The translations under genes and the position numbers were made by a program. DNA of 64,000 nt from assembly GCF_004364865.1 (NCBI RefSeq), contig NZ_SOAU01000001.1, forward strand, positions 1,550,001 to 1,614,000, written 5' to 3'. Under the pieces are notes generated by a model. It worked only from the letters and a program-made list of their open reading frames with translations. It searched no databases and was not told where the DNA came from. Below are positions 1-64,000 of this stretch, one piece after another. Numbering within the stretch: the stretch's first letter is position 1; each line of letters opens with the position of its first letter. Source of the DNA: Ilumatobacter fluminis. Its GTDB lineage: Bacteria > Actinomycetota > Acidimicrobiia > Acidimicrobiales > Ilumatobacteraceae.

Positions 1-66
1 CGACGCGGTCGACGGCGACGCCGGTTCTTGACAGCGACCCGCCACCCAGCCGGTACCGTGGCGGCC

Positions 67-435
67 ATGCGTAAGCCCGACGTGACCGTGCCCGAGACCG
101 CCCCGCCGACCGAACTCGTCATCTCCGACGACATCGAGGGCGACGGCGACGAAGCCGCCGCCGGACAGCAGGTCACCGTCCACTACGTCGGCGTCTCGTG
201 GTCGACCGGCGAGGAGTTCGACGCGTCGTGGAACCGGATGGAGCCGTTCCGCTTCCCGCTCGGCCAGGGCTACGTGATCCAGGGCTGGGACCAGGGCGTG
301 CAGGGCATGAAGGTCGGCGGTCGCCGCACCCTGCACATCCCGCCCGAACTCGGCTACGGCGCTCAGGGTGCGGGCGGCGTCATCGCACCCAACGAGACCC
401 TGATCTTCGTCGTCGACCTCCTCGAGGTCGGCTGA
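67..435 (+). CDS. FKBP-type peptidyl-prolyl cis-trans isomerase
   Basis: This 122-residue protein is a single FKBP domain that would catalyse cis-trans isomerisation of prolyl bonds during protein folding in the cytoplasm. Family landmarks are VTVHYVG (residues 36-42), the FDASW turn (51-55), the segment from VIQGWDQG to MKVGG (70-85), IPPELGYG (91-98) and the closing strand TLIFVVDLL. There is no signal peptide or membrane segment. I chose the ATG at 67, because the ATG at 28 would add 13 residues unlike the family. The length fits small actinobacterial FKBPs. It stands alone, converging on the glucosidase gene. Confidence 0.9.
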   Translation: MRKPDVTVPETAPPTELVISDDIEGDGDEAAAGQQVTVHYVGVSWSTGEEFDASWNRMEPFRFPLGQGYVIQGWDQGVQGMKVGGRRTLHIPPELGYGAQGAGGVIAPNETLIFVVDLLEVG

Positions 436-468
436 CCGAACCGTCGTCGAGTTCCGCCGTCGTCGCGT

Positions 469-1860
469 TCAGCCTTCGACGGCGGGCACTTCGTTGGCCT
501 TGATCACGTCGCGGTACCAGGCGGCACTGTCTCGCGGGGTTCGCTCGAGCGTGTCGAAGTCGATGTGGACGAGCCCGAACCGCTTGTCGTAGCCGAGCGC
601 CCATTCGAAGTTGTCCATCAGCGACCACTCGAAGTAGCCGCGCACGTCGACGCCCTGGTCGATCGCGTCGCGTACCGCACGCAGATGCAGATCGAGGTAC
701 TCGATGCGACGTCGGTCGGCGATCCGACCGTCGACGATCGGGTCGTCGTAGGCGCACCCGTTCTCGGTGATGTAGAGCGGCGGCAGGTTGTCGTAGTCGG
801 TGTGGAGCCGGACCAGCAGGTTCGTGAATCCCTCGGGCGTGATCGGCCACCCCATGTCGGTGTGCACCGGGCGGCGGTCGCTCTCGGTGGTGTTCTGCAC
901 GGTCGGGTAAGCGAGCATCCGGTTCACCGACGACTCGTCGGCTCGCACACCACGGACGAGGATGTCGTAGTAGTAGTTGATCCCGATCCAGTCGAGCGGC
1001 TGGTGGATCTCGGCGGTGTCGCCCGGGCGGATCGCATCGGCCAGTGGGCCGAGGTCGTCGAGCAGATCGGCGGGGTACTCGCCCTTCAGGATCGGGTCGA
1101 ACCACCACCGGTTGTGGATCCCGTCGATCGTCCGCATCTCGTCCTCGTCGGCATCGGGTGACCCCTCCCGGCGCACGTTCGACGGATTGATGACGGTGCC
1201 GAGCTGCAGATCGCTGCGCTCGGCACGCATCGCCTGCACGCCGAGTCCGTGTGCGAGCTGTTCGTGGTGGGCGACCGTGACGGCCGCCTTCGGGTCGCGC
1301 ATGCCCGGAGCGTGCACACCGGCCGCGTGCCCGAGGTAGGCGTGGCACCACGGCTCGTTGAACGTGGCCCACATCTTCACGCGGTCGCCGAGGGCGTCGA
1401 CCATGAGCGCTGCGTAGTCGGCGAAGTAGCTGGCGGTGTCGCGGTTGCGGAAACCGTCGATCGCCTCGAGCCCCGACGGCAGGTCCCAGTGGAACAGGGT
1501 CGCGTTCGGTGTGATGCCGTGGTCGAGGAGAAGATCGACCAGCTTCGAGTAGAAGGCGATGCCCTCGTCGTTCACCCGGCCCCGACCCTCCGGGAGGACA
1601 CGCGACCACGAGATCGAGAAGCGGTACGCCTGCAGGCCCATTTCGGCCATCATCTTCACGTCGTCCTCGACCCGGTGGTAGTGGTCGCACGCAACGTCGC
1701 CGGTGTGGCCGTTCGCCACCTTGCCGGGCGTGTGCGAGAAGTCGTCCCAGACGCTCGGGCCGCGCCCGCCCTCCGCGGCGGCGCCCTCGATCTGGTAGCT
1801 GGCGGTGGCGGCTCCCCAGAGGAAGTCGGCGGGAAACGGGACGGCAGGACGTTCTGGCAC
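469..1860 (-). CDS. Glycoside hydrolase family 1 beta-glucosidase
   Basis: A GH1 retaining beta-glycosidase, probably a cytoplasmic beta-glucosidase cleaving short beta-glucosides. The N-terminal signature FLWGAATASYQIEG begins about 12 residues in. The acid/base Glu lies in TFNEPW and the nucleophile Glu in YITENG, so both catalytic residues are present. About 463 residues is normal for the family. The reading frame stays open to a GTG at 1902, which abuts a palindromic repeat. I prefer the GTG at 1860 (or 1866), because the extra residues do not look like GH1 and a TATTTT element lies 7 nt upstream of 1860, which would suit a leaderless transcript. The gene is divergent from the PfkB kinase. 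Confidence 0.9.
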   Translation of the reverse strand: MPERPAVPFPADFLWGAATASYQIEGAAAEGGRGPSVWDDFSHTPGKVANGHTGDVACDHYHRVEDDVKMMAEMGLQAYRFSISWSRVLPEGRGRVNDEGIAFYSKLVDLLLDHGITPNATLFHWDLPSGLEAIDGFRNRDTASYFADYAALMVDALGDRVKMWATFNEPWCHAYLGHAAGVHAPGMRDPKAAVTVAHHEQLAHGLGVQAMRAERSDLQLGTVINPSNVRREGSPDADEDEMRTIDGIHNRWWFDPILKGEYPADLLDDLGPLADAIRPGDTAEIHQPLDWIGINYYYDILVRGVRADESSVNRMLAYPTVQNTTESDRRPVHTDMGWPITPEGFTNLLVRLHTDYDNLPPLYITENGCAYDDPIVDGRIADRRRIEYLDLHLRAVRDAIDQGVDVRGYFEWSLMDNFEWALGYDKRFGLVHIDFDTLERTPRDSAAWYRDVIKANEVPAVEG

Positions 1861-1902
1861 GGCCACGAAAATAGTCGCTGTCGGCGGCCCCCGCAGCTGC
1901 AC

Positions 1903-1985
1903 GTCGGATGATGTCAGACATCAACCGACGGGGTGTCGGGTGGTGCAGCCGTCGGTTGGTCGGTTGATGTCTGACATCATCCGAC
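1903..1985. repeat. 83-bp twin palindrome (copy 1)
   Basis: Two perfect inverted arms of 27 bp (1903-1929 and 1959-1985) are separated by a 29-bp spacer. Each arm is itself a palindrome with one mismatch around a central A or T, with the core GATGTCAGACATC or GATGTCTGACATC. The element fills most of the divergent region between the GH1 gene and the PfkB gene. The same arms with the same spacer length recur at 62379-62461. It could be a double operator or a small mobile or structural repeat; the sequence alone does not decide. Confidence 0.9.
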
Positions 1986-2003
1986 GGGGGTACGGTCGGG
2001 CTC

Positions 2004-2942
2004 GTGACGGCCGAGTTGTGTGTGTTGGGCGACTTCGCGTGGGACGTGCTGATCCGCACCAACACCGAGTTGATGCGTGGGGGCGACACGTTCGGCGAGG
2101 TCGCTCTCCTGCCCGGTGGCAGCGCCGCCAACGTCGCCGTGTGGGCCGCCCGCTGTGGCCGCCCCACCCACTTCGTGGGCAAGATCGGCCGCGACCGGAT
2201 GGGGCAACTCGCCGTCGAGGACCTGGAGCAGGAAGGCGTGTCGCACGACCTCGTCGAATCCGACGCCAACCTCACCGGGTCGGTCGCCGTGTTCGTCGAC
2301 CACACGGGCGAACGGTCGATGGTGTCCGGGCACGGCGCCGACTTCTTCCTGCTCCCGAGCGAGCTGCCACGCCCCACCATCGCCGCCGCCCGTCACCTCC
2401 ACCTCACCGCCTGGTCGTTCTTCACCGACCCGCCACGGTCGGCCGCTCGGGCCGCTGCGGTGATCGCCCGCGACGGCGGCGCGACCCTGTCGCTCGACCC
2501 CGGCTCGTTCCAGATGATCGGTGAGATGGGCGTCGACCACTTCCTCGCCGTCACGACCGATCTCGACGTCGACATCTTCCTCCCGAACAAGGAGGAGGGC
2601 GAGGCGCTCACCGGCGAGACCGAACCCGAGCCGATCGCGCGCGCGCTGGCGGCGCTGTACCCGGGCGCCATGATCGTGCTCAAACTCGACGCTGACGGGG
2701 CGCTCGTCTTCCGAGGCGGCGCGGCGACCGTCGTGCCGCCGGCGTCGGCGCCGAGCGTGGTCGACGCGACCGGCGCCGGTGACTCGTTCGCCGGTGCGTT
2801 CCTCGCCCGTTGGCTCGGCGGGGGAGACCCGATCGAAGCGGCCCGATTCGCGAACCAGGTGTCGGCCTGGGTCATCCAGCACACCGGGGCACGGCCGGCG
2901 CCCGGCCGACGCCTCCGCGACGTGCTCGACGCCGCTCGCTGA
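2004..2942 (+). CDS. PfkB-family carbohydrate kinase
   Basis: A 312-residue ribokinase-fold enzyme that would phosphorylate a sugar or nucleoside using ATP. The first PfkB signature is visible as PGGSAANVAVWAARCG (residues 38-53). The second is VVDATGAGDSFAGAF near residue 252, whose GAGD contains the catalytic base Asp and the anion hole. The start is a GTG at 2004, about 7 nt after a TACGGT element at 1991-1996, so the message may be leaderless. It is divergent from the GH1 glucosidase across a palindromic repeat, which suggests a shared role in sugar use. The substrate (ribose, fructose, adenosine or other) cannot be read from the sequence. Confidence 0.88.
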   Translation: MTAELCVLGDFAWDVLIRTNTELMRGGDTFGEVALLPGGSAANVAVWAARCGRPTHFVGKIGRDRMGQLAVEDLEQEGVSHDLVESDANLTGSVAVFVDHTGERSMVSGHGADFFLLPSELPRPTIAAARHLHLTAWSFFTDPPRSAARAAAVIARDGGATLSLDPGSFQMIGEMGVDHFLAVTTDLDVDIFLPNKEEGEALTGETEPEPIARALAALYPGAMIVLKLDADGALVFRGGAATVVPPASAPSVVDATGAGDSFAGAFLARWLGGGDPIEAARFANQVSAWVIQHTGARPAPGRRLRDVLDAAR

Positions 2943-3005
2943 GTCGTCGTCCCGGCCGACCCTCTACCATCGGCCCGAACCGGTGGGACGTTCGGGGGGA
3001 CGGAC

Positions 3006-3887
3006 ATGAACGAGTTGTTGACGACCGACGAGATGGCGACGTTCGTCGCACGCGGCTTCTTGGAGTTCCCGGGGGTGATCCCCGACGACCTCAACGCGGC
3101 GGCGACCGACGAACTGCACTCGATCATGGCGACGTGGGGCGGCCCCGACCGTCCGTTCGCGCCGTCGTCGGGCGACGCGTGGCACGACGTCTATCCCGAC
3201 CCGTCGGCCGTCGGTGCCGTGCTCCGCCACCCGTCGGTCACCCGCATCGTCGACAGCCTCGTCGGACCCGAAGCCGTGTTCGATCACGATTTCGTCCACT
3301 TCAAGCCGGCAGGCGATCCCGGCTTCCAGCCGCTCCACGCCGACGCCATCATCGACCCGAACACGGCGTTCGACATCCAGATCTTCTACTTCCCGCACGA
3401 GGTGCACCCCGACGGCGGCGGCACCGGTTTCGTCCCGGGGACGCACCTGCGACGGGTGCACGAGACCCAGGTCGGCCGATACCGGCACCTGCGGGGTGAG
3501 CGTCGCTGGAGCGGACCGGCCGGATCGATCCTCGTGTTCCACCACGGTCTCTGGCACCGTGGCATGGAGAACCCGGGGTCGGTCGATCGCCTGATGTACA
3601 AGATCCGCCTCAACCCGACGAAGCCGCAGGTGCGTCGGTGGGACACGTCCGACTTGGCCGAACGCCAGAGTGCGTCCAACGACCACATCTTCGCGACGTT
3701 CGATCTCGCGAAGATCGGGATGGCGCTGCGCCATCGAGAGGACTGGATGGGCGAGCAAGATCACCGTCTCGAGCTCGTCGCACGTGCCGATCTCTGGCGC
3801 TACCTGACCGGCGACGACGAGTTCGATCTCGACTGGTACCACTCCCGGCTCGCACGCCGCGCCCCGCTCGGGGAGGTGGCGTCGTGA
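3006..3887 (+). CDS. Phytanoyl-CoA dioxygenase (PhyH) family protein
   Basis: A 293-residue Fe(II)/2-oxoglutarate-dependent oxygenase-like protein. The iron-binding facial triad can be seen as H-A-D in LHADAIID (about residues 112-119) and a distal His in FHHGLWHRGMEN (about 179-190). An Arg that could hold 2-oxoglutarate follows in the LMYKIRL strand. There is no signal peptide. It would hydroxylate a small molecule, but the family is broad and the substrate is unknown. Its stop codon overlaps the start of the next small ORF (GTGA), so the two are probably translated together. The ergothioneine genes follow on the same strand. Confidence 0.85.
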   Translation: MNELLTTDEMATFVARGFLEFPGVIPDDLNAAATDELHSIMATWGGPDRPFAPSSGDAWHDVYPDPSAVGAVLRHPSVTRIVDSLVGPEAVFDHDFVHFKPAGDPGFQPLHADAIIDPNTAFDIQIFYFPHEVHPDGGGTGFVPGTHLRRVHETQVGRYRHLRGERRWSGPAGSILVFHHGLWHRGMENPGSVDRLMYKIRLNPTKPQVRRWDTSDLAERQSASNDHIFATFDLAKIGMALRHREDWMGEQDHRLELVARADLWRYLTGDDEFDLDWYHSRLARRAPLGEVAS

Positions 3888-4174
3888 ACTGCGACACCGA
3901 ACGTCAGCAACTGTTGTTCGTCTGGACCGACGAATCGAGCCTGCACGGCCGCATCATCGGATGGAGCTTCTTCGACGGCAACGACCCGGCCGCCGATCTC
4001 ACCGAACACGACTATCAGCGCGGCGTCGACGTGCTCGCCGACGGATGGCGATTGATCCAGGGATCGCAGCTCGTCAACCGGCCGGCGGGCGACGAGTACC
4101 AGCACGGCATCCTCGAGTTCGAATGGATCTTCGAACGGATCGTCGCTCGTCGAGCCGTTCACCCGACGGGGTGA
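3884..4174 (+). CDS. Small conserved-looking hypothetical protein
   Basis: A 96-residue acidic protein starting at a GTG whose last two bases lie within the stop codon of the PhyH gene. It is rich in Trp and Phe (LLFVWTDES, IIGWSFFDGNDPA, LEFEWIFER) and has no Cys pair, membrane helix or signal peptide. I do not recognise a family. The 4-bp coupling suggests that it works with or beside the dioxygenase. The coding call rests on frame continuity, typical codon use and the overlap. Confidence 0.65.
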   Translation: MNCDTERQQLLFVWTDESSLHGRIIGWSFFDGNDPAADLTEHDYQRGVDVLADGWRLIQGSQLVNRPAGDEYQHGILEFEWIFERIVARRAVHPTG

Positions 4175-4273
4175 CGCGGCGCGACGGTTGACGGCGCGGT
4201 AGCCGTGGTACGACCATGAGGTGAACTCTCGTCTCGAGGGAACAGCCGACGGCCGGAGGGGGTTGCTGACGTC

Positions 4274-5539
4274 ATGCTGACTGCTGCCGCAGCCCGCGAT
4301 CGCTTTGCAGCGACGCGCGGACTCACCGAGCTGCTCGCTGCCCCGCTCTCGCCCGAGGACCAGACGGTCCAGTCGATGCCCGACGTCAGCCCGACGAAAT
4401 GGCATCGGGCCCACGTCACCTGGTTCTTCGAGACGTTCGTGCTCGATCGTTTCGCCGACGGCTACGAGGCGTACGACGAGGCGTACCGGATGCTGTTCAA
4501 CAGCTACTACGAAGGGGTCGGCCCGAAGTTCAGTCGAGCTCGCCGAGGCCTCTTGAGCCGGCCGGGTGCCAACGAGGTCGGCAAGTACCGCGAGTTCGTC
4601 GACGCGGCGATGGACGACCTGCTCGCCGGAGCGACCGACGACGACACCGACCTGCTCACCCTCGTCGAACTCGGGGTGCATCACGAACAGCAGCACCAGG
4701 AGTTGCTGCTGATGGACATCAAGCACGTCCTGTCGATCGACCCGCAGGGTGCGGTGTACCGGCCCGACGCAGTCGATCGATCCGTCACCTCGCCGCTCAC
4801 GTGGACCGACTGCGACCCGGGTGGCCAGGTCGAGGTCGGGCACGACGGCGACGGATTCCACTTCGACAACGAGTCGCCCCGTCACACGGTGTTCCTCGAG
4901 CCGTTCCGCATCGCCGACCGGCTCGTGACGGCGGGGGAGTGGGCGGCGTTCATCGCCGACGGCGGCTACGAACGACACGAACTCTGGCTGTCGGACGGCT
5001 GGCACATCGTCGGCGAACAGGGCTGGACCGCGCCGCTGTACTGGGAGGCCTACGGCGACAGTTGGATCGTTCACACGTTGGGTGGTCCACGTGAGATCAT
5101 CGACGGCGAGCCCGTGTGCCACGTCAGCCATTTCGAGGCCGACGCCTACGCCAGGTGGGCCGGCGCTCGACTGCCGACCGAGTTCGAGTGGGAGTACGCG
5201 GCGACACGCCACGGCCGCGCGGCCGACGCCGGACGGCCCTTCGACGTCGAGCGCCTCCAGCCGCGCGCCGCCGCCGGCACGGATTCGCTCGAGCAGCTCT
5301 ACGGCGAGTGTTGGCAGTGGACATCGTCCGCTTACTTGCCGTACCCACGCTTCCGCACCGCGCCCGGCGCCGTCGGTGAGTACAACGGCAAGTTCATGTC
5401 GGGCCAGATGGTGCTACGCGGCAGCGGTGCGTACACGCCGACCGGTCACGCACGCCCGACCTACCGCAACTTCTTCCCCGCTCGCAATCGTTGGATGGTG
5501 TCGGGCGTGCGGCTCGCCGCCGACATCGCCGACGCCTGA
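4274..5539 (+). CDS. egtB: EgtB, hercynine sulfoxide synthase (ergothioneine biosynthesis)
   Basis: A 421-residue non-haem iron enzyme that joins hercynine to a thiol compound with O2 to form the sulfoxide precursor of ergothioneine. The N-terminal DinB-like domain carries the iron ligands: a His in KWHRAH (about residue 44) and the HHEQQHQE motif (about residue 136). The C-terminal half is a formylglycine-generating-enzyme-like (C-type lectin) fold with WEYAATRHGR, ECWQWTSSAY and a terminal YRNFF...GVRLA segment. Length matches the family. egtD follows after 21 nt. No egtA, egtC or egtE lies nearby, and the C-terminal segment resembles cysteine-using EgtB forms more than mycobacterial ones; that subtype call is inference. 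Confidence 0.93.
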   Translation: MLTAAAARDRFAATRGLTELLAAPLSPEDQTVQSMPDVSPTKWHRAHVTWFFETFVLDRFADGYEAYDEAYRMLFNSYYEGVGPKFSRARRGLLSRPGANEVGKYREFVDAAMDDLLAGATDDDTDLLTLVELGVHHEQQHQELLLMDIKHVLSIDPQGAVYRPDAVDRSVTSPLTWTDCDPGGQVEVGHDGDGFHFDNESPRHTVFLEPFRIADRLVTAGEWAAFIADGGYERHELWLSDGWHIVGEQGWTAPLYWEAYGDSWIVHTLGGPREIIDGEPVCHVSHFEADAYARWAGARLPTEFEWEYAATRHGRAADAGRPFDVERLQPRAAAGTDSLEQLYGECWQWTSSAYLPYPRFRTAPGAVGEYNGKFMSGQMVLRGSGAYTPTGHARPTYRNFFPARNRWMVSGVRLAADIADA

Positions 5540-5560
5540 ACCGCCCCTCCGGAGCCACCC

Positions 5561-6553
5561 ATGAACCCTCCCACCCGTCACGCCGTCCCCCCGACCTTCG
5601 ACGTCCACCTCCACGGCGACTGGCGAGTCCGTGCCCTCATCGACGAGGTGCGCAGCGGGCTGACCGCGTCGCCGAAGCAGCTCACGCCGCGCTGGTTGTA
5701 CGACGACCGCGGCAGCGAGCTGTTCGACGAGATCACCCGCCTGCCCGAGTACTACCCGACCGAAGCGGAGCGCGAGATCCTCCTCACCCGCGCCGGTGAG
5801 ATCGCCGAGCGCACCGGCGCCGACACCCTCGTCGAGCTCGGGTCCGGCACGTCCGACAAGACCCGGGCGCTGCTCGACGCGTTCGACGAGGCCGGCCGCC
5901 TTCGCCGGTTCGTGCCGTTCGACGTCAGCGAACAGACCCTGAAGTACGCAGCGGCGATCCTCGCCGAGCGCCACCCCGGGCTGCACGTGCACGGCGTCGT
6001 CGGCGACTTCCACGAGCATCTCGCCGACGTGCCGAACGACGGTGTGCCGGTGCTCGCCTTTCTCGGCTCGACGATCGGCAACTTCTACCCCGATGAGCGT
6101 GCTCGCTTCTTCGGCGAGGTCGCCGACTGGATGACCGACGACGCCTGGTTCCTCCTCGGCGTCGACCTCGTCAAGCCGATCGACCGACTGATGGCGGCCT
6201 ACAACGATCCCGCCGGTATCACGGCGCAGTTCACGCTCAACCTGTTGAACGTGCTCAATCGCGAGCTCGCCGCCGACTTCGACCTCAGCGGCTTCGAGCA
6301 CGTCGGCATGTGGGACCCGAACCACACCCGCGTCGACCTGCGGCTGCGCTCGCTGCGGGAGCAGTCGGTGGCGATCATCGGGGCCGAGGTCGACGTCGAG
6401 TTCGGCGAGGGCGAGGAGCTCCGTGTCGAGATCTCGACCAAGTTCACCCGCGAACAGATCGGCGCCGAGCTGGCTGCTGCCGGCCTCGTCGTCGAGGAGT
6501 TCTGGACCGACACCGCCGGCGACGTCGGTGTCCTGCTCGCCCGACGAACCTGA
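5561..6553 (+). CDS. egtD: EgtD, histidine N-alpha-methyltransferase
   Basis: A 330-residue SAM-dependent enzyme that trimethylates the alpha-amino group of histidine to hercynine, the first committed step of ergothioneine synthesis. Visible family marks are YDDRGSELFDEITRLPEYYPT near residue 47, the SAM-binding loop LVELGSGTSDKT near 90, and FLGSTIGNF near 168. The end carries the usual RVEISTKFTREQI pattern. Start and length agree with known EgtD proteins. It is co-directional with egtB across 21 nt and surely in the same operon. Its product is the EgtB substrate. Confidence 0.95.
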   Translation: MNPPTRHAVPPTFDVHLHGDWRVRALIDEVRSGLTASPKQLTPRWLYDDRGSELFDEITRLPEYYPTEAEREILLTRAGEIAERTGADTLVELGSGTSDKTRALLDAFDEAGRLRRFVPFDVSEQTLKYAAAILAERHPGLHVHGVVGDFHEHLADVPNDGVPVLAFLGSTIGNFYPDERARFFGEVADWMTDDAWFLLGVDLVKPIDRLMAAYNDPAGITAQFTLNLLNVLNRELAADFDLSGFEHVGMWDPNHTRVDLRLRSLREQSVAIIGAEVDVEFGEGEELRVEISTKFTREQIGAELAAAGLVVEEFWTDTAGDVGVLLARRT

Positions 6554-6556
6554 GCG

Positions 6557-7213
6557 CTAGCTCTCCAGCGTGTCGATGACGTCGGCGTAGAAGTCTCGTC
6601 GGATGCCGGCCAGGTTCGGCCGTGCCTTCGCCGTGAGCGCCCTGGCACGATCGAGCGCGGCCGGGAGTACGGCACGGTCGCCCTCCACGACGGCGTCGGC
6701 GGCACCGAGCGCGAGTGCGTCGGGACCGCCGATGCGTTCGCCGAGCACCGCCATGCGGTGGAGCGCCGGTTGCGGCAGCTTCGCAGCGATCAGCGACGCC
6801 ATCCCGTCGGTGAACGTCATCCCGAGGTCGATCTCGGGGAGGCACAGGTAACCGCGGTCGGACCGCATCACCCGCACGTCGTGACTCAGCGCGAGCATCG
6901 CGCCGCCGGCGAACGCGTGCCCTTGCACCGCAGCGACGGTCGGAACCGGGAGCGTGAGCAGCCGCGCGAAGAGACGATGGACCCGACCCAGGTAGCCGAG
7001 GAAATCGTCGCCGAGCGTCGCCATGTACTCGAGATCGAGCCCGTTGTGCCAGATCTTGCCGCTCGCGGTCGTGACGAGGGCCCGGTGCCCGTCGGCGTGC
7101 TCGACGTCGTCGAGCGCTCGCTCGTAGGTGTCGAGGAAGTCGGGCGAGAATCGGATGTCACCCTCGCCGAGGTCGAGGAGGAAGACGTCACCGTCTCGGG
7201 TCAGCTGCATCAC
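6557..7213 (-). CDS. Enoyl-CoA hydratase/isomerase-like (crotonase) protein
   Basis: A short crotonase-fold protein (218 residues; full-length family members have about 255-265). The oxyanion-hole strands are visible as KIWHNGLDLEY and VQGHAFAGGAMLALSHDVRV, followed by LPEIDLGM. In position it resembles plant and bacterial delta3,delta2-enoyl-CoA isomerase-like forms, but the reaction is not certain. The start is either a GTG at 7213 or an ATG at 7210, both overlapping the stop codon of the antiporter gene upstream, so translation is coupled. It converges with egtD, leaving only 3 nt between the two stops. Confidence 0.82.
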   Translation of the reverse strand: MMQLTRDGDVFLLDLGEGDIRFSPDFLDTYERALDDVEHADGHRALVTTASGKIWHNGLDLEYMATLGDDFLGYLGRVHRLFARLLTLPVPTVAAVQGHAFAGGAMLALSHDVRVMRSDRGYLCLPEIDLGMTFTDGMASLIAAKLPQPALHRMAVLGERIGGPDALALGAADAVVEGDRAVLPAALDRARALTAKARPNLAGIRRDFYADVIDTLES

Positions 7214-8739
7214 ATGGTTCCTTCCGGGCGCTGGTCGTCGTCGTGGTCGTCGTCGAGGTCGTCGAGTTCGTCGATCTCGGCGGGCACGAGTGTCGCATCG
7301 AACAGCTCGGCGAGGCGAGGCCGGTGCTCCTGCTCGGCGACGATCAAGACGTCGTCGTCGACCTCGAGCACCGTGTTGCCCTGCGGCATGAACGAGTGGT
7401 CACCGCGACGAACGAGAACGACGAGCACACCGGCGGGTAGGCCGAGGTCGAGCAGGGCGCGTCCCGTCGCCGCTGCCGTCGCGGGCACCGTGACCTCGTG
7501 CAGCTGCGGCCCGTCGTCGCCGGTGATCACCGAGTCGAAGCTGATCTCGCGCGGGGGAGGCGGGTCGCCACCGAGCTTCAGCCACTTGGCGGCGGTCCCG
7601 ATCGTCGTGCCCTGGATCAGGACCGAGGTCAACACGACGAAGAACACGACGTTGAAGAGCACCGACGAGTTGTCGAGCCCGGCTGCCACGGGGAACGTCG
7701 CGAGGATGATCGGCGTGGCCCCTCGAAGGCCGACCCACGACACGAACGCGACCTGCCGGGCGGGGAGCCGGTAGGGCAGCAGGGTCGCGAAGGCGGCGAG
7801 CGGTCGGGCGACGAACATCAGCAGCGCCGTCACGGCGAGGGCGGGCAGCACGACGTCGGGGAAGTCGCTCGGGAACACGAGCAGACCGAGCATGACGAAC
7901 ATGGCGATCTGCATGAGCCAGGCCACGGCGTCGTGGAAGCGGATGAGGCTCCGTTTGTGGACGAAGTTGCGGCTCCCGAGGGTGACGCCGGCGACGTACA
8001 GGGCGAGGAACCCGCTGCCGCCGAGCTGCGACACGCCTTCCAATACGATCAGTACGAAGGCGAAGGTGAACACCGGGTACAGACCGTCGAAGTCGAGCGC
8101 GACCCGATTGATGACCCAGATCGCCGCACGGGCGAGCACGTAGCCGGCGACGAGGCCGATCGACATCTGGAGGAAGAACGACGCCACGATGCTGCCGGCG
8201 CTCGCGTCGCCCTCGATCACGTCGATCATGGCGAGCGTCAGGAACACCGCTGCCGGGTCGTTGCTGCCCGACTCGAGCTCGAGCATCGACCCGAGGCGTT
8301 GTTCCATCGCGATCCCACGTGATCGGAGAATGGCGAACACCGCTGCGGCGTCGGTCGACGCCACCACGGCGCCGAGCAGGAAGCCTTCCTGGAGGCTGAT
8401 GTCGAGCAACCAGGACGACAAGCCGCCGAGTGCGAGCGCGGTGACCGCGACGCCCACGGTTGCGAGCGTCAGACCGGGAGCGAGGACGCGCTTGATGTCG
8501 ACGTACTTGGTGCCGAGGCCGCCGCTGAACAGGATGAACGCCAGCGCCACGATGCCGAACGAACGGGCGAGTTCGACGTCGTCGAACTCGATGCCGCCGA
8601 TGCCGTCGGAGCCGGCGAGCATGCCGAGTCCGAGGAAGAGGAGCAGCCCGGGGACGCCGTACCGCGACGACGGCTTGCTGGCCAGGACGCCGATCAGGAG
8701 CAGGACGCCGGCGACGAGGATCAAGGGTTGCGGCTCCAT
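7210..8739 (-). CDS. CPA1-family K+(Na+)/H+ antiporter with RCK_C domain (NhaP2/CvrA type)
   Basis: A 509-residue inner-membrane cation/proton antiporter. About 12-13 hydrophobic segments fill residues 1-390. They include the conserved VVASTDAAAVFAILRSRG stretch (about 125-142) with the ion-binding Asp, and ESGSNDPAAVFL. The cytoplasmic tail (about 400-475) is a TrkA-C/RCK_C ligand-sensing domain (LPAGVLVVLVRRGD, LEVDDDVLIVAEQEHR), and the protein ends in an Asp-rich run. It probably extrudes K+ or Na+ and regulates pH or volume. Its stop overlaps the crotonase start. The gene diverges from the oxidase operon, with a repeat pair between them. Confidence 0.88.
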   Translation of the reverse strand: MEPQPLILVAGVLLLIGVLASKPSSRYGVPGLLLFLGLGMLAGSDGIGGIEFDDVELARSFGIVALAFILFSGGLGTKYVDIKRVLAPGLTLATVGVAVTALALGGLSSWLLDISLQEGFLLGAVVASTDAAAVFAILRSRGIAMEQRLGSMLELESGSNDPAAVFLTLAMIDVIEGDASAGSIVASFFLQMSIGLVAGYVLARAAIWVINRVALDFDGLYPVFTFAFVLIVLEGVSQLGGSGFLALYVAGVTLGSRNFVHKRSLIRFHDAVAWLMQIAMFVMLGLLVFPSDFPDVVLPALAVTALLMFVARPLAAFATLLPYRLPARQVAFVSWVGLRGATPIILATFPVAAGLDNSSVLFNVVFFVVLTSVLIQGTTIGTAAKWLKLGGDPPPPREISFDSVITGDDGPQLHEVTVPATAAATGRALLDLGLPAGVLVVLVRRGDHSFMPQGNTVLEVDDDVLIVAEQEHRPRLAELFDATLVPAEIDELDDLDDDHDDDQRPEGTM

Positions 8740-8813
8740 CAGTCTGCTCCCGCTCCGTGCATCGCCCCATTGTGGAGGCCGGGCGCCCGAACCGGACGCC
8801 GGGCGACGTCTTC

Positions 8814-8990
8814 GGGTCAGGTGTCAAAGGTGACGGCGAGGAACGAGCCGTTACCGGCGATCACTTGACCCGGGATCGGTGCGCGAACCGGTGGGAACGA
8901 GTCGCTTGGCCAGGTCGCAGGACCCCGGGTCAGGTGACCGTCGGTAACGGGTTCGGCTGCGCCTCACCCGTCACCTCTGGCACCTGACCC
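8814..8990. repeat. Inverted pair of GGGTCAGGTG-type intergenic repeats (copy A)
   Basis: The 316-nt gap between the antiporter and coxB is mostly this element. A 58-bp unit (8814-8871) and a 64-bp unit (8927-8990) each begin GGGTCAGGTG and end with the inverse (CACTTGACCC or CACCTGACCC). They are inverted copies of one another: both contain a GGTGACGG block and a GTTACCG block. About 55 nt of unrelated sequence separates them. The units resemble the GGGTCGGGTG family at 13.8, 58.0 and 59.3 kb but carry A in place of G. The rest of the gap (8740-8813 and 8991-9055) shows nothing clear beyond a weak TACGAG promoter-like element at 9046. Confidence 0.85.
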
Positions 8991-9055
8991 GAAGGACCCG
9001 GGGTGGCGATTCGGGTGGGGATGATTGGTCGGCGCGGTCGTGGGGTACGAGTGCC

Positions 9056-9994
9056 GTGATGGGAGGCCGAACGGGGAGTGCTCTCGCGCCGCGCGGGGAC
9101 GACGCATCGACGATCGCTGCGCTGTGGTGGTTCATGCTGGTGCTGGGGATCGTCGTGTTCGTCCTCGTGGCAGCCGTCCTCGTCGTCGGTCTCCGGCGAT
9201 CGGCGTCCGACGACGCCGGTTCGGCACGACGGACGTCGCGATGGATCGTGGGCGGTGGCGTCGTGCTGCCGGTGATCGTGATCGCCGTCGTCCTCGGGGC
9301 AACGCTCGTCGCCATGCGTCAGGTCGCCGCGACCGACGACGACGCCGAGATGACCGTCGACGTGATCGGTCACCAGTACTGGTGGGAGGTTCGCTACCCC
9401 GAGACGGGCGTCGTCTCGGCGAACGAGGTCCACATCCCGGCCGGCACACCCGTCGAGATCACCCTCACGTCGGCCGACGTGATCCATTCGTGGTGGGTGC
9501 CTGCCGTCGCCGGCAAGATGGACCTGCTCCCTGAGCGGACCAATCGTCTCGTCGTCGAGGCAGAACCCGGTGAGTATCAGGGTCGTTGCGCGGAGTTCTG
9601 CGGGACTTCCCACGCCAACATGGACTTCTGGCTCGTCGTGCACGACGCCGACGGCTACCAGCGATGGCTCGACGAACAGGCCCGGCCTGCCGCCGCGCCG
9701 TCGTCACCCGCGGCAGAGCGTGGAGCAGCCTTGTTCACCGACGCCGGTTGCGGGGCATGTCACAACGTGTCGGGCACGGAGGCGGACGGCACCGGGGGAG
9801 CGCCGGCGCCCGATCTCACGCACCTCGCGAGTCGGTTGTCGGTCCTCGGCGGTGCCGTCGACGGCACCACACCCGACCTCGTCGAGTGGATCTCCGACCC
9901 ACACTCGGTGAAGCCCGGCGCGTTGATGCCCGACACCGACCTGGACGATGACGAGATCGCCGACATCGTGGCGTACCTGGAGGGACTCGAGTGA
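9056..9994 (+). CDS. ctaC: Cytochrome c oxidase subunit II with fused cytochrome c (caa3 type)
   Basis: A 312-residue subunit II of a haem-copper oxidase, which receives electrons at the outer face of the membrane. Two transmembrane helices (about residues 20-46 and 63-85) precede a cupredoxin domain with the CuA ligands: a His in VIHSWWVP and Cys, Cys, His and Met in CAEFCGTSHANM. After an Ala/Pro linker a cytochrome c domain follows, with haem-binding CGACH and a likely Met ligand in GALMPD. That makes it a caa3-type subunit needing no separate cytochrome c. The start is a GTG at 9056 or the ATG at 9059. The end overlaps the next gene by 4 bp (GTGA). Confidence 0.95.
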   Translation: MMGGRTGSALAPRGDDASTIAALWWFMLVLGIVVFVLVAAVLVVGLRRSASDDAGSARRTSRWIVGGGVVLPVIVIAVVLGATLVAMRQVAATDDDAEMTVDVIGHQYWWEVRYPETGVVSANEVHIPAGTPVEITLTSADVIHSWWVPAVAGKMDLLPERTNRLVVEAEPGEYQGRCAEFCGTSHANMDFWLVVHDADGYQRWLDEQARPAAAPSSPAAERGAALFTDAGCGACHNVSGTEADGTGGAPAPDLTHLASRLSVLGGAVDGTTPDLVEWISDPHSVKPGALMPDTDLDDDEIADIVAYLEGLE

Positions 9995-12591
9995 GCAGCG
10001 ACGCTCCCGAACGCAGCGACGCCACCGGCGATGCGGCGAACGACGTGGTCGACGATTTGTCGACGCCGCGCGCGGCGAGCCCGTCGACGGTCGAACCGCT
10101 CGACCGGTTGTGGGACGACAAACCCGGCGTGTGGGGGTTCCTGACGGCCGTCCAGAACGACGCCGTCGGCCTCCGCATGATGCTGACCGGGTTCTTCTTC
10201 CTCCTGCTCGGAGGCAGCGTCGACTCGTTCGTGATGCGGCTGCAGCTCGCTCGCCCCGAGAGCGAGCTGATCGGTGCCGAGCTCTACAACGAGATGTTCA
10301 CCAATCACGGGTCGGTGACGATGTTCCTCGTCATCCTGCCGATCTTCGAAGGCTTCGCGATCCTCACGCTGCCGATGATCCTCGGCGCTCGCGAGATGCC
10401 GTTCCCGCGGCTCGGGGCGTTCGCCTACTGGACGTTCCTGATGGGCGGCCTGCTGTACTACAGCTCCACGCTCTTCCAAGCCGTGCCGAACGCCGGCTGG
10501 TTCGCCTACGTGCCCTTGAGTGGACCCGAGTTCTCGCCCGACCTCAACATCGACTTCTGGGTGCTGGGCCTCGGCGTTGCCGAGGTGGGCGCGATCGCCG
10601 GCGCGATCGAGATCATCATCGCCGTGCTCAAGCTGCGAGCACCGGGCATGTCGTTGACCCGTGTGCCGCTCTACGCGTGGGCGATGCTCATCACCGGCGT
10701 CATGATCCTGTTCGCCTTCACACCGTTGATCGTCGGCAGCCTGCTGCTCGAGCTCGAGCGTGGCTTCGGGATGCAGTTCTTCGATCCCGACCTGGGCGGC
10801 AGCTCGCTGCTGTGGCAGCACCTGTTCTGGATCTTCGGACACCCGGAGGTGTACATCCAGTTCCTGCCGGCGACCGGCATCGTGTCGATGGTGTTACCGG
10901 TCATGGTCGGCAAGAAGATCGCCGGCTACCGCTGGATGCTGGCTGCGATGATCGGCATCGCGTTCTTGTCGTTCGGCCTGTGGGCGCACCACATGTTCAC
11001 GGTGGGGCTGCCCGCGGTGATCCTCGCCTTCTTCGCCGCGGCGAGCATGATGATCGCGATCCCTGCCGGCGTGCAGATCTTCTCGTGGATCGCGACGATC
11101 TGGGAGGGACGACCGCGCTTCAACAGCGCGTTCTTGTTCGTCATCGGCTTCCTCGTCACCTTCGTGATCGGCGGCATCACCGGCGTCATGGTCGCTGCCG
11201 TCCCGTTCGACCAGCAGGCGCACGACTCGTACTTCGTCGTCGCCCATCTCCATTACGTCCTGATCGGCGGTGTCGCCTTCCCGATCTTCGCCGGGGTCTA
11301 CTACTGGTTCCCGAAGCACACCGGGCGGATGCTGAACGAGCGCCTCGGCCGCTGGAACTTCTGGTTGCTCTTCCTCGGTGTGCACATGACGTTCGGGCCG
11401 ATGCACGTGGTCGGGCTGCTCGGGATGCCCCGTCGCATCTACACCTACGCCGAAGAGACCGGATGGGGGATCTGGAACCTCATCTCGTCACTCGGGTTGC
11501 TGTTGATCATCCCCGGGTTGGCCGTGTTCTGTTGGAACGTCGTGTTCTCGTACCGCAAGGGAGCCCGCGCCGGGCACAACCCGTGGGGTGCCGACAGCCT
11601 CGAGTGGGCGCTGCCCTCCCCGCCGCCGCAACAGGGGTGGACGACGGTTCCGATCGTGAAGAGCCGCCATCCGCTCTGGGATCAGGACGATCTCCACACC
11701 GGCACCGAGAAACAGGAGTCGCTGGTCCGAGCGTTGGCGTCGTGGCCGCTGAACTGGCGCGCCGTGCTGGTGGTGCGGACGACCGACGGTGAGCCGGAGG
11801 AGATCTTCCGCGTCTCCGACACGTCGATCTGGCCGCTGGTGACCGCGATGGGCACGGTCGGCATCTTCGCCGCCGAACTCCTGAAACTGCGGTGGGGTGC
11901 GCTGGCCTCGGCAGCCCTGATCGTGTTCGCGGTCATCATGTGGAACCGGCCGTCACCCGCGCCGATGACCGAGGACGAGGAGATCGCCTTCGAGCGGGAG
12001 CACGGTGTGCCCGTTCGCGCCGGCGGCAGCCTGATCGTGTCGCGATGGGGGACCGGCATCAGCCTGCTGTTCCTGTCGATCGGGTTCAGCAGCTTCCTGC
12101 TGGCCTACTTCTACCTGCGCATCGAGAACTCGGTCTGGCCGCCGGCCGGCGTCGACGATCCATCGATCTGGTTCGCCATCGTCGACGCGGGGTTGTTCGC
12201 TGCTGCTGCGGCCGTGCTGCTGGCGGGCCGCCGTGCGCTGTTGCGTGACGACCGGCGCGGGCTGATCGCCGGACTGGCCGGCGGTCTGCTCGTGTTGTTC
12301 GCTGCCGGCGCGTTGCTCGTGTACGACCTGGCGACGACGCCGTTCGCGGCGTCCGATCACGCCTACGGCTCGATCTTCCACACGCTCGGAGGGTTCGTCG
12401 TGGTGGTGACCTTCATCTCGTTCGTGATGGGCGTCGTCACCCTCGTCGACGCGTTGCGTGGACGGTTCTCGGCCCGACGGTTCTCGTGGGTCGACAACGT
12501 GTCGCGGTTCTGGGTTGCCACCGCCGTCTTCGCCGCCATCGGTCTGGCGGTGTTGTACGGGACGCCGTGGATGACATCGGGGGCGACGTGA
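9991..12591 (+). CDS. ctaD: Cytochrome c oxidase subunit I-III fusion
   Basis: An 866-residue membrane protein joining catalytic subunit I (about residues 40-560) to a subunit III-like domain (about 660-866). Subunit I shows the HPEVY motif with the CuB His and its cross-linked Tyr, the HH pair in LWAHHMFTVG, and the HDSYFVVAHLHYVL haem-ligand helix. It reduces O2 and pumps protons in the plasma membrane. Between the halves lies a soluble linker ending in two extra helices near 610-640. The subunit III part (YFYLRIENSVWPP, HAYGSIFHTLGGF) looks shortened and divergent. It is translationally coupled on both sides (GTGA overlaps), so the whole oxidase is one operon. Confidence 0.93.
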   Translation: MSSDAPERSDATGDAANDVVDDLSTPRAASPSTVEPLDRLWDDKPGVWGFLTAVQNDAVGLRMMLTGFFFLLLGGSVDSFVMRLQLARPESELIGAELYNEMFTNHGSVTMFLVILPIFEGFAILTLPMILGAREMPFPRLGAFAYWTFLMGGLLYYSSTLFQAVPNAGWFAYVPLSGPEFSPDLNIDFWVLGLGVAEVGAIAGAIEIIIAVLKLRAPGMSLTRVPLYAWAMLITGVMILFAFTPLIVGSLLLELERGFGMQFFDPDLGGSSLLWQHLFWIFGHPEVYIQFLPATGIVSMVLPVMVGKKIAGYRWMLAAMIGIAFLSFGLWAHHMFTVGLPAVILAFFAAASMMIAIPAGVQIFSWIATIWEGRPRFNSAFLFVIGFLVTFVIGGITGVMVAAVPFDQQAHDSYFVVAHLHYVLIGGVAFPIFAGVYYWFPKHTGRMLNERLGRWNFWLLFLGVHMTFGPMHVVGLLGMPRRIYTYAEETGWGIWNLISSLGLLLIIPGLAVFCWNVVFSYRKGARAGHNPWGADSLEWALPSPPPQQGWTTVPIVKSRHPLWDQDDLHTGTEKQESLVRALASWPLNWRAVLVVRTTDGEPEEIFRVSDTSIWPLVTAMGTVGIFAAELLKLRWGALASAALIVFAVIMWNRPSPAPMTEDEEIAFEREHGVPVRAGGSLIVSRWGTGISLLFLSIGFSSFLLAYFYLRIENSVWPPAGVDDPSIWFAIVDAGLFAAAAAVLLAGRRALLRDDRRGLIAGLAGGLLVLFAAGALLVYDLATTPFAASDHAYGSIFHTLGGFVVVVTFISFVMGVVTLVDALRGRFSARRFSWVDNVSRFWVATAVFAAIGLAVLYGTPWMTSGAT

Positions 12592-12983
12592 CGACGGCGC
12601 ACCGTCCGGTCGACACGCTGGAGGCGCCGCACGAACCGGTGGTTCCCGCACCGTCGTCGTGGCGTCTGTGGGTGCTGTTGCTCGGCGGGCCGTCGCTGTG
12701 GTTCGCCCACTTCATGATCGTCTACCTCGCAGCCGAAGCGGTGTGCACGCCGAAGCTCATCGGCGACGACCAGCCCTGGTCGGACGCGACGCTCGACCGA
12801 TTCGTCGTGGCGTCGACGGTCGTCGCAGTCGCGCTGTGTCTCGCTGTCGCAACGCTCTCGTGGCGTCGACTTCGTCGCGAGCCCGGCCAGTGGCTGTGGT
12901 GGGTGTCGATCACCCTCGGGATCGGCTCGGCGCTCAGCGTCATCGCCGTCGGGTCGTCGACGCTGGTGGTCGGCGGATGCTGA
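12588..12983 (+). CDS. Small membrane protein of the caa3 oxidase operon
   Basis: A 131-residue protein starting at a GTG that overlaps the stop of the subunit I-III gene and ending within the start of the CtaG-like gene. Three hydrophobic segments are seen: VLLLGGPSLWFAHFMIVYLA, VASTVVAVALCLAVATL and WWVSITLGIGSALSVIAV. The WFAHFMIVYLAAEAVC motif, with His and Cys, looks conserved. I do not know a named family. Its position between oxidase subunits and an assembly factor suggests a small subunit or assembly helper of the oxidase, which is inference from context. Confidence 0.72.
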   Translation: MTTAHRPVDTLEAPHEPVVPAPSSWRLWVLLLGGPSLWFAHFMIVYLAAEAVCTPKLIGDDQPWSDATLDRFVVASTVVAVALCLAVATLSWRRLRREPGQWLWWVSITLGIGSALSVIAVGSSTLVVGGC

Positions 12984-13864
12984 TCTCACACGGCACACTC
13001 GAGCACGGCACCCTCGGCGACTGGGCGCTCGACCCGGTCGCGATCGCCGTCACGGTCGGGGTCATCGGCCTCTACGTCGTCGGTCGGCGACCGGGGCACG
13101 ACGCGCCCTGGCGCCTGGCCGCCGTCGTGATCGGTGTCCTCGTCTCGTTCGTCGCCGTCGTGTCGCCACTGCACGTCGCCGCCGAGCGGTCGTTGGCATG
13201 GCACATGGTCCAGCACGTGCTGTTGATCGGCGTCACCGCACCGTTGCTCGCCGTGGCGGCACCGTGGCCGGCGTTGGCGCGTGGTCTGGGGGTGCGCGGC
13301 GTCGGCGCCGTGTCGTCCGCACGGCGACTGGTGGGTCTCGACGTCGCGCGGATGCGTCGACTGCGGAGTCCGCTCGCTCGCTGGTTGCTGTTCGTGTTCG
13401 TGTTCTGGGGCTGGCACTCGGCGCGGCTGTACTCGCTTGCCGTCGAGAACGAGTGGGTGCACACGATCGAGCACGTCTCCTTCGTCGTCGCGGCGTTGTT
13501 GGTGTGGTCGGCGGTGCTCGGTCCGGAACGTGCCGGCGGCAACGCCGATCCTGCGATCCGGGTACTCGTGGCGTTCCTGCTGGGGCTCCAAGGGGTCCTG
13601 CTGTCCGCGCTGCTGACGTTCGCCCCGTCGCCGTGGTACGGCGTGTACGTCGACCGGCTCGGCGCCGACGACGCGCTGGCCGACCAACACATCGCCGGCG
13701 TGCTGATGTGGGTGCCGCTCGGCGCGCTCATCACCGTCGCCGGCATCTGGGCCGCCATGACCTGGATCGGCCCCGACGACGAACCGGCGAGGAGCGAGCC
13801 GGGTCGGGTGTCGCAGGGAACGGCGACGGAGTCGACGTTTCCGGAGATCACCCGACTCCGGTGA
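12977..13864 (+). CDS. CtaG-like (caa3 CtaG family) cytochrome oxidase assembly protein
   Basis: A 295-residue polytopic membrane protein of the caa3_CtaG type, associated with copper insertion or assembly of caa3 oxidases in Gram-positive bacteria. Family features are MVQHVLLIGVTAPLLAVAAP, FWGWHSARLYSLAVEN with conserved His, IEHVSFVVAALLVWSAVLG, and DQHIAGVLMWVPLGAL near the end. The His residues on the helices are the proposed metal ligands. The start is the ATG at 12977, overlapping the previous stop. The last 19 or so codons, after the Pro-Asp-Asp-Glu stretch, are read from one arm of an intergenic repeat (13801-13858), so this tail is acquired sequence and not ancestral. Confidence 0.87.
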   Translation: MLISHGTLEHGTLGDWALDPVAIAVTVGVIGLYVVGRRPGHDAPWRLAAVVIGVLVSFVAVVSPLHVAAERSLAWHMVQHVLLIGVTAPLLAVAAPWPALARGLGVRGVGAVSSARRLVGLDVARMRRLRSPLARWLLFVFVFWGWHSARLYSLAVENEWVHTIEHVSFVVAALLVWSAVLGPERAGGNADPAIRVLVAFLLGLQGVLLSALLTFAPSPWYGVYVDRLGADDALADQHIAGVLMWVPLGALITVAGIWAAMTWIGPDDEPARSEPGRVSQGTATESTFPEITRLR

Positions 13865-13941
13865 CGTGGGTTCGCGACCGGGTCGGGTGATCTCCCGAAA
13901 CGTCTCGGCTGCGCCTCGCCGTTCCGTACGACACCCGACCC
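13801..13941. repeat. Inverted pair of GGGTCGGGTG-type intergenic repeats (copy B)
   Basis: A 58-bp unit (13801-13858) and a 62-bp unit (13880-13941) lie as inverted copies around a 21-bp centre. Each unit carries GGGTCGGGTG at one end and CACCCGACYC at the other. The shared inner words are GAACGGCGA and the GGAGATCACCC end. The left unit lies inside the coding sequence of the CtaG-like protein, whose stop (13862-13864) comes just after it. The same unit recurs at 58048-58111 and 59277-59334. Confidence 0.9.
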
Positions 13942-13989
13942 GGGTTGGTCGGGCTGGTTGAGCGGGCTGGAATCGGGTACGACTGGAGC

Positions 13990-14187
13990 ATGCGTACCAA
14001 GGACGTGGGATTGGCCGGATTGCGAGGGTGGCGGAGTTCCGTCGCCGGGGCGGTGGCGACGCCGGTGTCGCGACGCTCGTCGTTCGACGAGGATCAGATC
14101 AAGTCGGTCATCGGCGCCGTCTTCCTGATCTTGTCGCTCCTCTACATCGTCGGAGCGATCAAGGACCTCGTCGCCGACGGCGACTGA
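13990..14187 (+). CDS. Small single-helix membrane protein
   Basis: A 65-residue protein with a basic N-terminus (MRTKDVGLAGLRGWRSS), a short linker, then one hydrophobic segment (SVIGAVFLILSLLYIVGAI) and an acidic tail. The chosen start is the ATG at 13990; an in-frame upstream ATG at 13945 lies at the edge of the repeat and is unlikely. A GGTACGACT element sits about 15 nt before the start. No family is recognised. It converges with the YihY gene and lies just past the oxidase operon, from which it is separated by the repeat pair. Confidence 0.55.
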   Translation: MRTKDVGLAGLRGWRSSVAGAVATPVSRRSSFDEDQIKSVIGAVFLILSLLYIVGAIKDLVADGD

Positions 14188-14196
14188 CCTCGGCCG

Positions 14197-15150
14197 TCAG
14201 GATTCTTCGGTGCCGTTGCGGGCATCGTCGAGACGGACCTTCAACCGATCTCGCGCCTGCCGGGCGCGCACGTTGACCGGCGGCGGCTGGTGGACGACGC
14301 CGGCGCGCCGTGAGATCACGTCGTTCACCTCGGCACCGACGAGCATCACCACGCTCAAGAAGTACATGAGCGTCAGGGCGAGCAGGATCGCGCCCACGCT
14401 CGTGCGGATGTCGTTGCCGCCGGGGAACAGTCGCACGTACAACGCGAATCCCTGTGTGGCTGCCACCCAGCCGACGGCGGTGACGATCGCACCCGGGACG
14501 TCGTAGCGCCAGGGCGTCCGGTGATACGGGCCGATGTGGAACAGCGTCGCCGCCCAGAGCACCAAGCCGACGAAGACCGCCGGCGCCGCGAACCAGCGCA
14601 GGAACCCGGAGAACGGCAACTCGGGGAGGAGCGCCAACGCCGTGGCGCCTGCTGCGACCACGGCGATCGTTGCGAAGCCCAGCCCGATCGCGATGATGCG
14701 GACGTACCAGAACGGGCGGCCGTCCTCCACCTCGTAGGCGATGTCGAGCGCTCGGATGAGTCCGGCGAACGCCCTCGACAGGGTGAACAGGGCGACCAGC
14801 GTCGCGAACGTGGCGACGCCGGTGCCCGGGCGGCTGAACAGGTCGGTGACCGTGTCGTTGATCGCCGACTCTGCCGTGAACGTCTCGCTGACGCGCTGTT
14901 CGATCTGCCGCTGCACGTCGTCGGCGACCGACTGCCCGACGATGGCCTCGAGCGATCCGACGATGCTCACCAGCGACAGCGCAGCAGCCGGGATCGACAA
15001 GATCGTCCAGAACGTGATGGCAGCCGCGAGATCGCCGACCCCGTCCTCGCTGTACTCGTCGAAGACGTCGCGGGCCAGTCGCCACATCCACCGGATGAAG
15101 GGCAGCGGCTGCCACGGCGGGGTGGGGGATCGCAGCGGTTCGGTGTCCAT
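14197..15150 (-). CDS. YihY/BrkB-family membrane protein
   Basis: A 317-residue integral membrane protein of the YihY (formerly ribonuclease BN-like) family. It has the typical opening DLAAAITFWTILSIPAAALSLVSIVG (about residues 42-67), a glycine/proline-rich loop and about six helices. PYHRTPWRYDVPGAIVTAVGW and the late segment RTSVGAILLALTLMYFLSVVMLVGAEVN are family signatures. The C-terminus is basic and cytoplasmic. The molecular function of the family is not established; export and envelope roles have been proposed. It is transcribed alone, convergent with the small gene to its left. Confidence 0.85.
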   Translation of the reverse strand: MDTEPLRSPTPPWQPLPFIRWMWRLARDVFDEYSEDGVGDLAAAITFWTILSIPAAALSLVSIVGSLEAIVGQSVADDVQRQIEQRVSETFTAESAINDTVTDLFSRPGTGVATFATLVALFTLSRAFAGLIRALDIAYEVEDGRPFWYVRIIAIGLGFATIAVVAAGATALALLPELPFSGFLRWFAAPAVFVGLVLWAATLFHIGPYHRTPWRYDVPGAIVTAVGWVAATQGFALYVRLFPGGNDIRTSVGAILLALTLMYFLSVVMLVGAEVNDVISRRAGVVHQPPPVNVRARQARDRLKVRLDDARNGTEES

Positions 15151-15210
15151 CGGTCCACGTCGAGCCTACGGGCGTGGTCGGACGGCGCCGCCGATCGCTA
15201 CCGTGACCCC

Positions 15211-15987
15211 ATGCGGCATCACGAGACGGTTCCCGCCCTGGCGACCAACTTCGGCGGTGGCGGCGGATTCGGGTTCGGGTTCAACATGGGAGTCGCTCGC
15301 GGGCTGCGACGCGCCGGCATCGACGTGACCGCCTTTCCGATGATCGGCACCTCCGCCGGTTCGCACACCGTCGCTGCGATGCGCCTCGGTCTCGACTTCG
15401 ACGCGTTCGCTGAGCAGTGGGCCGACCAGGTCGGCGAGAAGACCGGCCGTCCGTGGAGTGACGGCTATGCGTTCGCGGATCGGATGTACCGAGATCTCCA
15501 CGACCCGGAGGTGTCGGCGGTGGCCGTTCGCGTCCGGGGCTGGAAGCGCGAGGTGCTGAACAGCGCGACGTACGGCATCGACGACATCGTCGCGGCGAGT
15601 TCGGCGGCGTTCCCGGTGATCCGCCCGCACAAGATCGACGGTCGGTGGTACGTCGACGGTGGCGCGATCAGCGTGGCGTCGGCCGATCTCACCCCGGCTG
15701 CGAGGTTCATGCTGCTGGTGACCCCGTTCGCCCGCGACGGGCAGGGCATCGCCGGGAAGGCGGGCGATTGGCAGTCGACGCGCGAGATGCGTCGGTGGGT
15801 CGAGCGACACGGCGGCGACGTCTTGCACGTGGTCCCGACCGACGAGATGGTGGCGTGCGGCGGCAAACGCGTGCGCGACATCGTCGACATCCGGATCGGT
15901 CAGTCCGTCTACCCGTTGGCGGTCGAGTACGGCGAGCACGTCGTGGCCGCCGAGATGCGGTCGATGCGACCCGATCTGTTCCCCTGA
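15211..15987 (+). CDS. Patatin-like phospholipase
   Basis: A 258-residue patatin-family serine hydrolase. The oxyanion-hole glycines appear as FGGGGGFGFGFNMG (residues 13-26), the nucleophile Ser is in GTSAG (about 46-50), and the dyad Asp is in YVDGGAIS (about 148-155). It would hydrolyse acyl esters, possibly membrane lipids. It lacks a signal peptide. The ATG at 15211 was chosen because upstream in-frame sequence belongs to the antisense of the YihY gene. It is monocistronic and divergent from YihY, with about 60 nt between the starts. Confidence 0.87.
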   Translation: MRHHETVPALATNFGGGGGFGFGFNMGVARGLRRAGIDVTAFPMIGTSAGSHTVAAMRLGLDFDAFAEQWADQVGEKTGRPWSDGYAFADRMYRDLHDPEVSAVAVRVRGWKREVLNSATYGIDDIVAASSAAFPVIRPHKIDGRWYVDGGAISVASADLTPAARFMLLVTPFARDGQGIAGKAGDWQSTREMRRWVERHGGDVLHVVPTDEMVACGGKRVRDIVDIRIGQSVYPLAVEYGEHVVAAEMRSMRPDLFP

Positions 15988-16177
15988 CGGCAGCTCGGGC
16001 AACGCTCGACCTCGAGTCGATGTCGAGGGTTGGTCACGTTCTGCAGCTTTCTGAACTCCCTAAGCGTTCCTGAGTCTCCCTTGACGTTCGGTCGCTTCCT
16101 TGTGTGCTGCCGGAGTGCACCAGTCGTGCTCCGGAGCGGGTGCGAGCCACACGCACCACACACCAGGGAGAACACCG

Positions 16178-19100
16178 ATGACCACACCATTGCACCGTCT
16201 CGGCCGGCTGGCCGTTGCAGCCGCCGTCGCCGCTGCGTCGGTCGCGCTGATCACGGCGTCCGATGCCGGCGCCGAACCGGCGACCACCGCCGGATTCGAC
16301 GTGTCCTACGACGATCGTGTCTGGGGAGACTTCATCCTGGCCGGCAACACGCAGGTTCGCTGCGTGACGGCGGGCGACCTCGACGTGAACGACGTCGACG
16401 GCGACGGCAACACCACGGAGCCCGTCGGCTCGGCTGTGGGTTGGTCGTTCTACGCCGAATGCCTGAACGACGCCACGCGTGACACCTTCGGCACGCCGCA
16501 GGCACCGAACGACCAGCGCTGGATGGTCCATCAGAACGTCGACCCGGGCGCCGGGCTGTTCAACTCGTCCTCGGCGACGATCGCCGTTCCTCCGGGGGCC
16601 ACGATCGCGTCGGCCGAGCTGGTGTGGCACGGCAACAACGGTGAAGCGAACAGTGTCGGCCTCAACCAGACACAGATCGATCTGATGGACGCCGGAGAAC
16701 AGATGGCAGCGTTCGGTGCGGCCGGCACCTCGCCGTGGCCGTCGTGCCAATCGAGTTCGACGGTCATCGACTGGGGCACCTACGGCACTCCGGTCGCCTG
16801 GGCAACCGCTCCGCTGGTCGCCGCACGTCAGAACGCCGCCTGGGCAGCGATGACCGGCCGCGACCGCACACAGGTGCAGGTGCAGCTGGGGAGCAGCGCC
16901 GGCTATCAAACGGTCACGTCGACGAGTGGCCAGATCGGTTCGCCGCACATGAGCGGCCAGCTCTATCAGGAGTCCGCCGACATCACCGACCTGCTCGCCG
17001 CCGCACTCCCCGGCGATGGCAGTCCGCTCGAGATCACCGTCGGCGACATCTTCACGCCCGAAGGATTCAACTGCACCGGTGGCTGGTACACGATCATCGT
17101 CTGGGAGTACCCGACGCTCGAACCGACCTACGCGCCGGAACTGCGCCGGGTCCAGATCTGGGACGGTTTCGCCGAGGTCGCCGACGGCGCCTCCGAGTCA
17201 TTCAGCCTGAACGGTTTCCTGGCGGCCCCGGGTTGGGTCGTCGAGCCTCGTGCCGCCTCCGTCGGTTACGAGGGTGACCAGCAGATCGCCGGCGACTCGC
17301 TCCTGCTCAACGGCCTCCCCGTGGTGGAGCCCCGAGTGAGTGGCGGTGTCGCGACCGACAACTTCTACGCCTCGACGATCGGTGAGTTCACCGATTCCAC
17401 CGTCGGAGACTTCACCCGCTCGAACCCCGAGATCCGCGACGCCGCAGGGATCGACATCAAGACCGTGCCGGTCGCCGCAGCGGCGCTCAACTCCGTGCTC
17501 GACGGCCTTCCCGTGACCTTTCAGACTGCCGGCGACCGCTATGCCGCGTCACTGTTCGTCTTCTCGGCGAAAGAAGCGGTCCTGAGCGGCACCACCTACC
17601 ACGACGTGGACGCCGACGGGGTGTTCACGCCGGGTGTCGACACCCCCATCGAGGGCGTCGAAGTCACCCTGACCGGTACCGACGACCTGGGTGACCCGGT
17701 CTCGATGACGGCGACGACCGACGAGAACGGCTTCTACGTGTTCGTCCAGGTGCCGGCCTCCGACCTGACCGGATACACGCTGACGGAAACGCAACCTGCG
17801 AACTACCTCGAGGGTGAGGCGACCGCCGGCACCATCGGTGGCGTCGTCGACACGACCAATCAGGTCTCCGGGATCGTCTACGACCCCTTGGTGGGTGCGT
17901 CCGGCTATGACTTCGGTGAGATCATCCCGGCCTCGATCTCGGGTTCGGTCGTCGACGACAGCGGCAACGGCATCGCCGGCGTCGACATCACGCTGACCGG
18001 GATCGACCACGACGGGAGTCCGGTGCTCATCGTCGTGCAGACCGATGCCAACGGCGACTATCTCTTCGACGGTCTGCTCCCCGGGACCTACGTCGTCACC
18101 GAAACGCAACCGCTCGGCTACGGCGACGGGATCGAGACCGTCGGTTCGGCCGGTGGCGACATCTCGACGAACGACGTCATCGCTGCCATCGTCGTCGATC
18201 AGGGCGACGCGTCGACCGGCAACGACTTCGCCGAGACCACTGGGTCGGTGTCCGGCTCCGTCGTCGATCAGAACGGTGATCCGATCGCCAACGTGTCGAT
18301 CGCACTGTCGGGCACCGACGTCGATGGCGCCGTCGCCGTCACGACGACGACCGATGCAAACGGCGACTACCTCTTCGACGGCTTGCTCGCGGGCACGTAC
18401 ACCGTGACGGAGACGCAGCCTGCCGGTTACCTCGACGGTGACGAGACCGCCGGCTCGCTCGGCGGTGACATCTCGACGAACGACGTGATCGCCGCCATCC
18501 CGCTGCTCGGTGGACAGGACTCGATCGACAACGACTTCGCCGAGTTCCTGCCGTCGACGATCGCCGGGTCGGTCGTCGACCAGGACGGCGTCGGCATCGC
18601 CGGGGTCGGGATCACCTTGTCCGGAACGAACGTGAGCGGCGACGTCGTCACCCTGACGACCACCACGGATGTCGACGGCGACTACTCGTTCACCGACTTG
18701 CTGCCCGGTACGTACATCGTGACCGAGACGCAGCCCGCCGGTTACCTGGACGGTGACGAGACCGCCGGTTCGCTCGGCGGTGACATCTCGACGAACGACG
18801 TGATCGCCGCCATCGTGCTCGGCGCGAATCAGAGCTCGACCGGGAACGACTTCGCCGAGTACCAGCCCGCCTCCATCTCCGGTTCGGTCGTGGACGATTT
18901 CGGCAACGGCATCGCCGGTGTGGAGATCGTCCTGTCGGGGACCGATGTGAACGGCGGTCCGGTGTCGGCGTCGACCACGACCGACGCGAACGGCGACTAC
19001 TCGTTCACGAACCTGCTGCCCGGTGCCTACGACGTTGCGGAGACGCAGCCGACCGGTTACGGCGACGGTGCGGAGACGGCTGGTTCGACCGGTGGTGACA

Positions 19101-22100
19101 TCTCGACCAACGACGTGATCGCTGCGATCCCGCTGGCTGGTGGTCAGGACTCGGTCGACAACGACTTCGCCGAACTGACGGGAGCGATCTCGGGTTCGGT
19201 CGTGGACGACTTCGGCAATCCGATCGCGCGTGTCGAGATCGTCCTGACCGGCACGGATGCGAACGGTGATCCGGTGTCGGCGTCGACGACGACCGACGCA
19301 AACGGTGACTACGTCTTCGACGGCCTGCTGGCCGGTACCTATGAGGTTGCGGAGACGCAGCCGACCGGTTACGGCGACGGTGCGGAGACTGCCGGCTCGA
19401 CCGGTGGTGACCTCAGCACGAACGACGTGATCGCTGCGATTCCGCTGGCTGGTGGTCAGGATTCGGTCGACAACGACTTCGCCGAGACGACGGGTTCGGT
19501 CTCGGGTTCGGTCGTGGACGATTTCGGCAACGGCATTGCCGGTGTCGAGATCGTTCTGACCGGCACGGATGCGAACGGCGACCCCGTATCGCTGACGACG
19601 ACGACCGACGCCAATGGTGACTACATCTTCGAGAACCTGCTCGCCGGGACGTATGAGGTGGCGGAGACGCAGCCTTTGGGTTATGGCGACGGTCTCGAGA
19701 CGGCTGGTTCGACCGGTGGTGACATCTCGACGAACGACGTGATTGCAGCCATCCCGCTCGCCGACGGTGAGGATTCGGTCGACAACGACTTCGCCGAACT
19801 GACGGGAGCGATTTCGGGTTCGGTCGTGGACGACTTCGGCAACGGCATCGCCGGTGTCGAGATCGTCTTGACCGGCACGGATGTGAACGGCGACCCCGTG
19901 TCGCTGACGACGACGACCGACGCGAACGGTGGCTACATCTTCGAGAACCTGCTCGCCGGGACGTATGAGGTGGCGGAGACGCAGCCTGTGGGTTATGGCG
20001 ACGGTGCCGAGACGGCTGGTTCGACCGGTGGTGACATCTCGACGAACGACGTGATTGCAGCCATCCCGCTCGCCGACGGCGAGGTCTCGGTCGACAACGA
20101 CTTCGCCGAGACGACGGGAGCGATTTCGGGTTCGGTGGTCGATGACCTCGGGAACCCGATCGCGGGTGTCGAGATCGTGCTGTCGGGGACCGACGTCAAC
20201 GGCGACCCGATGTCGCTCACGACGACGACCGACGCCAATGGAGACTACGTCTTTGACGGCCTTCTGGCCGGTACCTATGCGGTGGTGGAGACGCAGCCGA
20301 CCGGTTACGGCGACGGTGCGGAGACTGCTGGTTCGACCGGTGGTGACATCTCGACCAACGACGTGATCGCTGCGATCCCGCTGGCTGGTGGTCAGGACTC
20401 GGTCGACAACGACTTCGCCGAGACGACCGGTTCGATTTCGGGTTCGGTCGTCGATGACTTCGGCAATGGCATCGCCGGGGTGGAGATCGTCCTGTCGGGG
20501 ACCGATCTGAACGGTGATCCGGTGTCGGTGTCGACGACGACGGACGCGAACGGTGACTACGTCTTCGACGGCCTGCTGGCCGGTACGTATGAGGTGGCCG
20601 AGACGCAGCCTGCGGGCTATGGCGACGGTGTCGAAACTGCTGGTTCGACCGGTGGTGACATCTCGACCAACGATGTGATCGCTGCGATCCCGCTGCTCGA
20701 CGGTGAGGTGTCGACGGACAACGACTTCGCCGAGACGACGGGTTCGGTCTCGGGTTCGGTCGTGGACGACTTCGGCAACGGTATTGCCGGTGTCGAGATC
20801 CTCCTGTCGGGGACCGATGTGAATGGTGATCCGGTGTCGGCGTCGACGACGACCGACGCGAACGGTGACTACGTCTTCGAGAACCTGCTGGCCGGGACGT
20901 ATGCGGTGGCCGAGACGCAGCCGACCGGCTACGGCGACGGCGTCGAGACGGCTGGTTCGACCGGTGGTGACATCTCCACCAACGACGTGATCGCGGCCAT
21001 CCCCCTCGCCGACGGTGATGATTCGGTCGACAACGATTTCGCCGAGACGACCGGTTCGATCTCGGGCACCGTCGTGGTCGACGGCGACGGCGACCCGATC
21101 GCCGGCGTCGAGATCGGCCTCACCGGCACGGACGCCAACGGCGACCCCGTGTCGCTGACGACGACGACCGACGCGAACGGTGACTACACCTTCCACAATC
21201 TGCTCGGTGGCGACTACACCGTCACCGAGACCCAGCCCGACGGCTACGGCCAGGGCGCCGTCAACGGCGACGACACCGAGGCCGTGCTGCTCCCGGCGGG
21301 CGACGACGCCGTCGTCGACTTCTCGGAGGCCACCGGTTCCATCTCGGGCTCGGTCGTGGATCAGAACGGTGACCCCATCGAGGGCGTCGAGGTGGCACTG
21401 GCCGGCACCGATGTGAACGGTGAACCGGTGTCGCTCACGACCTCGACCGACGCCGAAGGTGACTACCGCTTCGACGACCTGCTGGCCGGTGACTACACCG
21501 TCACCGAAACCCAGCCGTCCGGGTTGCTCGACGGCCCGGAGACCGTCGGCTCGACCGGTGGTGACATCAGCACGAACGACCTCATCGCCGACATCCCGCT
21601 CGCCGGCGGCCAGGACTCCGTCGACAACGACTTCGCCGAGTACCGGCCGTCGGGCATCGCCGGGTCGGTCGTCGATCAGGACGACATCGGCATCGCTGAC
21701 GTCACCCTGACGCTCACCGGTACCGACGTGAACGGTGACCCGGTGTCGTCGACGACCACGACCGACGCCGACGGCAACTACCTCTTCGGTGATCTCCTCC
21801 CCGGCACGTACACGGTGACCGAGACCCACCCGTCGGGATATCTCGACGGCCACGAGGAAGCCGGTTCCACCGGTGGCGACATCAGCACGAACGACGTGAT
21901 CGCCGACATCCCGCTGCAAGCGAACGAGTCGTCGTACGGTCACGACTTCCACGAGTTCGTCCCGGCGTCGATCGAGGGATCGGTCTTCGTGGACGGCGAC
22001 GGTGAACCCATCTCCGGCGTCGTGATCACGTTGACGGGCACCGACGTGAACGGTGACCCGGTGGAGATCGTGACGACCACGGATGCCGATGGCGACTACT

Positions 22101-23017
22101 CCTTCGTCGATCTGCTCCCCGGCAGCTACGTCGTCACCGAGACACAGCCCGACGGGTACGGCGCCGGCGCCGTCACCCCGGACAACTCGATCTCGATCGA
22201 ACTCTCGGGAGGCGACGAGTCGAAGGACAACGACTTCTCGGAGTCGACCGGCTCGATCTCCGGCACTGTCACCGACGATCAGGGCCGACCGCTCGTCGAC
22301 GTCGAGATCACGCTGACCGGGACCGACGTGAACGGCGGCGACATCGAGCTGGTGACCACGACCAACTCGACCGGTGACTACGTCTTCGGTGACCTGGTCG
22401 CTGGTGACTACACGGTGACCGAGACGCAGCCCGACGGCTACGGCCCGGGTGGATCCGCCGCCGGCTCCACCGGTGGCGACGACGGCATCAACGACATCGT
22501 CGGGATCGAGCTGCCCGGCGGCGTCGACTCGGTCGACAACGACTTCGTCGAGGAGACCAGCACGGTGTCCGGCGTCGTCCGAGACGACGACGGCAACCCG
22601 ATCGCCGGTGTCGATGTGAGCCTGAACGGCACCGACGTGAACGGCGACCTCGTGGCGCAGAGCACCACCACGGGCAGCGACGGCAGCTACGTGTTCCCCG
22701 GCATCGTCGCCGGTTCGTACACGATCACCCAGACCCAGCCCAACGGCTACAGCAGCGTCACCGCCATCCCCGGTTCGACCGGCGGTACGGCCGACGGCAC
22801 GGACGTCATCACGTCGATCACGGTCGGCGGCGGCGAGGACTCGGAGGACAACGACTTCGTCGAGACCCGGACGGTCATCCGGATCTCGAACGAGCGCGAG
22901 CTGCCCTTCACCGGTGGCAGCGCCGGTGATCTCGCCCGAGTGGCGATGCTGCTCGCACTGATCGGTGGCGTCCTGCTGCTCGCCGGCCGACGCCGGCGCG
23001 AGGGCGACATCGCCTGA
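16178..23017 (+). CDS. Giant cell-wall-anchored protein with 17 SdrD-B-like repeats
   Basis: A 2279-residue secreted surface protein. A signal peptide (about residues 1-34) contains a hydrophobic stretch rich in Ala and Val and ends near DAGA. Residues 35-466 form a Trp/Tyr-rich domain that I cannot place. Residues 467-2232 hold 17 repeats of 94-119 residues, mostly exactly 104, of SdrD-B/Cna-B type. Typical marks are SGSVVDD.G, TDANGDY, LLAGTY.V.ETQP and GGDISTNDVIAAI, with acidic loops suited to Ca2+. The tail has LPFTG (2242-2246), a hydrophobic helix and RRRRE, a sortase sorting signal. It is probably an adhesin or surface stalk. Start at the ATG at 16178. No sortase gene lies in the window. 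Confidence 0.9.
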   Translation: MTTPLHRLGRLAVAAAVAAASVALITASDAGAEPATTAGFDVSYDDRVWGDFILAGNTQVRCVTAGDLDVNDVDGDGNTTEPVGSAVGWSFYAECLNDATRDTFGTPQAPNDQRWMVHQNVDPGAGLFNSSSATIAVPPGATIASAELVWHGNNGEANSVGLNQTQIDLMDAGEQMAAFGAAGTSPWPSCQSSSTVIDWGTYGTPVAWATAPLVAARQNAAWAAMTGRDRTQVQVQLGSSAGYQTVTSTSGQIGSPHMSGQLYQESADITDLLAAALPGDGSPLEITVGDIFTPEGFNCTGGWYTIIVWEYPTLEPTYAPELRRVQIWDGFAEVADGASESFSLNGFLAAPGWVVEPRAASVGYEGDQQIAGDSLLLNGLPVVEPRVSGGVATDNFYASTIGEFTDSTVGDFTRSNPEIRDAAGIDIKTVPVAAAALNSVLDGLPVTFQTAGDRYAASLFVFSAKEAVLSGTTYHDVDADGVFTPGVDTPIEGVEVTLTGTDDLGDPVSMTATTDENGFYVFVQVPASDLTGYTLTETQPANYLEGEATAGTIGGVVDTTNQVSGIVYDPLVGASGYDFGEIIPASISGSVVDDSGNGIAGVDITLTGIDHDGSPVLIVVQTDANGDYLFDGLLPGTYVVTETQPLGYGDGIETVGSAGGDISTNDVIAAIVVDQGDASTGNDFAETTGSVSGSVVDQNGDPIANVSIALSGTDVDGAVAVTTTTDANGDYLFDGLLAGTYTVTETQPAGYLDGDETAGSLGGDISTNDVIAAIPLLGGQDSIDNDFAEFLPSTIAGSVVDQDGVGIAGVGITLSGTNVSGDVVTLTTTTDVDGDYSFTDLLPGTYIVTETQPAGYLDGDETAGSLGGDISTNDVIAAIVLGANQSSTGNDFAEYQPASISGSVVDDFGNGIAGVEIVLSGTDVNGGPVSASTTTDANGDYSFTNLLPGAYDVAETQPTGYGDGAETAGSTGGDISTNDVIAAIPLAGGQDSVDNDFAELTGAISGSVVDDFGNPIARVEIVLTGTDANGDPVSASTTTDANGDYVFDGLLAGTYEVAETQPTGYGDGAETAGSTGGDLSTNDVIAAIPLAGGQDSVDNDFAETTGSVSGSVVDDFGNGIAGVEIVLTGTDANGDPVSLTTTTDANGDYIFENLLAGTYEVAETQPLGYGDGLETAGSTGGDISTNDVIAAIPLADGEDSVDNDFAELTGAISGSVVDDFGNGIAGVEIVLTGTDVNGDPVSLTTTTDANGGYIFENLLAGTYEVAETQPVGYGDGAETAGSTGGDISTNDVIAAIPLADGEVSVDNDFAETTGAISGSVVDDLGNPIAGVEIVLSGTDVNGDPMSLTTTTDANGDYVFDGLLAGTYAVVETQPTGYGDGAETAGSTGGDISTNDVIAAIPLAGGQDSVDNDFAETTGSISGSVVDDFGNGIAGVEIVLSGTDLNGDPVSVSTTTDANGDYVFDGLLAGTYEVAETQPAGYGDGVETAGSTGGDISTNDVIAAIPLLDGEVSTDNDFAETTGSVSGSVVDDFGNGIAGVEILLSGTDVNGDPVSASTTTDANGDYVFENLLAGTYAVAETQPTGYGDGVETAGSTGGDISTNDVIAAIPLADGDDSVDNDFAETTGSISGTVVVDGDGDPIAGVEIGLTGTDANGDPVSLTTTTDANGDYTFHNLLGGDYTVTETQPDGYGQGAVNGDDTEAVLLPAGDDAVVDFSEATGSISGSVVDQNGDPIEGVEVALAGTDVNGEPVSLTTSTDAEGDYRFDDLLAGDYTVTETQPSGLLDGPETVGSTGGDISTNDLIADIPLAGGQDSVDNDFAEYRPSGIAGSVVDQDDIGIADVTLTLTGTDVNGDPVSSTTTTDADGNYLFGDLLPGTYTVTETHPSGYLDGHEEAGSTGGDISTNDVIADIPLQANESSYGHDFHEFVPASIEGSVFVDGDGEPISGVVITLTGTDVNGDPVEIVTTTDADGDYSFVDLLPGSYVVTETQPDGYGAGAVTPDNSISIELSGGDESKDNDFSESTGSISGTVTDDQGRPLVDVEITLTGTDVNGGDIELVTTTNSTGDYVFGDLVAGDYTVTETQPDGYGPGGSAAGSTGGDDGINDIVGIELPGGVDSVDNDFVEETSTVSGVVRDDDGNPIAGVDVSLNGTDVNGDLVAQSTTTGSDGSYVFPGIVAGSYTITQTQPNGYSSVTAIPGSTGGTADGTDVITSITVGGGEDSEDNDFVETRTVIRISNERELPFTGGSAGDLARVAMLLALIGGVLLLAGRRRREGDIA
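17933..22873 (+). repeat. Tandem coding repeats R2-R17 (about 312 bp each)
   Basis: Sixteen direct repeats sit inside the giant surface-protein gene; a more divergent R1 precedes them at 17576-17932. Unit starts are 17933, 18245, 18557, 18872, 19184, 19496, 19808, 20120, 20432, 20744, 21056, 21338, 21653, 21968, 22253 and 22562. R2, R3, R5-R11 and R17 are exactly 312 bp. R4, R13 and R14 gain one codon, R16 loses one, and R12 and R15 lose about ten near the GDISTND region. R5-R11 are almost identical at DNA level, which fits recent duplication or gene conversion. Confidence 0.92.
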
Positions 23018-23041
23018 CCGAGCACATCTCCCAGGACGGTC

Positions 23042-23069
23042 ACGGGAAGGGGCAGGCGTCCCTTCCCGT
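23042..23069 (+). terminator. Hairpin terminator after the surface-protein gene
   Basis: A perfect 10-bp stem (ACGGGAAGGG / CCCTTCCCGT) with an 8-nt loop lies 25 nt after the stop codon at 23017. There is no T tract. It probably ends the long transcript and separates it from the antiporter gene. Confidence 0.65.
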
Positions 23070-23176
23070 CGCCGTTGTCGGTCGGGACGCGGTCGTGCGC
23101 GGATCACCGATCGCGAAGGCGCACCGATCTACGCTTCGTCCGGTCGACGCGGGGTCGGCGGGAGGAGTGGACGGTG

Positions 23177-25180
23177 ATGCTCGCGTCGGAGCTGAAGTAT
23201 TCGGTGGAGCTGGGCTTGTTGTTGCTCGGCATGACGATCCTCCTCGGGCCGATCGTCGCCTTGAAGTTGCGGATCCCGGCCCTGATCGGGCTGATCGCGA
23301 TGGGCACGATCTTCGGCCCGTACGTGCTGCACTGGCTCCGACCCGGCGGGTTCGTCGCCACGGTGGGCGCCGCCGGTCTGCTCTACCTGATGTTCATCGC
23401 GGGTGTCGAACTCGATCTCAAGGAGTTCAACAAGCGCCGCAACCAGGCGATCGCGTTCGGGTTGCTCACCTTTGTCGTGCCGTTCGTGCTGTCGGTCGCC
23501 GTCGGCGCCTGGTACCTCGATCTCGGCGTGAATGGTGCCGCGTTGGTCGGTGCGATGTGGGCGTCGCACACGCTCGTGGCGTACCCGGAGGTCAAGGCAT
23601 CGGGACACGACCGAAATCCGGCCGTCGGGCTCGCCGTCGCCGCCACCGTCATCACCGACGTGCTCGCGCTGGTCGTGCTGGCGGTCGCTGCGTCGTCGGC
23701 CGCGATCGACGACACCGCCGAGGTCCAGGCCAGCGCAGGCGAAGACGGAGCGGTGCCGCTGTGGCTGGGACTCGGGATCCTGGTGGTCTTCTGCTTCGTG
23801 GTGATCCCGCGCCTCACCACCTGGCTGTTCACCCACCTCCTGCACGCCCGCACGGAGCGCTTCATGTGGGCGCTGACGGCGATGGCGGCCGGCGGCGTGC
23901 TCAGCCTGCTCGCCGGCGTGGAGGGACTGGTCGGTGCGTTCCTCGCCGGGCTCGGCATCAACCGCAACGTGCCCGCACGCGGCGAGTTGATGGACCGAAT
24001 CGAGTTCTTCGGCAACGCCCTGTTCGTGCCGGCGTTCCTGGTCTCGGTCGGCTTGACGATCGATCCGGCGGCAGCGTTCGACCCATCCACGCTCTGGCTG
24101 GCGATCGTGTTCACCGTCGTCGTCCTCGTCGGCAAGGGCGGGGCGGCGCTCATCGCCGGGCTGGTGTTCAAGCTCGACCGCACCGAGGCCGCGATGATGG
24201 CGGCGCTGACGATGGGTCAGGCAGCAGCCACACTGGCCGTGGCACAGGTCGGGATCTCGACCGGGCTGTTCGACGAGCGGATCTTCAATGCCGCCGTGGT
24301 CACTGTGGTGATCTCCGTGCTGATCACCACCTACGGCACCCGGTTCGCCGCCGCCAAGATGGGGCCGCCGGCCGTCCAGGTGTCTCGGCTCGGCGACCAC
24401 GTGCTCGCGCTCACGCCGGTCGAGACCGGCACGGCCGAACGGTGCGCTCGCCTGGCGACAGCGGTCGCGAACGAGGACGGCGGACTGGTGACACCGTGCG
24501 CGGTGTCGACCCGGTCGCTGCCGCGCGACGAGGCGAAGGAGTTGCTCGTCGGGTTCGAGGACGCGCTCACCCACCTGGGCCACGACACCGAAGCCGTGTT
24601 GCGTGTCGCCGAGTCGTTGCGAGCAGGTGTCACCGAGCTGGCCGAGGAGTCGGACGCCAGCGTGCTGTTCCTGCCCGTGCCGCACGAGCGGCTGCGGCGT
24701 GAGCTCGGGTTGGGGGACGAACTGGCGCGTATCGGGGCGACGGCGAAGGTGCCGTGCGTCGCCGCCGCGATCGGTGATCCGGAATGGCAGCGCGTCGTCG
24801 TGATCACCGGAGACACACGAGCGTTCATGACGGCGGAAGACACGATCCTGGCCGCCGAGGTCGCCCAGCGTGCCGCAGCGGGTCTGGAACTGCCGCTCCA
24901 TGTCCTCGTCGCCGAGGGCACCGAGCGGCCGATCCTCGAGGCCGAAGCGACCTACGGCAGCTACGAGTTGCGTGCCGGCGCGACGTTCGACCAGCTCGGG
25001 GACGGTGACCTCGTCGTCGTGCCGGGGCACGTGATCGCCGACGCCGGGTTCGTCGACCGCGACCATTTGCGCGCCGGCCTGACCCACCTGTCGATGCTGG
25101 TCGTCGCCGACGCCGGCCGGTTGGCCTCGATCCGACCGCCGCTCTATCCGCTGACGGGAACCATCTCGGCCACCCGCTGA
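23177..25180 (+). CDS. CPA2-type (Kef-like) cation/H+ antiporter with cytoplasmic tail
   Basis: A 667-residue membrane protein. Residues 1-395 form a Na+/H+-exchanger fold with about 12 helices. They include LIAMGTIFGPYVLHWL, the discontinuous-helix region MWASHTLVAYPEVKASG, an ATVITDVLALVVLAV segment with the conserved Asp, and GVEGLVGAFLAGLGINR. The tail (about 400-667) resembles two tandem UspA-like nucleotide-binding folds, as in other long actinobacterial antiporters, though with weak motifs. GGAGGAG at 23161-23167 is the likely ribosome site, giving a start at the ATG at 23177 or the adjacent GTG at 23174. It would exchange Na+ or K+ for protons. It is monocistronic. Confidence 0.85.
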   Translation: MLASELKYSVELGLLLLGMTILLGPIVALKLRIPALIGLIAMGTIFGPYVLHWLRPGGFVATVGAAGLLYLMFIAGVELDLKEFNKRRNQAIAFGLLTFVVPFVLSVAVGAWYLDLGVNGAALVGAMWASHTLVAYPEVKASGHDRNPAVGLAVAATVITDVLALVVLAVAASSAAIDDTAEVQASAGEDGAVPLWLGLGILVVFCFVVIPRLTTWLFTHLLHARTERFMWALTAMAAGGVLSLLAGVEGLVGAFLAGLGINRNVPARGELMDRIEFFGNALFVPAFLVSVGLTIDPAAAFDPSTLWLAIVFTVVVLVGKGGAALIAGLVFKLDRTEAAMMAALTMGQAAATLAVAQVGISTGLFDERIFNAAVVTVVISVLITTYGTRFAAAKMGPPAVQVSRLGDHVLALTPVETGTAERCARLATAVANEDGGLVTPCAVSTRSLPRDEAKELLVGFEDALTHLGHDTEAVLRVAESLRAGVTELAEESDASVLFLPVPHERLRRELGLGDELARIGATAKVPCVAAAIGDPEWQRVVVITGDTRAFMTAEDTILAAEVAQRAAAGLELPLHVLVAEGTERPILEAEATYGSYELRAGATFDQLGDGDLVVVPGHVIADAGFVDRDHLRAGLTHLSMLVVADAGRLASIRPPLYPLTGTISATR

Positions 25181-25193
25181 CGCCGCGCGATCG

Positions 25194-26339
25194 TCAGCCG
25201 CAGTCGCGGACGGCGGCGTCGATGATGTCGGCCTGGGCGGTGCGCTGTTCTGAGCCGTTGACCGTTTGGGTCAGGACCATGTCGACCTGGAACCGGCCAT
25301 CGGCCGGCGGGGCGGGTTCGATCGCCTGCTCGTCGACGCCGGCGAACGGGTCGCCGATCGCCGAGAGCAGGAACGCCCGGTACGAGGCGTCGGCGTTCGG
25401 TGCCAGCTCCATCGAGCCCTGCTCGGACAGGCTCGCGGCGTAGCGGAGCGTGCCGTCGGTCGGGTCGTTGCCGAGGCAGATGTCGACGATCGTGTAGGTG
25501 CGCTGCGCACCGTTGGCCGCCACCTCGACGACGCTGCCGCCGCACTCGGCGGGTGCGACACCGGTCGGGTTGACCGCAGCCGGCACCTCGCCGTCGCCTT
25601 CGAAGAAGAAGAAGCCGAAGCCGTCGGCGCCGAGGTCGACGACCTCGAGTTCGTCACCGAAGTAGACGCCGGTGGCGCCGCCCTCGTCGAACCAGCGGTC
25701 GACCACCCACGGGTTGCCGACGTCGTCGAAGTAGAGGTAGCTGTCGACGGCGTAGTCGCCGGTGAACCCGACGAACGGCAACGTCTGGCACAGACGCTGG
25801 ATCGGGTACTCGGCGTCGGCGATGCGGACGGAGCCCGGCGATGCGGGCGTCAGGCCGCCCGGGGCCGTGGTGGTCGGAGCCGGTTCGGTCGTCGCCGGCG
25901 TCGTGGTGGCCGGTGCGGTGGTCGGCGGCGGGGTCGTCGTCGCCGGAGCGGTCGTGGCGGGTGCCGTGGTCGCCGGAGCGGTCGTCGCGGGTGCCGTGGT
26001 CGCCGGCACCGTGGTCGGCGCAGTCGTGGTCTCGGGCACCGTGGCGATCGTCTCCACCGTGGTGGATGTGGCCGCTTCGTCGTCGTCATCGCCATCGCGG
26101 ACGACGAGCACGGCGATCAATGCGATGACGAGGCCGATGGCCAGGCCGGCGCCGGCGGGAACGAGCCAGGCCGGACGACCTTCGGCTTCGCCGGGTTCGC
26201 CGCCCGGGCCGGGCGGGGGGACGACGGGTTGTGCCACGGTCGGGTCGGTGGGGCCGCCGACCGGCGGTACGGGTTCCGTGGGTCCACCGACCGGCGGAAT
26301 CGGCTCGGTCGGGTCGTTCGGGAACTGGTCGTCGGTCAT
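25194..26339 (-). CDS. Single-pass membrane protein with Thr/Pro-rich linker
   Basis: A 381-residue protein. The N-terminal cytoplasmic part (1-55) is Pro-rich with the repeated phrase PTEPxPPVGG. One transmembrane helix follows (about 58-81, AWLVPAGAGLAIGLVIALIAVLVV), then an acidic cluster, a linker of repeated APATT units (about 95-165) and an extracellular domain of about 210 residues. That domain has four Cys (LCQTLPF, AECGG, DICLG, RDCG) that could form two disulfides. I do not recognise the domain. The topology suggests a surface sensor or lipoprotein-like exported module. It converges with the antiporter, 13 nt apart. Confidence 0.75.
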   Translation of the reverse strand: MTDDQFPNDPTEPIPPVGGPTEPVPPVGGPTDPTVAQPVVPPPGPGGEPGEAEGRPAWLVPAGAGLAIGLVIALIAVLVVRDGDDDDEAATSTTVETIATVPETTTAPTTVPATTAPATTAPATTAPATTAPATTTPPPTTAPATTTPATTEPAPTTTAPGGLTPASPGSVRIADAEYPIQRLCQTLPFVGFTGDYAVDSYLYFDDVGNPWVVDRWFDEGGATGVYFGDELEVVDLGADGFGFFFFEGDGEVPAAVNPTGVAPAECGGSVVEVAANGAQRTYTIVDICLGNDPTDGTLRYAASLSEQGSMELAPNADASYRAFLLSAIGDPFAGVDEQAIEPAPPADGRFQVDMVLTQTVNGSEQRTAQADIIDAAVRDCG

Positions 26340-26410
26340 CGGTGGTCTCCTTCGTTCGGCGACATCTTGTCACCCGGCCACCGGCCGCAACGCGGACCGC
26401 GCCGCCGTCG

Positions 26411-27709
26411 TCAGGAGGTCGCGGCGAGTTCGGCGTGGGGGATGCGTGCCGACACAACGGTGCCGCGACCACGTTCGGAGTCGACGTCGAGCGTGCCGCC
26501 GAGCGCTCCGACGCGGTCGGCCATGTTGAGGAGGCCGCGCGACGAGGCGTGGTCGTCGGCGTCGAAGCCCGGACCGTCGTCGGTGATCGTTACGACGAGA
26601 TCGGGATCGTCGTCCACCAGCGTCACGGTGACGCGGGCAGCGGCTCCGGCGTGTTTCGAAGCGTTCTGGATCGCTTCGGCGCAGACGAAGTAGAGCGCTA
26701 CCTGCGTCGAGTCGTCGAGGTGCGTGGTCGTCCGATCGTCGATCTCGATGGGCGTCGGGCTGCGTCGCGCGAGCGAGTGCAGTGCGCGGACCAGCCCGAG
26801 CTCCTTCAACCGCGCCGGGTACAGCCCCTGTGCCAGATCGCGGAGTTCGTCGACGGCTTCGTTCGCCGATCGATGCAGCGCCATCAACGAATCGCTCGAC
26901 GGCGGTTGGCCGTCCGCGGCCAGGTCGGCGGCGAGACGGAGCTGCATCGACAACGACACGAGACGCTGCTGCGCCCCGTCGTGCAGATCTCGCTCGACCC
27001 GCACCCGTTCCTCGTCGCCGGCGACGACGAGTCGTCGTCGAGAGTCGCGCAGCGCCCGCTCCGCCGCACGGAGTTCCCGGTTCTGTTTCACCGCCCGGTC
27101 GAGGCTGCGGAGGTGGACGAGGTTCAGTTCCTGGATGTCACCCATCACCATGAGCAGGTTGGCGGCGATGTAGGCCACCAAGACGCCGATGAACACACCG
27201 TCGGGTGCGACCTCGTCGAGGCCGACGCCGTCCGTCGTGAAGCTGATCAGCGAGATGACGACGGCGATCGCGATCGTGCCGGGGATCAGCTGCTTCACGA
27301 ACCGTCGCTCGAGGTAGGTCGCCGCGAGGATCACCGGGCCGATCACGTTCTGGATGGCGATCGGGAGCGTCTCGGGAATGATGATGACCAGCGGGAAGAG
27401 CAGGTACCAGGAGCCGAGGTTCGCCCACAGGATGCCGCGCCGCAGGTCGCCGCCGCGGAAGTACGGGCCCGCCACCCAGCGGAAGGGGAGCACGAGTGCG
27501 ATGCATCCCGCCAGGACGGCCGCCCACCACGACTGCAGAATGATCGCGAACACGAGGACGCCGAGCGACATGAGTGCGACCGACCGCTGGTCGGACGTGT
27601 TGTTGGTGAGCAGCCAGTCGCGCGCCTCCTGACGAACCTCCGGGATCTCCGACTCGGCGACCGATTGCAGATCGATGTCGGAGAGGTCGACGGACTCGCG
27701 GTCGGACAT
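26411..27709 (-). CDS. Orphan sensor histidine kinase (HisKA_3 / NarL-type partner)
   Basis: A 432-residue membrane histidine kinase of the LiaS/DesK class. About six transmembrane helices fill residues 45-195, then a short coiled coil (about 200-225). The phosphoacceptor motif ERDLHDGAQQRLVSLSMQLRL follows near residue 240, and an HATPase_c domain with the N box NASKHA, the G1 box ITDDGPGF and RGLLNMADRV. There is little extracellular sequence, so the stimulus is probably sensed in the membrane. The partner would be a LuxR/NarL-type response regulator, but none is adjacent. Upstream Asp/Ser-rich residues 1-20 are unusual. It is divergent from the CUT1 transporter operon. Confidence 0.88.
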   Translation of the reverse strand: MSDRESVDLSDIDLQSVAESEIPEVRQEARDWLLTNNTSDQRSVALMSLGVLVFAIILQSWWAAVLAGCIALVLPFRWVAGPYFRGGDLRRGILWANLGSWYLLFPLVIIIPETLPIAIQNVIGPVILAATYLERRFVKQLIPGTIAIAVVISLISFTTDGVGLDEVAPDGVFIGVLVAYIAANLLMVMGDIQELNLVHLRSLDRAVKQNRELRAAERALRDSRRRLVVAGDEERVRVERDLHDGAQQRLVSLSMQLRLAADLAADGQPPSSDSLMALHRSANEAVDELRDLAQGLYPARLKELGLVRALHSLARRSPTPIEIDDRTTTHLDDSTQVALYFVCAEAIQNASKHAGAAARVTVTLVDDDPDLVVTITDDGPGFDADDHASSRGLLNMADRVGALGGTLDVDSERGRGTVVSARIPHAELAATS

Positions 27710-27916
27710 GCCCGAAGGCTAGGTGACGGCCCGACCAGCATCGAATGGGCGCCCCGTCGGCGTCGCCTGGCCACTCGGTGATCGGTCGCCGACGGGGCGG
27801 GGAACGACGGGTGAACTCTTGGCGACGAGCACCGCTCGGTGTCGTGGCGACCCGTAGGTTCCCCGGCTGGCTGCCCTCTGCGGCCTGTTCTCAACCCCCC
27901 ATCGAAAGTGAAATCC

Positions 27917-29425
27917 ATGCGTGAACAACGACGCACTCGCCGATTCGCGGCGCTTGCACTCGCCGCAACCGTGGTCCTCGCCGCCTGTGGTGACGACGAC
28001 GATTCGGACGCCGACGACGAGCCGGCGACCGAGGAGTCGACCGACGAGCCCGCCACCGACGACGAGCCGGCCGACGAGCCTGCCGCCGACGACGAGCCGG
28101 CCGCGGAGCCCGCTGGTGACGACGAAGAAGCGTCGGGCGACGACGCCGTGATCCCGGTGTGGATCGCATTCGAGGACTACCGCCTCGACTGGACCAACGA
28201 GGTCGCTGCAGCGTTCAACGAGCAGGTCGACGGCTACTCGGTCGAGATCACCGGTTTCGCGAGCTACAACGACGCGTTCGATGCCGCCATCCAGGCGATC
28301 AACTCGGGTGAGCCGCCGGCGGTCGTCCACTTCTTCGAAGCGGCGACCCAGGAAGCCCGCGACGCCCTCGCCGGGAACGGTGAGCCGGTCTTCGCCGACC
28401 TCGAGGCGATCATCGACGGCCGCACCGAAGTCGCCGGCGTTCCCGTCGTGCTCGACGATGTCGTCGCCTCGGCTGCGACGTACTACCAGCTCGACGGTTC
28501 GTACACCTCGATGCCGTGGAACACGTCGTCGGCGATCATGTTCCTGAACCGCACCCTGCTCGACGCCGCCGGTGTCGAGGGCACACCCGCCACGTGGCAG
28601 GAGCTCGAGGCGGCGTGCGAGGCGTTCATGGCGTCCGACGCGGCGACCGACTCGTGCGTCACCTGGCCGAACCACAGCTGGTTCGTGGAGCAGGACATCG
28701 CCCTCCAGGGTGAGCTGCTCGCCAACAACGACAACGGTCGCTCGGGTCGCGCCGACGAGGTCTTCATCGACTCCGACGCGATGGTCGACTACGTCACGTG
28801 GTGGAAGGGCATGGCCGACCAGGGCTACTACACCTACACCGGCACCCAGCGCGACTGGGGCGGCACGTACGACCTGTTCGCCGCCCAGAACGTCCCGTTC
28901 CTGCTCTACTCCTCGTCCGACACGACGGCGCTCACCGACGAAGGCGCCAACGGCGGCTTCGAGGTCGAGGCGGCGTTCCTGCCCCGCAACGGTGAGGCCA
29001 CCGGCGGCGGCGCCCTCATCGGCGGCGCCACCAACTGGGTCATCAACGGTCTCGACGAGACCACCCAGGACGGCGCCATCGCATGGGTGAACTTCCTCTC
29101 GAACCCGGAGAACGCTGCGTCGTGGCACCAGACCACGGGCTACATCCCGATCACCGAGACCGCCGTGTCGAACCTCGAAGCCGAGGGCTACTTCGACGAG
29201 AACCCGAACCAGCGGATCGCCAGCGAGCAGCTCGCCGCCTCGCCCGACACGCCGGCCACCACCGGCGCCCTGGTCGGCAACTTCGTCGCCATCCGTGACG
29301 TGATCACCGAGTCGATCGAGTCGGTCCTCGTCAACGGTGACGACCCGGCCGAGGCGATGGCTGCTGCTCAGGAGGACGCCCAGGCGCTCCTCGACGAGTA
29401 CAACCTGCTCTTCGCCGACGGCTGA
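27917..29425 (+). CDS. CUT1 sugar ABC transporter substrate-binding lipoprotein (UgpB-like)
   Basis: A 502-residue lipoprotein. The signal peptide ends in the lipobox LAAC (Cys near residue 24). A very acidic Asp/Glu/Ala/Pro linker (about 25-75) follows, then a solute-binding fold of the UgpB/MalE kind (YNDAFDAAIQAINSGEPPAVVHFFEAATQ, MPWNTSSAIMFLNRTLLDAAG, GALIGGATNWVI). It would capture a sugar or glycerophosphodiester outside the cell and deliver it to the two permeases downstream. The start is the ATG at 27917. A strong hairpin separates it from the permease genes and probably keeps its transcript more abundant. Confidence 0.88.
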   Translation: MREQRRTRRFAALALAATVVLAACGDDDDSDADDEPATEESTDEPATDDEPADEPAADDEPAAEPAGDDEEASGDDAVIPVWIAFEDYRLDWTNEVAAAFNEQVDGYSVEITGFASYNDAFDAAIQAINSGEPPAVVHFFEAATQEARDALAGNGEPVFADLEAIIDGRTEVAGVPVVLDDVVASAATYYQLDGSYTSMPWNTSSAIMFLNRTLLDAAGVEGTPATWQELEAACEAFMASDAATDSCVTWPNHSWFVEQDIALQGELLANNDNGRSGRADEVFIDSDAMVDYVTWWKGMADQGYYTYTGTQRDWGGTYDLFAAQNVPFLLYSSSDTTALTDEGANGGFEVEAAFLPRNGEATGGGALIGGATNWVINGLDETTQDGAIAWVNFLSNPENAASWHQTTGYIPITETAVSNLEAEGYFDENPNQRIASEQLAASPDTPATTGALVGNFVAIRDVITESIESVLVNGDDPAEAMAAAQEDAQALLDEYNLLFADG

Positions 29426-29440
29426 TCAGCCACGTCCGAC

Positions 29441-29483
29441 CGACCGCTGATCGGGGAGCGACCTGCTTCCCGATCAGCGGTCG
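29441..29483 (+). terminator. Hairpin between the binding-protein and permease genes
   Basis: An 18-bp stem with a single mismatch (left arm 29441-29458, right arm 29466-29483) and a 7-nt loop lies 15 nt after the binding-protein stop. No T tract follows. In such operons a hairpin at this place usually stabilises the upstream mRNA or terminates only some transcripts; that role is inferred. Confidence 0.7.
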
Positions 29484-29519
29484 ATCTCGTCCCACCCGAC
29501 CTCGACCGAGTTCCTTCGC

Positions 29520-30860
29520 ATGCCGCTGCCCGCCCTCTTCGCCATCCTCGTCGCTGCGCTCGTCGGCGCCGCCGTCGTCGCGCGCAGCGGCACCCGCTCG
29601 CTGCCACTCCGAGCACTGGCGGGCGCACTCGGCGGCGGGCTCGGAGCGCTGGCCGTCAGCGCACCGATCGACTTCTGCACCTTCTCCGACGAGTACGAGA
29701 CGAAGGATTACGTCTTCGGTCTCGTCCTCATGGCTGCCGGTGCTGCGGCCGGCATCGCCGCCGCCCGCGCCGCCATGGCGCCCGAGCGCAAGCCCGACAC
29801 CAATGCGACGAGCCACAGCGTGTGGCGCAACTGGTGGATGCCGTGGCTGCTCCTCTCACCCACGCTCGCGGTCCTCGTCGTCTTCCTGTACTGGCCGGCG
29901 ATCGAGACCATCCGCTACTCGACGAAGCTGGCCCGTCTGTCGAACCCGAAACAGGTCGACCGCTGCGTCTACAACTTCACCGAGCTGATCGGTCCGTCCC
30001 GGCCGTGGCTCGCACTCGTGCTCGCCGGCCTCGGCATGGTCGGCATCGCCGCCGGGGTGCTCCTCGACCGGCAGGGCAGGCGGGTCGCCCGCAGCGCCCG
30101 CACGATCGTGTCGGCAGTCAGCGCCATCTCGCTCTTCGCCGCCCTGGCGTTCATCTTCACCGACGACTACCGGCAGGTGTACGTCGTGACGATGATCATC
30201 TCGGTCGGGACCGTGGTCGGCGGCTTGGTCATCTCGCTCGGGATCGCCTTCATCGCCTACCAGCCGATCCGCGGCGCCTCGGTGTACCGAACTCTGCTGA
30301 TCTGGCCGTACGCGATCAGCCCGCCGATCGCCGGTCTGTTGTTCTTCGTCATCTTCGACGCGAACACCGGCATCATCGACCACTGGACGACGACCCTGCT
30401 CGACACGGGACTCGCCGACTACCGCACGACGCCGGTGCTCGCCCAGCTCGTGGTGATCATAGCGAGCATCTGGAAGACGCTCGGCTACAACCTGCTGTTC
30501 TACGTCGCCGGGCTGCAGACCATCCCGCCCGACCAGGTCGAGGCGGCGATGATCGACGGGGCGAGTGCCTGGCAACGGTTCCGCTATGTCGTGATCCCGG
30601 CGCTGTCGCCGATCACGTTCTTCCTGATCGTCACCAACCTCACGTACGCCTTCTTCGAGACGTACGGCACCATCGACTACCTCACCAAGGGCGGGCCTGC
30701 CGGCGCGACGAATGTCGCGATGTACGAGATCATCCAGGTGTTCAACACCGGCGGTGACCTCGGTCGCGGGTCGGCGCAGTCGATGATCCTCTTCGCCGGC
30801 GTCGTCGGGTTGACGATGTGGCAGTTCCGATCGACAGGACGACGAGTCACCTATGGCTGA
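29520..30860 (+). CDS. CUT1 ABC transporter permease (UgpA-like) with extra membrane segments
   Basis: A 446-residue permease, much longer than the usual 290-310. Residues 1-80 add two or three hydrophobic helices. Then come the normal first helix (WLLLSPTLAVLVVFLYWPAIETI), an insertion at about 160-230 with two further hydrophobic stretches, and the core domain with the EAA loop QVEAAMIDGASAWQRFRYVVIPALSP that contacts the ATPase. It forms the membrane channel with the next gene product. The start is the ATG at 29520, and the 3' end overlaps the next gene by 8 bp. No ATP-binding subunit is encoded nearby, so a shared MsiK-like ATPase is likely. Confidence 0.88.
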   Translation: MPLPALFAILVAALVGAAVVARSGTRSLPLRALAGALGGGLGALAVSAPIDFCTFSDEYETKDYVFGLVLMAAGAAAGIAAARAAMAPERKPDTNATSHSVWRNWWMPWLLLSPTLAVLVVFLYWPAIETIRYSTKLARLSNPKQVDRCVYNFTELIGPSRPWLALVLAGLGMVGIAAGVLLDRQGRRVARSARTIVSAVSAISLFAALAFIFTDDYRQVYVVTMIISVGTVVGGLVISLGIAFIAYQPIRGASVYRTLLIWPYAISPPIAGLLFFVIFDANTGIIDHWTTTLLDTGLADYRTTPVLAQLVVIIASIWKTLGYNLLFYVAGLQTIPPDQVEAAMIDGASAWQRFRYVVIPALSPITFFLIVTNLTYAFFETYGTIDYLTKGGPAGATNVAMYEIIQVFNTGGDLGRGSAQSMILFAGVVGLTMWQFRSTGRRVTYG

Positions 30861-31767
30861 GACCGCCCCCACCGCCTCGACGACCGGCCCGACGCACGGT
30901 GGCACCGCCTCGGCGTTCGTCGCGCCGTCACCCCGCCGTCGCCGCAAGGGTGCCCCGGGGCAGCAACCGCACTGGTACACGCACGCGATCCTGATCGTGA
31001 TCGTGCTGATCGTCGGGTTCCCGCTGGCGTACGCCATGTTGGTGTCGACCCAGACCAACCAGGAGTACTTCGCCCACCAGCTCACGCCGGGCAGCGCGCT
31101 GCGCGACAACTTCGACACCGTGTGGAACCAGCGCGACATCGGGCTCTACATGCGGACCTCGCTGATCCAGTCGGTGATCATCGCCGCCGGCAAGTCGATC
31201 ACCGCCGTGCTCGCCGGCATGGCCTTCGTCTACTTCAACTTCAACCTGAAAGGCCCGGTCTTCTGGTTCGTGCTCGTCACCTTGATGATGCCGACCGAGA
31301 TCTCGATCCTGGCGCTGTTCGAGATCGTGTCGGGCTTCGGCTGGACGAACTCGATGCTGGCGATCACCGTGCCGTTCCTGGCGTCGGCCACCGGTGCGTT
31401 CCTGTTCCGGCAGCACTTCCTGTCGATCCCGGCCGAACTGTCGGAGGCGGCGCGGATCGACGGTGCCGGGCCGATCCGGTTCCTGTGGGCGATCCTGCTG
31501 CCGCTGTCGTGGAACGTGTTCGGCGCGCTGGCCGTGATCCAGTTCCTCTACTCGTGGAACATGTATCTGTGGCCGAGCCTGATCATCCGCGACGACGACG
31601 CGCAGACGGTGCAGATCGGTCTCGGTGCGCTCCAGAACGTGGGTGGCGGCCTGTCGTACGGGCCGCTGATGCTCGGTGCCGTACTCGCCTCGATCCCGCC
31701 GACGATCGTGTTCATCCTCCTCCAGAAGACGTTCCTGAAGGGCTTCGCGATCACCGCCGGCAAGTGA
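30853..31767 (+). CDS. CUT1 ABC transporter permease (UgpE-like)
   Basis: A 304-residue inner-membrane permease of standard length. It has an Ala/Arg-rich N-terminal tail of about 45 residues, six helices and the EAA loop ELSEAARIDGAGPIRFLWAILLPLSW (about residues 195-220). It pairs with the upstream permease to form the translocation path for the sugar bound by the lipoprotein. It overlaps the upstream gene by 8 bp and is the last gene of the operon; a hairpin follows at 31777. Confidence 0.9.
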   Translation: MAETAPTASTTGPTHGGTASAFVAPSPRRRRKGAPGQQPHWYTHAILIVIVLIVGFPLAYAMLVSTQTNQEYFAHQLTPGSALRDNFDTVWNQRDIGLYMRTSLIQSVIIAAGKSITAVLAGMAFVYFNFNLKGPVFWFVLVTLMMPTEISILALFEIVSGFGWTNSMLAITVPFLASATGAFLFRQHFLSIPAELSEAARIDGAGPIRFLWAILLPLSWNVFGALAVIQFLYSWNMYLWPSLIIRDDDAQTVQIGLGALQNVGGGLSYGPLMLGAVLASIPPTIVFILLQKTFLKGFAITAGK

Positions 31768-31776
31768 CGTAGTTGG

Positions 31777-31816
31777 CCGAAGCGTACATTCGCTTCGGTG
31801 CTGCCCCCGTCGGGGG
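31777..31816. terminator. Bidirectional hairpins between converging operons
   Basis: A perfect 8-bp stem (CCGAAGCG / CGCTTCGG, loop TACATT) at 31777-31798 is followed at once by a second short stem (CCCCGTCGGGG region, 31804-31816). They lie between the CUT1 permease and eutC, whose genes converge, and could end transcription from either side. Confidence 0.6.
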
Positions 31817-31907
31817 ACGTCGGGGGTCGAACGTCGATGGAAGCCGGTTCCACCTGCGAGTTCGAGCACGCAAGTCGTGCCGACCGGCCGAGCCGCGTGC
31901 GGGCGGA

Positions 31908-32777
31908 TCAGGAGATGAGGAAGTTCCCGATCCCTGGTCCACTCGACAACGGTTCGTCTCCGCTGCGGTCCTTGAGGTCGACGCCGGTGCGCCCGAGGTG
32001 TCTTGCTCCGACGAGCAGGTGGAGCAGTCGTTCAGCGGCCGTTCCAAAATCGAGCCCGCCGGGACGGATGTTCGAGATGCAGTTACGGTTCGCATCGGAG
32101 AGACCGACGCGCGGTCCCCACGTCAGGTAGATCCCGAGGCTGTCGGGCGAACTCAATCCGGGGCGTTCGCCGATCAGCACCACCACGGCTCGCGCATCGA
32201 GCAGCGCTCCGACCTCGTCGCCGATGGCGACACGGCCTTGCTCGACGATGCAGACCGGCGCCAGTGTCCAAGAACCGTGAGCGTTCGGGTCGGAGCCGGC
32301 GTCGGCGAGCAGCCCGACGAGCGCGTCGACCATCGGCGCCGCATGCTGCTGAACGGCGAGCGACGACAGGCCGTCGACGACGACGATCGCGAGGGAAGCG
32401 GCTGGCGCGCCGATCGCCATGAGCGCGTCTCGTGATGCGGCGTCGAGGCGCCGCCCGAGGTCGGGACGCTGGAGATACGACGTGCGGTCGACGGCCATGC
32501 TGTGTAGGCGTCGGATCGGGCGGTTCACCGTTGGTTCGATGCCGGCGAGTCGATCGACGAGGGCGTCGGCGTCGAGCGGCAGATGCACCGCGTCCTTTGC
32601 TCGTGCGTGGGCCAGCTGGAATTCGAGCGTTCGGTTCGTGGGCAGGCTCACACCGGCCCGTCCGAGCCCGATGCGCGCGTCCGTGAACCGGTCGAGACGT
32701 CGCCACGGGTCGTTCGTGACGATGGCCGGCCGGTCCGCCGGTTCGAGCCGGTCCCGGTCGTCGTCGGGGGCGCTCAT
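31908..32777 (-). CDS. eutC: Ethanolamine ammonia-lyase small subunit EutC
   Basis: A 289-residue small subunit of the adenosylcobalamin-dependent ethanolamine ammonia-lyase, which with EutB turns ethanolamine into acetaldehyde and ammonia. Recognisable blocks are DARIGLGRAGVSLPTNRTLEFQLAHARAKDAVH (about residues 33-65), RPDLGRRLD, VVDGLSSLAVQ, VLIGERPGLSSPDSLGIYLTWGPR and the end segment RRSGDEPLSS-like near the C-terminus. The start is the ATG at 32777, whose ATGA overlaps the eutB stop. No shell proteins, EutA reactivase or aldehyde dehydrogenase lie beside it, so this is a cytosolic enzyme without a microcompartment. Confidence 0.92.
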   Translation of the reverse strand: MSAPDDDRDRLEPADRPAIVTNDPWRRLDRFTDARIGLGRAGVSLPTNRTLEFQLAHARAKDAVHLPLDADALVDRLAGIEPTVNRPIRRLHSMAVDRTSYLQRPDLGRRLDAASRDALMAIGAPAASLAIVVVDGLSSLAVQQHAAPMVDALVGLLADAGSDPNAHGSWTLAPVCIVEQGRVAIGDEVGALLDARAVVVLIGERPGLSSPDSLGIYLTWGPRVGLSDANRNCISNIRPGGLDFGTAAERLLHLLVGARHLGRTGVDLKDRSGDEPLSSGPGIGNFLIS

Positions 32778-34180
32778 CGGTCCGACCCGGTCGCCTGCCG
32801 GAGTGAGCGGGCGAACCGGTCGCTCATCGTCGTCGAGAGTACGGGCCGCTCGACGTCGGCGAAGACGTTCATCGCCTCCAGCCAGGCGGCGAACTCGGGC
32901 GCCGGTGCGAGCCCCAGCACGCGCCGGGCGTACAGAGCGTCGTGGAACGACGTGGTCTGGTAGTTGAGCATGATGTCGTCGGATCCTGGGATCCCCATGA
33001 TGAAGTTGCAGCCGGCGACGCCGAGCAAGGTCAGCAGGTTGTCCATGTCGTTCTGGTCGGCTTCGGCGTGATTCGTGTAGCAGATGTCGCACCCCATCGG
33101 CAGGCCGAGCAACTTGCCGCAGAAGTGGTCTTCGAGGCCTGCCCGAATGATCTCCTTCCCGTCGAAAAGGTATTCGGGGCCGATGAAGCCGACGACGGTG
33201 TTGACCAGGAGCGGGTCGAACTTCCGGGCAACGGCGTAGGCACGCACCTCGCAGGTCTGTTGATCGAGACCGTGGTGGGCGCCGGCGGAGAGAGCGCTGC
33301 CTTGTCCGGTCTCGAAGTACATGACGTTGTTCCCGACGGTGCCTCGCCCCAGCGACCGCGCTGCATCATGTGCCTCGGCCAACAGGTCGAGTGACACGCC
33401 GAAGCCCGTGTTGGCAGCTTGCGTACCGGCGATCGATTGGAACACGAGGTCGACGGGCGCTCCGCGCTCGATGCACTCGAGTGTGGTGGTGACGTGGGCG
33501 AGGACGCATGACTGCGTGGGAATCTCGTACTCACTGATCACGTCGTCCATCAGTTGCAGCAACTTCATGCTCTGGGTGACGTTGTCGGTGGCCGGGTTGA
33601 TGCCGATCACAGCGTCGCCGCTCCCGTACAGCAGGCCGTCGAGAATGCTCGCTGCGACACCGGTCACGTCGTCCGTCGGGTGGTTGGGCTGGAGCCGGGT
33701 GGAGAGGCGGCCGTTCAACCCGATCGTGTTCCGGAACGAGGTGACCACCTCGCATTTGTGTGCAGCCAGGATCAGATCCTGGTTGCGCATCAGCTTGCTG
33801 ACGGCGGCAGCCATCTCGGGGGTGACGCCGGTACGGACCCGGGCTAGCGCGTCCGGCGTGGCCAGATCGCTCAACAGCCAGTTGCGGAAGTCGCCGACGG
33901 AGAAGTGGGCGATCGGCTCGAACGCAATCGGGTCGTGGTCGTCGACGATGAGGCGTGTGATCTCGTCGTGCTCGTACGGCACGAGCATGTCTTCGAGGAA
34001 GGTGGCCAACGGGACGTCGGCCAGGCACAGCTGCGCGGCGACGCGCTCCTCGGCCGTGTCGGCGGCGACGCCGGCGAGCCGGTCGCCGGACCGCGCCGGG
34101 GTCGCTTTGGCCATCAGTTCGGCGAGCGATGCGAAGTGGTGACTCCGTCTGCCCAGCGTGGAGCGGTATGCCCGACTCAT
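32774..34180 (-). CDS. eutB: Ethanolamine ammonia-lyase large subunit EutB
   Basis: A 468-residue TIM-barrel large subunit that binds the substrate and, with EutC, adenosylcobalamin. Family blocks include KLMRNQDLILAAHKCEVVTSFRNTIGLNGRLSTRLQPNHPTDD (about residues 127-170), the active-site strand GDAVIGINPATDN, FQSIAGTQAANTGFGV, YFETGQGSALSAGAHHG and CDICYTNHAEADQNDMDNLL. Length is normal. It lies 38 nt downstream of the GntR gene and is coupled to eutC by a 4-bp overlap. In this cluster it would deaminate ethanolamine or a similar 1,2-amino alcohol released from the imported compound. Confidence 0.95.
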   Translation of the reverse strand: MSRAYRSTLGRRSHHFASLAELMAKATPARSGDRLAGVAADTAEERVAAQLCLADVPLATFLEDMLVPYEHDEITRLIVDDHDPIAFEPIAHFSVGDFRNWLLSDLATPDALARVRTGVTPEMAAAVSKLMRNQDLILAAHKCEVVTSFRNTIGLNGRLSTRLQPNHPTDDVTGVAASILDGLLYGSGDAVIGINPATDNVTQSMKLLQLMDDVISEYEIPTQSCVLAHVTTTLECIERGAPVDLVFQSIAGTQAANTGFGVSLDLLAEAHDAARSLGRGTVGNNVMYFETGQGSALSAGAHHGLDQQTCEVRAYAVARKFDPLLVNTVVGFIGPEYLFDGKEIIRAGLEDHFCGKLLGLPMGCDICYTNHAEADQNDMDNLLTLLGVAGCNFIMGIPGSDDIMLNYQTTSFHDALYARRVLGLAPAPEFAAWLEAMNVFADVERPVLSTTMSDRFARSLRQATGSDR

Positions 34181-34218
34181 TTCGTTGCCTCGACCGGCCG
34201 TTCGCTCTCGTCCGGTGA

Positions 34219-34977
34219 TTAGTCGAGCGCGTCGACCGGTGGGGTGGACGCACGCGTCTCGCTGCGAGTCGGGCGCCGGCTCAGCGACGGCGTCATCGAG
34301 CGCTTGGTACCTTCTCGATGGTCGGCGCTGGCTTCGACGAGCAGAACCTGGTCTCGCTGACGGACCGCTTCGATGATCCGATCGTGGTCGGCGAGCACCT
34401 GCTCGGTCGCGCCGTCGTGACGGAAGTAGAGCGAGTGGTAGAACTCGGACAAGATCCAGAGCCGACGAACCTCGCGGAGCACGAGCCGCAGCGGAGAGCG
34501 GTCGAAGATGGCGAAGTGGAATCGTCGGTTCGCCTCGCGGTACTCGTAGAAGCCTGCTTCGGTGCCGAGCTCGCGTAGTTCGTCGTTCACGGCTTCGAGT
34601 TCGCCTGGGTCGAGAGCGGCCAGGTCGACGGAGCGGAACAACTCCGCCTCGAGCACCTGACGCATCAGGTAGATCTCACTGAGGTCTTCCACGGTCGGCC
34701 GGACGACCGTGTAGCCGGTGTTCGGCCAGTGATCGAGCAGTCCTTCGGTGACGAGCGCGCCGAGTGCCTCGCGCACCGGGATCCGGCTGACGCCGAGCCG
34801 GTCGGCGATCTCGCCCTGATTGACCTTCTCGCCGGGGAGGAGTTCGCCGGTGAGGATCATCTTGCGGATCTCGGAGAGACTCGAGTCGGCGTTGTCGCCC
34901 TTCCTGTTCGACACTGTCGTCCTCGCTCTCGCGACCCCACCGAGCCTGGGCTTCGTCACCGCTTCTGCTGTCAACAT
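34219..34977 (-). CDS. GntR-family regulator (FadR/FCD subfamily)
   Basis: A transcription factor of about 252 residues. The winged helix-turn-helix is at about 32-90 (SEIRKMILTGELLPGEKVNQGEIADRLGVSRIPVREALGALVTEGLL), followed by an all-helical FCD effector domain with the Asp, Arg and His residues that often bind a metal and carboxylate ligand (YLMRQVLEAELF, EANRRFHFAIFD, DHDRIIEAV). The start is uncertain: the ATG at 34977 was used, but a GTG at 35022, 5 nt after GGGGAG, or a GTG at 35028 overlapping the crotonase stop would couple it to the operon. It probably controls both divergent operons through the palindrome at 39224-39243. Confidence 0.85.
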   Translation of the reverse strand: MLTAEAVTKPRLGGVARARTTVSNRKGDNADSSLSEIRKMILTGELLPGEKVNQGEIADRLGVSRIPVREALGALVTEGLLDHWPNTGYTVVRPTVEDLSEIYLMRQVLEAELFRSVDLAALDPGELEAVNDELRELGTEAGFYEYREANRRFHFAIFDRSPLRLVLREVRRLWILSEFYHSLYFRHDGATEQVLADHDRIIEAVRQRDQVLLVEASADHREGTKRSMTPSLSRRPTRSETRASTPPVDALD

Positions 34978-35024
34978 AGCGGTGCCGGGGATGCTGTTCG
35001 CTGCCACGGGCCGGGAGTCCACGG

Positions 35025-35792
35025 TCACTCCCCGGTGAAGACCGGCGGTCGTCGTTCGAGGCTGGCGGCGATGCCCTCCTGGCTGTCCGAGGTTTGCCAC
35101 AGGCGGGCCTGCTCGGTCTGCTCTCGGCGCAAGGCTTGCTCGACCTCGGCGACGAGCGGGCCTCGGAGTGTCGCTCGCATGGCCTGGAGGGCCAGCGGAG
35201 CCGAGGCGGCCAGCTCGTGGGCCCACGCTTCGGCCACGGAGCGTTCGGCGCCGGGATCGGCAACCCGATCGACGAGACCGATCGACGCGCCTTCGAGCCC
35301 ATCGATGCGTCGACCGGAGTACAGCAGATCTTGTGTCATCTGGTGGCCGACGATCCGGGGCAGCGTCGCGGTGAGTCCGAACCCGTGGTGGAAGCCGAGC
35401 CGAGCGAAGTTCGCCTGGAGCCGCGTCGCCGAGCTGGCGACGCGGAAGTCGGCAGCGCATGCGAGCCCGAGTCCGCCTCCGATCGCCGAACCCTGGACCG
35501 CCGCCACGATCGGGAGGCGGATCTCGAACAACCGCAGCGCTTCGGCGTAGAGCGCCGTGGCTTGGGTGTCGCGTTGCGGACCGGTCGCAGTGACCGAGAA
35601 GTTCGCTCCGGCACAGAAGTGCCGGTCTTCGGAGCAGAGCACGAGGGCCCGGTAGCCGGACGCTTCGAGCGCTGCAGCGGCCTGACTGATCGCCACGAGG
35701 AGTTCGCGGTCGAAGTAGTTGGCCGGTCCGCGTTGGATCTCGAGGACGCCGACGTGGCCGTCGGTTCGGACGTCGAGGTCGGAGGAACTCAT
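35025..35792 (-). CDS. Enoyl-CoA hydratase/isomerase (crotonase) family
   Basis: A 255-residue crotonase-fold enzyme of normal length. The two oxyanion-hole strands are HFCAGANFS (about residues 57-65) and QGSAIGGGLGLACAADFRV (about 98-116), followed by LGFHHGFGLTATLPRIVG. It would hydrate or isomerise the enoyl-CoA made by the neighbouring dehydrogenase pair. The usual catalytic Glu position in the FHHGFG region is not obviously filled by Glu, so isomerase, hydrolase or lyase chemistry is also possible. It is coupled to the upstream dehydrogenase by an ATGA overlap. Confidence 0.87.
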   Translation of the reverse strand: MSSSDLDVRTDGHVGVLEIQRGPANYFDRELLVAISQAAAALEASGYRALVLCSEDRHFCAGANFSVTATGPQRDTQATALYAEALRLFEIRLPIVAAVQGSAIGGGLGLACAADFRVASSATRLQANFARLGFHHGFGLTATLPRIVGHQMTQDLLYSGRRIDGLEGASIGLVDRVADPGAERSVAEAWAHELAASAPLALQAMRATLRGPLVAEVEQALRREQTEQARLWQTSDSQEGIAASLERRPPVFTGE

Positions 35793-36868
35793 ACCGTTTC
35801 CCCAGCGGGTCCGGGCGTGTCGTCGAGGAGCAGCGCGGCGAGGCTCGGGGCGGTGGCGGCCAACTCGCCGAACTGACCGGCGAGTTCGAGGTCGGTACCG
35901 AACGCGTCTCGCCACAGGTGCAGCCGCCGTGTCAGCCGATGGAGTCGGTACTCGCGGGTCATGCCGATGGCCCCGTGCGCTTGGTGGGCGGCGCGAGTCA
36001 CGTGCGCCGCGTTCTCGTTGCTCGTGAGCTTCAGCGCTCGGATGTCGATCTGCTGGGCGGTCGGATCGGCAACGAGCGCGACGCGCTCGACCATGGAGCG
36101 AGTCATGACGGCCATCTGGACCAGTTCGACCACGTGGTGTTGGACGGCCTGGAACTTGCTGATCGGTCGGCCGAACTGCTCCCGCACCTCGACGTACTCA
36201 CGGGTGAGGTCGGCGGCCCCGGTCATCGCCCCGCTCATGAGGGCTGCGGTCACGAGCATCCCTCGCAGGGCGAACTCGTCCGCAGTGAGATCGGTGTCCC
36301 ACCTGGTCACCGGCGTGTCGTCGAGCGTCAGATGGGCGATCGGCTGTCCGGCGAGGTCTTCGCGCACGGTGACGGTGCACCGGTCGGGATCGACCACGAT
36401 CGTGCCCGCCGCCGCACCGGCGCCGTGGGCACTGCCGAGGGCGAGCACCTGCGGCGCTTCGTTGCCCCAGGGCACGTCGCACAGCTCACCGGTGGCGAGG
36501 CCATCGCGGATGGTCAGGTGGTCGCGGCGTTCGGGCCGGGCGATCGTCGACCACATCGGCCCTGAACCGGCGGTGTGGCCGGACCGGCTCGTGAGCCACG
36601 CGGCGAGGTTCGCCTCGGCAATGGGGAGCGGGACGGCATGACGGCCGGCGAGCTGGAGGACCGCGACGAGGTCTGACAGCGAACCGCCGGCACCGCCGAG
36701 GTGCTCGGGGAGACCGATCGTCGTCAGGCCGAGCTCGGTGACGGCCGACCACTGATCGTCGCGGAACACGTCGGGATCGTCCGACATGTCGTCGGGCCAG
36801 GTGTCGCGGAAGAACCCGCTCAGTGCGGCCTCGATCTCCGAACCCGGATCGCTCGTGTGCGTGCTCAT
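35789..36868 (-). CDS. Acyl-CoA dehydrogenase (second subunit of a pair)
   Basis: A 359-residue acyl-CoA dehydrogenase-like flavoprotein. Recognisable parts are LGLTTIGLPEHLGGAGGSLSDLVAVLQLAGRHAVPLP (about 46-82), REYVEVREQFGRPISKFQAVQHHVVEL (about 225-250) and HGAIGMTREYRLHRLTRRLHLWRDAFG near the end. The middle domain is poor in FAD-binding motifs. Such proteins typically form heterotetramers with a full dehydrogenase encoded next door, as in actinobacterial FadE pairs. It overlaps both neighbours by 4 bp. Start at the ATG at 36868. Confidence 0.88.
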   Translation of the reverse strand: MSTHTSDPGSEIEAALSGFFRDTWPDDMSDDPDVFRDDQWSAVTELGLTTIGLPEHLGGAGGSLSDLVAVLQLAGRHAVPLPIAEANLAAWLTSRSGHTAGSGPMWSTIARPERRDHLTIRDGLATGELCDVPWGNEAPQVLALGSAHGAGAAAGTIVVDPDRCTVTVREDLAGQPIAHLTLDDTPVTRWDTDLTADEFALRGMLVTAALMSGAMTGAADLTREYVEVREQFGRPISKFQAVQHHVVELVQMAVMTRSMVERVALVADPTAQQIDIRALKLTSNENAAHVTRAAHQAHGAIGMTREYRLHRLTRRLHLWRDAFGTDLELAGQFGELAATAPSLAALLLDDTPGPAGETV

Positions 36869-37995
36869 CGTGCGGTCAGCCCTTTCATGATCACCGAGCG
36901 GAGGATCTCGGTCGTGCCGCCCCGGATCGTCCACGACGGACCGGCGAGGATCGCTTGTGCGAGCAGCGACTCGAACGTGTCAGAGCTGTCCGGGCGGGGA
37001 CTTCGTCCGAAGTGATGCCGAACGATCTCGATGCACTCCTGTTCGAATCGGGTGCCCATCTCCTTGACGAGCGCCGCTTCGGTCACGGGGGATTCGCCCT
37101 CGTCGACGAGTCGGGCGATCGACAGCGACATCCCTCGGAAGACGCGAAGACGGGCCGTGATCCGTCCGAGGTCGGTCAGTGCGAGCGTGTCGTCGGGGGC
37201 GATCGTCGCTACCCATCGTTCGAGCACCGGCATCAGTGAGATCCACCGGTCGACACCGCCTCGCTCGAGCGCCAGTTCTCCGACGTTCTGTCCCCACCCG
37301 GCACCGACGTCGCCGAGTCGGGCCGAGTCGGGGAGGAGGACGTCGTCGAACACGACCTCACAGAAGTGTTGGGTGCCGTCGATGAAGGCGATCGGCGACA
37401 CGATCATGCCGGGCGTGTCGCGTTCGATGATGAACTGGGTCAGGCCCCCGTGTCGCTCATCGGACGTACGGAACAAGCCGAGGATGTGAGTGGCCGTGTC
37501 GGCGCCGGACGTCCACACCTTGGTGCCGTTCAGCCGCCACCCGTCGTCGGCCGGCACCGCGCGTGCACGTACCGACGCGAGGTCGGAGCCGGAGTCGGGC
37601 TCGCTCATGCCGATGGCGAACGAGAACTGGCCGCTCGCGATACCGGGGAGGTAATGGGACCGCTGCGCTTCGGTGCCGTTGGCGAGGATGCTCGGGCCGG
37701 TCTGGCGGTCGGCGACCCAGTGGAACCCGACCGGGGCGCCCCGGGTGAGCAACTCCTCGACCACGATCTGGCGTTCGACCGCAGTGCGGCCGCCTCCGCC
37801 GTACTGTCGGGGCAACGCCATGCCGATCCAGCCGCGAGCGGCCAGATCACGTGTGAAGTCGCGGTCGACGGCGGCGGAGATACCGAGTCCGATCGGGTAG
37901 CCGCCTTCGGGGAGGCGCTCCTGCAGGTAGTTCCGGACGGTTCGCTGGAGGGCACGCTCGTCAGCGGTCAGGACCGTCGGGCGCAGACTCTTCAT
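36865..37995 (-). CDS. Acyl-CoA dehydrogenase
   Basis: A 376-residue flavin enzyme that would introduce a double bond next to the thioester carbonyl of an acyl-CoA. Motifs include ALPRQYGGGG, the FAD-contact block FAIGMSEPDSGSDLASV (about 128-144), WRLNGTKVWTSGADTATH and the C-terminal WTIRGGTTEILRSVIMKGL. It is the FAD-rich partner of the dehydrogenase encoded next to it, and the two stops and starts overlap (ATGA). The probable electron acceptor, an electron-transfer flavoprotein, is not encoded in the window. The start is the ATG at 37995. Confidence 0.9.
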   Translation of the reverse strand: MKSLRPTVLTADERALQRTVRNYLQERLPEGGYPIGLGISAAVDRDFTRDLAARGWIGMALPRQYGGGGRTAVERQIVVEELLTRGAPVGFHWVADRQTGPSILANGTEAQRSHYLPGIASGQFSFAIGMSEPDSGSDLASVRARAVPADDGWRLNGTKVWTSGADTATHILGLFRTSDERHGGLTQFIIERDTPGMIVSPIAFIDGTQHFCEVVFDDVLLPDSARLGDVGAGWGQNVGELALERGGVDRWISLMPVLERWVATIAPDDTLALTDLGRITARLRVFRGMSLSIARLVDEGESPVTEAALVKEMGTRFEQECIEIVRHHFGRSPRPDSSDTFESLLAQAILAGPSWTIRGGTTEILRSVIMKGLTAR

Positions 37996-39215
37996 GGATC
38001 GACCTCTTCCGTCGGTGTAGTCGAAGCGCCCGGCAACTCGCCGAGGACCTCGTCGGTGTCTTGGCCCGACAACGGGGCATGGTGCGTGACGGTGAGCGCC
38101 GTGCCGTGGAAGTTGGCCATCGTCGGGATCAGGCGATATCGGCCTGCCACCGGGTGGTCGACGATCGGGAGCTCGGCGACCAGTTCGTCGAGCGTGGCGA
38201 CCGCCGTGGCGGGGATGCCGACCGATCGGCTGTAGTCGAGCCACTCCTGTGTCGTGCGGCTCGGCGCGATCGCCCGGATGTCTTGATAGAGCGAGTCGGA
38301 GTTCGCGATCGCCGAGCGTTGGTCGGCGTATCGGGGATCCGAGTCGGCGTCCGGGACGCCGGCGTCGGCGAACAGTGCGGCGTAGTGCTTCGGCAGGTAG
38401 GGCAGCATGTGGACGAGGCCGTCGCTCGTCGGGTGCGGGCGTCGGTGCGGCGACAAGATCCGCGGGTACCCGATCGGTGGCAGGCCGGTCTGGGCCGTCG
38501 GCGGTTCGCTGATGCCGCCGGCTCCGTGCTCGGTCAGCATGAACGCGGTCATTGCCTGGTGCATCGGGACTTCGATGTGGCGCCCTCGACCGGTTCGCTC
38601 CCGTTCGAGCAGCCCGGCGGTGATGGCCTGGGCGATGACCAGCCCACACACCTTGTCGGCGAGGATCGTCGGGATGAGGGTCGGGTCGCCGGTGGCCCGT
38701 TGCATCACGTCGGCGACGCCGCTGGCCGCCTGGATGATGTCGTCGTACGCCGGTTCCTCCGCACGGGACTCGGTCAGCGAGAACCCTTGCGCTTGGCAGT
38801 ACACCAGGTCGGGCTTCAGCGCAGAGAGGGAGGCGTAGTCCAGGGCGAGTTCAGTGAGGACCTGTGGTCGCATCGTCGAGACGACCACGTCGCAGGTGGG
38901 GACGAGGCGTTCGAGTGCGGCGCGCCCGTCGGTCGACTTGAGGTCGATGCTGATCGAGCGCTTGTTGCGGAGCAGGTTCAAGGCGATCCCGGACAGGTCG
39001 GGATGCGGGCCCGGACCCATCACGCGGTTGGTGTCGCGCGTGTTGGGCTCGACGATGACGACGTCGGCTCCCTGGTCGGCCAACGTCTGCGTGGCGAGTG
39101 GGCCCATGACGACGCGCGTGAGATCGAGGATCCGAATGCCGGCCAGCGGGCCCGCTCGGAGCCCGTCGCCCTCATGTTCGGCTTGTGCTCGATTCACCTC
39201 TTGCGTCGGCGCCAT
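37992..39215 (-). CDS. Class III (CaiB/BaiF) CoA-transferase
   Basis: A 407-residue family III CoA-transferase that would activate a carboxylic acid by moving CoA from another thioester. Typical blocks are LAGIRILDLTRVVMGPLATQTLADQGADVVIVEP (about 25-58), LNLLRNKRSISIDLKS, DDIIQAASGVADVM with the Asp that carries the acyl/CoA intermediate, and ADKVCGLVIAQAITAGLLERERTGRGRHIEVPM. It is the first gene of the leftward operon; the ATG at 39215 lies just 8 nt from a TATACA element, so the transcript has almost no leader. A longer frame upstream to 39650 is rejected because it runs through the divergent lipoprotein gene. Confidence 0.9.
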   Translation of the reverse strand: MAPTQEVNRAQAEHEGDGLRAGPLAGIRILDLTRVVMGPLATQTLADQGADVVIVEPNTRDTNRVMGPGPHPDLSGIALNLLRNKRSISIDLKSTDGRAALERLVPTCDVVVSTMRPQVLTELALDYASLSALKPDLVYCQAQGFSLTESRAEEPAYDDIIQAASGVADVMQRATGDPTLIPTILADKVCGLVIAQAITAGLLERERTGRGRHIEVPMHQAMTAFMLTEHGAGGISEPPTAQTGLPPIGYPRILSPHRRPHPTSDGLVHMLPYLPKHYAALFADAGVPDADSDPRYADQRSAIANSDSLYQDIRAIAPSRTTQEWLDYSRSVGIPATAVATLDELVAELPIVDHPVAGRYRLIPTMANFHGTALTVTHHAPLSGQDTDEVLGELPGASTTPTEEVDP

Positions 39216-39223
39216 GCCGAAAG

Positions 39224-39243
39224 TGTATACTCTCGTGAATACA
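39224..39243. promoter_or_regulatory. Palindromic operator in the shared divergent promoter region
   Basis: A 20-bp interrupted palindrome, TGTATAC-N6-GAATACA, lies 8 nt before the CoA-transferase start and about 105 nt before the binding-protein start. TATAC-centred dyads are common targets of FadR/FCD-type GntR proteins, and such a regulator is encoded in the leftward operon. The site overlaps TATACA/TATACT elements that could serve as -10 boxes in both directions. Binding here would repress both operons; this is inference. Confidence 0.55.
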
Positions 39244-39348
39244 TTCCAACGAATCGAACCGGAGCACCGGGAATCGGTCAGCGGAGGTATCGCTGGTTCG
39301 GCGTCGAGAACACCCAAATTCAGAGAACGAAATGAAAGTGGAGTCCCC

Positions 39349-40434
39349 ATGAAGAAGCATCGCTCGATGCTCAAGGCAGTCGCCGGTCTCGTCGCCGTCG
39401 CCGCACTGAGTGCGTGTTCCGGTTCGTCCGACAACGAGTCGTCAGAAGACGAGGCGTCCGACAGCGCAGCATCCGAATCCACCGATGCGGCATCCGGCGA
39501 CGAGTCGTCCGACACCGTGGCGACCGAGTCGGAACCCGCCCAGACCGATGCACCGGACGAGGACGAGCCGAAGGGCGCCGTCGCCATGGGCTTCCCCGGC
39601 GCCGACATCACGATCTGGAACGACCAGCTCGCAATCATGAAGCCGATCATCGAAGAGGCCGGCTACGAATTCCTGACCGACGACCCGCAGTACGACATCA
39701 ATCGTCAGGTCAACAACTGGCAGACCTGGATCAACCGTGGTGACGTCAAGGCGATCATGGGCTTCCCGGCCCAGGCCGACTCGATCGTGCCGGTCACGCA
39801 GGAGGCGAACGAGGCCGGTATTCCGGTCTTCGGCTATCTCATCACCTGGGAAGGAACGCAGGCAGCGATGAAGGTCGACGCCTACAAGGAAGCGTTCGAC
39901 ATCGCGTCGACCGCCGCCACCGAGATGAAGGCGAACGGTGCTCCCGATGACATGAAAGTCGTGACGACGGGTCGTCGCGACAACGAGATCTACATCCAAG
40001 GGATGGACGGCCTCAAGGACGGGTTGCTGTCGGTCATGCCGAACGCGACCCTGATCGAGCAGACGGCGCGTACCCGTGAAGAGGGCTACAACGTCGCGAA
40101 GGCCCAGTACACGGCGGAGCCCGACATCTACGTCTGGCTCGGCATGTCGAACGACTCGATCCTCGGTGTGTACCAGGGGTTGCTCGACTCGGGTGTCGCC
40201 CCGGACGACGAGCGCTTCTACCTGGCGAGCCGCGACGCCACCAACGAGACGCTGGACCTGATCAAGATCCCGAACTCGATCTACCGCACCGCGACCGTGA
40301 TCCCGGCCCGCATGTTGGCCGAGGCCAATGCGAAGCTGCTGATCGACGGCGCCGAAGGCCGTGAGACCCAGGACATCGTGGTCCCCGGAACGGTGGTCAC
40401 GGCAGAGAACGCCGACGAGTTCTACGTCGACTGA
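39349..40434 (+). CDS. CUT2 (ribose-type) ABC transporter substrate-binding lipoprotein
   Basis: A 361-residue periplasmic-binding-protein family 1 lipoprotein. The signal peptide ends in LSAC (lipobox, Cys about 23), followed by a Ser/Asp/Glu/Ala linker to about residue 75. The fold shows the RbsB-like order: ITIWNDQLAIMKPIIEEAGYEF, INRGDVKAIMGFPAQADSIVPVTQEANEAGIPVFGY, then DIYVWLGMSNDSILGVYQGLLDSG. It would capture the substrate of this catabolic cluster. Ligand identity is unknown; the fold also binds non-sugar ligands. The start is the ATG at 39349, divergent from the CoA-transferase gene. Confidence 0.88.
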   Translation: MKKHRSMLKAVAGLVAVAALSACSGSSDNESSEDEASDSAASESTDAASGDESSDTVATESEPAQTDAPDEDEPKGAVAMGFPGADITIWNDQLAIMKPIIEEAGYEFLTDDPQYDINRQVNNWQTWINRGDVKAIMGFPAQADSIVPVTQEANEAGIPVFGYLITWEGTQAAMKVDAYKEAFDIASTAATEMKANGAPDDMKVVTTGRRDNEIYIQGMDGLKDGLLSVMPNATLIEQTARTREEGYNVAKAQYTAEPDIYVWLGMSNDSILGVYQGLLDSGVAPDDERFYLASRDATNETLDLIKIPNSIYRTATVIPARMLAEANAKLLIDGAEGRETQDIVVPGTVVTAENADEFYVD

Positions 40435-40484
40435 TCCGACGCCGAACAGCCAGTCCGACCACGAACAAGCCCCCCGGCGAGTTG

Positions 40485-40514
40485 CCGCGGGCCGCGCTCC
40501 GGTGCGGTCCGCGG
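40485..40514 (+). terminator. Hairpin between the binding-protein and ATPase genes
   Basis: An 11-bp GC stem with one G-T pair (40485-40495 with 40504-40514, loop of 8 nt) lies in the 107-nt gap after the binding-protein gene. No T tract is present. As after the CUT1 binding-protein gene, it probably sets a higher level of binding-protein mRNA; inferred from position. Confidence 0.6.
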
Positions 40515-40541
40515 TGACCCGGTCGGTCGAACGGAGAGCCT

Positions 40542-42020
40542 GTGTCCATATCCCCTGAACGTCTGGTTTTCGAGGGCATGACCGTCGACTTCGGCGTGAC
40601 TCGTGCACTTGATCACGTCGATCTCGCTTTTGCCCCCGGCGAGATCGTCGGCCTGCTCGGCCACAACGGCGCGGGCAAGTCGACCCTGCTCAACGTCGCC
40701 ACCGGTGCCGTCGCCCCGACGGAAGGGCTGATGCGCCTCGACGGTGACGAGGTGTCGATTCCCTCACCGAGCCGAAGTTCCGAGCTCGGTATCACCGTCA
40801 TCCATCAGACCCCGGCGCTCGCCGGCAACCTGTCCGTGCTCGACAACCTGTTCATGAGCCAACCCGGCATGGGTCGCACCGCCGCCGAACGGCGAACCGC
40901 ACGAGACGCGCTGGCGCAGGTGGGTGGCGACGACATCGACCTCCGGGAGTTCGTCGGCAACCTCCCGCTCGGGCAGCGACAGCTGGTCGACCTCGCCCGC
41001 GGACTGCTGCACGGTGACATGAAGGTCTTGCTGCTCGACGAGCCGACCGCAGCGCTCGGCAAGGGCGAGACCGACTCGTTGCATGCCTTGATCCGACGGC
41101 TCGCAGCCGGTGGCACCACGGTGATCTACGTCTCGCACCGGCTTCCCGACATCGTCGAAGTGTGCGACCGCGTCGTGATCCTTCGCGATGGACGAGTCGT
41201 CGGCGAGCAACCGGTCGCAGGGCTCTCGAGCGCCAAGCTGGCCAACGACCTCGCCCCGGGAATGCAGGAGTCGGCGTTCGAACCGGGCATCCCCGGCGAC
41301 GTCATCATGGAGGTCCGCCATCCGTTCCCGCTCGAGTTCCGGCGCGGCGAGGTCGTCGGACTGTTCGGCGTCGCCGGCGGTGAACAGTTCGAGTTGTTCG
41401 ACGCCCTCCAGGGGCTCGACGGTCACGCCGAGGCGACACTGGACGGTGTCGAGTACCGCCCGCGCAGCCCCAGGGCGGCGATCGGTCTCGGGGTCCACAC
41501 GGTCGTCGCCGATCGTGACACCGACGGCTTGATCGCCGGAATGGGCGCCCTCGACAACGTCTTCGCCCCGTGGCGCGGGCGACGCCACGAAGGTCGCCCC
41601 GTCGCACCCACGCTTGCTGCCCGCCAGCAGCAGTACCGGGAGATCTGTGAGGCCCTCGACATCAAGGGCCCGGGCCCCGAATCGCCCATGTCGGCGTTCT
41701 CCGGCGGCAACCGACAAAAGCACCTGCTGGCGATGTGGATCTATCCGGTCACCCCTCGCTTGCTCCTGCTCGCTCAACCCACCCAGGGCGTCGACGTCGG
41801 AGCGAAGGCCGACATCCGCCGCGTCGTCCGCCGCGCCGCGGCCGACGGCATGGCCGTCGTCGTCGCGAGCGCCGAGAGCGACGAGATCGCCGGTCTCTGC
41901 GATCGCACCTACGTCCTCTACGGCCACCAAAGCGCCGAACTCGCCCGTACCGACGACTTCGACGCAGCGATGCTCGACGCGTTGCTGGGTCTCATCCCCG
42001 AGAAAGAAGCAATTGCATGA
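40542..42020 (+). CDS. CUT2 ABC transporter ATP-binding protein (RbsA/MglA-like)
   Basis: A 492-residue ATPase with two fused ABC domains. The first has Walker A GHNGAGKS (about 39-46), a degenerate signature LPLGQRQ, Walker B VLLLDEPTAAL and the switch His in VSHRL. The second (about 245-490) lacks a normal Walker A but keeps FSGGNRQKHLLAMW and LLLAQPTQGVDVGAKADI, as usual for this class where only one site is fully active. It powers uptake with the next gene product. The start is the GTG at 40542, and the end overlaps the permease gene by 4 bp. Confidence 0.92.
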   Translation: MSISPERLVFEGMTVDFGVTRALDHVDLAFAPGEIVGLLGHNGAGKSTLLNVATGAVAPTEGLMRLDGDEVSIPSPSRSSELGITVIHQTPALAGNLSVLDNLFMSQPGMGRTAAERRTARDALAQVGGDDIDLREFVGNLPLGQRQLVDLARGLLHGDMKVLLLDEPTAALGKGETDSLHALIRRLAAGGTTVIYVSHRLPDIVEVCDRVVILRDGRVVGEQPVAGLSSAKLANDLAPGMQESAFEPGIPGDVIMEVRHPFPLEFRRGEVVGLFGVAGGEQFELFDALQGLDGHAEATLDGVEYRPRSPRAAIGLGVHTVVADRDTDGLIAGMGALDNVFAPWRGRRHEGRPVAPTLAARQQQYREICEALDIKGPGPESPMSAFSGGNRQKHLLAMWIYPVTPRLLLLAQPTQGVDVGAKADIRRVVRRAAADGMAVVVASAESDEIAGLCDRTYVLYGHQSAELARTDDFDAAMLDALLGLIPEKEAIA

Positions 42021-43024
42021 CGCTCACCCAGCTCAAGGTCGTTCTGGCCGAGAACGGTTCGATCGCGGCGCTCATCGTCCTGGTCGGATTCTTCAGCCTC
42101 TCTTCGGATCGCTTCCTTCGCGGTCCGAACCTCGAGACCGTGGTCGGCTCGATGGTCGAGATCGGCCTCGTCGCCATCCCACTGTCGTTGCTCGTGATGA
42201 GCGGCTCGGTCGACCTGTCCGTCGGATCGGTCGCCAGCCTCTCGGCGATCGTGTCGGCGCAGGTGATGACCGACACCGGTCGGGTGATCGACGGTGTCGT
42301 CGTCGGCCTGCTCGTCGGCGTCGTCTGCGGTGTCATCAACGGCATCCTCGTCGAGTACTTCCAGCTCAATGCGCTTGTCGTCACGTTGGGGTTCCTCAAC
42401 GTGTGGGGCGGCATGGCGTTGTACCTGTCCGAGGGCAAGACCATCACCGGGCTGCCCACCCAGGCCCGCACCGTCGCCCAGTTCTCGATCCTCGGCCTGC
42501 ACCTCCCGATCGTGCTCCTGATCGTCGCATCGGTCGCAGCCTGGTGGCTCCTGAATCGTCGGCCATTCGGGCGTCAGACGTTGGCCGTCGGGGGCAATGA
42601 GCGTGCGGCACACCTGATGGGCATCAACGTCCGGACCGTCCGACTCCGCCTGTTCGTCCTCTCGAGCGTCGGCGCGGCGATGGCCGGCGTCCTGCTCATG
42701 ATGAAGCTCGGGGCCGCATCACCGAACGTCGGGCTCGGCATGGAGTTCAGTGCGCTGACCGTCGTCCTGCTCGGCGGCGTCGCCTTCGACGGTGGCTCCG
42801 GTCGCATCTCCGGCGTCCTGGCCGGGCTCCTGTTCGTGGGCGTGCTGCGCAACGGGCTCGTGCTGCTGGGTGTCAGCCAGTTCCTGCAGACCGTCTTCGT
42901 CGGGTTGACGCTGATCCTCGCCATCTCGCTGGACAAGTCGTTGCAGCGGGTGCTCAAGTCGGCGTGGGCCGACATGGCCAAAAAGCGACAGAGTGCGCTC
43001 GCGGCGTCGGAGGTGGCAGCATGA
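42017..43024 (+). CDS. CUT2 ABC transporter permease (RbsC-like)
   Basis: A 335-residue inner-membrane permease with about 8-10 helices. Family marks are MSGSVDLSVGSVASLSAIVSA (about 60-80), GVINGILVEYFQLNALVVTLGFLNVWGG and the loop GGNERAAHLMGINVRTVRLRLF that contacts the ATPase. It is translationally coupled to the ATPase gene before it (ATGA) and to the amidase gene after it (ATGA), so transport and the first presumed catabolic step are made together. Confidence 0.92.
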   Translation: MTLTQLKVVLAENGSIAALIVLVGFFSLSSDRFLRGPNLETVVGSMVEIGLVAIPLSLLVMSGSVDLSVGSVASLSAIVSAQVMTDTGRVIDGVVVGLLVGVVCGVINGILVEYFQLNALVVTLGFLNVWGGMALYLSEGKTITGLPTQARTVAQFSILGLHLPIVLLIVASVAAWWLLNRRPFGRQTLAVGGNERAAHLMGINVRTVRLRLFVLSSVGAAMAGVLLMMKLGAASPNVGLGMEFSALTVVLLGGVAFDGGSGRISGVLAGLLFVGVLRNGLVLLGVSQFLQTVFVGLTLILAISLDKSLQRVLKSAWADMAKKRQSALAASEVAA

Positions 43025-44424
43025 GCACCCTGCCCTTCGACCCGACCCGTGCGGACGTCGGCACACTCACGGCCGCCTACGCGGACGGCGAGGTGTCGCC
43101 GGTCGCGGTAACGCAAACGATCATCGAACTCGCCGAGAACGCCGGCCGCGACCTCAGCGCGATCGCGGCGATCGATCAGGAGGTCGCCCTGGCAGCGGCC
43201 GCGGCGAGCGAGCAGCGCTGGAGCGACGGCCAACCCCTCGGACCGTTGGACGGTGTCCCGGTCTCGGTGAAGGACAGTTTCCACATGGAGGGACTCAAGC
43301 GCTGGCACGGCAGCAAGCTCAACGACGCGTCGCCTCCGTCGAAGCACGACGGCGCTCCCGTCAAGCGGTTGCGTGAGGGCGGCGCAGTCGTGTTCGCTAA
43401 GACGGCGATGCCCGACTTCGGCCTCCTCGGGTCGGGTGTCAGCTCGCAGTTCGGCGTGACCCGCAACCCCTGGGACCCGGCGACGAGTCCGGGCGGCTCG
43501 AGCTCGGGTGCCGCGGCACTGGTCGCCATCGGAGGCGGACCGGTCGCAATCGGCACCGACATGGGCGGTTCGGTTCGCTTCCCGGCGGCACTGACCGGCC
43601 TGGTCGGTCTCAAGCCGACGCAGGGTCGCATCGCCTACGACCCGCCGAAGCTGATCGGCAACGCCGGGCCGATGGGACGGACCGTCGCCGACGTCGCCGC
43701 GTTGCTGTCGGTGATCGGCAAGCCCGACGACTCCGATCACCTCTCGCTCCCCGGACAGTTCAGCTGGGACGGAGCCGTACCGGAGTCGTTCGACGGGGTG
43801 AACATCGGCGTGCTCGTCGCGAGCAATGCGGCGCCGCTCGATCCGGAGATCGAACACGCCGTGATGTCACAGGCCGTGCTCCTCGCGGCGGCCGGAGCGA
43901 ACGTCACCGAGATCAGCGCCCCGGTGCTGTCGGACGACGACATCGCGGTGCTCGAGACCGTGCTCATGACCCGGGGTCTCCCCGAGCTGATCGCGGCTCC
44001 GGAGGACGCCTGGACGTTCCTGCCGAAGCCGCTGCTCGCGACACTGATGAGGTGCAAGGAACTCACGGCGGTCGAGCACGTCACCAACGAAAAGAAGGTC
44101 GAAGCGATGCGTGCTCGCGCCGCCGGCGTCCTCAACTCGTTCGACTACGTCGTCCAGCCGGTGGCCCCGATCGTCTCGTTCCCGGCGGAGGATCCGCGGC
44201 CGTCGCGCGATGGTGAAGAGATCGAGAACCTGATCTACACCATTCCGCACAACCTGACGAGCCTGCCCGCAGGCGTGGTGTGCACCACGATGTCCGAGAC
44301 GGGCGCGCCGATCGGCGTGCAGGTCAGCGGTCGGCGATTCGACGACGGCGGCGTGCTCTCCGTGCTCGCGTTCCTCGAACGATCTCGTCCTTTCGACGTC
44401 CCCTACCCGTTCGCTACCCGCTGA
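43021..44424 (+). CDS. Amidase (amidase signature family)
   Basis: A 467-residue amidase-signature hydrolase that would cleave a carboxylic amide into acid and amine. The Ser-cisSer-Lys triad is visible: Lys in GVPVSVKDSFHM (about residue 82), a Ser in the TSPGGSSSGAAA run (about 157-168), and the nucleophile Ser in GTDMGGSVRFPAAL (about 180-193). Length is normal and there is no export signal. It is coupled to the permease gene by an ATGA overlap. In this cluster it could release an amino alcohol for EutBC and an acid for the CoA-transferase, which is a hypothesis from context. Confidence 0.9.
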   Translation: MSTLPFDPTRADVGTLTAAYADGEVSPVAVTQTIIELAENAGRDLSAIAAIDQEVALAAAAASEQRWSDGQPLGPLDGVPVSVKDSFHMEGLKRWHGSKLNDASPPSKHDGAPVKRLREGGAVVFAKTAMPDFGLLGSGVSSQFGVTRNPWDPATSPGGSSSGAAALVAIGGGPVAIGTDMGGSVRFPAALTGLVGLKPTQGRIAYDPPKLIGNAGPMGRTVADVAALLSVIGKPDDSDHLSLPGQFSWDGAVPESFDGVNIGVLVASNAAPLDPEIEHAVMSQAVLLAAAGANVTEISAPVLSDDDIAVLETVLMTRGLPELIAAPEDAWTFLPKPLLATLMRCKELTAVEHVTNEKKVEAMRARAAGVLNSFDYVVQPVAPIVSFPAEDPRPSRDGEEIENLIYTIPHNLTSLPAGVVCTTMSETGAPIGVQVSGRRFDDGGVLSVLAFLERSRPFDVPYPFATR

Positions 44425-44432
44425 CCGGACTC

Positions 44433-45347
44433 GTGCACGCCCTCGCCGACGTCTTGCCTTCTCCGTGGGCGGATCTGGACTGGGCTTCGGCAGGCATCGC
44501 TGCCGCCGACCTGAGCTGGTGGGGCGGCGACCACGATATCTGGCGGGCGATCGGCAACGACGGCGAATCACTGCTGGCCAAGGCGCCGCGTGCACATGAC
44601 CGAAGCGGCCGCGGCGCAACCGCACGGTCGATCGCCGGCGAACTGGGTGTCGGCCCGGAGGTCGTGTTCGCCGACTCCGCTTCCGGCGTGACCGTGGAGC
44701 GGGAACTGGGCGCCGGGTGGCGTGTCGCCACGTTGTGGCGTGTGCGCGACCGGCGGACGATCCGCATGATCGGCGATGCCAGACGCCGGGTCCGCGACTC
44801 CGGCGCGGCCCTGCCGGGCCACGACATCGGTGCGGAGGTGGCCGAACTACTCGGCGACCGCCCCGACGTCGGGCCCGCCGTCGGCCTCGACCAGCGTGTG
44901 ATCGACGCCGTTCCACAGATGCGCAGCGCGGTCGCCCATGGTCCTGCCTCCGTCCCCGGATGGCTCTCGGCGGAAATCTCCGACGTGCTCGTCCACGAGG
45001 ACGGTTCGATTCGCCTCACCGGCGGCGGCGTGGCCGGGTCTACCGACCCCCTGGCCGACGTGGGTGCACTGCTGACGGAGCTGAGCCCGTTGGCGGGTGC
45101 CCCTCGGGATGTGTTCACCGATCTGTGGGGCGGCTTCCATCCTGGCGCGTACGCGCGGGCACGAGTGTGGGGCGTGCTCGCCGACCTGCGCGACTATCTG
45201 CGAGCCGAGCGGGCGTATGCACTCGAGCCGACCTCGCCCGTCAGCTTCGGCGGGTACCGGATGCGTAAGACGTGGCGTCTCACCGTGCCGTTCGCGAGCG
45301 GTGAGATGACCGACCTGCTGCGATCCGCCGGGGGAGCGTGGCGCTGA
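44433..45347 (+). CDS. Kinase-fold protein lacking catalytic residues (APH/choline-kinase-like pseudokinase)
   Basis: A 304-residue protein starting at the GTG at 44433, 8 nt after the amidase stop. The region around residues 175-235 lines up with the catalytic part of aminoglycoside/choline kinases: NVLV-like ISDVLVHEDGSIRL, then DPLADVGALLTEL. But the H-x-D motif is replaced by W-L-S in GWLSAEISDV, its Asn by Asp, and the metal-binding D-F-E by T-G-G in LTGGGVAG. It is therefore probably inactive as a kinase. It sits directly before an intact kinase-like gene (1 nt apart), so it may be a regulatory or structural partner. The assignment is by motif alignment by eye. Confidence 0.6.
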   Translation: MHALADVLPSPWADLDWASAGIAAADLSWWGGDHDIWRAIGNDGESLLAKAPRAHDRSGRGATARSIAGELGVGPEVVFADSASGVTVERELGAGWRVATLWRVRDRRTIRMIGDARRRVRDSGAALPGHDIGAEVAELLGDRPDVGPAVGLDQRVIDAVPQMRSAVAHGPASVPGWLSAEISDVLVHEDGSIRLTGGGVAGSTDPLADVGALLTELSPLAGAPRDVFTDLWGGFHPGAYARARVWGVLADLRDYLRAERAYALEPTSPVSFGGYRMRKTWRLTVPFASGEMTDLLRSAGGAWR

Positions 45348-45348
45348 C

Positions 45349-46284
45349 ATGGCCCCCGTGACTCCGTGGATCTCGATGACGGCCACCGAACTCGGAGCCG
45401 CGCTCGCCGGACTGCCCGGTTGGCCGTTCGGGAGCGACGTCGCCCTCACCCGGATCCACGCCGGTTTCACCAACATCAACTGGCAGATGGAGGCCGCGGG
45501 GCGCCACTACTTCGTGAAGGTGCCCGGCCCCGGTACCGATGCGTTCATCGACCGGGCGGTGGCCAACCAGGCCGCACTGAGTGCAGCATCGGCCGGCGTC
45601 GGCCCGGCCGTCCGCTTCTTCGATTCGGACTCGGGCATCGAGATCTCCGACATGCTGACCGGCCACCGACCGACGCGTCGGGACGAGATGAACGACCCTC
45701 ACTTCATGGGGCGGCTCTTCGCGATGTACGGCGTGTTGCACGATGGTGCGCCACTCGGGTCGACGAAGACGTTGTTCGACATGATCGACGAGCATCTCGA
45801 ACAGATCGCCGCGTCGGGACGAGCACCGCTGCCGTACCAGCTCGAGGTGCAGCGTCGGTGGGCCCCCATCCAGCGGCGCTACGTCGACGCCGGTATCGAC
45901 CTGGTGCCCGGACACAACGACATGAATCCCCAGAACTACATGCAGGCCCCCGACGGCACGTTGAAGCTGATCGATTTTGAGTACGCGGCCAACACCGACC
46001 GGTACTACGAGCTCGGCGGTCTGGTGGCGATGTACGGGTACGACGGCGCCGTCCTCGAGTCGTTACTCGAGGCGTACACCGGGGGCGAAGTCGACGACGG
46101 GGTGAGGGCGCGGGTGTTTCTGTCGGGGATCGGTGCGCTCGTGAAGTGGGGGCACTGGTCGTTGCTGAACTCCCCGGTGCGTGACGCCGACTACGACTAC
46201 GACAAGCACGGTGGCGGCATGTTGCTGGGGGCGTTGTCGATGATGTTCGACCCTCGCTGCGAGCGCGCCCTGGCCGCCCTGTGA
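45349..46284 (+). CDS. Choline/ethanolamine kinase-like phosphotransferase
   Basis: A 311-residue protein of the choline/aminoglycoside kinase fold. The catalytic loop VPGHNDMNPQNYM (about residues 185-197) contains His, the base Asp and the Asn, and the metal-binding motif is LIDFEYAANTDRYYELGG (about 205-222), as in choline kinases. An N-terminal lobe Lys is likely in HYFVKVPGPG. It would phosphorylate the hydroxyl of choline, ethanolamine or a related amino alcohol with ATP. It follows the pseudokinase gene by 1 nt. A substrate related to ethanolamine would fit the presence of EutBC. Confidence 0.85.
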   Translation: MAPVTPWISMTATELGAALAGLPGWPFGSDVALTRIHAGFTNINWQMEAAGRHYFVKVPGPGTDAFIDRAVANQAALSAASAGVGPAVRFFDSDSGIEISDMLTGHRPTRRDEMNDPHFMGRLFAMYGVLHDGAPLGSTKTLFDMIDEHLEQIAASGRAPLPYQLEVQRRWAPIQRRYVDAGIDLVPGHNDMNPQNYMQAPDGTLKLIDFEYAANTDRYYELGGLVAMYGYDGAVLESLLEAYTGGEVDDGVRARVFLSGIGALVKWGHWSLLNSPVRDADYDYDKHGGGMLLGALSMMFDPRCERALAAL

Positions 46285-46319
46285 GGCGCGGTGCCGATCC
46301 ACGACGACGAGGAGTCGAG

Positions 46320-47045
46320 ATGAACCACGAGCACACGGTGGCAACCGGGCGGCAGCACGCGGCCGACGTCGTCAAGGCGTGGGCGGCGGTACCTGGCCGT
46401 GCGGCGATCTTCGACTTCAACGGCACGTTGTCGAACGACGAACCGATCCTCGAACGGATCTTCATCGAGCTGTTCGCGGAGCGCCTCGGCTGGGAGATGA
46501 GCGCGGGCGAGTATCGAGCCGAGTTCCTCGGACACAGCGACCGTGAAATCGTCGAGATGGCCGTCGAGCGTTGCGGCGGCGGCCGGCACCTGGTCGAGTC
46601 GCTGCTGGAGCGGCGGCGCACCGAATACCAGCTCACCGTGGCGGGCGCTTCGCCGATCTCTGATGCGACGGTCGCGCTCGTGCGCCGAATGCACGAGGCG
46701 GGGATCCCGCTTGCGATCGTGACCGGTGCTCAGCGCGTCGACGTCGTGAACGTCGTGTCGAGTCGCGGGATCGACGACTGCTTCCGACGCATCGTCGCCG
46801 AGGAGGACGTGAGGGCCGGGAAGCCGGACCCCGAAGGTTTTCTGACCGGAGCTGGCCTGCTCGAGGTGGAACCCGAGCAGGTGCTGGTGTTCGAGGACTC
46901 GGTGCCCGGCGTTCGGGCAGCGTTGCGAGCCGGCATGTCGTGCGTTGTGGTCAGCGACGGAACCACGGACGCCGCACTTGCGATCGACCCGCCGGCGTTC
47001 GTGCCGGAACTGACTCCCGATCTACTCGTCGGCATCGTGTCCTGA
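46320..47045 (+). CDS. HAD-superfamily hydrolase with variant motif I
   Basis: A 241-residue haloacid-dehalogenase-fold protein of the beta-phosphoglucomutase/phosphatase group. Motif I is FDFNGTLSN (about residues 32-40), motif II the Thr in LAIVTGAQ, motif III the Lys in RAGKPDPEGFL and motif IV VFEDSVPG. The second Asp of motif I, the usual general acid/base in phosphatases, is Asn here, so activity may be changed. GAGGAG lies 5 nt before the ATG at 46320. It is the last gene of the rightward operon and follows the kinase by 35 nt, so it might act on the phosphorylated product. Confidence 0.83.
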   Translation: MNHEHTVATGRQHAADVVKAWAAVPGRAAIFDFNGTLSNDEPILERIFIELFAERLGWEMSAGEYRAEFLGHSDREIVEMAVERCGGGRHLVESLLERRRTEYQLTVAGASPISDATVALVRRMHEAGIPLAIVTGAQRVDVVNVVSSRGIDDCFRRIVAEEDVRAGKPDPEGFLTGAGLLEVEPEQVLVFEDSVPGVRAALRAGMSCVVVSDGTTDAALAIDPPAFVPELTPDLLVGIVS

Positions 47046-47120
47046 ACGAAGTTGCCCGAGCACCGAGCGACGGTTGTCGATCGACGATCCCTGCTCGTTC
47101 CGTCGCCGGCCGTCGCGGTC

Positions 47121-48302
47121 TCAGAGGGAGTAGAGGGTGGCGACGTTGGTGCGGGTGACCTTGTCGCGGGTCTCGGGGGCGTAGTCCTCGAACATCTCGT
47201 CGAGCACCTGCGCCGAGCACGGCCAGGTCGAGTCGGTGTGCGGGTAGTCGGATCCCCAGAGCAGGGTCTCCTCGCCGATCAACTGTCGGGTGGAGAGGGC
47301 GGCGGTGTCGTCCTCGATCGTGGCGTAGAACTGACGCTTCCAGATCTCGAGCAGGTCGACGGGTGCGCCGGCCGACGGATCCTTTGCGTGCTCGCGAGCC
47401 CAGCCCTGTTGCGCCTTGTCGAGCCAGTGGGCGATCCAGCCGGCGTTGAACTCGGCGAGGACGAACTTGAGGTCGGGGAACTTGGCGCACACGCCGCGGA
47501 TCATGAGCTCAACCATCGTGTCGTGGATGAGCGCTGCGGCGCCTGAGTACTGGGTGATCGGGTCGCGCTCGGCCATCGCCTTCACCCAGTCGGGCACGTG
47601 TGACATGCACGCCACGTGGAACGCGATCGGCAGGCGCGCCTCCTGCGCGAGGGCCCACATCGGGTCGTATGCCTCGTCGCTGTACGTGCGTCCCTTCGGT
47701 GCGTTGCTCGGCAGGACGATGCCCTTGAAGCCGAGCTCGATCGCCCGCTGGAGTTCGGCGAGGGCGATCTCGGGGTCTTGCACCGGGAGCGCGGCGAGCC
47801 CGACGAGGCGGCCGCCGGAGCGGACCTGTTGGTCGGCCATCCAGTCGTTGTAGCTGCGTTGGGTGGCGACGAGGAGATCGAGGTCGGGGAGGCTGAACAT
47901 CGGGAACCAGCCGGGGTAGAGCACCTCGGCGGAGATGCCGTCGATGTCTTGGTCGTCGGGTCGGCGGGCGCCGTCGCGGAGGCCGGGTCGCATGGCTGCG
48001 TAGCCGCCGGTGAAGTAGGCCTGGATCTCGGGATCGGTGATCGAGCCTGCGCTCGGCTTGGTGGCGTGCTCGCGGGGGAGTGGGGTCTCGTAGTCGAGCC
48101 GGGTGCCGGCGAGGCACATGATCGCCACGTTGCGGGAGCGGTGCGGCTGGTTCGGGATCTCGATGTAGTCGCCCTGGTCGCCCTTGTTGACGACGCGGGG
48201 AGCGTCGTCTCCGAACTTCTCGGGCAGACCGGCGTACGTGTCGGCGGTCTCGAGCGCGTGCGAGTCGGCGGAGATCGGGCGGGGATCGTCGAGCAGCGTC
48301 AT
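47121..48302 (-). CDS. Amidohydrolase (amidohydrolase-2, TIM-barrel metal-dependent)
   Basis: A 393-residue metal-dependent hydrolase or decarboxylase of the ACMSD-like group. Signs are SADSHALE near the start, in the position of the HxH motif but with Asp-Ser-His, a central His in IAFHVACMSHV (about 235), FVLAEFNAGWIAHWL, and ETLLWGSDYPHTDSTWP, which carries the metal-binding Asp. Many actinobacterial relatives lie in catabolic loci, but the substrate is unknown. The start is the ATG at 48302, with a well-formed leaderless promoter upstream. It converges with the HAD gene. Confidence 0.87.
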   Translation of the reverse strand: MTLLDDPRPISADSHALETADTYAGLPEKFGDDAPRVVNKGDQGDYIEIPNQPHRSRNVAIMCLAGTRLDYETPLPREHATKPSAGSITDPEIQAYFTGGYAAMRPGLRDGARRPDDQDIDGISAEVLYPGWFPMFSLPDLDLLVATQRSYNDWMADQQVRSGGRLVGLAALPVQDPEIALAELQRAIELGFKGIVLPSNAPKGRTYSDEAYDPMWALAQEARLPIAFHVACMSHVPDWVKAMAERDPITQYSGAAALIHDTMVELMIRGVCAKFPDLKFVLAEFNAGWIAHWLDKAQQGWAREHAKDPSAGAPVDLLEIWKRQFYATIEDDTAALSTRQLIGEETLLWGSDYPHTDSTWPCSAQVLDEMFEDYAPETRDKVTRTNVATLYSL

Positions 48303-48308
48303 GAGAGG

Positions 48309-48337
48309 ACTGTACCGATTAACTGAACAAGGTTCAA
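48309..48337 (-). promoter_or_regulatory. Leaderless promoter with overlapping TetR-like dyad
   Basis: Reading on the minus strand, TTGAAC (48332-48337), a 17-bp spacer and TACAGT (48309-48314) lie 6 nt before the ATG of the amidohydrolase at 48302. Transcription would begin at or next to the start codon. The dyad TGAAC-N3-GTTCA (48324-48336) overlaps the -35 box and looks like a TetR-family operator. Both points are by inspection only. Confidence 0.5.
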
Positions 48338-48382
48338 GTAATTGGTTCTGCGAGGGTGGCAGGGGCGACCGTGGGAGGGTGG

Positions 48383-48802
48383 TCAGCGGGCGGAGACGAG
48401 TGCGCCGGCGGCGAGCAGCAGACACAGTGGCCCGTAGTACCGCCGATCGAGCCGGTCGAAGTGGGCCGACGGTGTCCACGGGACGATCGAGCTCGTTCGT
48501 CCGGCGACGCCGACGGCGCCGCGACCACCGAGGACGAGCGCGACGCCCGCGAGTCCGATGCGCCGCGTGGTCGGCCCGACCGGGGCGACGTCGGCGACCA
48601 GTGCCGCCGCGCCGGTGAGGATCGCTGCGACCGCGAAGCACTCCGGTGGGCCGGGAACCTCGCTCGTACCGGCGGCCGAGTCGGCCAACTGCTCGCGGCT
48701 CGCGAACGGGAACGATGCGCCGAGGCCCCACCCGACGTGGAGTGCCGAGAGTGCGGCGAGCGTCGACGAGGTCGTGGCCGTGGCGATCGAGGTCATCCGC
48801 AT
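48383..48802 (-). CDS. DUF3995-like membrane protein
   Basis: A 139-residue membrane protein with four hydrophobic segments. The first contains LAALSALHVGWGLGASFPF, the ALHxxWGxG pattern typical of DUF3995 proteins. Later segments are FAVAAILTGAAALVADV, LAGVALVLGGRGAVGV, where RGxxG is also typical, and YGPLCLLLAAGALVSA at the very end. Function is unknown. The start is the ATG at 48802 or the ATG at 48796. It lies 80 nt upstream of the amidohydrolase, which has its own promoter, and is divergent from the methyltransferase. Confidence 0.7.
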   Translation of the reverse strand: MRMTSIATATTSSTLAALSALHVGWGLGASFPFASREQLADSAAGTSEVPGPPECFAVAAILTGAAALVADVAPVGPTTRRIGLAGVALVLGGRGAVGVAGRTSSIVPWTPSAHFDRLDRRYYGPLCLLLAAGALVSAR

Positions 48803-48919
48803 GCGACGAGCATCGCGCGCCGGGTGTCGTGGCGGCGCGGTGCTGTGGCGGCCGGCCGAAGGTGGCGACCCGAACCCCAGCGGAGGTCCGTCCGAACCGG
48901 TGGTGGTAGAGATGCGCCG

Positions 48920-49717
48920 ATGGGATCGGAAGTGAAGCAGGGCGAACTCTGGAGCGCGGAGCCGGCGGGTTGGGCCGGTCAGGAGCGTCGCCACGCGCCG
49001 CTGTTCGGCGCCATGATCGACGCAGCCGGCGTGGGGCTCGGGCATCGGGTGCTCGACATCGGCTGCGGGGCGGGCCATTCGTGTGGGCTGATCGCGGCGA
49101 CGGGCGCCTCGGTCGTCGGTGTCGACGCGGCTGCGGGTCTGATCGATCACGCTCGCCGGACGGTCGGCGATGCCGAGTTCCACGTCGGTGGCATCGAGGA
49201 GCTGGAGTTCGCCGACGACGAGTTCGACGTCGTGTTCGCAGCGAACTCGGTGCAGTACGCAGCCGACCTCGGCGCTGCGCTGGCCGAGCTGAAGCGAGTC
49301 TGCAAGCCCGACGGTGCGGTCGTCGCCGGTCTGTTCGGGCCGCCGGACGACGTCACCTACCGGCCGGTGCTCGAAGCGCTCGGACCGTTCATGCCGCCGC
49401 CTCCGCCCGGTGCCGAGCCCGGTGGTCCGTTCCGGCTCTCGTCGCCCGGCGTGCTCGCAGCAGCGTTCGCCGACGCCGGGCTCGACGTCGGGGCACAGGG
49501 AGCGGTGAACTGCCCGTTCTCGTACGAGAGCTGGGACGAGTTCTGGCAGATCGCACACGCCGCCGGCCCGACGCAGATGGCGATCGGCCATTCGGGAGCG
49601 GCCGCCGTCGAGGAGGCGAACCGACAGGCAGTCGAACCCTTCGTCGCACCCGACGGCTCGATCACCTTCGACCCCAACCAGTTCGTCTACGTCGTCGGCC
49701 GCCCGGCGACGACGTGA
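48920..49717 (+). CDS. SAM-dependent methyltransferase
   Basis: A 265-residue class I methyltransferase. Motif I is VLDIGCGAGHSCGLIAATGA (about residues 43-62), followed by the acidic VVGVDAAAGLIDHARR, FDVVFAANSVQYAADLGAALAELKRVCKPDGAVVAG and a C-terminal cap of the ubiE/Methyltransf_11 sort. The substrate is not known. The ATG at 48920 was chosen over in-frame upstream codons, which run through the neighbouring antisense gene. It is the last host gene before the island; the att remnant begins 20 nt after its stop. Confidence 0.85.
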   Translation: MGSEVKQGELWSAEPAGWAGQERRHAPLFGAMIDAAGVGLGHRVLDIGCGAGHSCGLIAATGASVVGVDAAAGLIDHARRTVGDAEFHVGGIEELEFADDEFDVVFAANSVQYAADLGAALAELKRVCKPDGAVVAGLFGPPDDVTYRPVLEALGPFMPPPPPGAEPGGPFRLSSPGVLAAAFADAGLDVGAQGAVNCPFSYESWDEFWQIAHAAGPTQMAIGHSGAAAVEEANRQAVEPFVAPDGSITFDPNQFVYVVGRPATT

Positions 49718-49737
49718 CGTTCGGGCCAGGCTGCGAT

Positions 49738-49781
49738 TGGAGCGGATGAAGGGAATCGAACCCTCATCGTCAGCTTGGAAG
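49738..49781. repeat. Island end (distal att): duplicated 3' part of tRNA-Gly
   Basis: Forty-four bases match the 3' part of the tRNA-Gly gene at 55946-55989 with one mismatch (a G for an A at 49769). The segment starts with the TGG complement of the CCA end and runs through the T arm into the anticodon loop, then departs from the tRNA. It is the old 3' end displaced by integration, so it marks the distal end of the genomic island. It cannot make a tRNA. Confidence 0.9.
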
Positions 49782-49941
49782 TGGCATGAAGCTGATTCGG
49801 CAGGCGGCGCCGTGACCTGCAGAAACGTGCGCTGAGCAGGCGGAACGTCGGATGTGTCGCCGCTCAGATTACCCCGTGTTGTCCGCTGTGTCCGGCTGAT
49901 GTCGGCTGTTCCAGGCACGTTCTAGGCACGGTTCGAGACCT

Positions 49942-50442
49942 GTGATTGAACTTTTCGAGGTTGAGCACTGCGGCCTGGCTTGGGACGATCGTCGCGTGCA
50001 GCGGCTTGTCCATCATGGTAGGAACTGGCGTGTGGCAGGCGAAGCTGAATCGTTGGATGGCCTCCTCGACGTCCTTCGACGCAATCAGTTGGATTGGCTC
50101 ATCGCAACCGTCGTCAACCGCTGGATCCTGGCCGATCTTGATGCGACAATCGCTGAGGACGACACGGCCATGGCAGCAAGGCAACTACTCAGCTTGGCCG
50201 ACACGCTCGACGAGGTACTGGTCCCTGAGATCGACGCACTTGCTTACCTTCAAGAGGTCGCTCCGGATGCTCTCTTTCAGGATGGCCGAGCCTCGTTAAC
50301 CACCGCCCGATCGATTCGACCCGTCGACGGGCGTGGCGCAACGCTCCGCGACGTGTTGACGACGCTCCGAGCATTCACATCGCTGGCGCGCGAAGCGGTC
50401 CATGAGGAATGGCCGCAGCTCGTGAGTTCGAGCCGTGATTGA
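49942..50442 (+). CDS. Island protein of unknown function (partner of nuclease-like gene)
   Basis: A 166-residue protein beginning at a GTG. It is rich in helices with many Leu and Ala, and Trp residues at the front (LAWDDRRVQRL, GRNWRVAGEAE, LDWLIATVVNRWILADLD). There is no signal peptide, membrane helix or recognised motif. Its 3' end overlaps the nuclease-like gene by 8 bp, so the two are made together. It might be an antitoxin, inhibitor or specificity partner of the nuclease; that is a guess from arrangement only. Confidence 0.65.
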   Translation: MIELFEVEHCGLAWDDRRVQRLVHHGRNWRVAGEAESLDGLLDVLRRNQLDWLIATVVNRWILADLDATIAEDDTAMAARQLLSLADTLDEVLVPEIDALAYLQEVAPDALFQDGRASLTTARSIRPVDGRGATLRDVLTTLRAFTSLAREAVHEEWPQLVSSSRD

Positions 50443-51082
50443 CCCCACGGCGCTTGTCGCCTCTCTCGAACGAGCGGTTGGGCCGTTGGACGCAGCCGAC
50501 AAAGCAAGTCTCAGCACAAAGAAGGGCGCGTCGTACGAGGCGTTCACGCTTCACGCAGTTGGCGAACGGTTGCGGATTGGCCATGGGTGGCAATGGCACC
50601 ATCCGCCCGGAAACAGCTTTCGCTTCTCTGTCCGAAGTGGATGCCCGCTCGATCTCGCAATGGCTCGCTACTCGACGGTCCGTTCGCCGGAGGCGTGGCT
50701 GGTTCCATCGGTCACTGTAGTAGGCAAGAGCGGCTGGACACACGACTTGGACATCGCTGTGCTGAAGCGTGGGAGGCAGTCCGGAACTCCCCGTTGGACA
50801 CGCGTGCGCGGCGCGCTCGAATGCAAGAATGAGGATGCCCAGGGGCCCGGCGCCGCTCGTGATCTGGTTGGCCTCGCTGCGGAGTTGCGGCTCGGGTCGC
50901 AGTATCGGCTGCACCAATCGAGGCCGTTTCCCGCATGCCAGTTCGTGACGGCTGGCACGATCACGGATACAGCGAAGGGGATACTCGCTCGATGGCGGCT
51001 TGATGCCCGCGAAGGGATGACCTCAGCAACCGCGGGCGCGATCGCTGGCGACATTGCCAACGCGCTGGTGGCCTCCATTTAG
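50435..51082 (+). CDS. Putative PD-(D/E)XK-fold nuclease
   Basis: A 215-residue protein starting at a GTG inside the end of the preceding gene. Around residues 106-134 it has the spacing of a PD-(D/E)XK nuclease: an Asp in WTHDLDIAVLKRG on one strand and GALECKNEDA (E-x-K) on the next, followed by a helix with ARDLVGLAAELRLG. The front half (YEAFTLHAVGERL, HHPPGNSFRFS) is not recognised. If real, it would cut DNA or RNA, perhaps as a defence or toxin component. It is not a standard restriction enzyme with a methylase beside it. The fold call is by motif only. Confidence 0.6.
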   Translation: MIDPTALVASLERAVGPLDAADKASLSTKKGASYEAFTLHAVGERLRIGHGWQWHHPPGNSFRFSVRSGCPLDLAMARYSTVRSPEAWLVPSVTVVGKSGWTHDLDIAVLKRGRQSGTPRWTRVRGALECKNEDAQGPGAARDLVGLAAELRLGSQYRLHQSRPFPACQFVTAGTITDTAKGILARWRLDAREGMTSATAGAIAGDIANALVASI

Positions 51083-51404
51083 GTCGCGATGCTGCGGTCC
51101 AGGTGTAGGGAGAGACGCCGCCGCTCCCGCGGTCTCCTGCGTCGTCGCCCGTTCGTCCGGAGTTGTCGATGGTGCACAAGCGCGCTCCTCATGCCGTGCC
51201 TCGTCCTGCGCGTCTCATGTCGCCGGAGTCCGACGCTGGGGGTATCAGAACTCCGACGAATGCTTCGGTCGATACACATATGCACCGCAGGTGCTGCACC
51301 CGTTCTGAAACTCGTTGGGGCGACTCGTCTGATGGGTGGAGGGTGGCTACCGGCGATGCACGCAGCAGACGTCCCGCTCGCGGGTTCATCGCGGGAGGTC
51401 GTGA
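51083..51404. other. Intergenic stretch between converging island genes
   Basis: These 322 bases lie between the nuclease-like gene and the large protein gene, which converge. I see no convincing ORF, tRNA or strong hairpin. Open frames here are short and run into the antisense of the large gene. It may be decayed sequence or hold terminators that I cannot define. Confidence 0.4.
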
Positions 51405-54400
51405 TTACAGCGCGCCCCGCTCAAGCAGGGTCGTGCGCAGGCGGGCGTACTCCGGCGTCTCACTGAGCTCGTCAGCCGCTCGGATCAGCTCGACGGCTCG
51501 CTCGACGTTCCTGCGCTTGTCCCACTCATCGGACGGCCCTCGGATAAGGCCGTTCATGATCGCGAGCGTCGTCGTGGAAGGTTGAAGCGATGCCGCTCGC
51601 TCCGCCACCTTGTGCGACCAGTCGATGCGACCACTCGTTACATCAAGCGTGGTCATCGTTCGGCTGGCCCACAAGTCAGTGTCGAGTTGGCCGACCTCAG
51701 CGAACCACCCGAAGCCGGGGAGGGCATCAGGATCTGCCGTTGAGTTTGCGGCATCCCAGAAGCTCACGGCCGTTGCGACCAGTGCTTCTTCAGCATCGTC
51801 ATGCCGCAACAGCCGCCCCAGGCCCTCGCCAGCATCGGATAGCAGCGCTGGCGTCTGGCGTAGGAAGGCGATGTTCTCCTCCACGCTGTATCCGGTGACC
51901 GTCCACAGCATGGCGATCATGAGGTGGTCGAGAGCGTTGTCAACGTTGCGAGAGACCGCATCGAGGAGGAGCGGGCGGTATCGCTCGAACAGCCACCGGT
52001 TGGGGCGCCCCCATTTGATGGCAACGTCGGCCGTGACCTGGGCAAGGTCCGGCGGGGCGTCGTCGCCGAACATCAGATCAGCGGCGTCATCGACCCACTG
52101 CGGTGCGATGTGGCGGAGGAAGCCCAATCGGGTTGCGATGATTGCTCGGTGTTCGGCACCGTCTGATCCCTCGAGACGCAGCGCCTCCTCGAGCAGGTCG
52201 AATGCCGCCTGTCTCGCTGTTCCAGTGATCCGGAACTCGTGGGCCATGAACGAGAGAACTACCTCGAGCGCTCGGGTGCAGCGACGGTTGATTGCATAGT
52301 CGAGCGGGTCACGCGCCTCACTGACGATCGCCGATGGAGCGCCACGATTGCGAGCCTCAGCGGCGAGGACTTGCCACACCTCGTCGTCACGCCCGCCGAA
52401 GCCGAGGTCCTTGTCGGCCATCCCCTTGAGGACATCGACTGCAGCCTGTTCGGCGCCGCTCCAGTCATGGTCGTAGTCGAAGTCGTCTCGGCCCAGCGGT
52501 TCGATTACCCAGGGGTGTGCGCGCACTAGGCCGATGACGTCGAGAATCTCTGCGATCGGGGGGCGCGCGCCGTCCTCGATTGCTTGTGCAACGCTGCGGA
52601 GGTAGTGGTGGATGTACGTGGGCTGGCGTAGCTCCGTCGCGATCTGAACCGGGGAAGCGATCCAAGCCGTGGAATCGGCCTTGACCAATGCCTCGAGCGT
52701 GCGAGCCAGCTCTCGCGCGCTCACAAGCCACTCCGAACCGTCCGGACGCCATTCGGCGACCCTGCGAACGGCTTCCGACACGGGAAGGGCCGCCAACTCC
52801 TCCAATGAGATCGGGCTTCGCCCGGTTCCCCCCACGACGCGACTCCGCTTCTCCAGCGTCGCCCGTACGGGTCGACCAAACGCGCCGGCGATCACGGCGG
52901 CTGGCTGTGCCCAAGAACCGATCGCTTCCTCAGGTAGGAGTCCAGTCCAGTGGTAGGCGCGAAGCCATTCCTCCGTCAGCTCGTGCGAGGGCAATCGCTG
53001 CGCGACTTCAACGACCGTGGGGGCAGGCCCGAGGGCAGCGAGCCAAGGTTCCGTGTACTCTCGAGTCGCCGCTTCGGCGACGACCCGATCCACGATCGGG
53101 AGGTCATCCCCAGTCGGGTCCCGGTGGCTGATAGCGACCGACAGCTCTTCGATCAGAACGTCGAGAGTGGTGTCGGGCGATGTGGAGAGCACCCACGCCC
53201 GAAGGCGACCACGGACCTCGATCGGCAACGAGTCGATGATTGCGAGAATCTCGTCGGTCGACACCCATTCGCGAGCTCGCCGGATGACGTCGACGAGAGC
53301 CTCGAGAAGACTGGAGAAGCGGTCATCCCGATGATCGTCCGCCCAGTCCGCAACCGATCCGGCTCGCTCGAAGCTGAACCACCTCGCATGGCCTTCTTCG
53401 GATGAGGCTGCCGACCGCAACTTCCATGAGAGCAGCTGGATACGGCGTGAAGCGTTCGACTTCGCCGTGCCGTCGACGAGCCGTTCGACAACGGGGTCGA
53501 CGTGGTACGCCGCGTGCCAGGGTGCGTCGTTCAGAAGCACATCGGCGAGCTGTTCGACGAGTGGCGACTCTGGCTCGAACTCCTCGATGGCGAATGGTCC
53601 GATCGTTGCGATCCCCGACACCGACCCGTGGTCAACAAGCGCTCGCAGCAGAACAGCCGCCGCATCGGGACCCACGTCCGCAGCAGCTCGAGCCACGAAC
53701 CACGCTCTACCGGCGTCGGTGGGATGACGGTCGTACATGGCGTCGAGCCATGACCCAACGAGTGGACCGTGATCGGGCGCCACTCGGTCCACGGCAGCGA
53801 ACACCGGCCACGGCTCGCCGTCGGCGGGCGGATCGAGGATGCCGGTATCGATGAGGGCGTAGAGCCACTGCGGGGTCGCGATCCTGCTGAGGAAGTGCCG
53901 TAGGTGGTTCGGCCCAGCAATCAATGGGAGTAGACGGTGGACGTCGTCCGCCGAGGGTGACTCGACCGCGGCGAGCGACTCCAACTCAAGGTGCCTCACT
54001 TCCGGAGGGAGGAACAACTGCCGGAGTATTGCTGCGCAACCACCCCAGAGTTCCCGAGCACGGTCCATCGACGAATCGCCATGCAGCGCCTCGTCGAGTT
54101 CACCTAGCAGGTCCTGATACTCCTGGATCGGTGCGGTGCCCGACGCAACCGGTAACGCACCCGTGCGGTTCACCATGACCGCAATTAGGCGACGTTCGTG
54201 AATGCCCTCCTGAGAGTGAACGAGGTCAAGATCGCCGATCGCCGCGAGGAGGTCGTCTAGGGCGCCTTCTGCATCCTCACCGGGCAAGCCACGTACGAGT
54301 TCGTAGCGGCGGCGGGCATCGGTGACCGCACGCGAAGCTGATCGCCATAGGCCTCCGCCGCCGACGGGTTGGGACGCAGGGATGGTCTTCATTGCCTCGC

Positions 54401-54566
54401 GTAGGCAGTACGTGATCGCTTCGGGCAGACGTGGCAGCGACTCCGTCGAGTCGCCGCTCAGAAGGGCGTGGGCGGTCTGCAGGAATCCGACCGCGCGCTC
54501 CCCGTGGCCACCGAACTCGACCGCAAGGTGGTCGAGCAGCTCGGGATCGATCGGGTCTTGCCTCAT
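51405..54566 (-). CDS. Large alpha-helical protein of unknown function (island cargo)
   Basis: A 1053-residue soluble protein, predicted by eye to be almost wholly helical, with repeated Leu/Ala/Trp helix pairs as in an alpha-solenoid (for example LEELAALPVSEAVRRVAEW, WVDDAADLMFGDDAPPDLAQVTADVAIKWG and RNVERAVELIRAADELSE). There is no Walker motif, nuclease motif, signal peptide or membrane helix. I do not recognise a family. The start is the ATG at 54566; a GTG at 54584 would add six residues. Large helical scaffold or sensor proteins are common in bacterial defence islands, but that link is speculative. It is divergent from the coiled-coil gene and converges on the nuclease-like gene. Confidence 0.72.
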   Translation of the reverse strand: MRQDPIDPELLDHLAVEFGGHGERAVGFLQTAHALLSGDSTESLPRLPEAITYCLREAMKTIPASQPVGGGGLWRSASRAVTDARRRYELVRGLPGEDAEGALDDLLAAIGDLDLVHSQEGIHERRLIAVMVNRTGALPVASGTAPIQEYQDLLGELDEALHGDSSMDRARELWGGCAAILRQLFLPPEVRHLELESLAAVESPSADDVHRLLPLIAGPNHLRHFLSRIATPQWLYALIDTGILDPPADGEPWPVFAAVDRVAPDHGPLVGSWLDAMYDRHPTDAGRAWFVARAAADVGPDAAAVLLRALVDHGSVSGIATIGPFAIEEFEPESPLVEQLADVLLNDAPWHAAYHVDPVVERLVDGTAKSNASRRIQLLSWKLRSAASSEEGHARWFSFERAGSVADWADDHRDDRFSSLLEALVDVIRRAREWVSTDEILAIIDSLPIEVRGRLRAWVLSTSPDTTLDVLIEELSVAISHRDPTGDDLPIVDRVVAEAATREYTEPWLAALGPAPTVVEVAQRLPSHELTEEWLRAYHWTGLLPEEAIGSWAQPAAVIAGAFGRPVRATLEKRSRVVGGTGRSPISLEELAALPVSEAVRRVAEWRPDGSEWLVSARELARTLEALVKADSTAWIASPVQIATELRQPTYIHHYLRSVAQAIEDGARPPIAEILDVIGLVRAHPWVIEPLGRDDFDYDHDWSGAEQAAVDVLKGMADKDLGFGGRDDEVWQVLAAEARNRGAPSAIVSEARDPLDYAINRRCTRALEVVLSFMAHEFRITGTARQAAFDLLEEALRLEGSDGAEHRAIIATRLGFLRHIAPQWVDDAADLMFGDDAPPDLAQVTADVAIKWGRPNRWLFERYRPLLLDAVSRNVDNALDHLMIAMLWTVTGYSVEENIAFLRQTPALLSDAGEGLGRLLRHDDAEEALVATAVSFWDAANSTADPDALPGFGWFAEVGQLDTDLWASRTMTTLDVTSGRIDWSHKVAERAASLQPSTTTLAIMNGLIRGPSDEWDKRRNVERAVELIRAADELSETPEYARLRTTLLERGAL

Positions 54567-54910
54567 GCGCTGATTGTGGCGCACGCCACTGGGGTGATCT
54601 CGTCAGATTATGGCCAGCATGGAATCGCAGACGGGGCGAGACCTCAACGGAGTTGGCACGGCCTCGGTTCCGACGGACGATGCGAACGGGCGCAATGTCG
54701 GGAGGCAGACGACGCGTCTGGGCAGGGGGCGTGAGCGGACTGAAGGAACTGGTAGGACGAAACTCCTCCTCTGATCACGATCCGGGAGGGTCTCCGGGAA
54801 CCAGGAGCGGTCGCTGCGAGTGTTTCCGGGAACTCGGAAAGCGCATTCAGGAGGGTTTCCGGGAATCGGGAACTCGAGTCTGATTGGTTCCCGAGTGAGA
54901 AGAGCGTCAG
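54567..54910. promoter_or_regulatory. Divergent control region with repeated TTCCGGGAA words
   Basis: The 344-nt region between the large helical protein gene and the coiled-coil gene has no ORF I would accept. Its right half repeats a word several times: GGGTCTCCGGGAACC (54788-54802), TTTCCGGGAACTCGG (54823-54837), GGGTTTCCGGGAATCGGGAA (54853-54872) and, inverted, GGTTCCCGAG (54886-54895). The spacing is about 33 bp between successive centres. The words could be operators for an island-encoded DNA-binding protein or iteron-like sites. Confidence 0.5.
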
Positions 54911-55456
54911 ATGGGGGAGGAGAAGCGGAAGCCTGGACGTGCGCGGAAGTGGGCATCAGACGCCGAACGGATGCGGGCGAGTCGCGCCGCGCAGCGAGCC
55001 GAGCGGGAGGCGGCCTCGCGGCGAGCCGAGAAGGACACTCACGACGCCGACCGGCGGTCTGGCAAGGCGTCCGTGGCGGTCGTCTCGCCGGTCGCCTCAG
55101 CGAGCCAACTGCGGGCGTCCGTCGTTGCTCCCGAGTCGGTCGCGGACCACAAGGACTGTGAGGCGACCATCGGTGCACTGCGTCGCGAGCTGGTCGATCT
55201 CGAGGAGCGTTACGACGACCTCGTGCTGAGCCGGTGGATGCTCAGTCGGAAGTACGAGCACGCACTGGGCAGGATGCGCTCGCACGACCCGGCTGGCATC
55301 GTGTGGCTGGTCGAGCATCTCGCCGAGTGGGAGCGCGAGAACGAGGCGAGGCGGATCGGGCGGCTTCAGGATCCGCACCGGGAACTCGTGCGGCGCCGGT
55401 ATGAGGAGGAGTTCGAGCGGCGACTCGAGCAAGCGCGACGCGCGTCGCAGCAGTGA
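54911..55456 (+). CDS. Basic coiled-coil protein of mobile elements
   Basis: A 181-residue, highly charged protein. The N-terminus (GRARKWASDAERMRASRAAQ) matches a pattern often seen in small proteins encoded near actinobacterial integrases: a basic bZIP-like helix that may bind DNA. A Ser/Ala-rich stretch follows, then helical regions with heptad-like Leu (ALRRELVDLEERYDDLVLSRWMLSRKYEHAL) and an Arg/Glu-rich tail. No enzyme motif is visible. It sits beside the integrase remnant and next to repeated words that it might bind. The function is unproven. Confidence 0.65.
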   Translation: MGEEKRKPGRARKWASDAERMRASRAAQRAEREAASRRAEKDTHDADRRSGKASVAVVSPVASASQLRASVVAPESVADHKDCEATIGALRRELVDLEERYDDLVLSRWMLSRKYEHALGRMRSHDPAGIVWLVEHLAEWERENEARRIGRLQDPHRELVRRRYEEEFERRLEQARRASQQ

Positions 55457-55457
55457 G

Positions 55458-55827
55458 TCAGCTCTCCATCCGTCGGCCGATCGCATCGGCGATCTCGCGG
55501 CTTCGGTGTTCGGCGGTCTTGAGGTACCGGAGGCTGGCCGCGCTCGAGGCGTGGCCCATGATCGACATCACCTCTCGGAGCGACGCTCCTGCCGTCGCAG
55601 CCTCGGTGCCGGCGAGGTGGCGGAGGTTGTGGAAGCGGACGTGACTGAGACCGACCGCATCGCGGGTTTTCGACCACTGCGGGGCGAACTAGGTGTTCGG
55701 CAGTGGCCCGCCCCCCCGCAGTGACGTGAACACGAGCGCGCCCGGCTCGACGTCCTGGACGTACTGCGCGCTGGTAGCGGCCGCTGGGCAGCTGGCGGAT
55801 GCTGCCGAACGAACGGGCTCGGGCCAT
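55458..55827 (-). pseudogene. Tyrosine recombinase (integrase), internally deleted and frameshifted
   Basis: The frame starting at the ATG at 55827 gives MARARSFGSIRQLPSGRYQ, the arm-binding N-terminus of phage-type integrases. It then passes, with a frame change, directly into the last 120 or so residues of the catalytic domain. These read PGALVFTSLRGG, an in-frame TAG, then WSKTRDAVGL, HNLRHLAGT (H-x-x-R), MGHASS and the nucleophile Tyr in LRYLKT, ending at 55458. About 200 or more residues, including the core-binding domain and the first catalytic Arg, are missing. It lies next to the tRNA-Gly att site, as expected for the island integrase, and cannot be active. Confidence 0.85.
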
Positions 55828-55945
55828 GGAAGGCTCCTCGTGCTCGGTGCAAACTCGGTAGGCACGTGAAGGCACGACGGCCCGTCGGACCCATCGGCGT
55901 TACGATCACCTGGTCAGGATTTGCGCCCCGACCAGGGATTTCGCG

Positions 55946-56020
55946 TGGAGCGGATGAAGGGAATCGAACCCTCATCATCAGCTTGGAAGGCTGAGGTTCT
56001 AGCCGTTGAACTACATCCGC
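55946..56020 (-). tRNA. tRNA-Gly (anticodon TCC)
   Basis: Read on the minus strand, the gene starts GCGGATG at 56020 and ends CATCCGC-T-CCA at 55946, with the CCA encoded. The acceptor stem is a perfect 7 bp, the anticodon arm TCAGC-CTTCCAA-GCTGA presents TCC, and the T arm carries the GGTTCGATTCC pattern. Its 3' half is the attachment site of the genomic island to its left and was restored on integration. Confidence 0.95.
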
Positions 56021-56154
56021 GTGTGTGGCACGGCAGCCTAGCGAGCCGAGCCCCGCATCGTTCATGTCGCGCTCAGTCCGGCATCGAGTGACGGAGACCG
56101 ACATGAACGGGTGGTCCGGAACGATGTGACACCCCTGCGGCATGATGGGTTCAC

Positions 56155-56877
56155 ATGAGCGCCGCCACCTCACCGAGTCCCGATGCCTTGATCGACAAGG
56201 TCCGCAAGCTCCTCGCCATGGCCGAGGGCACGAGCAACCCGAACGAGGCCGACGCGTTCAGTCGCAAAGCCGCCGAGCTCATCGCCGAGCACCGCATCCG
56301 CCCCGAACAGCTCAGTGCGCCGACGTCGGGCGAGATGCGGGTCGACGAGTACGAGTTGGGCCGCGGAGCCTACGTGCGTGGCCGGTTGGCGCTGTTGCAG
56401 GTCGTCGCCGACGCGCACGCCTGCCAGGTGGTGTTCCAGGCGCGACAGACCGGCACGGTGGCGTTCGTCGCCGGGTTCCGCTCCGACCTCGAGGCCGTCG
56501 GCCTGCTCTACCACTCGCTCCACAGCCAGGCGAGCTCCCGCATGGGCCGTGAACGTCGGGCCACGGCGGCGGCCACGCAGCAGTGGCGGCGGTCGTTCCT
56601 GTTCGGCTACGCCGACCAGATCCGCATCATGCTCGACGCAACGATGCGTGAGGCGACCGACCGGCTGCACCCGGCATCCGCCGCGCTGCCGGCACTGCGG
56701 GCACGCGAACGGCGGGTCGAGGAGTACGCCCGCCAGCAGTTCGGGCGAGTCGTCGCCGCACGCCGTCCGAAGGCGGCGACGCCCCAAGGATTCGTCGCCG
56801 GGATGGAAGCCGCGAGCAGCGCCGACCTCGGCCGGCCGCGAGTCGTCGGGCTGCGAGCCCTCGGTCGAGGGGCATGA
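56155..56877 (+). CDS. DUF2786-domain protein
   Basis: A 240-residue protein whose N-terminal 40 or so residues (LIDKVRKLLAMAEGTSNPNEADAFSRKAAELIAEHRI) match the DUF2786 domain, a short helical unit found in phage and bacterial proteins of unknown role. The rest is helical and Arg-rich (RERRVEEYARQQFGRVVAARR). There is no catalytic motif. It begins 135 nt after the tRNA-Gly gene and overlaps the metalloprotease-like gene by 4 bp (ATGA), so the two act together. It lies on the host side of the tRNA and not within the island. Confidence 0.82.
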   Translation: MSAATSPSPDALIDKVRKLLAMAEGTSNPNEADAFSRKAAELIAEHRIRPEQLSAPTSGEMRVDEYELGRGAYVRGRLALLQVVADAHACQVVFQARQTGTVAFVAGFRSDLEAVGLLYHSLHSQASSRMGRERRATAAATQQWRRSFLFGYADQIRIMLDATMREATDRLHPASAALPALRARERRVEEYARQQFGRVVAARRPKAATPQGFVAGMEAASSADLGRPRVVGLRALGRGA

Positions 56878-57347
56878 GCGGCGCCGACGTCGGGCGGGAG
56901 GCGGTCTACGCGGCCGAGATCGCAGCGTTCGAAGGGACGTCGTACGAGACGGTGGTGCCCTTCGACGATTTGCTCGACCTGGCCCGTCTCGTCACCGCGG
57001 CGACGTGGTGGCCGTGCGGTGCGACGGAGGTGGTCAAGGCCCGCCGCGATGCCTCGTCGTCGTCGACCCGGCAGCGGGGGAGTGCAGCAGCCGTCGTACG
57101 GCTCGCCGCACCGCAGATGACGCCGGCCACCCTGCTGCACGAACTCGCACACGTCCTCGCCGGAGTCGGCGCCGGACACGGTGAGCAGTTCCGGCGTGCC
57201 CACGTCGACCTCGTCGGCTACGCGTTCGGCGACGCCGAGGCCGGATGGCTGCTCGACGCATACGCCGCCGTCGGGCTCGAACCCGGCGACCGCACCTGGT
57301 CGGCGCCGCCCGTCCGCGGCGGCACCGGCGGACCGATCGCGCTGTAG
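56874..57347 (+). CDS. Putative zinc metallopeptidase (SprT-like)
   Basis: A 157-residue protein with the zinc-binding helix TLLHELAHVLAG (HExxH, about residues 84-95), then GAGHGEQFRRAHVDLVGYAFG, whose His could be the third ligand, as in SprT/WSS1-like or related peptidases. It has no signal peptide. It is translationally coupled to the DUF2786 gene. A role in cutting DNA-bound or other cytoplasmic proteins would fit the family but is not shown. A helper domain beyond the peptidase core is absent. Confidence 0.75.
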   Translation: MSGADVGREAVYAAEIAAFEGTSYETVVPFDDLLDLARLVTAATWWPCGATEVVKARRDASSSSTRQRGSAAAVVRLAAPQMTPATLLHELAHVLAGVGAGHGEQFRRAHVDLVGYAFGDAEAGWLLDAYAAVGLEPGDRTWSAPPVRGGTGGPIAL

Positions 57348-57391
57348 GCCGGCCTTCGGCACGGCCCGACGCGACGGCTAGACATGACCGG

Positions 57392-58021
57392 GTGACCGAG
57401 ACCACCCCCATCCGCGCCGTGTTCTGGGACTTCGGAGGAGTGATCCTCACCAGCCCGTTCGAGGCCTTCAACCGGTACGAACACGAGCACGGGCTCCCGC
57501 ACGACTTCATCCGGTCGGTCAACACCGTCGATCCCGACACCAACGCCTGGGCGCGCATCGAACGGCAGGAGACCTCGCCCGACGAGTTCGACGCCGCGTT
57601 CGCCGCCGAGTCGAAGGCGCTCGGACACGAAGTGCCCGGGCGAGACATCCTGGCGCTGCTCAGCGGCGACGTCCGACCCGAGATGGTGACCGCCCTCGAC
57701 CGGGTGATCGAGGCCGGCTACATCACGGCCTGCCTCACGAACAACGTCCGGGCCGAACCGCGTCCCGACGTTGCCGACGTGATGGCGCGCTTCGACCACG
57801 TCGTCGAGTCGAGCAAGGTCGGCGTGCGCAAGCCGGAGGAGTCGTTCTACGTGCAGGCGTGCGAGATGGCCGGTGTGGAGCCGGGGGAGGTCGTGTTCCT
57901 CGACGACCTCGGCATCAACCTGAAGCCGGCGAAGGCGATGGGAATGACGACGATCAAGGTCGTCGGCGCCGACCAGGCGATCGACGATCTGGCGGCGGTC
58001 TTGGGGATCGACCTGCGGTAG
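57392..58021 (+). CDS. HAD-superfamily hydrolase
   Basis: A 209-residue HAD hydrolase of the kind related to the N-terminal domain of epoxide hydrolase and ACAD10-type phosphatases. Motif I is FWDFGGVIL (about residues 11-19), motif II CLTNNVR, motif III the Lys in VGVRKPEESFY and motif IV VFLDDLGIN. Gly replaces the second Asp of motif I, as is usual in this subgroup. The start is the GTG at 57392; the ATG at 57384 meets a stop at once. The substrate is unknown. A repeat unit follows the gene. Confidence 0.83.
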   Translation: MTETTPIRAVFWDFGGVILTSPFEAFNRYEHEHGLPHDFIRSVNTVDPDTNAWARIERQETSPDEFDAAFAAESKALGHEVPGRDILALLSGDVRPEMVTALDRVIEAGYITACLTNNVRAEPRPDVADVMARFDHVVESSKVGVRKPEESFYVQACEMAGVEPGEVVFLDDLGINLKPAKAMGMTTIKVVGADQAIDDLAAVLGIDLR

Positions 58022-58047
58022 GCGTTCGTCGTTCGCGCACCCGACCC

Positions 58048-58111
58048 GGGTCGGGTGATCTCCGTGAACGCGTTGCCCCGGGGGCGAGTCGTCCCCTCCG
58101 ACACCCGACCC
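58048..58111. repeat. GGGTCGGGTG-type intergenic repeat (copy C)
   Basis: A 64-bp unit begins GGGTCGGGTGATCTCCG and ends GACACCCGACCC. It is immediately preceded by CACCCGACCC (58038-58047), which forms a perfect 20-bp palindrome with its first ten bases. This looks like the end of a second, deleted unit in inverted orientation. It lies between the HAD gene and the AI-2E transporter gene. Confidence 0.88.
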
Positions 58112-58163
58112 GGTGGATCCGGAGCGCCTGGGGGCGTTGCGCGGTGCGCGAGGATCTGGGGCG

Positions 58164-59240
58164 ATGAGTGAGGTGTCGGACGATTCGGTGGAGCGGCAAC
58201 GGCTGCGGGTCGAGCGCCGTGACCTGAAGTTGCGCACGTGGGGGCTGCGGAGCTGGTGGTTCGTCGGCATCGCTGCTGCGGCGGCGATCCTGGCCGGGGC
58301 GATCGGTGCGGTGTCCGGGCTGGTGGTTCCCCTCGTGGTCGCCGTGGTGGTCGGGATGCTGTTCGTCCCGAGCGTCGACTTCCTCGATCGGTACATGCCG
58401 CGTGCGTTGGCCGCGGCGATCGTACTGACCGCACTCGTCGGGGTGGCGGTCGCCGCGATCGCCGTGTCGGTCGCCGGCGTCGTCGGGCAGGCGGACGAGA
58501 TCGCTGCCCAGCTCGAAGCCGGATCCGACCAGCTGATCGAGTGGGCCGAAGAGCTCGACCTCGAAGTCGGTGGATCCGGTCAGCTCGTCGACGGACTGGC
58601 AGACGTGTGGGACTTCGCGATCTCCGGCGTGGTCGGTCTTGCCGGCACCGTCTTCTCGACGGCGACGGCGTTCTTGGCCGGATCGTTCGTCGGGGTGTTC
58701 ATGCTCTACTTCATCCTCGCCGACTGGAATCGCCTGGCGAACTGGGTCGGCGACCACCTCGGCGTGTCGTCCGAGGTCGGGCGAGGCATCGTCGACGACG
58801 CCACCTGGTCGATGCGGCAGTACTTCGCCGCCCTCACCGTCGCGAGTGTGGTCGTGGCGGTGATGGTCGGGTTGACCGCCGCGATCCTCGGTGTGCCGTT
58901 GGCGTTCACCATTGCGATGGTGACGATGCTCACCGCCTACATCCCGTACCTGGGGGCACTGTTCTCCGGCGCCTTCGCCGTGCTGATCGCGCTCGGGTCC
59001 GGCGGATTCGAAGACGCCTTGATCATGCTGCTCGTGATCCTGGTCGCGCAGAACGTCGTGCAGACGATCGTGCAGACGAAGATGTCGGAAGGGCGGCTGT
59101 CACTGCACCCGATCGTCATCTTCGGGTCGACGATCGCCGGAGGAGCAACGCTCGGGTTGCTCGGGGCCGCGCTGTCGACGCCGGTGGTGGCGCTGTGCGT
59201 GACGGTGCAGCGGCGGTTGGCGAAGCTCGAGCGGGAGTAG
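58164..59240 (+). CDS. AI-2E (PerM) family transporter
   Basis: A 358-residue membrane protein of the AI-2E transporter family. After a charged N-terminus two helices follow (about 30-75), then a central helical region (QADEIAAQLEAGSDQLIEWAEEL), further helices, and the family signature YIPYLGALFSGAFAVLIALGSG near residue 260 with the late block VQTKMSEGRLSLHPIVIFGSTIAGG. Members export small molecules such as autoinducer-2 or act as Na+/H+ exchangers; the role here is open. The gene is bracketed by repeat copies C and D, and a strong terminator follows. Confidence 0.87.
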   Translation: MSEVSDDSVERQRLRVERRDLKLRTWGLRSWWFVGIAAAAAILAGAIGAVSGLVVPLVVAVVVGMLFVPSVDFLDRYMPRALAAAIVLTALVGVAVAAIAVSVAGVVGQADEIAAQLEAGSDQLIEWAEELDLEVGGSGQLVDGLADVWDFAISGVVGLAGTVFSTATAFLAGSFVGVFMLYFILADWNRLANWVGDHLGVSSEVGRGIVDDATWSMRQYFAALTVASVVVAVMVGLTAAILGVPLAFTIAMVTMLTAYIPYLGALFSGAFAVLIALGSGGFEDALIMLLVILVAQNVVQTIVQTKMSEGRLSLHPIVIFGSTIAGGATLGLLGAALSTPVVALCVTVQRRLAKLERE

Positions 59241-59276
59241 TGCGGGGTCGGGTGCGGGGTGAGCGCACCGGTCCCG

Positions 59277-59334
59277 GAGTCGGGTGATCTTCGGAAACGC
59301 CGACTCCGTCGTCGTTCCCTACGACACCCGACCC
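59277..59334. repeat. GGGTCGGGTG-type intergenic repeat (copy D)
   Basis: A 58-bp unit begins GAGTCGGGTGATC and ends GACACCCGACCC, with the inner words GGAAACGCCGACTCCG and GTCGTTCCC shared with copy B. A free GGGTCGGGTG at 59245-59254 may be a trace of a second unit. It lies just after the AI-2E transporter gene and before the terminator. Confidence 0.88.
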
Positions 59335-59353
59335 GGGTGCTGGCGTAGACGCG

Positions 59354-59387
59354 GCGGTGCCGACCGGATTGCTCCGGTCGGCACCGC
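59354..59387. terminator. Strong hairpin between converging genes
   Basis: A perfect 15-bp stem (59354-59368 with 59373-59387) closed by a TTGC tetraloop and followed by GGTTTCC lies between the AI-2E transporter gene and the FAS1 gene, which converge. It should end transcription from both sides. Confidence 0.8.
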
Positions 59388-59417
59388 TGGTTTCCTACGG
59401 CTGGAAGGGGGAGAAGA

Positions 59418-60674
59418 TCAGCCGGGGAGGAGAACGCCGTCGATGATGTGGACGGTGGCGTTGGCGGTCGGCACGTCCATGCAGACCACGGCAGCGCTGT
59501 CGTTCACGAGCACGGCGTCGCCGTCCATCTCGATGGTGAGGTCGCCACCGTTGACGGTGGTGACGGTGCCGGCGTCGAGCAGATCCTGCGAGCTCAGCAT
59601 CTCACCGGCCACGACGTGGTAGGTGAGGACGCTGGTGAGCAGGTCCTGATCGGCGAGAACGGCGTCGAGCTGGTCGGCGGGGATCGCAGCGAAGGCGTCG
59701 TTGGTGGGGGCGAAGATCGTGAACGGACCTTCGCTGTTCAGGGTGTCGACGAGACCGGCTTCGCTCACGGCGGTGACGAGCGTCGACAGGACCGGGTTGT
59801 TGCTGGCGGCGGTGGCGGCCGGGTCGTCGGCCATGCCGGCGAAGCTGCCCTCACCGTCGGTCGGGACGGCCGAGCAGGCCGGGCCCGAAGCGCCCATCAT
59901 GGCGTCGTCCATGTCGTCCATGGACTCCTCGTCCATCTCGTCCGACTCCATGTCGCCCTCGTCCATGTCGCCCATCGGCGGCATCAGGACCGCATCGATG
60001 AGGTGGACGGTGGCGTTGGCGGTCGGGACGTCCGAGCAGACGACGCTGGCGTCGTTGACGGTCGTGCCCTCGGCGCCGAAGGTGATGGTCTCACCGTTGA
60101 CGGTCTCGAGCTCACCGGCATCGGCGAGGTCGGCGGCCTTCAACGACTGACCGGCCACGACGTGGTAGGTGAGGATGCTCGTCAGGAGTTCCTGGTCGGC
60201 GAGCACGGCGTCGAGCTGGTCGGCGGGGATCGCTGCGAAGGCGTCGTTGACCGGCGCGAAGATCGTGAACGGACCCTCGCTGTTCAGGGTGTCGACGAGG
60301 CCGGCTTCGCCGACGGCGGTGACGAGGGTCGACAGGGCGGGGTTGTTGCTGGCGGCGGTGGCGGCGGGGTCGTCGGCCATGCCGGCGAAGCTGCCTTCAC
60401 CGTCGGCGGGAACCGTGGAACACGCCGGTCCGAAGGCGCCCATCGTGTCGGCTTCCATGTCGCCGTCGTCCATGTCGTCCATGTCGTCGGCCATGGTCGT
60501 CTCGGGAGCCATGGTGGTCTCCGGAGCCATGCTGTCTTCGCTCGGCGCCTCGGTGGCGGGAGTGGCGTCGTCGTCGCCGTCGTCACCACACGCAGCGGCG
60601 ACGAGCGAGAGCCCGGCAATCGTTGCGATGGCGAGCCGGCTACGGCTGCGTCGGGGAGTGTGTGAGGTGTTCAC
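59418..60674 (-). CDS. Lipoprotein with two FAS1 (fasciclin) domains
   Basis: A 418-residue surface lipoprotein. The signal peptide ends at VAAAC (about residue 29). A Met/Asp/Glu-rich linker leads to FAS1 domain 1 (about 95-225) and, after a second Met/Asp linker, FAS1 domain 2 (about 280-415). Each domain has the H1 and H2 patterns (GPFTIFAPxNDAFAAIP, LTYHVVAG, ATVHxIDxVLxP). The two domains are nearly identical, so the gene arose by internal duplication. FAS1 proteins serve in adhesion. The start is the GTG at 60674 with AAAGGA upstream. It lies 41 nt downstream of the oxidoreductase gene, on the same strand. Confidence 0.9.
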   Translation of the reverse strand: MNTSHTPRRSRSRLAIATIAGLSLVAAACGDDGDDDATPATEAPSEDSMAPETTMAPETTMADDMDDMDDGDMEADTMGAFGPACSTVPADGEGSFAGMADDPAATAASNNPALSTLVTAVGEAGLVDTLNSEGPFTIFAPVNDAFAAIPADQLDAVLADQELLTSILTYHVVAGQSLKAADLADAGELETVNGETITFGAEGTTVNDASVVCSDVPTANATVHLIDAVLMPPMGDMDEGDMESDEMDEESMDDMDDAMMGASGPACSAVPTDGEGSFAGMADDPAATAASNNPVLSTLVTAVSEAGLVDTLNSEGPFTIFAPTNDAFAAIPADQLDAVLADQDLLTSVLTYHVVAGEMLSSQDLLDAGTVTTVNGGDLTIEMDGDAVLVNDSAAVVCMDVPTANATVHIIDGVLLPG

Positions 60675-60715
60675 GGTGGTCCTTTCGGTGTTGGTTGGGA
60701 TTGTTTCCCGGTGGC

Positions 60716-62314
60716 TCACTCGACCATCACCACGATCTGGTGTCGGCCGGTTGCGCCACTCGGGAAGGGTTCGGTGCGCTCGTCGGTCTGGATTGCCCCA
60801 GTTCCGTCGGTTGCGCGAACCCGGATGTCGTGACGACCGGGAGTGGCCTCCCAGGCGTACGACCACTGACGCCAGGTGACGTCGTTCAACGGGTCGGCGA
60901 GTCGGGCCTCGACCCACTCGCCGTCGTCGATCTGGATCTCGACACGCTCGATGCCGCGGGTCTGTGCCCAGGCGGCGCCGGCGATCGGCACGGTGCCGGC
61001 CTGCACGGTCTGGAGACCGCGAGGCGTGTCGATGCGACTCTGTGTCTTGATGGGTGCGTCCTCGACCCAGCCACGCTCGACCCAGTACTGGTCGAAGGCG
61101 TCGAAGCGGGTGAGTTCGATCTCTTCCAGCCACTTGGTGGCGGAGACGTAGCCGTACAGGCCGGGCACGATCAGGCGTGCCGGATAGCCGTGCTCGAGGG
61201 GGAGCGGTTCGCCGTTCATGGCGACGGCGACGAGAGCGTTGCGACCGTCGAGCGCCGCGGTGGGGAAGCCGCACGTGTAGCCATCGACCGAGCGGCCGAC
61301 GATCTGGTCGGCGTCGGCAGCGATCCCGGCCTCGGCCAGGAGATCGTCGAGACGGACGCCGGTCCAGCGGGCGTTGCCGAGCAGGTTGCCGCCGATCTCG
61401 TTCGAGACGCACGACAGCGTGATGTCGGCCTCGACGATCTCGCGTTCCAGCAGCTCGTCGTAGGTCAGTTCGATCTCCTCGTCGACCATGCCGGTGATGC
61501 GCAGTGTCCAGCCGTCGACCGACACCTGCGGCACGGTGAGAGCGGTGTCGATCCGGTAGAAGTCGCTGTTCGGCGTGTAGAAGGGCTCGACGCCGTCGAC
61601 ACCGATGCGGACGGCGTCGGGTGCGTCGGGGAGCGGGTCACGGGCGATCGGCACCCCGAGCTCGTTGCGCTGGCCACTCACGCTGTTGCGTCCGTTCAGC
61701 CAGCGGCCGACGCTGCCCGTGAACACGGCCAGCAGGCCGAAGCCGCCGGCGGCGAGGAGGAACGAGCGGCGGTCGTCGGAGCGGTCGTCGTTCGCCGGTT
61801 CGTCGTCGTGGCGGTGCACTCGGAGCATCCACAGCACGACGCCGGCAGCGACGGCGCCGACGATGCTCGGCACGATGCCGTACCAGGGCACGTCTCGCCG
61901 GGTCGACTGCGACGCGTACGCACCGACGACGCCGAACAGGGCGATCCCGACGATCGCGAACGGCCACCGACGGGTCTGGGCGATCACACCGAGCACGGCG
62001 GCGTACACGGCGAGGATGGCGGCAATGCCGACGAGGAGAGCGATCTTGTCGTTCGTGCCGAACCAGTCGATCGCCAGTTCCTTGATCGAGTTGGGGACGC
62101 TGTCGACGACCCGGTCGCCGACGTCGAGCACCGGCGATTGGAGCGATGCCGACATGCCGGCAACGAGTTCGGCCACGCCCAGACCGACCAGGGCAGCGAT
62201 CAGACCGGCGACGATGCCCATGACCCACGGCACGCCGGTCGTGGCGGCCTCGTCGTGGTGTTCCTGGTCGTCGTCGGTGGTGTCGCTCGGTGCGATCGGG
62301 GCGTCGGGGGACAT
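60716..62314 (-). CDS. Membrane-anchored molybdopterin oxidoreductase (sulfite oxidase-like)
   Basis: A 532-residue protein. Residues 25-165 hold about four helices, residues 175-205 carry an RRSFLLAAGG segment resembling a twin-arginine signal within the chain, and residues 230-440 are the sulfite-oxidase molybdopterin domain. The Mo-ligating Cys is in ITLSCVSNEIGG, with VDGYTCGFPT and EHGYPARLIVPGLYGYVSATKWLEEIEL. A Mo-co dimerisation-type domain closes the chain. It would oxidise sulfite or reduce or oxidise another small molecule on the outer face. It shares its operon with the FAS1 lipoprotein and is divergent from dedA across the twin palindrome. Confidence 0.9.
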   Translation of the reverse strand: MSPDAPIAPSDTTDDDQEHHDEAATTGVPWVMGIVAGLIAALVGLGVAELVAGMSASLQSPVLDVGDRVVDSVPNSIKELAIDWFGTNDKIALLVGIAAILAVYAAVLGVIAQTRRWPFAIVGIALFGVVGAYASQSTRRDVPWYGIVPSIVGAVAAGVVLWMLRVHRHDDEPANDDRSDDRRSFLLAAGGFGLLAVFTGSVGRWLNGRNSVSGQRNELGVPIARDPLPDAPDAVRIGVDGVEPFYTPNSDFYRIDTALTVPQVSVDGWTLRITGMVDEEIELTYDELLEREIVEADITLSCVSNEIGGNLLGNARWTGVRLDDLLAEAGIAADADQIVGRSVDGYTCGFPTAALDGRNALVAVAMNGEPLPLEHGYPARLIVPGLYGYVSATKWLEEIELTRFDAFDQYWVERGWVEDAPIKTQSRIDTPRGLQTVQAGTVPIAGAAWAQTRGIERVEIQIDDGEWVEARLADPLNDVTWRQWSYAWEATPGRHDIRVRATDGTGAIQTDERTEPFPSGATGRHQIVVMVE

Positions 62315-62378
62315 GTGTGTACTTCGGAGCCGACCACGCCCCGGATGGTCGGATGTCGGATGAGGTCAGACCCCATCG

Positions 62379-62461
62379 GTCGGTTGATGTCAGACATCAT
62401 CCGACCGGGTTCGCGCTCTGGCGCGTCGTGGGCTGTCGGATGATGTCTGACATCAACCGAC
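62379..62461. repeat. 83-bp twin palindrome (copy 2)
   Basis: Perfect 27-bp inverted arms (62379-62405 and 62435-62461) around a 29-bp spacer repeat the arrangement at 1903-1985, although the spacer sequence differs. Each arm is palindromic but for one base. It lies in the divergent region between the sulfite-oxidase-like gene and dedA. A damaged partial arm (62355-62377) lies just to the left. Confidence 0.9.
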
Positions 62462-62570
62462 GGAATCATCCAGGTTGGGTGATCACGGGAGGTGGCGGGT
62501 TCCGTAGCGTCTGCGTCGGGGCGAGGGAACGATCCGCGATCGGGGGGTCCGACTCGCCGAGACTGCTGCC

Positions 62571-63311
62571 ATGACGACGACCGACGACTCAGCTTCCGGC
62601 GAACGCCGCTTCCAGCTGCCGGGCTATCCGATCCTGCTCGGTGGGGCGCTCGGCATCCTCGCCCTCATCTGGGTCGCGCCGACGATCGCCACGGCGCTGT
62701 CGGCGATCGACTTCCAGAACGTCGAGTACCCCTACCTCATCATCGGTGGCTTCGTGGTGCTCGACGCGATCATCCCGATCTTCCCGAGCGAATCGCTGCT
62801 CACCACGGCGTCGAACCTCGCCGCACAGGACGGCTCCGACATCGAACTGTGGCGCCTCGTCCTCGCCGGCTCGGTCGGCGCCGCGATCGGCGACTCGCTC
62901 CTCTACTGGCTTTCACGAACCGTGCTCCGCCGCTTCATGGAGGACAAGGTCGAACGGGCTCAGCGCAACGACAAGATCGCCCGGTCGATGGAGGTCATGA
63001 GCCAGACGGCGCCATTGCTGATCGTGTTCGGCCGCTTCGTGCCCGGCCTCCGGTTCATGCTCGGCGCCACCATGGGCCTCACCCGGTATCCGTACCGCAG
63101 CTTCCTGCTGTGGGACGTGATCGGCGGCACGCTCTGGGCGTCGTACACCTGCGTGTTCAGCTACCTGGTCGCCTCGGTGATCCAGGACAAGCCGTTGCTG
63201 TCGATCGTGGTGTCCGTGATCGTCACGACGGCCATGCTCGGCCTCCTCTACAAGCCGCTCAAGAACAGCTGGGAGTCGAGCGGCCGACAGAACGAGCCGA
63301 CGGAGGCGTAG
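62571..63311 (+). CDS. DedA-family membrane protein
   Basis: A 246-residue integral membrane protein of the DedA/SNARE-associated family. Visible family parts are PIFPSESLLTTASNLAA (about residues 68-84), AGSVGAAIGDSLLYWLSRTVLRR (about 103-125) and FGRFVPGLRFMLGATMGLTRYPYRSFLLWDVIGGTLWASY (about 158-197) with the conserved Arg residues. Members act as proton-linked flippases for undecaprenyl phosphate or phospholipids. It is 5 nt upstream of the SnoaL-like gene, probably in one operon, and divergent from the molybdopterin enzyme. Confidence 0.9.
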   Translation: MTTTDDSASGERRFQLPGYPILLGGALGILALIWVAPTIATALSAIDFQNVEYPYLIIGGFVVLDAIIPIFPSESLLTTASNLAAQDGSDIELWRLVLAGSVGAAIGDSLLYWLSRTVLRRFMEDKVERAQRNDKIARSMEVMSQTAPLLIVFGRFVPGLRFMLGATMGLTRYPYRSFLLWDVIGGTLWASYTCVFSYLVASVIQDKPLLSIVVSVIVTTAMLGLLYKPLKNSWESSGRQNEPTEA

Positions 63312-63316
63312 CCGAC

Positions 63317-63880
63317 ATGCCGCTCCTCGGACCGTTCGACCGGCCACTGCCGTTGCGCAGCGGGCGGTCGGGCGCCGCCGAGCCGAGACCGTCGACGTCG
63401 CCGGTCCCGACGGCGCCGGCACCCGACGACGTCATCCCGGTCGGATGTGAACGGACCGCCGCGCTCGCACGCTTCGTGACGCGGACCGTGCTCGGCGATG
63501 TCGAGACGGTCGACGCGTCGCACCACGAGCTGGTCGCCGTGTTCACCGAGGACGTCGAGGTGTGGAGCCCGTCGTTCCATCGCTGCGGACGAGAGGCGCT
63601 CATCAGTGCGTTGCGTGACCGGGACGACGCGTTGCGTCGGATCGAGGTGCGGATCACTCGGCAGATGGCCGCCGAACGGATCGCGTTCACCGAGTGGCGA
63701 CTGCAGGGCATCTTCGACCGCGCCGGGTTCGTCGACGACGACGTGCTCGTCGAACCGTCGCACCGCGCCGTCGAGTCGTCGGGTGTGCTGGTCTGTGAGT
63801 TCGACGGCGAACGGGTTCGTTCGGTCCGGTGCTACTACGACGAACTCGGTTTGATGGAGGAGCTGCTGCTGGCTCCGTGA
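63317..63880 (+). CDS. SnoaL-like (NTF2-fold) protein
   Basis: A 187-residue protein. The first 40 residues are Pro/Ser-rich and probably flexible. Residues 45-185 look like an NTF2/SnoaL fold: VEVWSPSFHRCGREALISALRDRDDALRRIEVRI, then VVECEFDGERVRSVRCYYDEL-like strands near the end (VCEFDGERVRSVRCYYDELGLMEELL). Such folds act as small hydrolases, isomerases or carriers. No active site is sure. The start is the ATG at 63317, 5 nt after dedA. Confidence 0.72.
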   Translation: MPLLGPFDRPLPLRSGRSGAAEPRPSTSPVPTAPAPDDVIPVGCERTAALARFVTRTVLGDVETVDASHHELVAVFTEDVEVWSPSFHRCGREALISALRDRDDALRRIEVRITRQMAAERIAFTEWRLQGIFDRAGFVDDDVLVEPSHRAVESSGVLVCEFDGERVRSVRCYYDELGLMEELLLAP

Positions 63881-63904
63881 ACGGTCGGCGTCTCGGTCGC
63901 TCGC

Positions 63905-64000
63905 TCAGGGGAGTGGCGACAACATGCCGGCTGCTCGGGCAGCGTCGACCGTCTCGGCGCGCGACGTTGTGCCGAGCTTGCGGTAGATCGACGCCGTGTG
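63905..64000 (-). CDS. LuxR-type regulator, C-terminal fragment (cut by the window edge)
   Basis: The last 31 residues (HTASIYRKLGTTSRAETVDAARAAGMLSPLP) fit the end of a LuxR/NarL helix-turn-helix: the recognition helix V/A-S-I-Y-RKL-G, then SRAETVDAA. The stop is at 63905-63907 and the rest lies beyond the window. It may be a response regulator or a stand-alone LuxR protein. Confidence 0.75.
   Translation of the reverse strand, partial: HTASIYRKLGTTSRAETVDAARAAGMLSPLP

Follow-up and report, generated by a model that had tools for sequence, protein, structure and literature searches.

Paired-hairpin repeats of Ilumatobacter fluminis, probable REPIN-like elements of a TIRYT-class Y1 transposase

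REPs are given as sequences of 20–40 bp in the accessible part of PMC3733652, and those of Escherichia coli are described, in the relevant part of PMC8266576, as needing a mismatch in their stem and as being read on one strand only by TnpA-REP. The TIRYT class of Di Nocera et al. (2013) is said to correspond to subclass 2.1 of Quentin et al. (2018) and to RAYT group 1 (PMC6006769, in the portions available). Di Nocera et al. report the motif GGGGWSAS at TIRYT genes and TIR families that are moderately abundant (PMC3733652, as far as its available text goes). In the available portions of Quentin et al. (PMC6006769), REP-like sequences are reported as not found beside subclass 2.1 genes, the flank motif is described as unlike a DnaA box, and the Actinobacteridae are mentioned as carrying only subclass 1.1. 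The Acidimicrobiia are named in the main text of neither paper (PMC3733652, PMC6006769). Searches of the open-licence literature returned no report of a RAYT for Actinobacteria, none of a tyrosine transposase for "Acidimicrobi-" and nothing on Ilumatobacter repeats with a transposase, which is not proof of absence.

The repeats of Ilumatobacter fluminis presented here, judged from their sequence, most likely form a family of tiny paired-hairpin elements that are mobile. The probability that they are REPIN-like non-autonomous elements of a Y1 (HUH) RAYT of the TIRYT/group 1/subclass 2.1 kind is put at about 0.77. They were spotted in a window of 64,000 nt (the whole stretch of DNA analysed), where a sequence-only reading had pointed out units with inverted ends at 8.8, 13.8, 58.0 and 59.3 kb, described two of these loci as inverted pairs and likened the family to REP/BIME or MITE sequences. 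All four loci were found as described, and both pairs were borne out. The first, at 13801..13941, is a complete composite element of 141 nt, a REPIN-like dimer that is predicted to fold as one DNA hairpin. It consists of a short unit of 58 nt (13801..13858, minus strand), a spacer of 21 nt (13859..13879) and a long unit of 62 nt (13880..13941, plus strand), both units belonging to the GTCGGGTG subfamily. The second is made of a short unit of 58 nt, whose stem here is GTCAAGTG (8814..8871, minus strand), a spacer of 55 nt without assigned strand (8872..8926) and a long unit of 64 nt (8927..8990, plus strand); both units belong to the GTCAGGTG subfamily, which is that of the units beside the transposase gene. 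At 58.0 kb, the claim of a single unit abutting a remnant end stood for the unit, which is 64 nt long, of GTCGGGTG type and with a loop resembling those of the transposase-flanking units (58048..58111, plus strand); the adjoining "remnant end" (58030..58047) is better read, by eye, as a probable leftover of a dimer spacer. The fourth locus holds a single short unit of 58 nt of the GTCGGGTG subfamily (59277..59334, plus strand), near which can be recognized, by eye, the probable outer end of a lost partner unit (59245..59254, minus strand) followed by spacer-like sequence.

It had also been claimed that the units sit after or between genes. This is not true of every copy, as the unit 13801–13858 lies within an ORF of 295 aa (12977..13864, plus strand), of whose C-terminal tail it makes up most; the final 20 residues and the stop of this ORF fall within the repeat and its spacer, and a related protein from a genome of the same genus has a different C-terminal tail. 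The 10-bp core alone is weak evidence for such units (23 matches with at most one mismatch versus a shuffle mean of 15.3, 5 of 100 shuffles being as high), and Rfam found nothing in the window but a tRNA. Two other parts of the window deserve mention: a very long ORF of 2280 codons with a strong codon signal (16178-23017), and the region 49.7-56.1 kb, in which codon usage calls one gene despite long ORFs (e.g. 51405-54584, minus strand, 1059 aa) and whose composition may be different from the rest.

In the whole genome, the paired-end unit pattern is far beyond chance. The pattern searched for the first subfamily, GTCGGGTG-N30-60-CACCCGAC, has 97 perfect copies and that of the GTCAGGTG type has 60, with none for either of the backwards patterns used as controls; the family proposed from the window thus extends well beyond it. 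At least 166 units, 101 of the GTCGGGTG and 65 of the GTCAGGTG subfamily, are present in the 4.78-Mb genome, spread over 113 loci (61 single, 51 double and one triple). This census is a lower bound, because the covariance model search gave the best 150 matches (the lowest scoring 63.7 bits) and because, of seven units that the model found in 304 kb (the window, which holds six of them, together with twelve 20-kb stretches at even intervals), the one outside the window is absent from the list; two units that the 166 do not include are those at L167:6686 (55 bits) and 1,187,564. The census may favour well-preserved copies, and this may have shaped the origin bias described below. A joint pattern of both subfamilies gives 164 matches in this genome and three at most in any of the 396 other genomes of the order; the 1–3 matches seen in 27 of these were judged by eye to be due to chance, the backwards control giving similar numbers in some.

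The units are mostly 58, 62 or 64 nt long and form an imperfect hairpin. Its outer stem of 10 bp (GGGTCRGGTG/CACCYGACCC) is followed by a bulged A and two further pairs; beyond an internal loop comes an inner stem of 7 bp, which ends in a variable loop. Covariation was assessed on 18 units chosen across both subfamilies, whose cells are not independent. The 19-pair structure forms in 93.0% of the cells (shuffled mean 87.9), 18 cells are changed on both sides (6.0 in shuffles) and the covariation score is 0.140 (0.062 in shuffles), none of 500 shuffles being as high for any of the three. Two of the five measures are no higher than in shuffles for these 18 units, namely the number of pairs with two-sided change (4 versus 3.0, 147 of 500 as high) and that of further pair types (7 versus 6.6, 285 of 500). 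When the partner is slid by 1–3 columns, pairing in the same units falls to 27–49%. Compensatory changes are present. At outer pair 6, one subfamily has G-C where the other has A-T, and inner pair 1 varies between G-C and C-G among the GTCGGGTG units.

In 145 of the 166 units (84/101 GTCGGGTG, 61/65 GTCAGGTG), the 7-bp inner stem, as read on the forward strand, contains a mismatch at one pair and one only. This mismatch is mostly A-C and is located at pair 3 in GTCGGGTG and at pair 4 in GTCAGGTG; in eight units, a C replaces the A and the pair is still mismatched. On the opposite strand, the A-C turns into a G-T wobble, and this strand was the more stable in all four units folded. No GTAG or GGAG tetranucleotide is present at the 5' foot, where the 61 singles mostly carry CCC, and this missing head rules out a classical GTAG-tagged REP. 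Within the units, no DnaA box with fewer than two mismatches was found when three forms of this box were compared. The units are presumably not attC sites of integrons.

Pairing of the units follows a fixed plan. Neighbouring units less than 150 bp apart form 53 pairs, of which 49 face head to head and the other 4 tail to tail. The head-to-head spacers measure either 15–29 or 53–56 nt, these two classes being the two subfamilies, and a short unit is joined to a long one in 50 of 51 two-unit loci (p 5e-14 versus even odds). Similarity to the class medoid exceeds the 99th percentile of shuffles in all 17 long spacers and in 18 of the 31 short ones, including the spacer at 13859..13879; in the remaining 13 short spacers it does not. 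The fold, computed for one dimer (13801-13941, 141 nt), has an energy of -67 kcal/mol versus a shuffled mean of -33.3 (z -12.8). The expectation from REPINs that singlets are more diverged is borne out by the short units of both subfamilies, which are closer to their consensus in dimers than as singles (identity 0.974 versus 0.936 for GTCGGGTG, p 0.0008; 0.972 versus 0.951 for GTCAGGTG, p 0.005), and not by the long ones. For the latter, the difference is not significant in GTCGGGTG (0.963 in dimers, 0.950 in singles, p 0.13) and is reversed in GTCAGGTG (0.842 versus 0.927, p 0.008), where the consensus is a blend because the class mixes two loop types. Spacer-like sequence is kept on the 5' side of 12 of the 26 single GTCAGGTG units, which is what broken dimers would show.

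The surroundings of the units are asymmetric. A copy of the unit's own 3' arm (at least 16 of 20 nt) is found within 120 nt on the 3' side of 46 of 165 units and never in shuffled flanks. Such a copy accompanies 19 of 60 single units, none of which carries a 5'-arm copy in its 5' flank (p 4e-6); the corresponding counts in dimers are 27/105 and 5/105, a comparison that is not clean because the 5' side holds the spacer and the partner. In 22 of the 46 cases, the first nucleotides of the flank (at least 4) recur after the arm copy, where 0.3 cases are expected, which indicates that the arm and its flank were duplicated together. As slippage on naked hairpins should affect both strands, these one-sided copies suggest a strand-specific process.

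A RAYT-like transposase had been proposed as something to look for, and the genome does contain one Y1_Tnp match and only one: a gene outside the window (C1:4,552,074-4,552,889) that encodes a protein of 272 aa. Inverted GTCAGGTG units lie on both sides of this gene, no GTCGGGTG unit is beside it, and tandem partial arms of 32–36 bp extend outward, two upstream and three downstream (L016:1275-1346, 2327-2422). A single transposase framed by inverted units of the same family lends support to the REP/BIME-like part of the sequence-only reading. The residues H59, H61 and Y118, which we take to be catalytic, are invariant in an alignment of 23 sequences. The sole NCBIfam match of the protein is REP_Tyr_transpos (NF047646), at 53.4 bits, below the curated cut-off of 80. 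An exact-peptide search for named relatives of the transposase returned none. By itself, the transposase has no Pfam match in its C-terminal part and a single PDB match, which is irrelevant; ten relatives scanned singly gave weak HTH or DnaA_C matches in four cases and none in six. The profile of the 23 relatives matches DnaA chains (E 3e-6) and, weakly, TnpA-REP 4er8 (0.0066), and a C-terminal HMM built without the protein itself matches this transposase at 21.3 bits and, at 19.0 bits, the C-terminal end of the DnaA encoded in the same genome. At the profile level, the enzyme therefore combines a Y1 core with a C-terminal HTH/DnaA_C-like domain, as TIRYT/subclass 2.1 enzymes do, and this domain points to the TIRYT/RAYT group 1/subclass 2.1 class. 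In the flanks of the gene, GGGGTCAG downstream fits GGGGWSAS and CGGGTCAG upstream is one base off; the GTCGGGTG subfamily does not fit the motif.

Of the order's 397 genomes, 36, including this one, carry relatives of the transposase (matches at E 1e-8 or better, which define the carriers). At 29 other transposase loci, the flanks contain an inverted repeat longer than those in all 60 shuffles in 18 cases and do not in 11; GGGGTC/GACCCC is found on both sides at 12 of the 29, with 81 sites in total versus 31 in shuffles. A related palindrome, GGGGTCWGACCCC, which was picked after viewing the flanks of the carriers, is present in 74 genomes, one of which has 167 copies. It reaches five copies, a cut-off picked after viewing the counts, in 25 genomes spanning 9 families, that is in 25/36 carriers versus 0/361 others (p 2e-31, relatedness uncorrected); the 11 other carriers hold fewer than five copies and the maximum among the 361 non-carriers is 3. 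This order-wide count provides a palindrome signature with which such families can be sought. In genome G385, the dispersed palindromes match the repeat adjoining its own transposase. The genome of I. fluminis has 14 copies of the palindrome type around GGGGTCWGACCCC, five stretches of which were read (L173-L177), and one form present in it, GTCGGTTGGGGTC, also adjoins a different RAYT in the NAT239 MAG (L223). Copies of the GGGGTCWGACCCC type located away from the origin are those at C1:1534616, 2358656, 2468194, 2468251, 3034488 and 3224575.

Both subfamilies themselves gave no model match in 60 other genomes of the family, three of them from the same genus, with at most 88 candidates scored per genome. 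A scan of one genome per species, covering 84,980 species, found the subfamilies in three Acidimicrobiia MAGs (Ilumatobacter sp. HKST-UBA13, Acidimicrobiaceae NAT239 and Acidimicrobiia 3_bin.6), which overturned the idea of a family confined to its own species. The model matched 31 of 36 stretches from these MAGs and none of the other five, giving 57 units (109 two-strand matches merged by hand, a few of them clipped at locus ends), and the head-to-head arrangement is seen in 16 of 18 neighbouring pairs. Across the three MAGs, the two subfamilies and the dimer plan are found again; since the subfamilies coexist in two of these MAGs, their split is old. An Acidimicrobiia MAG (L198:79-253) carries a 64/58 dimer with a 53-nt spacer, so the long-spacer plan recurs between genomes. 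The transposases recovered from the three MAGs, which are possibly incomplete assemblies, are distant (34–35% identity) and one has an internal stop. Two of them (L223, L224) sit between other GGGGTC repeats; the third (L225) has no inverted repeat of at least 14 nt, its flanks showing just one GGGGTC upstream and GACCCC downstream. These enzymes are therefore only candidates for the partner of the repeats shared by the MAGs.

The distribution of the family along the chromosome peaks near the origin. The dnaA match is at 4,680,185, 128 kb from the transposase gene, and 54 of the 113 loci are within 0.4 Mb of it versus 18.9 expected (p 2e-14); the fitted peak has a scale of 295 kb and takes in about half of the loci. 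No origin peak is described in the accessible portions of the open-licence REPIN/RAYT literature that deals with DnaA or the origin. One reading, which stands at roughly even odds, attributes this bias to local hopping away from the transposase locus, or to ordinary fork or dosage effects, and not to origin targeting. Centring the peak on the transposase indeed gives nearly as good a fit as centring it on dnaA (negative log-likelihood 1706.8 versus 1705.2, uniform 1737.8, free centre 1704.5 at +107 kb from dnaA), and the advantage of 1.65 log units for dnaA is not decisive. Yet the mean position of the loci is near dnaA whichever gene centres the window: it is at +13 (se 26), -6 (43) and +43 (50) kb from dnaA in dnaA-centred windows of 0.4, 0.8 and 1.2 Mb, and at +103 (26), +83 (41) and +143 (47) kb from the transposase, towards dnaA, in the transposase-centred ones. 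This argues against local hopping and leaves fork or dosage effects untouched. A further point against this reading is the intergenic share around dnaA, which is ordinary in the stretches sampled. That the DnaA-like domain is connected with the origin peak is offered as a hypothesis. Its strong form, an origin-directed system in which the DnaA-like domain of the RAYT steers the elements near oriC via DnaA boxes, DnaA or the young replisome, is held to be improbable; if true, it would explain both the origin peak and why this class of enzymes has a DnaA-like domain. The 61 singles show no strand bias with respect to gene direction or chromosome half, the halves being split at the contig start and not at dnaA.

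A second question is whether one enzyme serves both subfamilies. The GTCGGGTG units could have been spread by a second RAYT that is now lost, the resident enzyme serving GTCAGGTG only, a proposal to which we give somewhat less than an even chance. It fits the GTCAGGTG-only flanks of the resident gene, the age of the split and the differences that set the subfamilies apart (outer pair 6, position of the stem mismatch, spacer length), and the GTCGGTTGGGGTC palindromes shared with the neighbourhood of a different RAYT also speak for it. Against this, the outer stem is otherwise the same in the two subfamilies, both contain the bulged A, both pair on the head-to-head heterodimer plan and both are distributed around the origin; moreover, the spread of GTCGGGTG looks recent, because 14 of its 58 short units are identical to their consensus, and yet the genome is without a second Y1_Tnp match.

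Placement with respect to genes bears on a reading in which the hairpins are kept as host elements, bidirectional terminators or stabilisers of mRNA 3' ends, and were copied because they are useful. Genes were called by a purpose-written codon-usage script. According to it, 156 of the 166 units are intergenic in a genome of which about 7.5% is intergenic, and the loci are located between tandem genes in 59 cases, convergent genes in 36 and divergent genes in 11, within a gene in 5, with 2 unclear. The numbers expected for tandem, convergent and divergent contexts are 62.6, 16.6 and 26.8 from intergenic bp (p 9e-8) and 68.1, 19.5 and 18.4 from the number of gaps (p 1e-4). This excess of convergent loci, a median distance of 21 bp to the 3' end of the flanking gene and the fact that the upstream stop is the nearer one at 47 of the 59 tandem loci (p 5e-6) are what host elements would show, but insertions purged from genes and promoters would give the same placement. 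The units do not fit an intrinsic terminator with a T-tract, TTTT being present close to the 3' end (at 15 nt or less) in 1/166 units, with a flank G+C of 68%. As the host-element reading also leaves the transposase between units, the heterodimer plan and the origin bias unexplained, it is considered unlikely.

The flanks of 48 dimers give no clear target-site duplication, which leaves the MITE-like half of the sequence-only reading without support. Four flanking nt are shared at one dimer (0.03 on average in shuffles and never more than 1) and exactly 2, 3 or 5–9 nt at none; if the two flanks may be offset by as much as 3 nt, four dimers share 4 nt and one shares 5 (shuffled means 2.0 and 0.7). 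One search for empty sites found no syntenic place. It is very improbable that an IS recognizing GGGTCGGGTG terminal repeats moves these units as the MITEs of a DDE transposon, in spite of outward-facing 10-bp inverted ends and a size of 141 or 177 nt, given these flanks, the hairpin and strand polarity of each unit and the presence of units on both sides of a Y1 gene.

Under the preferred reading, REPIN-like elements of a Y1 RAYT, the following scheme can be proposed. The dimer would be the replicating unit and, when exposed as a single strand, would fold into a hairpin. The transposase, a Y1 enzyme, would use the bulged A and the lone mismatch in the stem to read one strand, and would move the dimer as single-stranded DNA without duplicating the target. 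Many of the single units would be broken dimers, and GTCGGGTG would be moved by the resident enzyme or have been moved by a lost relative. The tandem copies of the 3' arm may arise from local slippage or from re-cutting at the folded hairpin, bound in a strand-specific way. Selection would then leave copies between genes, any effect on transcript ends being secondary.

Compared with the REPINs of Pseudomonas fluorescens and E. coli (GTAG-type, group 2/3 RAYTs), the family has in common, as far as the accessible parts of PMC3116915, PMC8266576, PMC8049555 and PMC2817692 describe them, short imperfect hairpins in high copy number that are mostly intergenic, spaced inverted pairs that fold as one hairpin, and a RAYT with inverted copies on either side. 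It thus has the broad traits of REPs and REPINs: palindromic and mostly intergenic units in more than about 100 copies, inverted spaced doublets and a RAYT flanked by inverted copies. It differs from REPINs in lacking the GTAG head and in its longer units (58–64 nt), in pairs that nearly always join a short and a long unit with two classes of spacers, in the DnaA-like C-terminal domain of the transposase and the copies centred on the origin, and in singles that are more diverged for short units only. The stem mismatch of E. coli REPs, read on one strand according to the relevant part of PMC8266576, has a counterpart in the single conserved mismatch seen here, whose role as a mark for one-strand recognition can now be tested, as can that of the DnaA-like domain in these transposases. 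The BIMEs of E. coli are likewise mosaics, in which units of two types alternate in orientation (PMC8266576, same part), whereas the present elements have a fixed head-to-head plan, two spacer classes and no GTAG.

The TIRtrons and TIRYT enzymes of Di Nocera et al. (2013) share with the system of I. fluminis a Y1 core followed by a C-terminal HTH/DnaA_C-like domain (PMC3733652, PMC6006769, in their available portions). As in the accessible text of PMC3733652, a GGGGWSAS motif, here GGGGTCAG, stands on one side of the gene, and TIR families of some species occur as dimers or clusters. Unlike those families, the present one comprises 166 or more hairpins that are structured, covary and take paired form. 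The repeats are closest to the GGGGWSAS/TIRYT class, not to the classical GTAG-headed REP, and this genome appears to give the subclass 2.1 class a large, structured and paired repeat family.
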